A DNA stretch of 64,000 bases from Glandiceps talaboti (lineage: Eukaryota > Hemichordata > Enteropneusta > Spengelidae). Each line of letters starts with the position of its first letter. The stretch's first letter is position 1. The position numbers and the translations under genes are program-made. The stretch covers positions 3,141,001-3,205,000 of the forward strand of contig NC_135549.1 in the NCBI RefSeq assembly GCF_964340395.1, given 5' to 3'. The notes under the pieces are model-generated. The model worked only from the letters and a program-made list of their open reading frames with translations. It searched no databases and was not told where the DNA came from. Of this stretch, positions 1-64,000 are shown one piece after another.

Positions 1-1374
1 GTTTTCTGACTTCCTTTACGACATTATCAAACTGTGAAATAATATCACTGATAATGCAGTTTGGGATTTTTTGTAAAAATTCTTGCCATTTCCATTTTCT
101 ATGCAACAAGTGAGTACAATCATATCATTCTTGCCTTTGCTCAGTGGGCTGCTTTTCTTCTCCCTTTTTCACTTCTTCCTGCTTTTGTGTTGATGTTTTA
201 GTTTTCTTAGCAGTGTTGATATTTAGTTGCTGTTGAATGAGAAAATTGTACAACTCAGAAAAAAGCACAGCAATTCTTTATTAGGCAATTTCCTACAGGT
301 GATTGAATGAAGTTATTTGATGGTAAAGGTAAGGTGAACTGAACAAGGAATCTTGCAAAGTCTCGTGTAGGGTCTATGGTGTGATACATGTAGGACAAAT
401 CTACTACTTGTACTTTTTCAGCTTATTGCTACCCATACCAATGCATTAAGAGACAACTATGACTATGCTAATTAAGTGCAAAAAAGTGCCTTTTCATTTT
501 ATGTTTAAATATTGTGTCTGTGTGTTTGACACTGCACTGCCCTTGTATGCAATTTACTCTTCCTGGTTGATAACACAATGCTTACAGATTTGAAAGAACT
601 AAAAGTTTTTTGAATGCTCTACTCTCACTAGAATAGTTGACCTTTTAAAGTTCACATTGGCTGTGAATAACAAATTATTGATAAGCTGAGGTAATTCATA
701 CTTACTTTAGCAAGATTTTTCCAATTCGATGACATTTCATTGCTTGCTGGAGTCTTAGTAGAGATTATTTTCTTAGTATTGTTTTTATTGGCTTGTCGTT
801 TGTGAGCTTTATATTGTTTTTTCTTCTGGTTGGTTCTCTTTCTCCAACCACTAACTTTCAATTTCTTTTCACTCGATACCTTCTTAGAATCCTCTTTTTT
901 CACTTTGCTATTTCCTTCATGTATGCTGATTGTGTCATTAACTTTTTCAAGTTTCTTTTTGTTAAGCCTTTTCTTTTTACCTTTCAAATTCATAACACTA
1001 TTGGAATGTTTCTCAACATTAGATTTACTATCACTTATATGTTTTGATTTCTTTTTCTTCTTTTTAAACTTTTTGAGTTTTGACTTTGAAATGACACTCT
1101 GAGGAACATCACCGTTCCCATGGTTACTGTTTCCTGAAGGCTCTGTGATTTTACATTTCTTGTGTGGAGTACATTTTTCTGTTGTAAGAGTTTCACGTTG
1201 TTTTCTGTTCATATTTTTTCCATGGGAGATGTGCTTCTTTGTAAGTTTGTTTCCACCACTGTTTCCATCATTCTTTATTACACTTGGTACATTCATAATA
1301 CTGCGTTTTCTTTTCTTTGTCTTGAATTCTTCTTCACCCGGTAAGTGTTTTCTCTTCTTATTTTTCTTCTCCAT
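1..1374 (-). CDS. Lysine-rich nuclear/nucleolar protein, 5' part (possibly REXO4-like)
   Basis: The main exon runs from the start codon at 1374 down to 706 (223 codons) and ends at a good donor (AAA|GTAAGT, phase 0). It joins an exon beginning at 229 after a TTCAACAG acceptor, which adds 34 codons to a stop at 127-125. The product is dominated by Lys runs (several KKKKKK-type stretches), with Ser and Asn, typical of nucleolar proteins. Exon 1 ends in SSNWKNLAK, which recalls the NWK-x-L motif in the N-terminal tail of the REXO4/XPMC2 3'-5' exonucleases; no exonuclease domain is visible because the gene runs to or past the window edge. Downstream of the stop the same frame is open again from about 96 to 1, so the stop may be real or an extra short intron or error may lie there. 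Function is inferred from composition only. Confidence 0.55.
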
Positions 1375-1819
1375 ACTGTTGGCTTCTGATGTCTATCTAA
1401 TTATGACAAATCAGAATAAAACGACTTTGAATTTACAAGGTTTGTTTTCTTTATATATTCTTCCTTATAGTAGATTATGATTCAACTTTGTGCCCATACT
1501 CATAGTGCAATATACTACTGTACTTTAAATTACCTTATGTTAATACTGAATGTAAAATATTAATAGATCCATGGATAGATGGACTATGAAATTAAAAATA
1601 ATTGCAGTCTACAAGACCAACAACATGATACCATTGGTGGTCTGAAACAGACCACCATAGACTATTACATTGAACTAGGGAATACAAGAGAACTAGTAGT
1701 AGTAGTTGCACATGTCGGCCAGGAGAACTCTGCCAGCTGTCATACCATCTCAAAATGTAAAATGATATAGGTTTGATGATAACTGAAGTGTCACTAACAT
1801 TTAAAAACAAAAATATTAC

Positions 1820-1933
1820 CTGTATATTTACGCTATAGTTATATCTTACTTGGAACGACTGGTTCTCCACCTCGCTGCACGTTTCGTTTCTTGCCACCTT
1901 AACCTCTGACACGGAAGTATATACCGTGTCCAT
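1820..1933 (-). other. Possible 5' non-coding exon of the lysine-rich gene
   Basis: On the minus strand a stretch ends in CAG|GTAATA (donor at 1819-1818) and could splice to the acceptor CAG at 1388-1386, 11 nt upstream of the ATG at 1374. Joining them puts the short upstream reading frame (start at 1933) out of frame with the main protein, so it would be a leader exon with an upstream ORF. No transcript evidence is available; a single unspliced leader is the alternative. Confidence 0.3.
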
Positions 1934-2173
1934 GGATTGTGGGTATATTTAAAGGTCCTGAAATTGACCAATCAGAATCAATATTATAACAACAAAATTC
2001 AAATACTTACCAATCAGAGATTACCTTTCATTGTATCTCTAAGTGTGCGATTTGTAGGTTTGTTACCCATCTTCAAAATTTGAACGAGTGCATTGTTTGG
2101 GTTTGAACAAAAATTATCCCGTGTAGCGCAAATCACGGCATATCACCAGAAAAGATCAAGACAGTGATACACG
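1934..2173. promoter_or_regulatory. Compact divergent promoter region between the Lys-rich gene and FAM72
   Basis: About 240 bp separates the putative leader of the minus-strand gene from the FAM72 start codon on the plus strand. It carries no coding potential, and both genes point away from it, so it must hold the FAM72 promoter and probably a shared bidirectional one. I see no obvious TATA box at a suitable distance. Confidence 0.45.
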
Positions 2174-3417
<1,244 letters not shown>

Positions 3418-6400
3418 TCAAAGTACAAACCACTTTGAAATGCTACGATTGAGATGCTGGGCTTATGATATGCAACATAAAATTAGAAAATTAATTCCTT
3501 TGTTTCTCAAATGAATTCTTTTATCCCAGCTTTATTAATTTCAATGTCAGTAGACCCTGGAGTGACCTCGGCTTACATGGGTAGACATGATTATTTATGA
3601 TATATTTGGATTGTTTATGAAAGAGAAATTCAATAACATATTGCAGTTTTATTTTAGGGATACATTTTCAAGATTTGTTATTTTTTAATCATGGATTTAT
3701 TTCAAAGTTTTGAGGAGATACATGTCCTTGATATTACATTATACTTTTACCCTGGATACACAAAATGACTCCTTTATTCATGTACATGTAATCAGATCCT
3801 CATAATAGGATTATTTTATTTTAATGTCAATTCAATGCCAATGCATTACAGTTTCATTCATTTTAATTTGATGTGATCTTATGTTTTATGGCTACGTAAG
3901 TTGTACTTCGTTATGACAGGCAGTGTGGCTTGACTTTGAGATTTTCTTTCCAAATTTTGCACTGTTTGCATAACGAAACTGCCTAATACAAGTTACAACT
4001 CTGATCGCTATATCGTAGCAGTGATTCAAACTTGATATCTGTACTTTAATACAGGGAATTTGTTAGCAATAGATTATTTAATATATCAAATCAGAATATA
4101 TTGTACATACTGTAAATATGTGAAAGATATTAGATCAAATTCTTTTATTTTTAGATTTTATTTTGTCATCTATTACTATTAGATAGTCCATTTCTTCCTC
4201 ACAGTGTTATAGTACCACTTCTAAAGCACAATATTGAAGTGAATGCAAAGGTTGTCTTCAAATGTCAAGAACATTGAAACATATCACAATAAAGATGTTC
4301 AGTTTCCACTTATGCTCCCAAAACTCTCAAATGGAAAATCTGAAAATGTCTATACTGTAGCCTAGAATTGAACCAATGCTTAGAGGTTGTTGTATTTTCT
4401 GAATTGTAGAATAGGACAGGCTATTGAACTGTTGTTATAGTTACAGTACAATTGTACACTCGGTAGGAGATTGCAAATTGATCCTGTGTGTGGGATGGCA
4501 ATAACCCTCAGTTTATATGGGAGCATAATGTCGTCATTTATTAAACTCCTACGTAAGCCCAGACAGTTGTAGAAATGTCCTAAAACCATCCTGATATAGG
4601 ACACCTACAGAAAGTTTTTATATTTGTTTATAACTTATAAGCAGATTTTGTTGGAGTTTTGCAATGTAAGAAACTGAATTGAAAGCTTTCATTGTGGCCG
4701 TCAGTTTGAAAGGACCTTCATCTAGAAAGTATAATTTTTTTTCAAAAACCTTTAATCTTTACTTGCAACATATCTCAAGATATACAGACATATACCAATT
4801 TCTGTTCTTTTTCTCAGTACGAAAAGTGAAATCACTTTTCATTTTTATGAAAGTGGTAAAGTGTTCCACTGTTTTGATTGAACATATTTTTGTTGTTTGA
4901 GAGCATAGCAAGATGTAGTTGTCATGACCTATGACCACTGTATACATAATTTTAGTTCCCATCAATAATTAGCAGTGTGAAATAATCACACAGAATATCT
5001 ATATTTTTGTTCTACTTTGACAGTATGTCAGACACAAACAAATTGTTTTTTTGTTTGTTCCTTTCCTGTGTACTGTAAATGACTTGTTTCAATAGTATTA
5101 ATTACAATTGTATACTAAAATAAACATCAAAATTTAGAATTCTTCCAGTGTATCTTGACAGTATGAGTGAAAACAAATTATGTGGAAATGTACAGGTATG
5201 AAAAAATGAAAGTGATATCCATTTACACTTCAGCAATCAAATTACCATGTAACAATAATACAACTGTTAACAGGGAAGTAAAGATATTTATGCACTCAGA
5301 TGAGAACAAACATTCATTGACCCATTATCAATTCTTTGATTCTTCTTAACACATCTCCATTCTCCAATGATATCTGTCCATGCTATACTTGTCTGTTACA
5401 AAAAGTTGATGAATATTTATGATTTAGGTGAAAGTTTTGGCAGCTCTGCTTGTTGATAAACTGTCTCTATTTTGTTAAGATTATCACAATTCGTAAGGTC
5501 ACGTTTATTTTTGACCTAAGTGAGCTATCCCTCTCATAAGTTTGACAGGTCATGTTCTGTCCCATCATAAACAATCTGACACTGTCCCTTCTACATCCTT
5601 CCTTCAAAAACAAGGGGATATATACCAAAACCTATTACTAGCATGTAGTGCAATGCTGGCATGCAAGTGACAAACAATATCAGACACTGGTCAAATTTTA
5701 GATATCTCTTTGACGACAAAAGTTCCTACTCGGATGACCAAGAATCTTGAAATTGGAACTTTCCATAATTTCACAACTACCTCCTTATAATATGTATGCG
5801 AGTATATCATATGTAATAATCATGCTGCCATATTGGATATGCTGTTGAGCGTGAATGTGGCATTTGAAATATTGAAATTTATGATTTGTTACTTTTGGTC
5901 ATCTGAACAGGGACTATTGTAATTTGTAGTCTGAAAATTGTTAAATGAGTAGCTAAGGGGAAAACCATTTGATTGGGGGGGGGGGATTTCAACTACAACA
6001 TCAAATTTTTTTTTTCGAGAGCAGCTAGATAGCAAATTGTTTTTTGCCAAGTAGGGGTACAGCAAAATTTAAAAAAAATTAAATTTGACCTCACCATGTC
6101 GTATAACTTTATTTTTAAAATTAAATTTTCTCATAACAGGAGACATACATAATGAATGTAGCTTATTTCAAAAGTAAGAGGTAACAATGAATGTAGATTG
6201 TAAAATTGGAAAGTAGGCAGTTAAAGTTGAATAGAAGTTTGAGGGAGCCAAGTGGGGAGGATACCCCCCCCCCCCCCCCACCACACCCACACACACACAC
6301 ACACATACATAGTTAGCCAGTTATCACTGGATATTAGTGTCTCAAACTAATTTGAATATAAGAGACTCTTGTAAAGTATCATAAAGACAGTAACATTTAA

Positions 6401-7777
6401 TCATGCTCCACACTGTTGACAACATGGATGTAAATGGGAGAAAACCACCTTATACCTTATACAGCAATATCGAACACAGACAATAACAAACCTTTGTCTA
6501 CTTGCTAGTGACCTCATTTCTCTCCAAACAGCTAAGGCACTTCCTGTTTGGTTTAAACAACTTTCACTTGTTGATTTCTTGAGATACTTATACAGGGTGT
6601 GTGGGTGTGAGTCTAACTTTTAACAGGAAACACCCACGCAATGGTACATGTGCATGGCTTACATCAAACAAATAGTGCCTTCCTAGAATTTGATGTACTT
6701 ATGAAGCTGGCTACTTGCTCATGATATTAGATGGAAGTATGTATCAATAGGAAGAGAAGAACTTTGTAAACCTATTCTGTTGACAGTTGAAGCTATCACA
6801 GTCTAGATCCTATACATAGCTGGAGATGGTAACATGTATAGGAAACTAGACTAAAGCTGTCACAGTACAAGTGGGGTTTTCACTCATGGTACATGTCATT
6901 TTTTACATGCACTCTCATAACTTCAAATGCAAAATACACACCCATAGAGGTGAAACTCACAATTGGGATGTGGACACAGACAAATAATCATGTTAATTGT
7001 TGAAGCAAGACAAATCCAATAGCAAGGCTTATTTTACAGACTATAGTAAAAGCTTCTGAGCTGCAATTTTCAAAAGTATGTAAACTAATACAGGGTGGTT
7101 AAGATTGACAACATTTTGTCCTGCAACTTAAATGTTATCACTCAAAAATAAAGTTTTGGCCTCAAGAATTAAAAATCTCATTTTGCAAATTAATTATCTG
7201 CTCTGTAAAAAGAGTTTTGTGATAGAAATGTTAACTTTTTGCTTTGATATTTCTATTTTGAACTAACAAACTAATGTCTTGTCCTATCAAAGAAAAGTTT
7301 TATCCTTGTATTAAATATTTTGCTCTCAAAAATCAATTATTTATTCCACAAATTTATTGTTCCTGTGTCACCTGTGGGCCACCATAGTGATTAGATAAGT
7401 TATGATAATACTTATAATTGCCAAAGGAAAACAAAACATGTAATGAGACAGGGTAACAATGTATTGTTTACGTTTGTACCAATTTTATTATTTTCAGGAG
7501 ATCTTTGACTTGAAAACAGAAAAATAATACAGACATATACAGCAGGTCCACAGGAGAATGATGTACCATAGTAACATAATAAAAAAGTACCTGTTTATTA
7601 CAAAATACCAGGTAAAATTAATATAATCACCAACTGTGTGTTAGGTATCACATTATGGATTATCAAAATGAGTTGAAATTATCAAAAAATACTACTTTAA
7701 ATCAACATTTTACAAACGGAGTAAACATAATTGTTCTCATGATTTCTCCTACACATACTGCAGGTTTAGTTTTTTTT
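3418..7777. other. FAM72 3' UTR and intergenic DNA, no gene seen
   Basis: A canonical AATAAA at 4288-4293 is the likely FAM72 polyadenylation signal. Beyond it I find no exon-like reading frame on either strand. The stretch is AT-rich with a C run next to a short CA repeat (about 6265-6305) and an imperfect inverted repeat at 6800-6817/6834-6852. An AATAAA on the minus strand (7599-7594) probably ends the THUMPD3 transcript. Confidence 0.6.
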
Positions 7778-10700
7778 TTATTTCAATAAATTCTTAGTCC
7801 TATGCATTAAATAGATTCCAGATTGTAAGCCACCCTGGTTAATCCACAAAGTACGTCTATTTCTCCATATGTGTTTTAGTGATGATATCATCTGAAAAGA
7901 AAAAAAAAGAGAAGGAATTCAAGAAAAAACATAACTCGTATAGTGTGTAACTGCAGTCCTATTATAGTTTGGTGTTCAAAATGCAAATACACTACACATC
8001 TCAACTCTTCAGATCTGGGTATGTATGTTACAGAGTGGTAGAAGAGGTTAAATGGGACTATAGGTAACCACTAAATGTTCCCCATTATATGTAATAAGCA
8101 TTTACATGTTGTATTTATTGATCTTAATCTTATAGCTTTACTTCAATATATTGAGTCTTGCATGCAAAATGCATCTTATATTAATAAAGTTATTGAAAAT
8201 ATTGGGCCTATCATTGAAATATTGCACATCTAATTAAGCAGATTCAAGTCATATTTATGCCAAACAATTTTTATTTCCTGGTGGTTTCGACCACAGTGAT
8301 TATTTGTCTACACGAAATTTAGACATTGGGTAGCACACAGAAGTGCATGAAGTTTCACATATACCATACTGAGTCATGTTAGCACCCTCGCTCGAGCAAG
8401 GGCCCAGTACTTTCATTTCAGTAAGCTTTTTATTGTAAAGATTTGAGTCAACAGCCAAGCACATCCTCTCCATTGTCCAGTATTCAATACTGCTGCCAAG
8501 ATATTACCCATGTAAAGTTTTAGGTACTGACTAAAGTTTAGAAACTCAGCTTGTGTCACTTTAAGGTGACTGACTTTTAATTTGAACCTCTTACTTATTT
8601 CCCCATCAAGTGCATTTGATACAACAAAGTCGTTCAGCAAGATTTGAACCACACCTATACCCTGGTCTGCCAAGTCATACTAATGGGTACTTGGTAGGAT
8701 GTCATTGTTATGGAGTGGATTTATTCCAAAGATTGTATGCTCCCTGGGGAGTTGAGACGGTGTCAAAAGTTACACTGTTATGCCTTAGACAACCGACATA
8801 TCTGATTTATATGTCTATACAATGTTGTAAACCACAGGCCTCTTTATGGCACCTTCCTAAACGTACCCACTAAGAGGTATTTTTTTTCTCATTGCGACAG
8901 CAGAAAAAGTGTACTCTGTCTTGCTACAATGAGGTCTTTACCAAGGATAATTATTGTACAACACTATGAGCCTGACTTCATTGTTTAAAATCTCTTTATC
9001 AAAGTGAACGTTATACAAATATATGTTACCTTGGCCATACACTTTTTATCTTGTGTAAGGAGAACTGCTCTACCAGTATTTTCTCTACACACTCTAGCCA
9101 TCTCTACCATACCATTCCTATACAAGTCCCAGTTCTTCATCCTAGAACCACTCCTGAAATTCATACAGTATATAGATTTATAGGTAATGGAAAACCCTAA
9201 TTTTGTACCAACAAAAGTTTAACATTTTCTCACAATTTATACAATTGTTTGAATACTTTTGGTTTGACTATAAATTTCATAACAACATATCCATGATTTC
9301 AGTAATAGCAATTAATGGTTATACTTAGATAGATCAAAAACTGGTTTACACTATTAATTTCAGCATTTTCAATATCCCAATCATCGGTATTCCAGGTAAT
9401 ACACAAACAACTAGTCAAAGGGGAAGGATACCTTTTGAATTCACTATGTTTAATAACAATTTGGATGTTAAATAAGATAAAACGTGTCAGTTTCATTCAT
9501 TTTCACTTATCAGTACAGAGTTGGCAGATAGACCATTCAAAAATCTACATTTCAGGGCTCAAATTAACTTCTTCCTATGGTGGTCCAAGTGGACTACCAT
9601 TTTCAGAAATCGGTAGCCCAAAGATGGATTCATGAACTGAAAACAGAGGACCTCCATTAAAAATATATGTTATGAAATACTTCCATGTATGTAAAACCTG
9701 TCTTCTAAATCCCCACACTATCAGAAGTATCTTGAGCTGAGCTACCAGCTGCAAATTATGGTAGCCCCATAACAAGACTTGATATTCTGTGGATACGATA
9801 CTACTACAAATATCGTACTAGATTTGAGTACAGCACCTACCTTTTACCAAATGGCTGGAAAACAAAAGAGAAACGCTGATTACTATAGAATACATTCCTG
9901 CCTTCATTTTTTGGCTATCTTTTTATTTTCAGCTACTCCTTATTCTGATGAAAGTGCTTTCTTTCAAGATTTTTCTCATTGATTTACTAGCACTGGCTAC
10001 ACCAATCTGATTAAAATCCGACATCTACATCGGATTTTAATCAGATTGTGGCTACACTAAATGGCTAATGATTTCCATTGAAAATTGTGTTCCTGGAAAA
10101 GAAAACCACATGAACACAATTTGAGGAAATTATCTAGCTAAGCATACTATTCTGATGGCAAACAATGTATATAAATATGTTTAAATACTACTTACTGGGA
10201 CAACAAGAACTAGTTTTAAAATCACAATAAGTGTGTCTTCAATTACACTAATGCAAAATAATCTCTAGTCTTGTAATAAGACCACAGATCTACACTCAAA
10301 ATGTTAGTGAACAAAAGCTGAAGGTTGACAGTACCTCTGTTCACAGTCCCTATTGGACCTATAGCCACTTTTACAAGTCGGCACAATTGCTTGAGGGTTT
10401 AGCAGCTGGACTATGTAATCTCTTGTGAGCCACCAATTTTGTGTTTCCCTATACCTTACTATGTGGTGAGTCTGGTGACTCACAATAAAATCATTTCTTT
10501 ATCATGTTGATCCACAACAAAAAACATTGTCCTTTATTAGAAGGAACATACACAATGCTGTATTTAGTAACCAAATGATACAAATGCTTTCAATTTAGTA
10601 TGTATTGGAAATAGTCTTATCATAAACTTTTTTTTGGAAATGATTTACCTTGTACCTGTTTGATACCTTTATAGCAAAATATCTGGTACTTACCAAATCT

Positions 10701-11291
10701 GTCACAAACACGTCAACAGAATTTGTTTTCAGAGGTAAATTGCATATATCCCATTGTACGATATCTGTTTTTACTGGTAAACTGAAATTTAACAAAAATA
10801 TTCAGATTTAAAGAAATGGTTACTTGTATCAGTTTTTTTTCAAGGTTTGTCTCACTAAAGTACATTTTTCCAATTCAAAAAAAATAAACCCAATGCCAAA
10901 TGAACACAAACTCTCTGTGAAGATATTAATTTGTGTACCTTTTGAATTATACATGTTGTAAATACATGGAACTCGACTTTAGTAACACACACCAACATTT
11001 TGACTCACCTGTTCTGTTTCATTCTCCTTTCATTGATAGCTTCAATATTCTTAAATGAAAGTGAACATGGATATTCATCTATATCCCCACAAAGATGAAA
11101 ACTTTCAGACCAACATAAAGAACCCTGAAAAGAAAAAAATAGACAAGTTCAACAATCTTTTAATACTCTAAAAATGTATTAGATTGTTATACAAAGGTGA
11201 AAAGCCTGCATAATAAATGTTAGATCAAACTATCATCATCAATTTAAAAAAAACTTAGTGGAAATCAGTTTGAAAACTTCATATTAGTACT

Positions 11292-11331
<40 letters not shown>

Positions 11332-13345
11332 GGCGGATAGACAGACAGACAGACAGATAGACAGACGGACAGACAGACAGACAGATAGACAGATAGACAG
11401 ATAGACAGATAGACAGACATACACAGAGACAGACATTGATGGAAAAACTTACAGCGATCTTAATGGATATGTTATCATTATATTGTCTTCACATGACTGA
11501 CCCTACACCAATCTATTACATTCTATGAAATCACCAAAACACTAAATACTGAAAGTTACAATACCTCAATTGGTATAGCTCCGGTACCACACATTGGATC
11601 ACATACTACATCCCCAGGCTGAATCTCACCTAGCCTGCAAAGGAATTTGTTTTATCCAATCAAAGTCAGAATACTTTTACATGTTGTGAGTATACCATCT
11701 TGTTATAAAGTCTTATTAATCATTGGTATTATTAAATCATAAATGAAAGAATTGAAGAAATTTGAAGAATCACCTCTATCATTTGACAACATGAAAAAGT
11801 TATAATTATGACAAGTTTCAAAGTGTGCACTTAGGTTGAAAGAGATACTGTAAACCTAGATATATTCACTACTAGAAAATTTGACGATTTTACAGTTTTC
11901 AGCTAGCTTTCAAAGACTAATTTTTACTAGTTACAAGAAGGCATTTTCGTCACAACTTATTTTCATATTTTTGTTTTTCAGTAAATCTTTAGCGAAAATT
12001 TCCAGGTTTACAGTATACAGCTGCTAATCAGTGATATGTGATAATGGAAAGGTTTCCTAGATCTTACCTCATCATCATGTATGCAAGTGTAGCTTTCAGT
12101 GTTGTTGATCCAAAGTGTGTTATATTCCTCCTGTGCATACTCTCCCTAGTCAGTGAAATGCCAACCTGAATATCATTATCTAATATATTCAGTAACACTT
12201 CAATATCAGCATTTGACAAATCAACACGCCACTTGAAGTTATCATTTATACTACCACCAAATTGACAGGCAGCTTCAGGAGACGAAAAACTGTGCTTTTT
12301 ACCAACTCTATGACAGGTAACACGAAATGTAGGCATTGATGATGGTTCTAGTTTACTACATTCCTCTACAGTGGCAGCTACATTCTTCTCATAGTGACTA
12401 TATGCCTTCCAGAAGGCAAGGGCATTTAACCAGTCAATTTCTGTCACCAAACTTATCAGCGATTTCATATCAGCCTCCTACAAAGATAATAAAATAACTC
12501 TTGATATATAGCAGAAGTGTGAACAATGAATGTTATAGATGAATATGTGATAATATGACAAAACCCTATGATGAGTGAGCACAAGTGTGACAATGATATA
12601 CTTGAGGTATTATCATGAATGCTTGCAATGTTCTCTGCATCTATATTTACACTTGTAAGCAAGGCGAGTCAAACTGCAGCAGAAAACACTGCAAGCACAG
12701 GTGCAAATATACCTGAGTACCACATTGATATGCACACATTATCTGTTATCATTTCACATTTAATCCCAAACAGCAAAATTCTATAAAAATCATACTGCGC
12801 AATAACAAAATTAAATATGAAAAGACTCATTTGAATATGCAAATTATGTTTTCAGTTTTGCACTGCAAAATGGCATTAGTATGTGTGTGCACCAATACAA
12901 TTAGTCACTGGAGACTCTTCATTGTCTATAGTTCAGACACAATAATATTTACTTGACCTGAAAAGAGCTACTATTCTGAGTATCCACTTTTTATAAATTC
13001 AAGAAAAATGATGTCATCTTACCTTTTCACCCATGAAGCCATAGTCTTTCAGCTCTTTGACTACAACAAACAGGTTCTCCACCCCTCGAAGTGAGTCTAA
13101 CTGCAATATTAAAGACAAAAATGTCTAAATGCTATTACCTATATATTATTGCTATAAACAGATAACCTTGTATGGGTTTCCAAAAAACTTATAAAATTTG
13201 ATTCTACATAATTATAATCATTACCTTGACTGATCAAGAAACAATCTTCTTGATCAATCCCTTCTTATGACTTACTAAAAACAGTTGTTTATATTGTGGA
13301 AGATGATGATGATGATGATGATGATGGTGATGGTGGTGGTGGTGG

Positions 13346-13382
<37 letters not shown>

Positions 13383-13729
13383 GAAATAAACAAAAACAAA
13401 TAAACAAGTGGACAACAAAGCGTTTGTGAGTGTTAAATATATTTTCTTTGCTCTTGACTTGTTTGTTCATATGTTTGTTTAACTTTTGTTATGATGATTT
13501 TAAGATTTACCTTCGGAACATCTTGATGAAGGAGATCAAAATACATTCTCCCTCTCCCTGGCCTGCCTTCCACGGAGAGTTTCTCTTTGCATTCGTCACA
13601 AGCAAGCTTCTCAAGTCCTGTTGGAACTGTCGCTCCGACGGTAGCTACTGGGGATATCGAAGTGTCATGTGAAATACTTGCAGGCTCTGCAGACTTGGCT
13701 GTCACGTTTCCTTCTGTAGGGGCTGCCAT
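7778..13729 (-). CDS. THUMPD3: THUMPD3, tRNA guanosine N2-methyltransferase, complete, nine exons, 410 aa
   Basis: Exons (minus strand): 13729-13511, 13100-13023, 12477-12068, 11634-11565, 11124-11009, 10781-10694, 9854-9841, 9153-9030, 7891-7778; all join in phase through GT-AG introns. In vertebrates THUMPD3 with TRMT112 makes N2-methylguanosine at tRNA positions 6 and 7. Visible are an ATVPTGLEKLACDE start of the THUMP region, the FRVTCHRVGKKHSF and RRNITHFG blocks (exon 3), the SAM-binding DPMCGTGAIP (about residues 248-257), VQWDICNLPL, the catalytic-loop DLPFG (326-330), the NTGRAVLLTQD strand, and a WRN/LWINQGGL end. At 410 residues it is about 100 shorter than human because the Lys-rich loop in the THUMP region is missing. 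The start before MAAPTEG has a good context; an in-frame ATG lies 12 codons upstream. Confidence 0.95.
8637..8790 (+). repeat. Diverged fragment of the tRNA-type SINE seen at 37837-38202
   Basis: Within the last THUMPD3 intron this segment shares blocks in the same order with the middle of the SINE at 37837: GCAAGATTTGAACCAC, a 'CTTGGTAGGATGT' block, and 'GATTGTATGCTCCCTGGGGA'. The tRNA-like head and the 3' tail are missing, so it is an old truncated copy. Confidence 0.7.
9841..9854 (-). other. THUMPD3: THUMPD3 exon 7, a 14-nt microexon coding PFGK
   Basis: Between exon 6, which ends in VTDL at 10694, and exon 8, which starts in mid-codon at 9153, the only sequence that restores frame and the family motif is a 14-nt exon. 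On the minus strand it reads CCATTTGGTAAAAG, flanked by TTTTCCAG and GTAGGTGC. Joined, the junctions read DL-PFGK-R-SGSRMKNW, matching the family DLPFGKR block. The four codons include three residues of the catalytic motif IV. Confidence 0.9.
9994..10057. mobile_element. 46-bp palindromic MITE-like insertion with perfect 9-bp flanking repeats
   Basis: Two 19-bp arms, 10003-10021 (CAATCTGATTAAAATCCGA) and 10030-10048, are perfect reverse complements around an 8-nt spacer. They are flanked on both sides by the identical 9-mer TGGCTACAC (9994-10002 and 10049-10057), which is what a target-site duplication looks like. It sits in the THUMPD3 intron between exon 6 and the microexon. A 9-bp duplication would fit Mutator-like transposases, but family assignment is inference. 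Confidence 0.75.
11291..11435. repeat. (GACA)n/(GATA)n microsatellite in THUMPD3 intron 4
   Basis: Tandem GACA units with scattered GATA variants run for about 145 bp between the exons at 11565 and 11124. Simple repeat, no coding potential. Confidence 0.95.
13301..13378. repeat. (GAT)n trinucleotide repeat with a central (GGT)n block, THUMPD3 intron 1
   Basis: About 78 bp of GAT/GGT triplets. On the minus strand it reads as a run of His codons (ATC/ACC shifted frame gives CAT/CAC), which makes a spurious reading frame; it lies inside the intron between 13511 and 13100. Confidence 0.95.
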
Positions 13730-13971
13730 TTTGTTTTTCACGTTTACTTTTTGTGTGACTACCACTAGAGGGCCTACTTCATTGACTTCTATCCAAACTT
13801 GTCTTTGCCAAAATATAATGCTTGAAATCTCTTCACTGGGGTTCGTTCCATACTTAAAAATGACCCAAATGTCATGTTAAACTTGGTGACATTGAAAGGG
13901 ACCATCAAATTTAAACACTTCAAGGCAGTCAATAGGGCACAAGTGAAAACAAACAAACACAATATGGCGAC
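13730..13971. promoter_or_regulatory. Divergent promoter shared by THUMPD3 and RXYLT1
   Basis: Only 242 bp lie between the THUMPD3 start codon (minus) and the RXYLT1 start codon (plus), so both 5' UTRs and promoters are packed here. A short upstream ORF (ATGGCGACATGCTGA) begins at 13964 and overlaps the RXYLT1 ATG at 13972, which could damp RXYLT1 translation. No TATA box is evident. Confidence 0.6.
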
Positions 13972-16900
13972 ATGCTGACACTCCGAAAAATTTTATTTGC
14001 TGGATTCGCTATTTACATCGTAATTACGTGCTACACAACTTACACACTAGTGACAAAGGTTCATGAATCAACAGAGAATGGACCTAAACCAAAATCATCA
14101 TCAAAAGGTGTGTAGATATCTTACTTTCTCTATTTGAATATGCAGCCACTTCGTGGACTCGACGGTAGTAGTGTACTGTAATTGAGTGACTCAACATTCG
14201 ATGGTTTGAAGTGCTGATTGTCACAGCTTTCTCTAAATTAAATACTATCATGCCCATTATTTCCCGAAACAAAGTGGAAATGCATTCTTAGCATTCGATT
14301 TTTGGTTAGTACGCACCTCTCGGCAGGTTTCGGCCAGCCGAACTATCCCGAGTAATCACATGTCACGTGTCATTGTTTATGTTTACATACGGCTCCTACG
14401 GCTTACAAATCGAAAGTCTGTCGCTCTTTACACTGTCGCTCTTTACACTGTAAAGAGCGACAGACACTAAAACGGTTTTTAGTGGTCTGAGACTGTAACA
14501 CGGTAACGCTACTTTCAACTTGTCCCTCTTTCAACTCACTCCAAAGGAGTCTGAAGACTGAATTCTCTAATTTTTATAGTTTTTCGACTTACATTTGATT
14601 TGATGCAGTAAAGTATGCATTCTAACACAGAACAAACAGTAGTCCTGCTTGCATATGGAGTAATTCAGGACTCAATTCTGACAATTGTCCCTTCTGGGTC
14701 ATGTCACTGCTAAGTAATCTAGACCTGTGCACCGTCTGCAAGCAGGACTAAACAAACAGCAGCTAGCTGTGCAAACTCAATTCAGGATGTGTATGTGCCA
14801 GCCCAGCATGAGTGTGGCATTACCCCAGGCACAGACCTTGGGCTTGGATCACACACTTATTCACAATCAAACAGTACATATAACACACTCTTTATCTTTT
14901 AAAATGCAAGACTGTAATTTTATGGAGAAGGTTTGATGTGGTGTGAAAAATAAAGTCAAGATTGTAACAAAGTTAATAATGGGACAAGGTGATATTGGGA
15001 GGAGTTGAAAGTGGGACAAAGTGATTGTGAATTGATATAGCAACTTTGAAAGTGACTCCTTTATAAGGGACAGAAAACCGATGCATGACAAACAAAATTG
15101 CTTTGGATGAGTGTACAAAGTACCAAATGTACTAGTTTACTTGATTTTCTTCTGTCTGAGGGTTGGCCTTCCATGTTTTTATGTATTCAAATGTATTTAC
15201 ATTATTGGAGGTATTGCCTTATTTCCTGTTGTAACCTCACTATTTTCTCATGTACTTATAAAAATTTACCTGTCACTCAGCAATGCCAAGTATCAAGGTG
15301 AATTAGTCAAATGCAAACTAAATTTGGGTCAATTTTTGGTGTAATACACCAAACTTTCAATGTTAAGTTTAGACTTCTGTTTTATTTGTGGGTGTAAGGG
15401 ATATATTTACTAAGTTATGGAAGGTAGTCACAATAATCTCATATATATTTTCTGTCTCTTTGTCACTACTTTGGAGAGCCATGTAAAAGATCCATTTTCT
15501 CATCATCATGAGAACGTACATATAAAAAAAGTGTCTTTTTCCTGTCAGGCAACAAACAATCACATCATCAAATTGATGAAGAATGGAATCCATGGGGAGA
15601 CGAATTATTCAAGAAAGGTGAAAACAAAGTAGAGGTGGTCAAACCAAAGTTCAAATGGAGCAACAGTAATAAGTTGGACTTTGGAAAGAAGTTTAACAAG
15701 AACAATGATAGTAATGGTGTTTATGATGTAGAAGTTTGGGGTAAAGCTGCCATTGGTAAGAGTCATGGTACTGTTTTATGATATTGTTATGATCCCACTT
15801 GTAAATAGTTAGGTATATGACCAGAAATTGAGATCATAATCACTGCAATGATAATATCCCAGTAATGGTAGTTATTGACAAACATTAAAAAGAACAGTGT
15901 ACTACTGATCATGTAAATTCATAAGATACAAGATAGTAACTTAGCCAGGGCATTAGTGTGATGTATCATTATCTAATCTCTTTTACACTAAATTTGAACC
16001 ATAAACTATTAGTGGACATACTTGTACCAAGTGTTTGTTGTATAAAAACAGTTGCTTACAGTTTAACTTTATTTAGTTTCTGTAACCCAAATATACATAT
16101 CATATGATTTCACATTGTCTTTTTTCCATGCTTTAATTTTTAGAGTTAGCAAATCATGGCATTAGAAGCTTTTTTTAAATTTTTTGATAAGTTTATCAAT
16201 CAAGGGCTGGCCACAGGTAGCTCATGTCTACTAGTTTTTAACATATCTATGAATTATGTAGATATGTACACAGTAGTGTAGCCCTATAGTAGTATAAGAG
16301 AGATTTTGTAAGTAGTGAAATTTAGTTTTGTTATGTTCACTTCTTGACTGAGCTGTAAATAATCAAATTTGTACATGCGTATGTCAGTCATAAGAGTCTT
16401 TTTTTATGATCAAGCATGCTGATATTTTCTTACTTACAGGTTTATATTTTTGGCAACATATAATGGAAGGTATGCTAGAATCCAAAATGAATGGGGTATG
16501 GCACTATGGCTTCCAGAAGAACAGGAACATCAAATTCAAGTGAGAATTTAATTTATTGACTATGTGATTATAGAACCCCCCAAAACTCTACCTCATACTT
16601 TCAGTTTCAGTTTTCAGTTTCATATTTTTTAGACTGCTAGGTGGATTGGTCTGAAATTTATTGATTGGGATTTTTCTCAGGATGTCTAGATTAAGAATTG
16701 TTTAAGATGATGATGCAATTTTTTATATTCAAATAAGGCTTTGAAGTGGTCATATGGATGAGGATTGGGTATTTATTTGGGATTTTTTAATTCATAAAAC
16801 AATTTTATCATGGCTTCCTATGTGAAAAAATAAAATCGGTGTGAAACTACATAGACCGAATCTGTGTTTGTAACTCTAAAAGTAAAACAAACGTATGAAA

Positions 16901-19226
16901 TGTTTGTTATTGTACATACAATTGTATTTATTAAATGTTTTACAATTTATTGAGTTACAAACACAGACTTAGTCTATTTTGTTTCACATTGATTTTTCAA
17001 TTATGAAGCCATGATAAAATTGTTTTATGACCAAAATGAATACTCAATCGTCATCCATATGGCCACTTTAAAAAACATGATGTTTGTCAATTTTTTTTTT
17101 TTACATGTAAACTCAAAGAATAATAGGCAGATCAGGTTGAGATGTGTATTTTCAAAGGAATCAATGTGGGGTTGTTGGGGGAAAGTTTCCATTTCTTTGT
17201 CATCATTTCTCTGTCTGTATATATATACATGTATTTATGCTACTGGCATAATAAAAGAAATCTCATACTTTTGCCATTCTTACATTCCACAGATTTCGAA
17301 CAGGGCCGGGTGTGATTCCCAGCAAAGCACCAATTGACACAAAATATCTCATACTTATTGTCAATGGAAGGATCCAAGATAAAGTTGATTTTGCACAATT
17401 ATGGCTAGATCATCTGAAAGAAATGCCATATCTACAGAAAGTAGCAGTGATTATGCTAGGAAATGAGCAGTGTGATAATGATTGGTTTGTACCCTATACA
17501 AGACAGTATGGTGGACCAGTTGATCAGCTCTTCATTACTTATGACAGTCCTGCAATAAATCATATAAATATCCATCCATGGCCGCTAGGAGTTGCTACGT
17601 AAGTACAATACAAGTTTAACAACAGTTTGTGGGCCTTGCCTGAATGATTGAGGGGGTGCTAACACGGTTCAAAATGATATTACAGAACCCTATGGCTCTC
17701 ACTGTTGAAGTGTCAGTGTGGTGTACTTGGTTTAATAGGTGTATTCATATGATTTTCTCTGGGGTTACTATCTGCAACAGCAGCAAATACCTAAACTAGC
17801 TATCACACATAATTGGGTTCTGTTGTTATCACATATGTGTATCTGAAACTGAAAGTTTTATGTGAATTTTAAATGTGCTTTCACATGATATTTGTAAACA
17901 CTTATGCAAGTAATTTCTGGTGCATATGTACTAGTGGAATTTATTTTGTTTTAATTGTTTTTGAGCAGGTATCGTGGTTTCAGTCTTGTCCAAGCCAACT
18001 TACCAGATGTACTACAGCCAAGACCCTTCGTGTGCAATTTCCTTGGTACAGTCTATATCAACTCATCCCGACAGTCTCTCATGAACATTCTTGAAGACAA
18101 CTCATTTCAAGATAAGTGCTTCATCAAAGCCAGAAAAGTGTAGGTTTTATTGTTGTACCATATCAAATACCATGCTTAGATGTATTATCTAATGTGATCA
18201 ATGTCATTTTCTCTATTCTGTCTAGCTGAGGTGGCAAATTTTGCATTTGATGTCTATAAGCTTTTCACAGAGATACTTTGGTTGGCTTAATATCCTTTAC
18301 CTGTATTATATGAGTATGGTAAAGAACATCTCTCGGAAATGACTAATGAACAAAATGAATTTACAAATGTTAAACCCAACCCTTTCCAACTCCTAATTTG
18401 CAAGCTGGTTTAGATATTATTCCCCAATATTTTTCTTTGTTCAGCCAAGGAAAATGCAAGTGACCTAAGGGGCCATTGTCACAAGTTGCCAGATGAGTAG
18501 TGACAACCCTTAGGCCCTGAGTATTTTCTGGCTGAATGGAGAAAAATATTGGAGAATAACATAATTATACCATCACCAGTAACATAAAAAATAATAGGGG
18601 AAAGTAATGGCAATTTTAAGTGTTTTGACTCATATTCAGAACACAGCAGAACCAATGTTGTACATGCATTGTCATGACGTAGAACAACCATAGTATATAT
18701 TCCATATTTTTTGTTGAACCTGGCTTGTACATGGTATAATGACATGTCTTGTACGGTCAGTCACTCTTTGATTCATTTTGAATAACATTTAGCTCTGTTA
18801 TTTCACAGATGGGAACCTAATGAAAATGACCAGACAAGACAACAATATGAATTTGCATTGTCGCAAAGTGACCTTACACTGTGCCCAGTAGGGGTAAACT
18901 CCGAATGTTACAGGATATATGAAGCCTGTGCATATGGATCCATTCCAGTCATTGAAGACATAATGACACCAGGAAGATGTGGCAACTCAACCTCCTGTCA
19001 GAATTCACCTCTGTGCTTCCTTAAATCGATGCGTGCTCCTTTCATTTTTATCAAAGACTGGAAAGAACTCACAGGAATTCTGCAAACAGAATCCAAGATG
19101 ACTCAGAGAGAAAAGATAGAGAGGAGAAAAACTCTAGTTGAGTGGTATAGAGATTTTAGAAGTAATGTGAAAGAAGACTTTTTAAACATTTTACAGAAGA
19201 GTTTCTTCACAGAAGTAGTCACATGA
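13972..19226 (+). CDS. RXYLT1: RXYLT1 (TMEM5), ribitol beta-1,4-xylosyltransferase, complete, six exons, 445 aa
   Basis: Exons 13972-14107, 15549-15755, 16440-16539, 17293-17598, 17969-18139 and 18809-19226 join in phase to 445 residues (human 443). In vertebrates this Golgi enzyme adds xylose to ribitol-phosphate on alpha-dystroglycan core M3, priming matriglycan. Residues about 6-27 form a single N-terminal membrane anchor (type II topology). Shared blocks are [100 protein letters not shown] (exostosin-like active-site region) and MRAPFIFIKDWKEL. Exon 5 ends in AAAGT|GTAGGT; the nearby GTGTAG is not used because it would break frame. AATAAA lies at 19286-19291. Introns hold two foldback elements. 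Confidence 0.95.
14108..15548 (+). other. RXYLT1: RXYLT1 intron 1 (1.4 kb) with a strong hairpin
   Basis: No exon-like reading frame is seen on either strand. At 14434-14462 there is a perfect 14-bp inverted repeat around a single C, and an outer 17-bp copy of the left arm at 14416-14432 also pairs with 14449-14465, so two alternative hairpins compete for one right arm. Confidence 0.7.
16743..17070. mobile_element. Foldback (MITE-like) element of about 330 bp in RXYLT1 intron 3
   Basis: The left arm 16743-16876 and right arm 16952-17070 are imperfect reverse complements over about 120-130 bp, with identical stretches such as TCATAAAACAATTTTATCAT, CATATGGATGA and CTGTGTTTGTAACTC. The 75-bp centre has no coding potential. 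Small indels between the arms show it is not recent. A clear target-site duplication was not found. Confidence 0.8.
18417..18560. mobile_element. Second foldback element, about 145 bp, in RXYLT1 intron 5
   Basis: Left arm 18417-18482 and right arm 18500-18560 are reverse complements with few differences, sharing CCAATATTTTTCT, TTCAGCCA, GGCCTAAGG-like and TTGTCAC blocks, separated by 17 bp. It has no coding potential. The arms are unrelated to those of the element at 16743-17070. Confidence 0.75.
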
Positions 19227-19291
19227 GTGACTATGTTATCTTTACTACATTTTAACTGTACTATTGCTTTTATTAACTATTTATTAATAAA

Positions 19292-19691
19292 TTAAAATAT
19301 TCTAACTTGTCATTTTAAGACAGAGTCAGACTACACTCATTGTAAACACTCACCAAAAACTGTATCATCTGAAGGAACAAGACATTTTGTGATTGAAAAC
19401 GGTGGTGGTATTTACGTGCAAAATTCAAAATTCTGTCAACCCAAGCACTCAGAGGGGTTCTTGGCATTTGACTAATTTCCAAATCTGCTGTTATTTGTCA
19501 TGAAAATTTGAAGACAGACTCACATAAATGAGGTATCACTGCTGTCACATCCATAACAAATCTTTAATCTTGGGTACAAATTTTTTCCGTTAAAATCTGT
19601 GCTCAGAAATGACATACCACATTCAGATGATAAACCATCGATTTTTTAGCACAACTGAACTGAGAGGTTCAGTAGTGCTTTAGGCACCTGG

Positions 19692-19758
<67 letters not shown>

Positions 19759-21694
19759 TGTGTGTGGATGTGCACCACTTAAAGTCAAAAACTGTATTTG
19801 GTATGGTAGGCACTTTACTTAGGGCGTGCAGATGACAAAATTGTTCAAATGAAAATGGTCAGATCAGTGACATGCAAGTTATGCCCAAAAGAGTGATATT
19901 TCATCTGATCAATTTCCTTTTCAATGTAACATCTCAGGTGTGTTATAAAATCATTGTTACAGTCCATTGTAACCCCTTGCATGGGAAATATGTGCATTGC
20001 AGTGAAAAGCCAACATACAATGAAAGCTCACTGCGATGCCAGTAAAGAAAGAAAAAACACTCAGAACATACTAAAACGTTCTGCCTACAAGTATGTCTGA
20101 TCACAGGGAAGCAGTGAACATGTGAAAAAAAAATTATGCATTTTTTTATTTACTTTCTTTCCCTAGTTTTTTGAGTAAATGTAGAATCTTCTTTGCCTGC
20201 TGAATATTCATTCTCTGCATTGATTGAATAAAGAAATCATGTCCAATCTCTTTATCTGTTAATGAAAACATCTCCAACTCGATCCCATGGTAACAGTTTC
20301 ACTCATTATTTACTTTGTGTATTATTTTAGGGATCATCATGTCAGATAATGATGTACTGATTAAGTTTACACATGAGGATAATTCTTTAATCAGTCAATA
20401 ACCACACACAAAAAATGTTAACTTGTCAATCACATGCTCACTGCTCCCTGTGGTTTGATAACTGGCCATATGTCCTAAGCATCTAGCAACATACAATTAA
20501 TGCAGCGGAATTCATGAAAGAAAACTGAGTTACACTGACACAATTGTTTTTGGAAAATAATAAAAACTTTCTTTATTCTGATGCCTGTGTGTATCAAAAT
20601 TAAACTGAATTGTAATTCACAGAAATAATATAACAGATCACAAAAATAAACGGGGTATTAAGTACCCTGAGGGTGGGGAACATTCATGTACCACTGTAAG
20701 TACAAAGCACCAACATTTAAAATACACACTTTGTTAGACAAATGATGGACAAATACATTTAGAGACAGAAATTAATGAGGACGGCAAATTTAACGACCAG
20801 AACTTTGACTTGATGAGTACAGCACACCCTTAATATTTATGATGGTATTGTTATTAATTTGGCAAGATCAATATATGATTGTACTGATATCCTATTCATT
20901 AATCAAAATATACCAATCACATCAGAAGGGAAACATGGAAAATACGGAATGCAGATACATTGTTACAACATACATACTACAGAGAACATTTATGAGAAAA
21001 CGGGGATTCAGGGATACCTACACACAAATATCACTGAATTTCTTTTGCAGTACTGGTCATAGTTAAGATGTGTTTGTAGGTGTGTTAGTGCATGTAAGAC
21101 ACCCCCCCCCCCCCTCCCCCTCCCCATCTCCAAACCAGAGAGCTAAAGGTAAAAGGACGGTATTATTATGTTTTCAGAAAAACATAATTGAAAATTACAT
21201 CAGTATTTTGAAGATGGACTCTATTTTAAAATTTCCCAACAGTAAAGGTGCTGCTTTGTCACATAAGGGCGCTGTACAAAATTAGGCAAAATTGACACTA
21301 CAACTACAGAGTGCGAAGTTGCTGACAGATTACAAGTGTGTATAGCCCTGAAATAAATTGCATGTCTCAAAAGTTTGAGAAAGATTCTCCAATCCCACCC
21401 TGTAGCAGACACCTGTCTCATTATTCCAATTATCCCACATTAAAAATTCAAACTTTCACAAAAATGTTAATTCCCCATATAAATAATTGCATTACAAATA
21501 CATAGATATCTTAAATACCACATAAACATTTAATACATATTGACAAAATTAAACAATTTATATCAAGCAAGATGATGTAGTGTAATGAGTTTAAATATAC
21601 TGCTCTGAAATTGACATAAACAAGGCAATAAAAATAGTTTACATACACCACATCTTGCAAAGCTATACATATATATACACATTCTGTATAATTT
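19292..21694. other. Convergent intergenic region and 3' UTRs, no gene seen
   Basis: Downstream of RXYLT1's poly(A) signal and upstream (on the plus strand) of the stop codon of the ANKRD26-like gene. It holds a long (GT)n tract at 19694-19767, a C run at 21102-21114, and AATAAA on the minus strand at 20577-20572, a candidate poly(A) signal giving the ANKRD26-like gene a 3' UTR of about 1.1 kb. The short reading frames here do not look coding. Confidence 0.55.
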
Positions 21695-24600
21695 TTACAC
21701 AAAATAGTTTTTCTTGAGGATTGACATATACTGGGAGTTGGCCTTATCTAAGGGGGAAGCGTTGGGTCCTGTTGGAGAACTCCAGTTGTTTGGTGTGTTT
21801 TCCCGCATGTCAATGCTGGGACTCAGGTCTATGGTACCTGCAAAGAAAATAATAATATGTATACACACTATTAGAATCAGATTTATATAGCAGTGTGAAT
21901 GATTTGCAAGACAGGTACTGACATATGAGATACTGTTTTGTGTCCATTTGGCATTTCAGACAAGTATTGATTTGTGTCCATTTCAGACAGGTATTGACAT
22001 ATGAGTTGATATGTGTCGGTTTGAGACAGGCTAAGTACTATGACTATTTTGTAAAGTTTTAAACATGCTAGATGAAATGCCCTTCTTTGGCCAGTTAACT
22101 GATTTGAAATCTGACACTAGGTATAACTACAAGCGATTATGAATGTTGAAAGTGTTGATTAGTTGAAAGTGTTGATTAGTTAACTTACCCAAATGACGGG
22201 CTATACTTTTATCCAGTTCATTTCGAACCTGAAAGGAAGATTACATATTCGGTATGAGCAGTCTACAAATACTCAATGTTTAATTTTATCAACAATTAGT
22301 ATCACAAAAAGAAGTAAAACAAGTCACTATGATCACTGTCCACCATGTTTCAACAATTTACGGTACACTTATTCAGCTGATAAAGAATTTTGTGTAGAAG
22401 TATCATTACTATAATTTTAAAGTTACTACATTTAACTATGTTGTTCATTTCCTACTGTTCATTTTTTAATCACATTTAATTTGTACATCGTTGAAATTCA
22501 CAACAGTTATAAATTAAATGGCTTCATCACGTCACATCTATGAAACTTCAATTTTTATGGGAATCTTTGATACTTGAAAGTTTCAGTCAGATCTGATCAC
22601 AATTACATATCATACTAGTACCTTTTGAGTCATTGGGTCTATTGTGGCTGAACCTGGTGTTACATAGCTGTTACCAAGGTCAAATCCATTCTCTATCCTA
22701 TGACGATTTCTTTGTTTTTCTAAGCTGGAATTAAAAGACACAAGATGGTGTTTACATCATCACTACTAGTACCTGCTATGCATTCCATTATAAAGACTTT
22801 GTATAAGTTGGTTGTAACCTCAGGGTTGTAATACTGAAAACAATCAACATTTGGATTCCCACCCTACTTGTTTCAACAATCATGTATGTCCACAACATCC
22901 ATCTAATTTGTACTCATTTGTATACTATTCAGTGTAGACCACAGTTACGACTTTCCATAAAATAACCTCCCACCCCCAGGATTTCCATGTTCAAATTACA
23001 ACATTCTTCAAATTCACACTTACCTAAGCTGGGCTTTGGCATCAGACAATTTGTCATTGGAGTTCTCCAACTGGTCTGATAACTTCTGTCTCATTTTCAG
23101 TTCATTCTCATAAAGTTCCTGTACAGTTACAAAATACAACAATAAATTGTAATGCAGAACACTTGAAGCATACAAAGCGATGAAATGTTGGGAAAATAAA
23201 CCCTCCCTGTACTCATCTTTGAAGCAGTACTATAATGAATAATTTGAAAATTGTAATCTAAAATGAAGTACTGTTGCAATGATAGAGTTACTAAAAATGA
23301 AAGATGAAGATATGTCTTTTCAAGGAAATGTTGGATTGATCATAAAAGTACCATTTCACACAATAATTTTTTTTTCTTCCCCCCCCCCCCCCCCCCCCCC
23401 TTTTTTTACAGGGTGATGGGGGTTGGTTGATTGTTGATCAAGAATGTCTTTGAAATTCATCTACTATTAAACAAGAATTACAAAACTGTAAATCTTGTAC
23501 AAGAACATCACACAATATTCACTGTGTAGGAAGGATAAATTTATCAACTAATCACAATTTTTTTTTTTAAACAAATGTTTGTATTAATACATACGTGGAT
23601 AAGAACTATGTTACATTTACACGTCAAAATACTGTCTGAAGTTAAATAGTGATGGAATTCAAAAGGACATTGCATAAGGGTTAGGACCCTGATATATGAC
23701 TTCACACTTTACCTTGTATCTCTGAGCTTCTGCTTGAGCGGTTTCTTTCTGTACTAGACTCTCCTGGTGCCCGGCTTTCATTCTTGCTACGTCAGCCTGT
23801 ATATAGACATTGATTGAAAAATACATTTAGTGTTACTAACCTCATCATATGAACAGTCATCAAAAAGTTTCCTATTCTATGTAAATACAATTTATGATTC
23901 AAACTTTTGAAATGGTTACGCTATACTCTTGTACATCAGACAAGTCTCTATGTTGGATGGACAGACAAATTAATATTTGAAATGGTTATTTTGTGCACTT
24001 GTACACTGGACAATTCCCCAAGATGGGTTGGTGAATGAATGTGACAGTCAGACTGACTTTAAAACAAGATTTGTTATGACTAGTTTGTGAACCAACTGAT
24101 GTGTAGTTATGATTATTTTGAAACTACAACATTTTCTTACCCTGTAATCATTGACTTGTCTCTCATAATCATTCTTCATTTGAGCTTCATTATTACTCCT
24201 AATGTTATCCAATCTATCCCTGGCTTGTGCCTGTACATTGGAATGATAACACAATAAAAACTATTTAGTACATGCAGCTACAAAGGTTTCCTTCATAAAT
24301 CAGGATGTCAATAACAGATACACAAAGTTAGAAACCTGAGATTGCAGACATATTGATATACCATCCCACTGCAAATAATGTAAACGGACACATCATACCT
24401 AAAATGTCCTTGGTGTTACATCCAAAATTAATGTCTCCTCTCCTAATGCTGCAAATTTCATGTCACTAGTGTGAGTAATAAACTGTAAGTCAATATCAAG
24501 TGGCCAGGTGTAGATAATGTATAAAACTAAAATGAGATTGCATTTACTGACCTGTTCTTCAAGGTATGCATTGACCTCTTCTAACTTCTGGTTGATTTCT

Positions 24601-27547
24601 TGCCTAGCCTATAACAATAACAAGAACAACAATATACAAATAAATGAGTTACCGCTTTTTTGGTCAATTTAACTCTTCTGTTTCTAGCTAATTAATGCTG
24701 CCTTCCAGTGACATAGGTTGATTATTGATGAACTGGACACATATATACTACCTGTTGTATGATCACCACTCCTCCCCCAAACAAACAACCAAAACAACAA
24801 CAACAACGACGACGACGACGACGATGATGATGACAACGACAACGGGGAGGAGGACGAGGACAATTCCAAACAGCACCTCTTGTGACATATGCCATTATGA
24901 TGAAGATGGCTGGAACTTACAAATTAAAATATTTTAGAATTTATGTGCATCCTATCTTATTAAAAATTAGTTGACTTTGATTTCATCCCTGTTTTGTAAA
25001 ATCTGTACAAAGTTATTGTTTGATTACTGGTGTTTATGTTCCATCATCACATCTGAATGCAGTCAGTTGCTATTGGTTCATGGTTCCTTACTTCAGGCAT
25101 ACCTTTTCAGTCCCTGACTTGTATTTTTGCATGTATGAAATAAGTTTTCTTTCTTACCTGTGTTTCTACTTCCTGTTTGAATCTATCCATTTCAGATTTC
25201 TCCACAAAGCCAGTGCCAAGATTGGACTGAAACAGAGCGAGCAAAATATCCACCATTGTGTGATTTGATATCATTTATATGAAGGGAATGTTTTGTAGCC
25301 AGTGCATCTTTGGAAGACTTTAATGTCAGATATGCACTTTCTCAGTATTCTGGATTTCAAACCTACATGTCACATTTATAGTATCTGGCTGTTACCGGGG
25401 TAACACTGTTCTATGTCAGTTCAAACCAATGTTATTGGAGTGAAAAGAAAAATTGTGTACCTGCTTCTTGTATCACAGTACAAAGGAAGCAGAATGTACA
25501 TTATGAAATGTCCCGTTTCATTTGGAGATAAAAAGTTCCAGTAGATGTATATTTCCAATAGCTAAGCTGACTTTGTATCAAACCCTTGCAGGAACTGATC
25601 TGATCATTGTATATGTGCAGCCAGGCCATTATCAGGCAATGTTTTAGCCAATAACAAAGCTTCTCTGCATATTGGAAGATTAGAAGCTACATTTAACACA
25701 ACAATGTACATGACTATGTCAACAACGGATTGACCCATTAGACAATATGTTGTTGATTGCCACAAATCATATTAGCTGTGTGAAGGCATACTACATACAA
25801 GATAATCCCTTTGAATGTTGAAGTCTGGGAAGGAATCAAAAAGCCTTATTGGTAATGCAGGACAAGTGTATAGTATGTAGAGATGGTTTGGATACAAAAT
25901 CAAAATCCTGAATTACCTTAATTTTCCCTAATTGGTCCTGCATCTTCTTGCAAGTCTTTTCAAGTTTTTCTTTCTCCTGTTGAGACACAACAAAAATAGA
26001 GTACTGTTGATACTGATTGTGTTTGTTATGTCTGTACTAATACTAATACTGATATCACATTACACATAGGAAAGTGATCTATCCAAGAGTATGACTTTTG
26101 TGTAGAAGTATCTTCAATTTCATATCCCATAATATATACATTTAATATGAGTGAATGCTGCATATGATCATTGGGTGATTTCTATAAAATTTGAATTGAA
26201 AAGAACAATCGATGCATAATAATGAAAGTTGAAAGCATCATAACTATTAATCTATAATGTACAATTGTCAATATCTTCTAAAACTTCAATAAGCTGCCAC
26301 CATTCCATTGATGGCAGACTGCAGTCAAAATCAAAATAGTAAGTACCAAAGAATGAGTAGAATTTGATTCATACCTTTTTGATATTTTTAACTGCTGCAA
26401 GTTCTGTTAGGGAAAGGAAGAAAAGGGTAGTTTGTGTTATGATACAACAACCAACAAAGCTATTATTGGAAAAGAAAACCCCAATTATCATGAAAACCCC
26501 CTGTTGTACTTTTTAGATTTAGAAGGTGTTCACCTAAATGCATGCTATAGGACATCTTGTTGACCTTATGTGTGATTTTTATGAGGCTAACAGTTTAGCC
26601 TATGAAAAAATTGTATGTGCATTTGATTTGTACATAGCAAAACTTGACAATGTGTTTTAAAAGCTGTTTAACCAATGCCAGACAGTCACAAATTGACAAT
26701 TTGAATCATATCTCACCTTGCTGTAGTTGTCGATTACTTGATTCTAGACTTGCCCTCATATCATTTTCAACCTGTAGCTGCCGTGCAAGATCTTCATTTT
26801 GTCTTCTCAGACCATGCAATGTATCACCAAATGTCTTCCTTTCCTGGTCGTAATCCGATCTTAGTGTTTTAATTAGCATGTCTGGTGACTCCAGTTCCTA
26901 AAAAACACAAAGTTTGGATATCGACATACTCAGAACTTGACTCAAGTTCATTATCTATCTAATTTATCCCTCATTTTTTATATGCTATTCAGGAAATCCC
27001 TATATAGTCAACTGTTCTGTAAGAAGACAACTTTAATGTCATAAATGGCATGCATCAAGGTTTTGTGTATTTTCACTTGAATAAGGAAGAAGCTTATAAA
27101 CTCAGCTTGTACCACTTTAAGTATGTTTCATTGACAGTAGGCTCTATTTTAATTTCAACAACCATATATACCTTTAATTTTCTCTTGGCAGACTTCAAGG
27201 CAGATTTCAGCAGGTTGATTTCTTTCTGTAGATGTTGGTTTCTGACAAGATAGAAAAACAGTAACATAAGAGTACAATGTATGTTATAAACATTACTGTA
27301 ACACTGCACAATAAATTATTTGCTTCTGAAATCAACATTTTATTTCGGTATGAAATTTGGAAAAGCTATACAGTACAGTAGCAGTCTGCAGACTCTCCTT
27401 ACATGTAAAATTTGATGAAAAATAGTTCTTTAATCAGTCATGTATCTTGAAATCTCTCTTGTTTATTTCTTACCTTAAACCTTCAGCTTCTGCCTTGGCA
27501 TCAGCCTGTCTTTTCATTTCTGCCACCTTTCTAGTTCTCTTCTTTTC
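21695..27547 (-). CDS. ANKRD26-like, segment 4: C-terminal coiled coil and conserved tail (13 exons)
   Basis: Exons 27547-27474, 27241-27172, 26897-26717, 26403-26375 (29 nt), 25976-25917, 25226-25158, 24608-24552, 24230-24141, 23796-23713, 23118-23024, 22724-22622, 22228-22189 and 21837-21695. This is the part closest to human ANKRD26: ARQEINQKLEEVNAYLEEQ, AQARDRLDNIRSNNEAQMKNDYERQ, then ELYENELKMRQKLSDQLENSNDKL, and VRNELDKSIARHL facing the human LEKNITRELKEA region. The last exon codes a Ser/Pro stretch and the closing SQYMSILKKNYFV, followed by TAA at 21697-21695. The conserved last nine residues suggest a binding site at the extreme C-terminus. Confidence 0.88.
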
Positions 27548-30500
27548 CTACAATCAGTCACAATGGAAATTTCAATATTTAACTTTACTAAACAGTCTCA
27601 AACTACTTGTTATATGGAAAACAAACAGGGGATTACATTTGTGTGTTTTTTTGTTTCTTACTTGTCCAAAAACAAACAAACTTCAAAAAGATTACAACAA
27701 AACTCATGTAACTTACATCACTGACTTGTTCTGACACTTCAGTTCGAGTTCTCTCCAACTGAGCAATTCTGAGTCCAAGCTTCGACCTTGATTTGACTTC
27801 AGAATCCCACAATGCTTTGTGGTCCTCAGCCTCCCTAGCATACAGACTTCTGGCTGCAGTCTCCTCACTAAGTCTATCTTCCATATGAATGTTTGCACTT
27901 TTCAAGTTGGCTACCAGGGCTTCCAGACTGCTGCGTACTTTCTGGGAATCTTCCAATTCTTTTTCCAGCATCTCAACTCTCCTTGTTTCGTGCTGCAGTG
28001 AGGAGGTTACTTTAGTTTTTTCTATCTCAACCTGGTGAAGGTTGTCTTCCACTTCTTTTGCCAATTCAAGTCGTGCCTTTGCATCCAGTAACTGCACTGA
28101 GGTATCTTGGAGGTTTTTCTCAACTCCTTCTAGTTTGTTTTGTAGGTCTGTTATCTGGTGTTGTAGTTGCATTCTTTCTGATTCTGAACCAATCAGCTGA
28201 AAATGTTGCAATATGGATATCAATAAGCACATACAGTGTACAATCTTCACATTTGATGGACAACACAAAGTCTATATTAAAACTTTGCTTCAAATTTATG
28301 ATAGTTTTTATATATTATTACTCATTTTGAACCAAAAGGTTAACTCACATTCATTATTCACGAAAATGACTATAATCCAAGTCCAAAATAGATTGAAAAT
28401 ATAGAAAAAAATTACAGGCAACAAAGATTTTGTTAGGCATCCAATCTGACCTTTGACACAGATCATATGACATAGGCATGAATGATAAGGTGATAACGTC
28501 GCGTCGGTGCAATAAGGTTGTATTTGCTATACACTGTTGCGATGATAACTTAACCCACATTTAGGTTTACACTAATGATTCCAGTGCCGCAGCCATCCAT
28601 TTCATACACACATCTCAGAGTCAAGCCCTTATGAAAACCTAACACATAACTAAAGGATGTTAAAACAAAACATTGTTTCCAAGTGGAAATTTATATGATT
28701 TATGAAAATCTTCTTTTCTGTTCAAATGAACCATGGTGGTTAGAATATATTCATTATGATGCTATGCAAACAAAATGACTTCACTTTGACATTAAACTCT
28801 CTCTTACCAGTTAAATAATTGTTTAATTATTGTGCCTACAAGTTACTCAGTATTTTACAAGTTTCAAGTCAGTAGCAAATCTTCAAAGCAATGATTGTAC
28901 AAACAAAATATATTTCCAGTGTCAAATATGACTTTAGGATGAGCAATACTGGAGGCCTGTAGTCACATGAAGGCAAGGAAACATAATTATTCATAACTTC
29001 TCTGCTAGACATATGAGACAACATGGAAACTTAATTTTTATGTTCACAATAACTTTTATGTATGTTATTCAATTTTTTTACCCAAAGTTTGACATAAATT
29101 CATCAATAAGGAGAAGTACTATAATCCAAGTCTAGAATGTAAGGTAAACTAAATAAATAACTGGAAAATAAAACATTTGTCAGAATTATAAAATGATAAC
29201 ACAAACAGTTCAACATAGTAGTACATTGTACTATAAGAAATACTCAGCTTTCAAAGTGTCCTGGTTGAGAACACTCCCCAGAATGACTGAATTCCAGTTT
29301 CCGATTATACCACCACCACCACCACCACCACACCACCACCACCACCACCACCACCACCACCCAAGTCAGCCTTAACTTAACTTAACTTAAAAGTTTTCCA
29401 CTAGGACAGATTAAAAGCTAAACTGTTCCTTACTTAGTTGTACTGCTTGTGTGTTTCATTACTTATTGTCATGGTAACAACACAAGTAAAATATTGTGGG
29501 TAAAAGTAAGTTTTCCTAGTTTCATGAAAAAGCATGCAATATTACATTCTGAGTATCGAGTTCACTGGTATTTTTATTTTGTTCAAGTTCATATGCACAA
29601 TTCTGTAAACACTTATTCAGAGAGTACAGTTTTTCACAACCATTCCTATCATCATTACATTATACTGGCATAAGAAATGTTAATCAGAAGGTATCAGTAT
29701 GTCAATTTATAGTATGCAGGTATCAATCTTTTGGCTGAAAATCTCTTTGCAAGATGCTTCATTTTTTTCATCGTATCTCAAAATTTAGAGTTTTGAAAAA
29801 AATGCATGACTTCCTAAAAATTTCCATTTTTGAATACCTTGAACTTCAACAAAAATCTAAATTTAGTCATGACTTCCTTTGTCAACTGGTTATAATGAGA
29901 ACATGGTGAGTGGCAAGATTTTCCTGTCAGAAACTATTTGACCTTTGAACTCTGTGCATGTGACTTGATACTAAAACAAAAGTACTAAGTCAATCTGTTG
30001 TCATATCATACAAACAGATCAAAAAGATTTGATAAATTTCTGGTCTGTTTATATGATAATCTTGTTGATGTTTACTCCTTTACCTTGTCATGGATATTTG
30101 CATGCACTTCCTTGTCCCTTAGCAGTTGTGTGCATTCCTGGGGTGCAGAAAAAGGCAGGTTATGGAGACAGAGGGTTGCAGGTTGCAGAGACAGTAAAAA
30201 ATCAAAAAATCAAACAATAGAATAGAGGGTAGACTATTAACTCAAGTTGAATTTGTCTTTTTTAATGCTAGCTTTTTTATAAGTTTTATACTTGTCATGA
30301 CATGACCAACTTTAGTTTACAATCACATATTTTGTTTCCTTGCTCTGGATTTGATATGAATAGTTACTTCAAATGATACTATTTTGTCTCTCAGTCTTCA
30401 TCAGCTTTTTTTTCCATCTTTCTTTTTGTTTTGTTTTGTTTTGTTTTGTTTTGTTTTGTTTTGTGTTTGTGGTGTCCTGGGTATGTGCCATGTTTGGGTA

Positions 30501-32083
30501 ACTTATAGTGACCCTATCTCAATGGCATTCATTAATTTTGTTATAAATATGTACAAAAAAAGCAAGATTTCACACGAAAACTGAGGAAAGAGAAAATTGA
30601 AGAAAAAATATTGGCTTTCAACTTGAGCTAGTCAAAACATGGGGCTTGAATGTGTGCTGCTTCCCAAAGTTAGATTGTTTGTCTTTGTAAACTCAAACTT
30701 GGATATACATGTTTTTTTTTGTAACTTGTGACAGCAACTCAAAGTGAAAGGGAGTACTTTGGCAAAGGTGTATAGACAATATAGACTGTACATGTACATC
30801 ATGATCATCATCGTAAAACTAGCCTCTTTACGGCAGGGCATAATAGATCCCTCCGCTGTACCCTGGCTTAGGTGAATTACAGGTACATGATAAAAGATTA
30901 CAGAATATGTGGGTGAATGTATGGTGACAAATGATGGTGACAATTTAGAAAGTCAAGGTTATAAATATGAATATAAATGAAATGTGCTGTCTGGTGACAC
31001 TTTTACAGACTATAATGAAGTAAGATTATCAGTAGAATGGGAAAATTCCAACCACTCACATACAACAGTGATTACATGTATAAACACTAAAATCCAATCA
31101 AGTTTACAGTGGGTTAGTTGTAAATTAACAGTACACTTGAAAGACATGGGGAAAAAAACAGAAATATGTATTTTATTCAAACTGTGTTATGTTGTCTGAA
31201 ATACAAATACAGGCAACTTGTCATTACCAGTATATGTATCCAGTACTGTTGGTATTATAGGAACAGATTAATGTGCAGTTATACATGCAATGAAACTTAA
31301 ATGTGTGCTGCATGCAGGATAGCAAACAAGTTATTCCTTTACTGTCCATAGAATCATTACAGATTATCTACATTAGGTCAGTACATTCCACATTTACGAA
31401 CCCCATGCACATAATGTTCACCTTTGACCTTGTCACAGAAGACAAGGACAAAGATACATGCAATGTAGATGGAGGTGACCACATGCAATTAGTTGTTAAT
31501 GACTACTATGTGCTGAAAGCACTGCACTCCCTACCTTCTCTGACGACTCCAGCTTTGCCTCGGCTGCAGATAGTTTCTTAATCACATCAGCTAACTCCTG
31601 TGTTAGTGTGAGAACACAGCAATAGTGGCATAAATATACGTGTTGGCATTGCACTGTGCATGAACGTGAAGTGCACAGCTTTTACTCTACCACTAATCCA
31701 GTGAAAAGGAAATCCAAATATCACAAAGTCTCACCTGTTGTAGCTGACTGATGTGTTGTTCTTGTTTGTTGTGTTTATCTTCTGCTTTACTGAGGTCATT
31801 GTTCAGTTTCTCCACCATGTCTGATAAACTCTTGTTTTTCTCAAGATATGTGGCCTCATTTTTGCCATGGTCAGCTTTCAGTGAAGACAGTAGATTCTCA
31901 AACTTGCCCTGGAAACACATGTAATCATTAAGGGACTCGGCGTAGAAATTAACGTCACGTGTACATACAATCATGTCAGATGTTTTAAATGAATGTTTTT
32001 TGGTTTATCTTTTCTGTGATTCATGTTCCAAACTTGATACAAGAGTATCTGCATGCATGTACGCATGCATGAATGCATGCATG

Positions 32084-32134
<51 letters not shown>

Positions 32135-35100
32135 ATGTGTGTTAAAGTCTGTGTGTGAGTGTGAATGTGTGTGTGTGTGTGTGCATGTGTGTGTGCGTGC
32201 ATATGTTCAAGTCTCTGTGTGCATGTGTGTGAAGTCTGTGTGTGTGTTTGAATGCTAAAGTCCACTTATTTGTGAATACTAAAAAAATGTGTTTGATAAT
32301 TTGTAAAAACAAGTCATGAAAATAGATGACCTGTATTTCCTGAAATCTTATTCAATATGAATAAACCACTCTATTTTCATGCATTGAAAATCCACTGTAT
32401 ATAATAGCTCTATGAAGTACTTACGTGGACATCAGTGCTTTCATACTTGAGTTGTGACATTTCTGTCTGGGTATTTGATAGCCTACAACATAAAGATATA
32501 TTACATATGAAAAAGTTGTAAGAAATTATTGACTGAAACTGTTCATTGTCTACTCTACATTGTATACATAATCAAATACCAATAAAAGCAATGTCAAGAC
32601 CTGCATAACATATTATGTACAATGTATCTCAATTCTAATAAATTCATCAACCCATCAAAACATACACTCATGTACATACACACAGACACAGACACTCATG
32701 TACATACACACAGACACAGACACTCATGTACATACACACAGACACTCATGTACATACACACAGACACAGACACTCATGTACATACACACAGACACAGACA
32801 CTCATGTACATACACACAGACACTCATGTACATACACACAGACACAGACACTAATGTACATACACACAGACACAGACACTCATGTACATACACACAGACA
32901 CAGACACTCATGTACATACACACAGACACTCATGTACATACACACAGACACAGACACTAATGTACATACACACAGACACAGACACTCATGTACATACACA
33001 CAGACACAGACACAGACACTCATGTACATACACACAGACACATACACTCATGTACATACATACATACACACAGACAGACAGAGGCACTCATGTACATACA
33101 CAATTATGTTAGTTTTGAAGTCAAGGATATTAACTTGTTACAAAATAGCCTACCTGTCTGATGCAGCTTCAAACCTAGTTTCAATTTTAACACGGTCCTC
33201 CTATAAAACAAACGAGTTGTATGTGAAGTTAGAACGTCATATAAATCATGGTGCATTATGGGTACTAACTAGCTTTTAACACGGTCCTCCTATAAAACAA
33301 ATGGGTTGTATGTGAAGTTAGCACGTCAGATATATCATGGTGCATTATGGGTACTAACTAGCATGGACTCCATGCTGTCCTTTTCTACACATGCCATTTA
33401 TTTTTACAGATTTTAATGCTCCATTTTTGAAAACAAATTGGATGTTGCTGATAAAGTGCATTGTTGTGAGTAATCGACTCTAATCACATCATTTCACCTG
33501 AATCAATGATTTGTGCACTATGACTACGATATATAGTATATTGAGTTGATGGACTATTCAATGGCCCATCAATGGAGAGAACTCCATGTCTTACATGTAA
33601 AACAACCTTTTGTCAAATGATGAAAACATTTTCATGTTTGAGGTAAAAATAAGTATTGGCCATGTCCCCACATAGAAAGCAGAGTTTAACTAAATGAATA
33701 AAATTTCCATAGTCAAATGTTCAGCTGAAGTTTCTCTATGAACACAAGTATGTAGATTCCCTTTCTTTTAATAGCACCACTCTCTAAGTGTTTTTGCTGG
33801 CAATACTCAATTCTGAATCAAGTCTATAATTTCTTGGCCAAAGTGTTAATGAAAGAATCAGCGGAAATAAAGACAGTGCTATTTCATCTACTGTCCCTTA
33901 CCTTTTCTTTCATGAGTTCTTTTTGAACACTGTCCAGCATGGATTTTCTCTGTTCAAGTTCCCTCTGTGCAGACGATAACATACCAGTACGTTCAGTCAA
34001 TTGAAGATTGGTTAAATGTAACTGTGAAATGAAAAGTAAATCAGTCAGACAATTCAAATATCAATTAACCAACCAACCAACCAACCAACCAACCAACCAA
34101 CCAACCAACCAACCAAGCCATCCATCCACTTACCAACCCGTCACCTACCCATCCGCCATCCATCCATCCATCTATCCAACTAACCAATCAACAAATCAAA
34201 GCCACCAACCAACCCATCAACCAACCAACCACCCAACCAACCAACCCACCCAACCAACCCACCCAACAAACCAACCAACCCACCACCCACCCAACAAACC
34301 AATCAATTCATCAATCAACTAATCATTATTAGTTGGATATAAAACTGAATCTCTGGAATTACTTCTCAAAGTAGGCTAATTCATATTAAAATTTGTTTAC
34401 CTCATGTTCTAGACTTTTGACTCGGCTCTCTGCTGACCCTAGAGTCTGTGATTTACTCTGTGAAAAGGGAAGAAAGGAAGAAATTCTTTACAATCCTATA
34501 CTGCTCAGTCTTCATTACATGTATCACTTGGATTTCACTGTTTTGAGAAATGTCACAGATATTTTAAAGAAAAATTCTGTTGATATGGGGGGGGGGGGGG
34601 GTGTGTGTTAGAATTACTTTGTATGTAAACATATATAATATATATAGGGAACTCTGTATGTGTGTGGTGTGTGTGTGTGTGGGGGGGGGGGGTAGAATTA
34701 CTTGGTATAACACTACAAAGTATTTAATAAAGAGATATTACTTGAACGCTTGACCTGAGTTATTCCTTAGCTGTCATGCAAATAATTTATTTTTATGACA
34801 AATATGGCTACCATTTGTCTAAAGTTGAAAATATAACAAAACCAAAGATCTTGTATATGCCCAGGAAGGTATGTCACCTTTGTACAAAGTTTGAATGAAT
34901 TTGGCAGTTTAGTGTCAGAGATACAGGTGCAAACTGATGCAATGATAAAGGCCAATGTACAATGTAGTATTCCCCTATTGACTTTGCCTGTGTGTGTGTG
35001 GAGGGGGGGGGGGGATAATCAAGCTTGAAAGATCACTATCTATCCTATCCTATCCTATCCTATCCTATCCTTGTGTCCATATCATCAACACTGACCTGAA

Positions 35101-37497
35101 CACTGTCTCTTAGGTGACTTAGTTCTATTTCCAGTCTCTCAATAGTCCTCTGCATATCATCTCTTTCACGTTGACTTGAACTGAAAAAAAGGGAGAAGAA
35201 TAGTCAAGAAAAATGACAAAGAGAGGAACTGTGGTAAAAAAACAGATCCTGAAGACATTTGAAAGACTTGTAAGAATTGGCATAGTGTTGTATATGCTAG
35301 CACATCAAACATATTATATAAATCAGTGTAACACAGTATAAAATGCAATCAATGTCAAAATCAAATTCAATATTCGAACACATCTGCCTTCACTTATCCA
35401 ATGTACTCATCTAATAATATTTTATTCATACAATGTACATGGCTTCACTCTAACTTTTCAGTGTTCTCTCCAGAAAAAAATGTAATGCAGTCGCATGAAA
35501 CTGACATGTCATCACAAAATAATACAACATCTAATTTCTATCCTTTTTCAAGAAATCAGAGGGGTAGAATCCCACTATTCTATAAAAGTCTGGGGACAAT
35601 ACTGAGTGTCAATTGTCAACTGTCTTGGAAAAAACATGTCATGCAAATAAAACAAAATTGAAAACATTGCCTGTGAAAAGGTAGGTAGGGTGGTCACCAT
35701 TAATATACAACAATTTGTATAACAGATACAGAACAGTTACAGACTGATTTCTTACATACATGTAATTTATGCACAGTCAGGAAAGAAAGGTCACCAGAAC
35801 AATCTTACAATTGTTTAAAAAGTTTGGTTCAACCCAAAATTCTCAAATTAATCAGGAATTTTTAGAAAAATGTGTAAAACCTGGCACAGAGTCCTTCAGC
35901 AATTACATAATACATGCTAATATTAGTATTACATATAATATGTCGGTAAAGGCAGTACTTCTAATGTCAAACAATGGAATCTTACATTTGTTGTAGGTGT
36001 ATGGTAGGGGTGGGTGGGGGCCCAGGGGGGTGGGGGGGGGGTGGGGGAGGATCGAGGCAAAGTTATTTGTTTATCAAAACATAGGATTGGCACCAATATG
36101 TTTTATTGTCACTATTCACCTTTCCACTGTTCTGCTTTGGTAAGAAACAAAATAACCAAATAACACAGATGAGAATTCTATTAGTATACACCTAAACAAA
36201 ATGATGGAGGTCTTTACATCTGAAGATACAAAACAATCCATAGAAGACTACACAATATGGAATATTACCCATTATAAATATTACCTAAAACAATTTATGT
36301 GATATTAATTATAGAGCTCAAACTACTAAGCTTTTGGCTTAGTGCAATAGACAAAAACTAAATTCAGTGCTTTTCAATGTGGTAGATTACTGACAAGTGT
36401 ATGATAGCGGTGCCTCAGTTGAGCAAATCTAATCACCCTGTAATCAAATACTAAACACAGAAGTCTCCAAAATGTACACTGCAAGATCATGGAAGTTATC
36501 AGAAATGCCACCCTACTGTGAGTATCATTTATCATGACATATAAATTTTAAGTTGGTTTTGCTCATCTTGAGCACAGTAAACGTAAACATATTATACATA
36601 CCGTTCAATATCTGATTTTGTGTTCTGAGTCTTGTCCAATTCATGATTTGCCGTTGTCAACCGACTAGTGAGTGACTGAACCTGTAAAATTTCACAAACC
36701 AAGAGAGGATGCAAGTTACACATAAAATCACTCAATTCTAACAGCACATGGTGCCACTACGGTGAATTCAGGTATTGAATCTGTTGTTTTATTTCTGATG
36801 TATTACCACACACATGGTCACATGTCAATTTTTTTTCACTTCTCATGAATTTTACAAATATTTTTTATATGAAGTGTATTTGTTTATATTGGAGATGGCA
36901 GTCATTACACTATTTCATTCATGGGCTGAAGGTAAAAATTCTGATGCTGATTACTAATGAATCTTACAACATTCCCAAATAGTTATTTTGTACTTAATTT
37001 CACTAGAGTAGCAGAAAATAAATCTTTTCACTCGTTTTTCTCAGAGATATGAAGAATAGAGAATTTTCATATACATTCTCACCTCTGTATGTAATTTTTC
37101 ATTGGCACTTTTTTCCTTTTCTAAGTTTGCTGCTAAAAGAGAGTTTTCATTCTTGGCAGCTCCAAGGTGAGCATTGTATGTCATAGTTGCATGTGCCAAA
37201 GCTTCTTCATTCAATCTCTGGAAAAGGAAGGAGAAACATGTCACGTTATTTCACACCAGAGAGGTCTAGGACTAGTGTAGACCTGTGCTTATCTGTGGGT
37301 TGATGAAACAAAGTCAGATTTATATTTGGGGTGTTATCCATTTCCTACCCCAACCTAACACTTTGAACTCAATAGCTTGATATGCAAATGTGTATCATTC
37401 TACTGGTTTATGATAACAAATTAGCTGTATGTTAGGGGGTCTAACCCTATCTTGTTCCTATCCCCAACTTAATACAAATGACAATGTGTATCAATCA

Positions 37498-37564
<67 letters not shown>

Positions 37565-40500
37565 GTCTGTCTGTCTGTCTGTCTGTCTACTATTCTACAT
37601 TCTTGCCAGTAAGACAAATCAACCTGCATGTTACCAAATCCTACTGCTATCCCTAAAGTAACCGCCACTCCCTAGCTTGATCATAAATGTGCATTAATTG
37701 TAGAGTATAGTCTGTTCTCTGTTCTCAGTACTCTTACTTGATGTACACCACAGAGTACATCATCCTTGCCAGATTTCAACTCAAAGTGCTCACTGTTCGC
37801 CTCATACATTTTCTGGCTTTACTTATTTGTGGAGTCATGATGGGTGAATGGTTAGCGTGACCGGCTTGGAATCTACAGGTTGCAGGTTCGAGCCCTGTCG
37901 CTGCCTGCTGTTTGTTTCTGAGTGGCTAAAGTCCTTGGGCAAGATTTGAACCACGACTGTGTTTCAGTCAACCCAGCTGTATAATTGGGGACCTGGTAGG
38001 ATGTAGGTTGCAATGTGAAGGCTTTAATCCTATGCGCTGAAATGGCTGCAATGGATTGTATGCTCCCCGGGGAGTTGAGGAAGACTAAAGGGCCGTTGTG
38101 CCGTTCTGATCCGAGCCAGGGGTAATAAATTGTAAGGCACTTTGAGCACGGTGTGGGAAAGCGCTATATAAGAACCCAACATTATTATTATTATTATTAT
38201 TTCTGACTTGTGTTTGTTAAAGTTCTAAAACCAGGAAAAGGAGAAATTCTCTGTCACTGCAAAGTTTAATCCACCATGATTTTATCCATAAGTCTGGTTG
38301 GAAATTTTGTAGTCTTCACAACTCTGTCAGATTGTACAATCTTATATTCTGCCCTACAGTAGCTACATCATGTATATAGTGAGAGTATCATTATAGCTTT
38401 TAGATTCCAGAATTCTGTGTGCATTTTTCAATTTTACTTACAATATCACTTCTCAGTTCTTCAATTCTGTTGTTTAGTTCTTCATTTTCTACGGCAAGCA
38501 TGCCCTGATCATCTTTATACCTCATTCTTACTCTTTCAAGCTCCATCTGAGGAAAGTAACACAAACAATAAAACCATGTATGATGTCACAATTGTACACA
38601 AATCCTCAAAACTGTACACTACATGATCATAGAAGTCATCAGAATCTCTACCATACAGTGCGCATAATTAAACCAGGATCCATTCAATAGCAAATGTCTA
38701 CACGTCTTAACAATAGTTTTAGTTTGTGTCTATCTAAAGTAAGCCAAAACCTTGATTCGATTGCCACTGTTGTAACTCACCTTGAGCCCATAGAGTTCAG
38801 CTTTAAGACGATCACTTTGATCAAGTGCAAACTTGCGGTTTTCATCAGCTGATTCTAATCGGCTGAAGATCTCAGCCTGCAGAATAGTAAACAAAACAAC
38901 AACAACAACCAATATTAGAAAATAGGTAAAGTAATGTTTGGGCCAGACAACGCCTAACATAACATGTACGTACAACACAACTGTTTGCCAAGAACAAATA
39001 CATGTACCAATAAGTGCAAGCAATGAGTATACAAAGAGATGAAAATTAAGCATGATAGAAAAATTACACAGGGCAGACATCTTGGTTATAAAATATATGT
39101 TAGTTATACAATATATTAAGTGTTTCTTAATAGTGGCATATTTCTAGACAAAGGATCTAGGATTAATGGAAAACAACACAAGATACCGGTAGGATAAAAC
39201 CAAGTTGATCAAATTTATTATCATGCATGAATCTATACAACAAGTGACTCTACATTCACTGTACAGTGATACCGTGCAAACAACATATACTGTAAGATAA
39301 GAAGACAGCCATGCAATATTTACAGTATTAAAATCTGGTAATACTAGAATGTGTCTCGATTTATACATAATACATGTATATATATTAGAGAACCATATTA
39401 ACAATTGGAAGAATACACAAAGAGTGAGTTAATAATTCTATATAGCTTGGTTGTGCTATGTTATGTTTTGATACCTTTTCTTCTTCAAAGCGTTCAACGT
39501 CCTGTAAACACACACACAGACAGTAAGCAGTACAAGGAGAGGAGGATAAAAAAATGCAAAGTCAGCATAAATTGTATTAATGTTGAGTGAATGGCGAGAA
39601 AAGTGAAAAGCAGTAAATTTGACTTCTTTTATTGTATTACCGTACAGAAAGAGTTTATTGGTTTAGTAATAAGTCACAGTGTTTTACTTGTTCTCTTGTG
39701 TTATGTTTTTTTTTGTTCAATTAAGCTTTTATAAGACTACCAGGATGGTCTTGCTGAGGAAATCTATGAATACGTCTTGGCTCAAGCCATCTAATAATGA
39801 CATATCTCAATATATCTGTTACATTTCAATCTTTAGACACCTTGAGATGGTTGGCATGACTGATGGGTAATACATACTACATGTCATATTATTTACTTTG
39901 TATTACTGAACCCAACCAATAAGTTTGTGAAATTTGGCATTTGCATTTCAGTGATACTGACAGTGAAGTCATCAACAAAATTATTGATAACAATTATGAA
40001 TAAATATGGTAATCAGTGAAGATAAACAAGTCTCAATTCAGACAGAGACCATATTGATAGACAGCAGTGTTCTCCCTGGATTTTACCCAAGCATCACAGT
40101 TAATTTACAGATTAAATGAATGTTGTGTTATGCAAATGAGTTTCATTTGCTTTCCTACATTTCAAGTATGTTGTTTGACATGTTTAAATATCCCTTGGGA
40201 GAACACTAGACCTAAAAGCCCCAACACTACTAGGTAGTAGCCATTTGTGGCTTACTATGAATATCACTAAAGTTTTCAACTTGAAATGTAGTCATTTTGC
40301 ATACTTTGTACAACTACATTTATCTAGTGATAACTCCTGTTTTCTGTTACAGAGAACAGGTTGTAAAATGGAGTAATCTTTATAACTTGAGTCTTCTGTT
40401 CTCACACAACTCAACAAGTAGCAAATTCACATAAAAAGCTTATTTGAGGGGTCGGCTCTTACAATGATGACAGAAGTCAATGATAACGGAAAACAATGTA

Positions 40501-43500
40501 AACAACCCATTATTACAATGTTGATAACAATTGAAACATAACTACTGTTTAGTTTTGCTATTCACCAAACTTGATATCACATGATTTGCAGAGTGACCAC
40601 AAAAACTAAACTTTAATGAATTCTTATCAAGATGCTGACATGACATATTGTCACTGATTCTGACACAAGTGAAAAATAGTGACCAAAAAGATTCATCAAA
40701 TAGGACACTCATGATCATGTCATGGGTTGTAGATTTTTGTCAAGTAAAACTCTATTGCCCAGCATTCATTTCTCTCACTTCATCTAATAATAATAAAATG
40801 AAACCAATTCACTATTTGCAATTTGGAGTATTCAATTTTTCTGACCTGTTGAAGGGCATCTTGTACTTTGGAATGGTCTTGATTCAACTGTTCCTGGATA
40901 GTACGAGCACTGCGTTCATGGGCAAGTTCTTTGCGAGCCTCACTTTTATCTTCTTCCAACTATTGAGATAAAAAAGGGGACATACATCTTATTTTCCATA
41001 CTTTCCTTGATACATGTGTGTTGACTGGGATGACCCATAGTGGGACAAGTCACAACTTGTAAGTTGATGTTTATTTTAAGGAGACATAGAGATTGAAGAG
41101 CTTATTGTTTAATTTTAAACTTGTTACTTGAATAGCTCCTACCAGCTAAGGATTTCTAACAATACAATAAAATACCCAGTCTGACTTGACTAGCCATATA
41201 TTTATTAATGTTATGACATTTCAATGTGACAATACCAGTAGTATGTAAAGGAATGCCATTACCGGTATGAACTGAAGACAAATTGTACCGTGTGCAGGGT
41301 GTACAATATTACATAAAGTCATGTAACAAGACAGTTGCAGCTAGTGCATTTTCAATTCATCTTCACTATCTCTTACCTGTTTGATTGTAGTAAGGGCTTC
41401 ACGAAGTTCCATTTGTAAAGTTCTACTGGACAACTCTAATTTCTGTCTGGCTTCTAACTCCCTGTAAGTTACAAATAGATACATGCAGGCAATATGATCA
41501 TACAGTATGGTATATTAACTTAAAATAGAGTACCCGCCTTTAAATAGTTAATCTAAAAACGATATGACAAAAGATGTCCTTAAGTATCTAAATTAAATAT
41601 GTTCTACACCAATAACAAATTGATAAAACGAATGTGTGAAAATGTGTTGGGAAAAGTAGATACAATAGGTGTCAATACCCTTTGAAATCTTGTAATATAC
41701 AAAAAACACATCATATCAAGTTAAAGCCTGGTACTCTAAAGCCAGACTAAGTCACACTTCAGTAAGTTGTAATATTGGCCACATTGCAAAGGTCTTTCCT
41801 ATCAAAATGCTCTGACAATTTCTATAGGAGTAGATATGGCAGCCACTAGTTAGTAAACAACTACTATCTATCAATGAATCAATATTGCAATGACTTTCCT
41901 ACACACTTTCTGAGGTTGTAACATTTGATTAGTTGTGATTTTGATGTGGATGTCACCAACCATGATTGTACATGGAGCTACGGCCAGTCACACAAACTAC
42001 TGACCTCTGCATTCACACACAAGGCAGTAATACCAGTCACTTACTGTATGTACTGTTGTTCCTTCCTATCTAGCTGGTCTTTGGTTTTTGTGAAAAGACT
42101 TTCAGCACTGCTTGCCTTTTCTGTTTCTTCTGTCAGCTTGTAACTACAAAACATGATACAGAAAGTCTAAAATTATTTTCTGACACAACTTTGTCTTTTT
42201 CAAAACATTGTTGTATTATTTTATGTAGTCTCCAGTGTAAAGCTAATGAATTAGCCTAAACAGTTTATTGCCTCCAATATTTCCAAGGTGACTTTATTTT
42301 CATTTCTACTGAATTGTAAGGTGAGTTTCAGTCTTAGAAAAGGCACAAATACATGTATTGCCTAAAAAAAATTATACGGTTGAAGTATTTCTATGTTTTA
42401 CCCTTACTTGATATTTCTGACTTTGGTTTCCAGCTCCATCTTCTCTTGTTCTAGTGTAGTTTTAGAATGAGATAACTTGTCAATTTTCCTGTTGAAATTA
42501 ATAATAACAACATACACTGATAAGTTAATATAGTCTATATGGATACTACTACACTATGCAAACAATTTGGATTCTTTTATGATGTAATGATCTAAATTAA
42601 ATTGTTCAATTAAAAATACAAAGTTGGACAATAATGAGATAATTATTATGATGTAATAATTCATGGTATTGTAATCGATAATACTTATTTTTTTCTCTCT
42701 ACTTAGGTGGGCCAGATTATTACTGCTTCTCTGCAATTAGTAAGTTGTTTCTCCATGATTCTCTCATACGACTCATTTTAATGTTAGACAAAATCATAGG
42801 GTTTATTGTTATTCATGAAGTTACATCAAATTTTGGTCTACAATAAACACAAAAATAGACAACTCTAAAGAAAGACGCCACTGAAAACCAAGAGTTTAAG
42901 TTATCTAAGTCATGTATATATCCTACTTGCCTTTCAAGGTCAGATTTTTCCATTTCTAATTTCCTGATCCTGGTTTCTATGGTAATTCTAGAACTCCTCT
43001 CCTTGTCAATTTGTCTCTTGTGATCTCGCAGTGTCTCTTGCATTTGTACAACCATGTTTGGATCTGTAGTTCCTGTTACAATCATAAAAATGTAATTTTC
43101 TCCTTCTTGTGCTGATTCCATGCATTAATGAAATGAAACCAGGGATCAAAGTTTCCCTGTTCACTTTTCTATTTGATAACTTTTTACAATTCTGAAAGCG
43201 AAAGGACATCTGGAGGAAGCAGTGCATAAACTTCCCAGAGATAACAATCATACAATAGATAAAGCCAGGAAGAATCACTTTATTGGTAAGGTTTGTTGTG
43301 GATATATGGATTTCTGAAATGGGTATGAAAGATTATGACAAAGCTACATGAAACGTTTTTTTTTTATAATTGTCATTAAATAAAAATTACTACTCACAGA
43401 ACCAAAAAATTCCTTCAAGTATTTCTTAATTACTTTTTGACTCTGTGAGTAGATATTTTCATTTGACACTATGAACTCAGTGTCTATGGACATCCATTTT

Positions 43501-46500
43501 CGTTATTATTGTCACTAGATTTACATACATCATTGTCAATTTCAACCAGTTTTACTACATGATGAAAGCGTCAGTACTTGATGAAATGATACCAGTATTA
43601 TCCAGCTGAAGGTGACAAATAATTATGGATATGACTTACAACAACATTTGACATCAACATTCAAAGTATCTTGAGAATTAACATGTTTTAAAGTGTATGA
43701 TCTTAATGACCTTATGACCTTTAACATGACCTTTGACCCATACCTGATGGAGGTGGAGGTGATGTCACAGATTTAGGTAATGGAGTTGAAACATATGAAT
43801 GTATTCCATCACCTTCAGTGTCTGTGTCAGAGAAAGACAAACCGTCAGCTTCCTCCGTCAACATTTGTTTCCAACTCTGAGAAAAGAAATTTGAATGTTT
43901 CAAATAAAGTCAACATTATGAAACTTTGTGAGAAGGGGAATACAGTGTGTACATTTGGGATAAATGGAAATACAGCTGCAAAACTAATCATGAGTAAGAC
44001 CGCTGTTTTCTGAAAGTGTCTGCAGTTTAGGTTTTGTATGATCAATCAAGTGAAATTAACAACACAGTATCATTCTATGGTGTATATATAGTGATAACAC
44101 TAAACCCTCCTGTTATTGGGCAATGACTGTTAGATAGTAAATAAAATAAACAAATGAATAAATAAATAGATAAATAAATAAATAAAGATATAACATTGGT
44201 AGGTAGAGCTGTGGACCATGATAGCCTGTGATATGTTTTTGATTAGATATCTCTTAATGTGAATTATGTACAATCAAAATCTCAATTTCAAATTAACAAT
44301 TTTATTCTTGTGTTGCTATCTGCTGTAACTATAAATTGTAAATGAGTATGTCTATGCTGTAAAAGTGATGACAATCTCCAATTCCTCTACAACTGTTCAA
44401 TTTTCTACCTTTTATAAATCAAACACTGATAATAAATTTGAAATGATAATACTTTCTATCTTCTCATTACAAACAGACTTCTAAATCTATTACATAAAGT
44501 TGATCCACATATATCGTACTCATCTGGTTTACTCAAATGACTAAAGTCAGACTTACTGGATTTGCAGAACCAGGTGTGTACGGTTGCCGTGGTGATATTG
44601 ATCTGTTAGAAAAACCACTTGAGGGTCTGCAAAGGAAAACACAGATTTCCTAGATTGTAAGATTTCAGAGTCAAGCCCAAGAATCTGGCTTTGTAAATTC
44701 AGCATGATATTTATACAATATCTTGTCCTCTGGATGATCGACAATGACTAACTCAAAAGCAGTTGTCTTTATGTTGTGAATTTCAAATATGAATAAATAA
44801 TTGGGTAATAGTATAATATCTGATTACAAATTTACCTGAATGGAACGGGTGATGGTTGATTACTCCAACTATCACTGGCACTGTCATCAAAATCATTTAT
44901 CTTATCATCATAGCTTTTATGGAACTGTTCAGCAATTCTTTTTCTCTCCAATTCTCTTTTCCTTTCTTGCTCAATCATGTCTTCTTCTAACTTTCTCTTT
45001 TCCTCCTCAAGTTTACGTTGATTTTCCCTCCATTTTTCTTCCTGTTTCTTCTGTTCTTCTTGTCGTCTTTTCTCTGCTTCCCATCTTTCCTCATCCATTT
45101 TCCTCCTCCTTTCTGCATTCCGTCTCTCTTCCTCAGCCATTCTTTTCCTATCTTCTTCTTCTCGTTGTCGTCTCTCTTCCTCCAGCCTTTGAAAGTTTGC
45201 CCTCCGCCTTTCCTCATCTCTCTTTCGTTCTTCTTCTCTCCGCCTCTCTTCTTCCTGTCTTATCTTTTCCTCCTCTCGTTTTCTTTCTGCCTCTCTCTTC
45301 CTTTCTTCTTCTTGTCTTTTCCGCATATCATCATCTTGTTGTATTCTCTCCTCTTCAAGTCTCTGTCTTTCCTTCTCTTTCTGTTCTGTCTCTTCCTTCT
45401 CAAGGGCTTCTCTCAACTCTCTCTCCTCTCTATCTTTCTTTTCTTGATCTTCTTTCTCCCACTGGAGCATTCTCTGTTTTTCCTTTTCCTCATCTTCTTT
45501 CAATTGTTTCTCTAGTTCCTTCCGTTCCTAGAATTAATAAAAAAAGGGAATGTATTAGCTATAAATGATATACTGTTTATTAGCAAGAGTTCTAAACTCT
45601 GATGATGGTTTGTTTTATGGGGTAGGTGTTAGCTGCCCTTTCTGAAATAAGACAGCTCATTAAAGTCTGTATTTAAAATTTACCAACACATGTTATTATA
45701 CTACTTTTAATAATTTCTTAATAAGATAACTTGAAGACTGAATACATATGAAACAGATCCTGACATTTTAAATACCATTTTTATTATTTCTACCTTTTCA
45801 GCTTTTCTTTCCTTTTCCCATTCACTCTCAGTTTCCTCTGTTTCATCATCCTCTGAGAAATCAACGACATCTTCACTACGGGGTGATTTAGGACCAGTCA
45901 AGTGGATGGCTTGTTTAGTTGGAACTGTACTCTCTTTGCCTAGTGGTATAGCCTTTGGAGAACTTTTAGCAATTGGATCAGCACGTGGTGTGCTAGCTGC
46001 ACTGCTAGCAAATGGATAGCCACGAGGTGTACTCACTGCACTGCCACCTGTGATGTGAAATTAGAAATGAACACAAGATGTGGTGAAATCAACATATCAG
46101 TAAATGAACAGGATATTTCAGACTGAGTGGAAACAAAGAAAATCATGTTGTAATACTTATAGCCACATTTGTTTTGTCTATAATGATGCACAAATATCAT
46201 AACACATCAATTACAAACTGGGATAATGTATGCAACACCACACAATAATGACTACTGCTACGAATGGTGTTTTACCTTTTCTGCTGGAGGCATGAGATGG
46301 TAGAAGATCAGTATCTGAATCCCAGTCATCATCTGGAAAGAAAATCAACGAATCAACGTTAATGACAATTTCAAAGATGATTGGGAGTTCACTGTGACAT
46401 GACTTTGTCAAAGATGATTGGGAGTTCACTCAGTGACATGACTTTGTCAAAGATGATTGGGAGTTCACTCAGTGACATGACTTTGCCAAAGTTGTGAATA

Positions 46501-48239
46501 TAAAAGACTATGTATCGTACTGAAGATAGTTTTCCTTGTTTTCTATATATTTCTTTTCTTCTTCAAATTACTGCTTTGTGACAAACAATTTCAGTCAATT
46601 CTACCAATTTGTGCAAGAAAGCATATCTAATGTTGTTCATTTTTGTAATTTAGGCAGAGTGACACAAGAGAGTCAGCTGTCATTTATAGACACAATCCAT
46701 CTTGCCATGTATTCACCTCCCACAAAGTGTTTGAATGACTCATACAATTCATGACCTAATCATGTTGTATGATGCAAAGTTCACATTAATTAGCATAGAT
46801 TGAGAAGTAGCATATGTCTGAGAGAAAAGAATTGTGAGCAATGAGCAACTATTCTTCAGCTATGGGGAAAATGAACATTCTGTACACTCATAGGTCAGAT
46901 ACAAATTGGAACAGACTTTTCCAAATGTATGACAGGACTATTTACTAAATTAATTGCTGCCACAATTTATCAAGAATGATGTGAGAACTAGCCCATCTCA
47001 ATATATATGGGTAAATATACATATCAAAGACATCAAATACAGATATTCTGAGCTTTGATCACTGACAATGACATCACAAAGGGAAAAGGGTGATTCTTCA
47101 TCAGCCTGCTATATTCCAGGTTTACTATGTACACCTAATATAACACTACTGAGTGAGTCTAACTTACCATCTTCATCATCATCATCTTTTGGTTTGTTGA
47201 TTTTAGCTGGTGTAGTTTTCATGTCAATATCACCTTGATTCTGCAATGGACACAAGACAACACTCTTTACACTTTACATATGAAGGCATATATATAGGCT
47301 GACAGCAACAACACGTGATAAAAAGTATGGCATGTATTGTACATGTAATCAAGATACAGTCCTATTTTCCTTACAAACAGACAAACACAGCTAAACATTC
47401 AAAATACAAAATACATATACCTTTAACATAGAGTAAATGCTGACTTCTAGACGTTAAAATCTGGAGTGGTTAAACTTGAATAAGGGCAAATATACACAGA
47501 TTAAAAATTTTGAAAGAAGCATAACTTATAGTGGAAACCTATTCTGTTGTAAGTAACAAGAGAATATTAGTTTGTCTTAGGTTTTGATCTTTGTATCTGT
47601 TTATATTAGAGTTCATAAAATACTGGTACATCAACGGCCACTCACTTATTTGTAAATTATTCATGTGGGACAAAACAATACAACTAACATTCAAATGTAC
47701 AGAACCGTGTCCTGACACTAACAATATGTCCAAACATGTTTAACACCCACAAAAAATGTAAAGGTGAGAAATGCATTCAGATTTCCTAAGTAGAAGCATT
47801 GTCAAATGAATTCATAGAGTCTATCTTGTAGATTGTTATTACAGGACTTCAATTATGTATGTTTACTGAGAGATACTTTAACTTTAGCTTAGATTTGAGA
47901 AAGTATTAATAATTGAGTGTACTCACAGGATTACCAGTTCTCATAACAGGTGGATAGTGAGTTGTTGGTGATTTTGGGTCATCATCTTCCATCATTGGGA
48001 TTACATCCATCTGAGAATCATCCTCATCAAAGTCAATATCATCTACATCATCTAGTCCCAACTCTGCGGCAAATGCTGATGGTTGACAGAAAACAGAAAT
48101 CAAGTTGAGATGGGTGATAAACAGATTGAATAAACCTGTTACAGTAAGATATCACTCAGAACGTTTTAAAGAAAACTTACCTGGTGTATGTTAACCAAAT
48201 GACAAGAAATTCACATATACACACATACAAATACACATA

Positions 48240-48283
<44 letters not shown>

Positions 48284-51200
48284 AATGCACTTATGCAAGC
48301 ATGTGTATATACATACACGCACACCCACACATATACACATATATACAAACACATTCACAGACAAACAGACACAGACACAGACACACCACACACGGGTACA
48401 CACAAGAAATGCTAGCCTTTCTGAACTATCAATTTAGTTAGAAGCATGAAAAACTAGGCCTAAGCCTAATCAAAAAGTCTAAGATTCCAAATGTATGATC
48501 AAAATAATATCAACCCTTCAAGGAGTGCATTTCTAGTAAGATTAGATAATTACACCCTAAATATAGGCTATCAGCCATTAAAGGTCTAATGATGATAGAA
48601 AGTCTTCAGTGAGTTCCTCAGGTTTAAAGAGAGTCTTCTAAAAACTCAACGTAAAACATGACATATTCTTCAACTAGACTCCCACCATAGGATTTATCAA
48701 AATCACTTTTTTGTCAATCATTTGAAACATGTTGTAAATCTTTGATATTTCATGTTTGTGAAAAATTCAAGCTAAAATCATACATGTGGGTAATGTGATA
48801 GGTAACCAATATCTCTTTATACTTTCAGCCATTATTTGAAGAATGAGTAACATACATGGGAAATTTGAAATCTGATATCAGAATACACTGTAATGGTAAG
48901 GCCATAGAAACGTATGTCAGTGATTCTACTGAAATCTTAATAACATTACCATGGTAACAGTTGGACTGAAATTGTGGAATGAAACTGATTAAATGTCTGA
49001 TGTAATTCTAGTAGATTTTACAGTATAGGCTATGTAACCTAATGAGCACAGGTAGATTTTATCCATGTCGTAGCCAATGGAACACATGATCTAATTCTAA
49101 TGTACATAATGTTGTCTATGGAACACGAATACAATTTATCTATGTAGCTGACAGAAAACACTGATTTTACATATGTACACATCTATAAACCTAACTGACA
49201 TGTAGATTTTATAGTTACGGTGACCCAGCTCTCAAACAAAGACTTAATAGTTAAGGTGGCTCAGCTCACAACCAAAATACATAAATGCCATCAACTAAAT
49301 TAGACAATATTATACGTACTGGCTTTCTTGTTCTTCTCTTCGTCCATGTCTATGTTACCATTGACTAGTGTTGATGGTTTACCTAGTGGACAAGTGATAC
49401 ATCAATTACTACACTATAGTATTTGTCCACTTTATAGGCAGTAACAAGATAAGCATGGCACAGGTAACAAAGATGCTATAGTAGATCATTATTTGTATGT
49501 TTGTATGGTTTTTATGTAATCACTTTTCAGTACACTACAACATGACAGTTATTTGCATACATCCAAGCTTACTTACAAATTCACTGATTCTATCAGCATT
49601 GAATAAAATACATGTGTAAAAATAGCAATGTAATATATATATATCATTTTCAAAAGAGACAAATAAGATATAAAAAATGCCCACTCTATGCTTTGTCTAA
49701 TAAATAATTCTGTTAATTAACTGAATTAATTCTTTCCTTGATATTTGTACTGCTGCTGTAATTTTTTTTATGTTGATACTTAAAATAAGTACAAAATTTC
49801 ATAAACTGAGGCTTAACTCATTTTGTATTCTACTAACACGATCAAACCCTGAGGCTTGGCATCCATTTTAATACTTGTTTGTTTTCAATGGTTGGCATGG
49901 TGACAGACTAGGTTCTCAGACTACATAAAGAGTTAAAAATACACACAAGAAAAAAAAAACACATACAGAGGGGAAAAAGATCATTTTAAGACATTCAGGT
50001 GGAAATGAAACCTACAATCAATTCTATTGATTTAATTTGCATAACAATGTAACTGTTGTAAATTGCAACAACATGATCAATTTGTAATGGGAGGAAGTAT
50101 AACCAAACACAGAAATTGGAATTTGGGACATGCATGAAAGAAACACCACTGTGACAATAAGAAAGTGTATTTCTCATTGAATGACAAACACAGATCTACT
50201 CTGTAGAAATTGAATTAACACATTTTAGTGCATTATGCAGATTTGTGTGTGTAGGTTCCTTGCAAATGGAAGGACTCAAACATATATTTCTACATCTTTG
50301 TAAATTTCAACAAATCTTACATGAATAATGAAATATGAAATAAAATAGACATGGCATTTTTACGACAATTTGTACATTTCACAGTATCCTTGAAAAACCT
50401 TTTATATGAATGCAATAATATAACACCCAAATAAAGAATGCAGAGGCAATTTTAAATGTTTGGCTTTCTGCCAAAATAACAGCTGAGACTTCCATGCCTA
50501 CTGGTCTCTCCAAGTCTGTTCATTCTCAGATTTTTTTCTACATGTATTCTCATGTAATTTCAAAAAGTCAACAGTAAATCTCAAATCTACTGAGGTGTCA
50601 TCAAATTTGCTGCTTTGAGAAATAGTCCATTATTGATTTATACAGCCAAAGCCATTTGTCAGTAACTGAATAGAGTAGAGTGGATTGGCCTAAACATGTT
50701 ATCAGCAAGGTGGTGGGAACCCAGCCCCCTCTACTAGACACCAAACATGTTTAATAGCAAAGCCACGATTATAAATATATACACACAGCTTAGCAACTTC
50801 ATCATGGTGTGCAAGCTCCATTTCATATATGGTCAATTACATTGTAAACTTAATCCTAGTGTCAGCTAATACTATTACCTGAGGTACAGGGGTGACCACT
50901 GTACTATATATATGATATTTGAAAAGAACACATAACTCTGAGAAATAGACACAATAAACAGAAATTGACATTTGTCAAATATACATACCTTTACCATCCG
51001 CATCATTTGGAGAATCACCTACAGTGGATAGCTGTAACAAAAATGTGTTGTGTTGTAAGAATTTGAATTTCAGTTGGAACCTTGCCCAGTCTGGTTGAAA
51101 GGCAGGGTCACACAAGTGTATTCAACAGGTACTACATACAAGACAATACCCACTCAAGCTGTAAACTTCTGTTTTGATTCAAAATTATCACAAAAATCAG

Positions 51201-52540
51201 ACTGGACAGAGTCAATAAAAAATAAGTAAATACCAAATAAATAATTGCTTACACTAACTTACGTATTTCTTAACAAAATTGGCATTGCTGTGGTTAAGTA
51301 CATGTATACAACTGCTGTAGTTAGGAATACAATAGGAGAGTGTACACAAGAACTGTTCTATACATTCAATGGAATCATTTGTATGTCATTTGCATATGAC
51401 AATAATAGAACACATTGGAGAACCAGCCATGATATGACCTCTGAACTCTGACACACACATGGGGTCATGTTCTAAATTATTTCATGAAGAGGGTTCTAAA
51501 GTTCTAAAGAAATTAAACATTGAAATTGGAATAAACTGAAGAATATTTTTATAGAGAATAGAAAAGTTCCTCCTCTTACTGACTGAAGACTTTGAAGGTA
51601 AAAATATGTATCATTATTTTACACTGCCAACTGTCTATTATGAGCCTTAACAATGCATGTAAATGTTGTATCAGTTTTTTACCATCTTACTTTATACATC
51701 CATGGAACAAGCATAAATTACAATAACTTTGAATAATGAATGTCTGTAGCAATTTTCATATTTCTAACAAGAAATTTGATGCCTCCCATATCATTTCAAG
51801 ACTATCCATTACATATAGAGTTTGTTCAGGAAAAATGATATCAAAGATACGTACTTCAAACCAAATATTTTATATTTTATATATATATATGTATCTCTTT
51901 CTGGATGACTTCTCTCATAATTTCTAGCCGTGTTTTTTATTTAAATCATGTATCCTTGGTTGGTAAAAAATTCATATTTAGCAAAATTATCCACTGAACT
52001 ATGAAATTTGTAAGAAAAAACACAAGATTTCTTAAAAAGAAAATAAGTAAAAATGTACAACTGTAGTGTAACACAGCAATTCTATAATTTGTGAAAGAGT
52101 ATTTATGTGACAGCATTCTCTGTACACAGAAAACAGGATTTGTGAATATTTTTTTTAATTTGAAATTCTCCAAAAACAATGAGTTAATTGGAATTAACTA
52201 TACATTCATTCATGCAGATTTCATATCACTATGGCTCTGTGCATAGATCTTAGAGATGACTCTACAAGATCTATGATCTGTGTACCCATTATGTCACATA
52301 AAGACACGTTTCATGTCAAAAGAAATTTCACACTACAAACCACAAAACAAACTCAGAAGGGGTCTGATCTAAAAAAAATGAGGTATTTCAATTTAAAATC
52401 ACGCTGTTCCAAATAAAACGTGTAAACATGAGTAAGACTGGAGTAGAAGTAAAGACATAGTGAAGTAGAAATTTCAAGGGAAAAAAACATGATAATTTTT
52501 ATAACATTTTGCTGCATTATTTATTTATCTTATTTAGCTA

Positions 52541-52592
<52 letters not shown>

Positions 52593-53660
52593 AATTTAAT
52601 ATAAAGTATAAAGTTAATGATCAACGTTTCATATACAGAAAATCAGATATTTGGGCCTAACTCTTCATGGTTTTAAGCTAATATTGAGCATTATATGTAA
52701 CAATTTTACAACAAAAAGTTTGTAATAGTTCAAAAGGATGGCAGATTTGGGGGTGGAATGTCAACTTTCCTAAAGGCCAGGGTTTCAATCCCAGGTTCTA
52801 CATTTAATGTTATCTTATCAGCGGAGCTATAAAGATGAAATAGGATTATTCTTTTGTATTGGACTAACTTTTTATAGCTCAACCAAACAGCTGTTGCCAT
52901 ATCTAAATTTCAAACCCTTTTCAAACTGGCCTTTTATATTTAAAAAAATGGACCATGAACATTCTAAAGTACTGTGTCTACAAGACTCTTTGATAAGTTC
53001 TACTATGTATTGGTTCAGTTTCAATTATCAAGTTTCGCTATCATTACTGTTTTAAAGCATGTGACAAATCCACAGTCCCGATGTTTGCAACAGAAAGACT
53101 GGTCATTACAAAATACTTGTATTTCACATGAATGGCAGACCCAGGTTTTCATGTTTGGTTGAAAGAAATGAAATTTCTGAAAAATTGTAATGATGGGACA
53201 AACCTTATAAGGGGACACCTTAACAGGTGGCTCACTGTTTATAGACTCAGACAAGTCTAGGAAATCATCACCACCATCAAAGATAATACTCTCCGCCTGA
53301 TAGACAGACAAACCAAAATGACAGTGACAGAAAATGAAATGAAATATTACAATAAAAACAAAAAACAAATAAAATGTACGTTTTCATCACCACTGTGCCA
53401 CATCAAAAATACAGTAATAATTCCTAATTTTGAAATCACAATAAATGAAAATTTATTGCCAGTGTGCCCTCTTGGCAACTTTGATTTTGTGACAGCAGAA
53501 TATGGTGTTCCCCTATTCCTGACTACATGGTCACTCACAAGAAATTCCAATTTTTATATCATGTTGACCCATGATGAAAACATTTCATTTTTTATTTGAA
53601 ACCGCATTGTTCATTGTTCCAAAATGAAGAAATTGTTTGTGGCACAGTCAATAACTCAAA

Positions 53661-53695
<35 letters not shown>

Positions 53696-53699
53696 ATGA

Positions 53700-53731
<32 letters not shown>

Positions 53732-56700
53732 ATATGAGATATGCTGTACAATTTGGATTTCATTGAGAACACACACAGTCACTCAAGATATAAATAATAA
53801 AAGATTTTAATGAGAAAGAGTTTTACATACAAGACAAATTACACAGATTATACATAATGTATACACAACATTCTTTTCATTGCAATATATTGTCATTTGA
53901 TGACAAAATGCATCCTTAAATTACAATAATTAATTTAGTATTGATAAATAAATTTCTTTCAAATTTCAGAATGTTTGATAATTTGAATTTATTTGGTAAA
54001 GAAGCCCAGCAAATGTCACATTGGCTTCAAGGAGAATGTTAAAAATATTGTCATTGGGTTGTCCATTATTAATATTCAGAATAGCTGCCACAAGGAAATA
54101 TACTCATTTTACTGTTGCAGCTTTCAGTTCATCATTCTATACTGTTTTTTTTGGTTGTTGTTTTGTTGTTGTTGTTTTTTGTTGTTGTTGTTGTTGTGTT
54201 TTTTTTTTTTTGTGTTTTTTTTTTTTTTTGGGGGGGGCGAATCTTACTAATCAACACCTCCCCCCCCCCCCCCCCTCTCCTCTTTTAATGTTTTACCTAT
54301 ATAATACATGAAATAAATAGGGACAACAAATTACATTATCATTATTGAATTTGAAAATTGATTAATGCCAAATGAAGGCTGCCAATACAAGAAACTTTGA
54401 GACTGACTATGTAATGTGTGAAGAAAGAAAGAAGAAAGGTCAAGAGAATCCATAGAAGTGAAATATTCCAGTTATATACACATTCACAGCCATACAATCC
54501 ATACAGACATAAAGTATAGACATACAATCCATACAGATATAAAGTATAGACTGACCTCAGTGTCACCTGCACTCTTGTTACTTCTTGGTGTCGGTGCAAA
54601 GTCACTACGGGGTGATTCAATGTTTTCATGCCGTGGAGTAACATTTGGACTAGTACCACCTTTGCCCTGCATGGGCTGTAATCTTGGTATTTTACTATTA
54701 CCAGTATCGATGGGTGTGGCTTTCTTACTGCCAACACTAGTTATACTCTCCTTAGATATGGCTCTTGGAATTCGACTTTTTGCTGAACAGATGGTACAAG
54801 AAAGTCATTTATTAACAAAAGTTTAACTTTAGAAGACTTTAAATTGTTTTGGGTTCTAATTCATTCAAAAAAGTGCTAAACGTGCTGAGGGCTTTGGCCA
54901 TTAAAACACAGCTTTTCTTCAAACTTTTCAAATTTGCTATCAGATATAGATCATGATGATATAAACCCCCCCACCCCCCCACCACCACCACCACCAACAA
55001 CAATCTCCCCTCGTTGTCATCGTCATTGTTGTCGTCATCGTCATCATCATCGTTGTCATCATCATCACCATCACTGTTAGAATATAAATCCTTGTCATTA
55101 CCATATCAGTAGTTAATATAGTTACCAGCATGACTTTTTAAATTTCCCTTTCCCCTCGTTAATGAGAAGACCAATACTTTACACACACACAAACAACATG
55201 AATGTCACATACAGTTAACAGTTATCACTTTCGCATTCAACCAGGATAAAAATTAAAAAACTTACTTCCAGGAATACTTTTGATTGACTCAGTGTCTGAG
55301 GCAGGAACAAACTTGCTAAGATTATAATTCGTCTTCACCTGAAAAATCAAAATAACAATACATTAGATAGATACAAGATTTGATTAAATAGCTGAGACTG
55401 ACCCTGTGGCATAACTAGTTAAACCTCAGGACGTTGGTAGGTCATGGGTTCGAATCCCACTGGAGATTGGTAGGTCATGGGTTCGAATCCCACTGGAGAC
55501 AGGAGATTTTCTGCGACCAACCCAAACCAAGCGTGTGTGTTCTACAGACTCAATAGGTAGGTTGCATCACTCAAGTGTGTCTTACTCACAAGACTAATCA
55601 CTATATAGTGTGAATTTGTTTTGAGCAAGTACTCATATAAAGCATGCAGGCGCTATGCATTGCACCTGAGTGACTACATAGACTGAACTGATTGGCAGAG
55701 CCTACACAGTTCCATAGCAATATGATGCTAATTACAAATGTAGCTGTAAAGTATGATTGAAAATCTGTAAAACTGTGTCTGAAAATTGAAAATTAATAAA
55801 CAAAACAAAATGAGGACGAATGAAACGTAAGCATTTATTTGATGTTGAGCTGAAACTTCTTACACAGAAATGTTTTTAAATCTTACGCAGTAGAGCAAGA
55901 AGGATGACTTATTCTCATACATGCCTATAGCAATGACTGCTTTTTATGATTTTTCTAGGTCGTAAAATTCTCATCGGTTTTGAATTGCAAATAAAGTTTT
56001 AGTCTGAAGATGCATATATGTCAATCACTGAGTGTACAATTCTATAATTTGTTTTTTAGACTTGATGAGATTTTACCTGGTTTGTAGCTTGTCCACCATA
56101 TGTATCATCAGCCTCAGATGTATCACCCCAGGAATCACCCCCAGGTGGAGAATGAGAGTAGGTCATTCTGGTAAAAGAGACATACAAATTAGTTAGAATT
56201 TACAAACCATCAATGCTGCTGGTACTACAGTAGAGTTGGCATAAACAAATATTTCAAAGTCCCTAAAAAATTAACAAAAAGGATTAAAAAATGTATCCAT
56301 AATAGTAAATATTGAATTGTTTACCTTCCACGAAACAGTAACTAAATTTGCATGTGCAATAGTTATCCAATTTTGAAGGTCTTTAAACCCCAATGTTTGA
56401 ATTTTACAGTCTTGAATTATTACCGATATGAGTGAATATTAAGACCATTCTATTGTGCAAGACCAAATTTTCCAGTAGCTTTGCAAGACAACTGTTTTTC
56501 ACATCCAAATTTTAGTTCTAATCAATTGGCTATAGTATGCAAGGAAGGGTCAATGCTTGAGGTGTGACGGAATCTATAGTATTGCACTAATAGACCCAAT
56601 CTGATAGACTTCTACTTACTTGCTTACACTTTCTTCTTCTTGAGACATAATATCCTCTGTATCAGAGACAAAGAAGACAAAATGTTATGTATGCCTACAT

Positions 56701-57489
56701 CATTATGCTATTGACACCATAACTAGTAGAACACTTTGGCTAGAGTATAGAACAGTGGACTGATAAGGGGAAGTTAGGGAGCTATGGCAAGGACTTGATT
56801 AGAAATAGGATTATGGTCAGACTCCCTGGCATACACCCAATCAGTGTTGTTCAGGAGTGTATGGCCATTGTTCTAACATCTGGAAAACTGAAATCTGGCA
56901 ACAAACAAAATTTCACTTCATTAGAAATGACAAACACATGAGATTGTTGATATATATACACTCAAAGGAATTCCTGTAATTTCCTCAATCGTTGTCATAG
57001 ATCTTTTACATTACAGGTTACTAAAGTTGAAGCCTACATTTTTTTTTGTACCTCATAACCTTTCCCCAACAAACACAATTTACGTTCAAAGACAGATATA
57101 TGCTACAGGTTCAGAGACTGATGCCTATCTAACTGAATTCCATCAGAAAAGTTTCTTTCCAATCACAAATATTTATGACAGGAATTGTTTTACATTTAAT
57201 GTAGGATAAAAATCAAATAGATCTATTCCAGTAAGCCTCATATTGGAAATAGAAAGATAATATCACCCAAAGGTTTGGTAGCTAACTAGAAAGAATCTTT
57301 TTGTGTTTGAACTTATAACATTTGCAAATACCTTCATTATCAGCAGCAGGACTCCCTAGACCATAGTCAACACCTGTTGAAGTAGCAACGGCTGCAGCTG
57401 GAGTACCTGGAGCTCTAAACATACCACCTTGACGACTAGCTGGCCTTGCACGATGGGCTGCACTGTGTTCGTTGATCAGGTGAGAACAA
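21695..57489 (-). CDS. ANKRD26-family giant coiled-coil protein, 47 exons, 5'-partial (1,802 aa visible)
   Basis: Forty-seven exons with GT-AG borders (one GC-AG) join in phase over 35.8 kb and give 5,410 nt. Order: trace of an ankyrin-like segment (CSHLINEHSAAHRARP), an acidic Ser/Pro-rich disordered region of about 420 residues, a charged single-helix region of about 230, then some 1,100 residues of coiled coil ending KKNYFV-stop. Matches to human ANKRD26 from memory include QLDRKEQQY, LEKEKSANEKL, ARQEINQKLEEVN, ELYENELKMRQKLSDQL and the final Y-x3-LKKNY. In vertebrates ANKRD26 is a distal-appendage/cilium-base protein that recruits the PIDDosome. The phase of the first exon needs a codon split with an upstream exon that I could not find before 61290, so the ankyrin repeats lie further upstream or are lost. 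Exon lists are in the next four entries. Extra phase-0 exons could have been missed. Confidence 0.85.
23379..23400. repeat. 22-nt C homopolymer between T runs
   Basis: A run of 22 C residues preceded by a T-rich tract with CTTCC and followed by T7, in an ANKRD26-like intron. Length in the assembly should be treated as approximate. Confidence 0.9.
24784..24860. repeat. Purine/AC-rich triplet repeat (AAC, GAC, GAT, GAG)
   Basis: Successive blocks of CAA, CGA, TGA and GGA triplets in the intron between exons 25158 and 24608. It looks like a decayed trinucleotide repeat and creates poly-Thr and poly-Ser shadow frames. Confidence 0.8.
27717..44626 (-). CDS. ANKRD26-like, segment 3: linker and first half of the coiled coil (21 exons)
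   Basis: Exons 44626-44557, 43876-43744 (Ser/Pro linker), 43072-42931, 42488-42408, 42143-42045, 41461-41377, 40959-40846, 39501-39475, 38876-38781, 38546-38442, 37217-37083, 36681-36602, 35180-35096, 34457-34401, 34021-33902, 33200-33154, 32482-32425, 31908-31735, 31597-31535, 30137-30084 and 28196-27717. The coil begins near NMVVQMQETLRDHKRQID and keeps a heptad pattern. The 27-nt exon 39501-39475 codes nine residues (DVERFEEEK). The intron between 42931 and 42488 starts with GC (AAAG|GCAAGT); the neighbouring GT would cause a stop. The last exon, 480 nt, codes 160 uninterrupted coil residues. Many exons here are phase 0 and a multiple of three, so skipping would keep frame. Confidence 0.82.
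29311..29360. repeat. (CAC)n trinucleotide repeat
   Basis: Nearly pure CCA/CAC triplets in the intron between exons 30084 and 28196, followed by a short TTAAC tandem near 29372. Confidence 0.9.
30428..30463. repeat. (GTTTT)n pentanucleotide repeat
   Basis: Seven or so GTTTT units in the intron between exons 31535 and 30137. Confidence 0.9.
32050..32250. repeat. Alternating purine-pyrimidine tract (ATGC)n then (GT)n
   Basis: GCATGCAT-type units pass into a long GT dinucleotide repeat with a few interruptions over about 200 bp, in the intron between exons 32425 and 31908. Strict purine/pyrimidine alternation is the sequence type that adopts Z-DNA. Confidence 0.9.
32665..33101. repeat. Minisatellite of 28- and 22-nt units
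   Basis: Units built from CATGTACATACACACAGACA plus CAGACACT (28 nt) or ending directly in CACT (22 nt) alternate for about 435 bp, in the intron between exons 33154 and 32482. The two unit lengths differ by one 6-nt CAGACA step, so they arose by slippage inside the unit. All reading frames across it are spurious. Confidence 0.95.
33185..33362. repeat. 89-bp tandem duplication that copies an ANKRD26-like splice acceptor
   Basis: 33185-33273 and 33274-33362 are near-identical copies (a few substitutions). On the minus strand each contains TTTTATAG followed by GAGGACCGTGTTAAAA, that is the 3' splice site and first 15-16 nt of the exon at 33200-33154. The copy at higher coordinates is met first by the splicing machinery, so the intron carries a decoy acceptor 89 nt upstream. 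Confidence 0.9.
34066..34325. repeat. (CCAA)n/(CCAT)n degenerate tetranucleotide repeat
   Basis: Pure AACC units at the start decay into ACCC, ATCC and AACA variants over about 260 bp, in the intron between exons 34401 and 34021. C-rich on the plus strand. Confidence 0.9.
34590..35072. repeat. G runs and (TATCC)n in one intron
   Basis: G homopolymers at about 34588-34602, 34681-34692 and 35003-35013 and a (TATCC)n block at about 35037-35072 are scattered in the intron between exons 35096 and 34457. Nothing between them looks coding. Confidence 0.75.
35390..35920 (+). pseudogene. Possible decayed LINE reverse-transcriptase fragment
   Basis: A frame near 35565-35660 reads FYKSLGTILSVNCQLSWKKHVMQIKQN, which recalls the 'K-LG-ild-nLsWk-Hv-kIkqK' motif that follows the polymerase domain in many non-LTR retrotransposons. 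A second short frame from 35769 contains KVTRTILQLFKKF, where such elements often have an 'lQkraiR' motif. Stops separate the pieces. It lies in an ANKRD26-like intron, antisense to the gene. Confidence 0.3.
36007..36050 (+). repeat. G-rich tract with several G runs (G-quadruplex candidate)
   Basis: About 45 bp contain at least five runs of three or more G separated by one to three other bases, on the strand opposite to ANKRD26-like transcription, inside an intron. Confidence 0.8.
37497..37589. repeat. (GTCT)n tetranucleotide repeat with a central ATCT block
   Basis: About 93 bp of GTCT units with three ATCT variants, in the intron between exons 38442 and 37217. It is the complement type of the (GACA)n tract at 11291. 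Confidence 0.95.
37837..38202 (+). mobile_element. tRNA-derived SINE, essentially full length
   Basis: The head resembles a tRNA gene: an A-box-like TGGTTAGCGTG near 37850 and a good B box GGTTCGAGCCC near 37885. A unique body follows, then a 3' end with GGCACTTTGAGCACG, GCGCTATATAAG and a (ATT)n tail. It is inserted in the intron between exons 38442 and 37217, opposite to gene direction. An older fragment of the same family lies at 8637-8790. A target-site duplication could not be fixed with certainty. Confidence 0.85.
44149..44188. repeat. (AAAT)n tetranucleotide repeat
   Basis: AATA units with one GATA variant in the intron between exons 44557 and 43876 of the ANKRD26-like gene. Confidence 0.85.
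44836..45527 (-). CDS. ANKRD26-like, segment 2: 692-nt exon coding an E/K/R-rich single alpha-helix
   Basis: One long exon codes about 230 residues, of which roughly the first 190 are almost only Glu, Arg, Lys and Gln in a repeating EEERKRE/RRREEE pattern with i to i+4 opposite charges and few hydrophobic a/d positions. That is the signature of a stable single alpha-helix used as a rigid spacer rather than a dimerising coil. It ends in an acidic and Pro-containing hinge (DDKINDFDDSASDSW, NQPSPVPF). The exon starts after TTCTAG at 45528 and ends at CAG|GTAAAT, phase 2. It is an order of magnitude longer than most neighbours. I do not recall such a block in human ANKRD26. Confidence 0.85.
45794..57489 (-). 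CDS. ANKRD26-like, segment 1: ankyrin-like remnant and acidic Ser/Pro region (12 exons)
   Basis: Exons 57489-57332, 56656-56620, 56167-56077, 55338-55266, 54782-54556, 53296-53204, 51031-50989, 49382-49320, 48075-47927, 47240-47168, 46332-46276 and 46047-45794, about 440 residues. After the ankyrin-like tail it is low complexity, with Asp/Glu clusters (LGLDDVDDIDFDEDDSQ, KDDDDEDDDWDSDTDLL, DFSEDDETEETESEWEKE) and Ser-Pro or Thr-Pro sites (SPNVTPRHENIESPRSD, SPKAIP, GPKSPRSED). These suggest a disordered, phosphorylated linker rather than a fold. The exon at 53296 uses a weak GTTTGT donor. The first in-frame Met within the visible part is at 57422. Confidence 0.8.
46371..46485. repeat. 39-bp minisatellite, three copies
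   Basis: Three head-to-tail units at 46371-46407 (37 nt, short form), 46408-46446 and 46447-46485, each starting TCAAAGATGATTGGGAGTTC. The second and third are identical. The array lies just outside exon 46332-46276. Confidence 0.95.
48242..48400. repeat. (AC)n repeat with flanking degenerate CA-rich DNA
   Basis: A clean (AC)n run at about 48242-48280 followed by imperfect CA/TA repeats, in the intron between exons 49320 and 48075. Confidence 0.9.
52541..52590. repeat. (TA)n-(GT)n compound dinucleotide repeat
   Basis: A short TA run leads into about 20 GT units in the intron between exons 53204 and 51031. Confidence 0.9.
53497..53565. repeat. Copy of a three-member dispersed repeat
   Basis: Shares the ordered blocks GTGTTCCC-TA, ACTA-TGGT-ACTCA and TT-TATCAT-TTGAC with 10437-10520 and 59847-59925. 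All three are in the same orientation and lie in introns or intergenic DNA. Confidence 0.55.
53660..53732. repeat. (AAAT)n tetranucleotide repeat
   Basis: Two AAAT runs interrupted by one GATT unit near 53700, in the intron between exons 54556 and 53296. Confidence 0.95.
54135..54280. repeat. (GTT)n, T, G and C homopolymer cluster
   Basis: A TTG/GTT triplet repeat, two T runs, a G run at about 54230-54237 and a C run at about 54260-54275 follow each other within 150 bp of intron. The G and C runs can pair as a hairpin. Confidence 0.85.
54960..55080. repeat. C-rich/(CCA)n and (TCG/TCA)n triplet repeat cluster
   Basis: CCCACC and CCACCA units followed by CATCGT/CATCAT triplets, in the intron between exons 55266 and 54782. 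No coding potential. Confidence 0.85.
55390..55690 (+). mobile_element. Second tRNA-type SINE, with a duplicated B box
   Basis: A tRNA-like head (TGGCATAACTAG near 55407 as an A-box candidate, perfect B box GGTTCGAATCC) is followed by a body that differs from the SINE at 37837. A 33-bp segment containing the B box is present twice in perfect tandem, 55434-55466 and 55467-55499. The 3' end is not clear; the body fades near 55690. It lies in the intron between exons 56077 and 55338. Confidence 0.75.
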
Positions 57490-60400
57490 CTATAAAATAA
57501 TGATGAAATTTGTGTTGTCTGTTAAATATCCATCTGATATCTAAATAGGTCTGCACAGAAACAGTCACTCATTCATCACACTGCCCCATGTAGTGCTGGC
57601 ATGAACATGACCATTACTGTTAGTATTCAAACTAGTAGTTGAACCTGAACAAAGCACACAAGTGTACAATCTTGGAAGAGATCTGATTCACTGTACAAAT
57701 GTATCTGGAGGAGTATGCATGTATTTAGCAAACTAGTAGTGATTGTTTTGTAACTGGAGAGAGTACGTTAGAGTTCTGGGTATCCTCGTAAACCACTCTA
57801 TTAAAACCTCTTTCTCTTTCTGCTAATTCAGTAGTTGGAGAGTTCAAATGTTTCTAATACTTCTTTTCAAAATGGAGCCATAAAGTTTGAAAACACAACT
57901 GTTTTAAAAGTAAAACAACAAGATAGAGTGAAAACTCATAACAATTGATTAACTGTTACAATGGGACATTGTGAGACAGCTCCATGGAGCAGTGCTCTAT
58001 TGTTCTTTCTTGGCAGCTGGAATACAAAATTAAAGTTGATTTACTGGTACATACATAAAAGTTTCCCTCTACCCTATGTCCATACAGGTGTACAGTGAGG
58101 TAAATAATGTTATGTGATAGTCACAAGCTAGGACTGCAGTGACTGTTGTGAGGTATAGAACAAATTGACTCTTTTACTAGTAAACAAGTGTTCATTCCAC
58201 TATCTGATTACAAAGACTATTATAGTACATGCTACTCTCTTCAGAGAAGCTACGAAATGTTACATGGTGTAGCACTGATTAGACATGTAAAAATTCATAT
58301 CTGTGGACTATGATAGGGTAAGGGATGGGGATCAAAATCTTGTAAAACACAAACATATTCCACTACTAGTACTGGAGAACCCTAGGAAAATGGAAAAACA
58401 ACAACCCATGAAGGTAAGGGCCTTGGCACAACAACATAATCCCTGCTTCTATAACAGTCTATGGCTCTCTGGTGCTTTAGTATCAATACAGACATCTGAT
58501 TGCTAAACTCACCAATGCCAAGCAAACTAGTGACAAACACACATCCAAGCTGATGTAAAGAGAAGCAAAGCCAGCCACCACTATCAACCAACACAGTTAT
58601 ATGACATCTTCTGAAAAATATACTTGAAGTTGAAACGAGACCTTGTATCGACGGGTGACGTTTACAGTCTAAAAGTAGCCTGCACCACCGACTGCACTGA
58701 AATGAGGATGTGTGTATACCTCCAGGCAGTCATTCCAAATCACAAAACCTCCTGATGTTACACAATAGGTTGATAAACACATACACACATACATTGTAGT
58801 GTCAAGATGATCTGGCAGACTAGATAAACCAACTGACATGTTTTTAAAATCTCAAAACCATGGCTAAATGTGTTACAGCTAATCTGTTTAATCTATACGT
58901 GTATGAGATACAATGTACATGTAGTAATACTTGTCTTACGGTATTACATCACAACATGTCCCTACATGTACATGCACATATTAACAGAGTGATAACTGTA
59001 GTAAACATGTGTATCTGAGTGAGAAAACCCACCAGTACTGATGACTATACATTTGTACATACTATTACTATATTATGATGTGCATGTAGTATTCACTGCA
59101 ATGTCTTGGGATACAGTTGACTGACACAGCATATTTCATATTTGCTTTCTTTCTTCATTTTCTTTTTATACAGTATCATTTTTTGGTAGTTTCACTTATT
59201 TTATCACATTATAAGAGTTGGTCAGACAATGTACATATTATCATGGAATTACATGAAAGCTAACAATTTTGACAAATCAGCCCTACATGTACATTTATTC
59301 CACCTCACACCAAATAAAAAGAGTCTTGCCATTTCAGATCTGTAAGGTGTAACTGGTACAGTAACTGAAGAATGCAGTGGGCTTGTACAAGTGTACAGTG
59401 TACATGTACCTTAGTACATGTATACATTTTCTAAAACTTAGCTATTTTATCATTCTGTGTACAGTTGGGGAATACAAATAACTGATTCTTATAAGTTTTT
59501 TTTTTGAAAGTGTTCACAACTTATGCAAACAGGAATCATCACACAAAAGATCCTTCTAGACTCTGTCAACATGTCTCACTGATTCCAAAGCCCTATACCA
59601 TGTATACTGTTGTACCATCCGCATCGTAAATTGTAGGCATATACATGTAGGACAGCGCCCTCAACTGAAAGTCTTGCCATTATAGAATGACGGACAGATG
59701 AAAAATATATTATGACAGTTTAGTAGTATACTAAATATCATGCTGAGAGCTTATGTTTAGAAATTAGAGTCTGCCATTATCAAATTTCCTGTATGCTTAC
59801 TTCCATTTCAAGTACATGTAATGATGTCTCTCAGGATGCAGCAAAATGTGGTGTTCCCTTATCCCTTACTATGTGGTGACTCAAATTTCAAAAGAAAACA
59901 AATGTTTTATCATTTTGACATCATAAAAGACAGTGAGTCTAAGCCAGTCTGAAGACCAAGAACACACACACGTTATCAATCTGGTGCTGTGCTCCTCTAG
60001 TCTTTGTCGTATCTGGAATGGATACTTACACTTAGGCATGTTAAGTGATAACAATTTAGCATAAAAGCCATAAACAAGCACTTTATTAACCAGACCAGGT
60101 ACTAGCAGTACATGTACCACCATCTATAATCCTAATATCACAGTCCTCTTCGTGAGCTTGAGTCTAAAACTGACATATCTTGGAATACATTACAGTGGAT
60201 GCATCAGTTTTCTCTAGTGGATGCATCAGTTTTCTCTAGTCGTAAACCAGTTGACAGTAAATGAATGTCATTGGAAGGCATAGGTAAGGGGTATAGAAAG
60301 GAGTTTTTTTTTTCAAATTGCCTGTTTAGAGTTGTCTGCATTTCACCATGGAGCAATCACAAGGCTCTATACATTCCATAGTTTAGTGTTCTACAGAAAT

Positions 60401-60600
60401 AGATATGTGAATAAGGAAGTAAGCTGTCATGCATGCATGACATGGACCAAGGACACTAAGTTTATTGAATTGAATGGAGTCAATGAGCTGGGAGCTGTTA
60501 TCAAAGCAAGTCTGCCATGTCACCTGATCACTGTGAAGGTGATAACAGCTTAGTAATACATTTACAAAGAAAGAAAGTAAATGGTGCATGAACAATTATC
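57490..60600. other. Upstream of the first visible ANKRD26-like exon, no coding exon recognised
   Basis: I searched both strands for ankyrin-repeat exons (TALHxA type) with the right phase to precede 57489 and found none convincing. It holds a copy of the three-member dispersed repeat (59847-59925), a perfect tandem duplication of TGGATGCATCAGTTTTCTCTAG at about 60196-60239, and many TGTACATGTA-type self-complementary words. It is either the 5' intron or the promoter region of the ANKRD26-like gene. Confidence 0.5.
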
Positions 60601-60703
60601 AGATTCAAACCTCCCTTTCTACAAAGGTAAAAGAGTCTGAGGTCCGTGTATAGGCTCCACAGAGAAGATCTATCTGTAACTGGCAGCAAGGCTCAAACTT
60701 GAG
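60600..60703 (+). other. Candidate 5' non-coding exon of the Toll-like receptor gene
   Basis: The TLR coding exon is preceded directly by a strong acceptor (TTGTTTGCAG at 61272-61281), so a spliced leader is expected. The best upstream donor I see is CTTGAG|GTGAGTTG at 60703/60704. The exon's 5' end is not defined by the sequence; the start given is nominal. Confidence 0.35.
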
Positions 60704-61289
60704 GTGAGTTGAGATATACATATACATTTAACTTATAAGTTATAACTTTTAAATTATGCAAGTATTTCAGATGTTAAAACCAGAGAACTTTAATATACAT
60801 AAGGGAGTCTTTTTTCCAGCAAGGTCAAAATACAGATGTAGGACCCCTAGGTATATGCCTGTAAACATGTAATGTCTCTAAGGTCTTTGAATCCACAAAG
60901 TGCTATCAACAATGTCTGTCTTTCAAAACACTGCAGTAGTAATATCTGCCCATATCTTCACAGGGGTAATGGACTTTAATAATTTTGTTTTTATTCTTAA
61001 AAGATGTGTGCGGATATACATGTACAGTGTATAATGTGTTGAATCATATGATCAGTGGTCAAAGCTTGAGAATTGAAAGTTTGCAGATTTTAATCCTTGC
61101 CTAAAACTAACCTAATCTGATCAGTTTGGTATTTTATATAGCCAAGGCACATTGCTTCCAGATATAGAGTAAGTGCATGTTGTGTTGTATAGGAAATGAT
61201 AATCGACATGATTTCATCCTGGTCTCATCTCAGAGACAAAGAGAGACTCATCAATGTATACTTTGTTGTTCTTGTTTGCAGGTCTGACA

Positions 61290-64000
61290 ATGGCTAACCT
61301 ATTTAGGAATACTATTCTGCTGCTTATGCTGGTAACTGTAGAAGCTGAACCACAATGTAAAGTATACAACTACACATATGTTAATTGTAGAGGACTAGAG
61401 TTCCATGCCGTGCCACCCAACCTACCATTGTCCACCACTAGTCTAGATCTAGCTGAGAACAGTATTGCAGAGCTGCCACAGAATGGATTGAGGACACTCA
61501 GAAAGATGGTATCACTTGATATACATGGTAATGTCATTCAAACATTAGACTCAGATTCTCTACATGGACTTGAGAAATTGAAAGTGTTGGATCTATCCTG
61601 GAACGAAATATCACACATTGATGTCAAGGTATTCAACGAATTGTCAGATCTTGAAGAATTGTCTTTGAAAAGCAACAACATCACAGTAGTCTATCATAAA
61701 ATGTTTGCTGGTGTCAAAAGCTTAACAACATTGGATCTCTCCTATAATCACTTAGTTTTATCGTCATCAACATTTACTGGGCTGACTAACTTACACAGTT
61801 TGAACTTGGCAATGAACTGGATTACAACACTGCCATCTGGTTTATTCACTGATACTACCAAGATAAGAAACCTGAACTTGGCACACAATAACCTTGCCTG
61901 TTTTCCTAACAAGGCACTGCAACCGCTGGTAAACATTGAAACAATTAACATGAATGGTAATACAATATCCCACAATGACTGTGACAATATTAACTTGAAA
62001 CCATTTAAAAACCTCACAAGAATATATTTCTCTGGTTGCGGAATTTCCAACACAATAATTCATAACTTTGAATTAGGAAATACTACAGGGTTAGACTTGG
62101 ACTTTACTTTAAACTTCATTGGAGGAGTTCATGTAACTGCTGGGGCTTTTAGCACACTACGACATGCTTCGGTAATTCGTCTACAGCACAACTATTTGAC
62201 ATCTAATGTGCTAGAGAGGTCATTGTATGGTTTAAGCAAGTCAAATATCAAAGTCCTGTGGTTGAACATGCAAATGGTTCCAATGGAATTCATCACCAAC
62301 ACTACCCTGAAAGGACTACGAGAAACATGGTTGGAGGAGCTCAACCTCTCAGCTAACAAATTAAGAACACTGAGTGAGGGAACATTTCAGTGGTTGCCAC
62401 GTTTGAAAGTTTTAGACCTCAGTGACAACAAACTTGAACACCTCCAATCAAAGGTATTTCAAGGTCTGGGTAATCTATCAACCCTTTCATTGGCTAAAAA
62501 CAGGCTGACTGATTTTCAAAATCTATTTCAACCACTCAACAATTTGGTAAGGTTGGATCTTTCACATAATCAAATTAGAAACCTTCAAACTCAAAGCTTC
62601 CTTTATATAAGAAATCTTGAATATTTAGACCTTTCATACAATACTTTTGACTTCCTAACAGAAGGAGTGTTTTCAGAATTAACTTCACTGAAGTCTTTAA
62701 ATCTGAAAGGCAACCAGCTTTCTTTTTCCCTCAGCAGTGTTTTTCATTCGCCTTTTAAAAACTTTAATAGCTTACGAATTTTAAATTTTTCAACAGATTA
62801 TTTTCAATTATTGCATTTGGATGAGATACCACTCCTTGAAGAGTTATATATAGACACCAGCAGTGGTGTCTACTTTAGTTTCAATGTTTTTCTGAATTTA
62901 AATTTGACCAATCTTCGCACACTCAATATTACTGGTCCATGCATAGTTCCTTACACTGGTAACAAAAATACCTCAATTTATCTTTCAATGAAAGTTTTAG
63001 CACTGCATAGAGTAAGCTTTTATGATGAGATCAATGACAAATGCACTTTCTCTTCTTTGAAGTTCCTCAGTACGTTTCAAAATCTAGAGGAATTTCACAT
63101 CACAAGTGGTGCAATAAGTTTGTTTGAAATCCTTCCCGACAAATTTTCATCACTGCATACACTAGATCTGTCAGGAAACCAAATCACACATATTGACAAA
63201 GATCAACTTCATGCACTGCCAAATCTAAGATCACTAAATCTCCTGAATAACCCTTTTGATTGCTCAAAATGCAAGATGAAAACTTTTGTTGACTGGTTGA
63301 TAACTGACAAAGTAGTAGAAATGAAAGATCCATATCTGTATGTTTGTGCATTACCTGCAAGTGAAAGTGGTACGGTCATATCTGCTTTACATTTTGGATT
63401 AGAATGTAATCAAGCCTTTCTGGTGTCTGTGCCGATAGTAAGTATACTTGTTTTCATAGTTATCAGTAGTCTACTATGTTTTCATTTTCGTTGGCACATT
63501 AAGTATCTTATTTTCCTTGCAAAACTGAGGTTTGGTCATTACAAGCTTCTTGACAATGATGAAGGCAGACCACTCAATACCAAATATGATGCATTTGTTT
63601 GTTTCAATGAAAATGACAGACCATGGGTGATGGAGCAGTTAGTCAAAAATCTAGAAGAAACTGGTCCTCCAAATTTCAAACTCTGTTTACATGATCGTAA
63701 TTTCTTGCCAGGTGTTGACATTTTTGAAAATATTCTAGAGAGTATAGAGAATAGTCACAAAACTATGTTGATTTTGTCACCTAACTTTGCAGAAAGTGAG
63801 TGGTGTTATTTTGAGATGAGAATGGCTCAAGATCGTTTATTTACACGCAATAGAGATGTTCTGCTTTTGGTACTGTTAGAGGAAATTCCTGATCGTAAAA
63901 TGCCAAGAGTACTGCGTACAATTTTCCTCACAAAGCATTATATTAAATGGCCACATAATGAAGCAGGCAGAAGACTCTTCTGGGAGGAGCTAAAAGTTGC
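61290..64000 (+). CDS. Toll-like receptor, vertebrate-like architecture, 3'-partial (903 codons visible)
   Basis: One open frame without introns runs from ATG 61290 off the window. Order: signal peptide (residues 1 to about 20), a Cys-containing N-terminal cap (CKVYNYTYVNC), about twenty leucine-rich repeats with LxxLDLSxNxI cores, one C-terminal cap starting NPFDCSKC (Cys 658), a membrane helix at about 711-733, and a TIR domain from YDAFVCF (766). TIR box 2 reads RNFLPG (from 803) and box 3 is FW (897). A single C-terminal cap makes it the vertebrate-like single-cysteine-cluster type. Such receptors sense microbial ligands or a cytokine-like ligand and signal through MyD88-type adaptors; the ligand here is unknown. 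Only the end of the TIR domain and the stop are missing. Confidence 0.97.
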   Translation, partial: MANLFRNTILLLMLVTVEAEPQCKVYNYTYVNCRGLEFHAVPPNLPLSTTSLDLAENSIAELPQNGLRTLRKMVSLDIHGNVIQTLDSDSLHGLEKLKVLDLSWNEISHIDVKVFNELSDLEELSLKSNNITVVYHKMFAGVKSLTTLDLSYNHLVLSSSTFTGLTNLHSLNLAMNWITTLPSGLFTDTTKIRNLNLAHNNLACFPNKALQPLVNIETINMNGNTISHNDCDNINLKPFKNLTRIYFSGCGISNTIIHNFELGNTTGLDLDFTLNFIGGVHVTAGAFSTLRHASVIRLQHNYLTSNVLERSLYGLSKSNIKVLWLNMQMVPMEFITNTTLKGLRETWLEELNLSANKLRTLSEGTFQWLPRLKVLDLSDNKLEHLQSKVFQGLGNLSTLSLAKNRLTDFQNLFQPLNNLVRLDLSHNQIRNLQTQSFLYIRNLEYLDLSYNTFDFLTEGVFSELTSLKSLNLKGNQLSFSLSSVFHSPFKNFNSLRILNFSTDYFQLLHLDEIPLLEELYIDTSSGVYFSFNVFLNLNLTNLRTLNITGPCIVPYTGNKNTSIYLSMKVLALHRVSFYDEINDKCTFSSLKFLSTFQNLEEFHITSGAISLFEILPDKFSSLHTLDLSGNQITHIDKDQLHALPNLRSLNLLNNPFDCSKCKMKTFVDWLITDKVVEMKDPYLYVCALPASESGTVISALHFGLECNQAFLVSVPIVSILVFIVISSLLCFHFRWHIKYLIFLAKLRFGHYKLLDNDEGRPLNTKYDAFVCFNENDRPWVMEQLVKNLEETGPPNFKLCLHDRNFLPGVDIFENILESIENSHKTMLILSPNFAESEWCYFEMRMAQDRLFTRNRDVLLLVLLEEIPDRKMPRVLRTIFLTKHYIKWPHNEAGRRLFWEELKV

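Follow-up and report, generated by a model that had tools for sequence, protein, structure and literature searches.

A 14-nt microexon, probably constitutive, in a THUMPD3-type methyltransferase gene of the hemichordate Glandiceps talaboti

The stretch of Glandiceps talaboti DNA analyzed here, referred to as the window, is 64,000 nt long (contig NC_135549.1, positions 3,141,001 to 3,205,000) and contains no N. On its minus strand, we delineated a coding region of nine exons that runs from an ATG at 13729 to a TAA at 7780-7778 (Table 1). When joined, these exons form a frame of 410 codons with no internal stop, and all eight introns start with GT and end with AG. A Pfam search with the 410-amino-acid product returned a THUMP domain (34.7 bits; cut-off, 20.6) and a UPF0020 methyltransferase domain (120.5 bits; cut-off, 22.3), and the DPMCGTGA sequence encoded by coding exon 4 is presumably the SAM-site motif. 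The plus strand carries exons of RXYLT1 (ribitol xylosyltransferase) at 17255-17602 and 18786-19226 (Pfam RXYLT1_N, 1.1e-34; RXYLT1_C, 6.5e-61), and an 89-bp unit is tandemly duplicated at 33185-33362 with 94% matches. A tRNA gene search and an Rfam search at the gathering threshold returned no matches.

Table 1. Exons, introns 6 and 7, and microexon splice sites of the minus-strand gene, in transcript order (window positions; the slash marks the exon-intron border)
Feature	Position	Strand	Remarks	Source
Coding exon 1	13511..13729	-	Starts with ATG	
Coding exon 2	13023..13100	-		
Coding exon 3	12068..12477	-	THUMP domain	Pfam
Coding exon 4	11565..11634	-	DPMCGTGA motif	
Coding exon 5	11009..11124	-		
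Coding exon 6	10694..10781	-	Last residues, D-L of putative motif IV	
Intron 6	9855..10693	-	839 nt	
Microexon acceptor and polypyrimidine tract	9855..9874	-	GTTTCTCTTTTGTTTTCCAG; 15 pyrimidines in -20..-4	
Exon 7 (microexon)	9841..9854	-	14 nt, CCATTTGGTAAAAG; codons for P, F, G and K plus 2 bases of R	
Microexon donor	9835..9843	-	AAG/GTAGGT; 8/9 U1 positions matched	
Intron 7	9154..9840	-	687 nt	
Coding exon 8	9030..9153	-		
Coding exon 9	7778..7891	-	Up to TAA 7780-7778	

The order of the two domains, with THUMP followed by a UPF0020-type methyltransferase domain, is that of the THUMPD3/Trm14/TrmN m2G6 methyltransferases and places the product in this group. A search of solved structures gave seven matches, none of them named THUMPD3. 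The best of these was archaeal Trm14, a tRNA guanine-N2 methyltransferase (3tlj, 8.1e-13), followed by 3tma (6.3e-12). The match to the archaeal G10 enzyme was weaker (9.3e-7), and the protein is thus nearer to the position-6 than to the position-10 (Trm11) enzymes. The parts of a published account drawn on here list TrmN, to which structure 3tma belongs, Trm14, and THUMPD3-TRMT112 as the position-6 group (PMC9957541). A 173-amino-acid query gave 21 pattern matches in bacterial and archaeal contigs and 1 match in viral contigs, none of which was confirmed; both collections are uninformative on conservation among animals. The choice of the name THUMPD3 over THUMPD2 is a tentative one, guided by the human sequences. 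The human THUMPD3 protein has about 507 amino acids, compared with 410 for the product described here. Taken together, these features suggest that the gene encodes an animal THUMPD3-type tRNA m2G methyltransferase, and the probability that we attach to this assignment is given below, jointly with that of the splicing pattern.

The reading frame enters exon 7 in phase 0 and exon 8 in phase 2. With 10694 spliced to 9854, and 9841 to 9153, the product reads ...VDVFVTDL-PFGK-(R)SGSRMKNW... in a single open frame, and the DLPFGK loop aligns opposite NLPYGLK of Trm14. By its sequence, exon 7 is a microexon, that is, an internal exon of at most 51 nt with splice sites on both sides, here with AG and GT borders and a restored frame. 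A first-pass annotation of this DNA had proposed such an exon at these coordinates on the minus strand, with the same borders, frame, and motif and with flanking introns of about 840 and 690 bp, and our computation reproduced all of this. One of its two junctions, 9153/9841, was likewise confirmed, but the other, 9855/10694, is off by one base, since 9855 is the last base of the intron and the exon starts at 9854. It had also described the exon as carrying the catalytic motif, with four codons of the active-site DLPFG(K) loop. The PFGK residues are indeed encoded there, whereas D and L end exon 6; hence, the microexon holds only part of the motif and lacks its acidic residue. Motif IV is given as (N/D)PP(Y/F/W), and as (A/S/N)(L/I/V)P(Y/F) in dimethylating RNA enzymes, in the sections of PMC3814359 used here. 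In our own reading, DLPF would correspond to this motif.

A segment this short could be a chance AG-x-GT match, in which case there would be no exon here and the gene would be spliced otherwise, broken, or misassembled at this point. Frame restoration alone does not set the exon apart from such matches: the 1,540-nt interval between exon 6 and exon 8 contains 297 AG-x-GT segments of 1 to 45 nt, 52 of which restore an open frame. However, just 1 of these 52 segments yields the motif, and P[FYWH]G has no second occurrence in the interval, whichever of the three transcribed-strand frames is read. The UPF0020 score was 122.5 bits with PFGK, 103.0 bits with the residues of a different frame-restoring 14-nt segment, and 69.7 bits for the skipped product. 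We also randomized the interval by dinucleotide shuffling 20,000 times and considered frame-restoring AG-x-GT segments of 2 to 32 nt. A stop-free P[FYW]G directly after DL arose in 71 shuffles (10 of them with a 14-nt segment), and in 295 shuffles, a frame-restoring pair was present in which neither site was weaker than its real counterpart. The motif and both sites were combined in one segment in none of the 20,000 shuffles, where about 1 would be expected from multiplying the two rates. In a looser count of 3,000 shuffles that ignored site strength, 77 had P[FY]G within about 10 residues upstream of exon 8, and 4 had DLP[FY]G with no more than 3 residues between. As, in addition, no N occurs in the window and the rest of the gene's exons, eight in number, are undamaged and keep the frame, we consider a chance match very improbable. 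Judged by these features, the 14-nt exon looks real.

Two alternative ways of obtaining the motif were tried and rejected. A search for another exon as the source of PFGK among the 297 segments returned only the 14-nt exon. The second was a shifted exon 8 acceptor that would rescue skipping; none of the AG sites between 60 nt upstream and 119 nt downstream of the exon 8 acceptor gives PFG. From nine of these positions, at least one frame can be read through exon 8 without a stop, and those at 9134 and 9101 regain the frame of the enzyme.

The strength of the splice sites was assessed with matrices built from the gene's other sites (6 donors and 6 acceptors, introns 6 and 7 being left out). Within the interval, the microexon acceptor ranked first among 98 AG sites and the donor third among 108 GT sites, and the two donors with higher scores are GT sites at 10648 and 10666, just downstream of exon 6. 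By leave-one-out scoring within the gene, with matrices that derive from few sites, the acceptor was seventh of eight and the donor third of eight, and the sites can therefore not be called unusually strong. The T content at positions -20 to -5 of the acceptor is 12/16, which is tied for second among the eight acceptors of the gene and is attained by 0.5% of its 4,159 intronic 16-mers.

Over the whole window and both strands, only three acceptor-donor pairs spaced 3 to 30 nt apart reach the scores of the microexon, which is itself one of them. A candidate microexon of 27 nt lies on the minus strand at 39475-39501 (DVERFEEEK in frame 1), and both its donor and its acceptor equal or exceed those of the 14-nt exon in strength. 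It sits among minus-strand open frames that resemble a coiled-coil protein (for example, 42813-43124 and 44832-45527), and a Pfam search with these surrounding frames gave no family above the cut-off. A 7-nt segment, AATCAAG, also on the minus strand (47234-47240), has equally strong flanking sites and may be due to chance.

The first-pass annotation had further reasoned that skipping of the exon removes the catalytic loop and shifts the frame and, thus, that the exon would act as an on/off switch for the enzyme. Skipping does remove PFGK and shift the frame, giving DL-EWF-stop with the stop at codon 331, but D-L is encoded by exon 6 and stays. This stop lies 112 nt upstream of the last exon junction of the skipped form; a stop more than 50 to 55 nt before the last junction usually leads to nonsense-mediated decay, and the skipped mRNA would therefore be expected to be degraded. 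Retention of intron 7 leads to an immediate stop (PFGKR-stop) and retention of intron 6 to a stop after 32 codons. However, among the seven internal coding exons (exons 2 to 8), six have lengths not divisible by 3, and a frame-shifting length is therefore not special to the 14-nt exon. The predicted harm from skipping could just as well mean strong selective pressure to include the exon as a potential site of control. The proposed role as a switch is thus not supported: it is possible but draws solely on the arithmetic of 14, and the sequence features discussed below lean in the other direction.

Microexons regulated by SRRM4 carry UGC just upstream of the acceptor, and those regulated by RBFOX have GCATG in their flanks. 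The nearest upstream TGC is at -138 of the microexon, with none closer, and downstream copies are found at +6 and +88; GCATG is absent from about 300 nt on either side, although both rules may not hold in this species. The exon therefore shows neither the SRRM4 nor the RBFOX pattern. As for PTBP1-type sequences near the microexon, CTCTCT does not occur and TCTT occurs once, 15 nt upstream. In the parts of PMC4317164 drawn on here, constitutive human micro-exons, as defined in human brain, have strong splice sites, T richness at 5 to 20 nt upstream, and shorter flanking introns, whereas alternative ones are without these features and show conservation of the flanking sequence, in which RBFOX and PTBP1 motifs occur. 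The T-rich tract, the donor matching 8 of 9 U1 positions, and the missing SRRM4 and RBFOX motifs thus lean toward constitutive use, and the low leave-one-out rank of the acceptor runs contrary to this.

It is conceivable that inclusion is instead tuned by tissue or condition, so that skipping would lead to a premature stop and decay (AS-NMD) and the exon would set the amount of active enzyme. Such regulation would fit the frame-shifting length, the predicted decay of the skipped form, and the acceptor score, and asymmetric alternative micro-exons have been proposed to act through nonsense-mediated decay (PMC4317164, in the parts used). Yet the frame shift is common to most internal exons of this gene, the tract is T rich, and regulatory motifs of the two kinds are absent nearby; we regard regulated inclusion as unlikely. 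A more far-reaching version, in which the exon would be an old, conserved splicing checkpoint whose regulated skipping leads to decay of THUMPD3 mRNA and ties tRNA m2G6/7 methylation and translation to the state of splicing, appears less likely still.

Intron 6 has a further feature that might affect splicing of the microexon and that counts against constitutive use. At 10003-10048, 148 nt upstream of the microexon, lies an inverted repeat whose 19-bp arms pair perfectly around an 8-nt loop. Direct repeats of 12 nt, nearly identical to each other, border it on either side (9994-10005 and 10049-10060). The 261-nt stretch with this hairpin folds at a z score of -4.9. The arrangement resembles a very small mobile element that duplicated its target site, and no further copies with up to 3 mismatches were found in the window.

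We therefore favor, with a probability of roughly 0.85, the reading that exon 7 is a constitutively spliced microexon within an animal THUMPD3-type tRNA m2G methyltransferase gene, an estimate that covers both the gene assignment and the mode of splicing. The spliceosome would routinely include exon 7, aided by the T-rich tract and the near-consensus donor, and D-L from exon 6 would be joined to PFGK and then to (R)SGSRMKNW from exon 8, building the substrate-coordinating loop of the enzyme. This presumes splicing as drawn here and inclusion in nearly all transcripts. The exon may have originated when two introns came to sit 14 nt apart within a conserved stretch, and AAAAG/G at its downstream border agrees with the sequence context in which introns typically insert. 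It is probably always used and, as such, is an easily missed detail of annotation rather than a proven switch.

If an annotation lacked exon 7, the enzyme of this animal would appear to have a shortened or disrupted active site and could be misread as lost or as a pseudogene. Gene callers designed to detect microexons could be tested cleanly on this exon, and where its two introns lie might be used as a character in phylogenetics; on its own, it opens no new biological question. A literature search that paired THUMPD3 with microexon or micro-exon found no paper, and the exon may nonetheless have been published.

The 14-nt exon is of the same kind as documented microexons, here in an animal gene. 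A constitutively spliced exon of only 6 nt is known (PMC4674806, in the part used here). Across ten plants, 2,398 microexons of up to 15 nt have been described, most of them unannotated, and annotation often misses this size class, as stated in the parts of PMC8831610 drawn on here; by this precedent, it is plausible that annotation would miss the 14-nt exon as well. According to the same parts, the 9-nt exons in plant genes for AP2 and invertase contribute residues to conserved motifs. The exon described here is similarly tiny and codes for residues of a conserved domain, but it differs from these plant exons in that it lies in an animal gene, is 14 nt long and asymmetric, and is known from genomic sequence. 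Constitutive micro-exons of up to 51 nt are reported from human brain transcripts, with a downstream intron median of 955 nt (PMC4317164, same parts). The exon of G. talaboti resembles them in its T-rich stretch from -20 to -5, its near-consensus donor, and a downstream intron that is shorter than this median, and it differs from them in that the matrix score of its acceptor is not high within its own gene.
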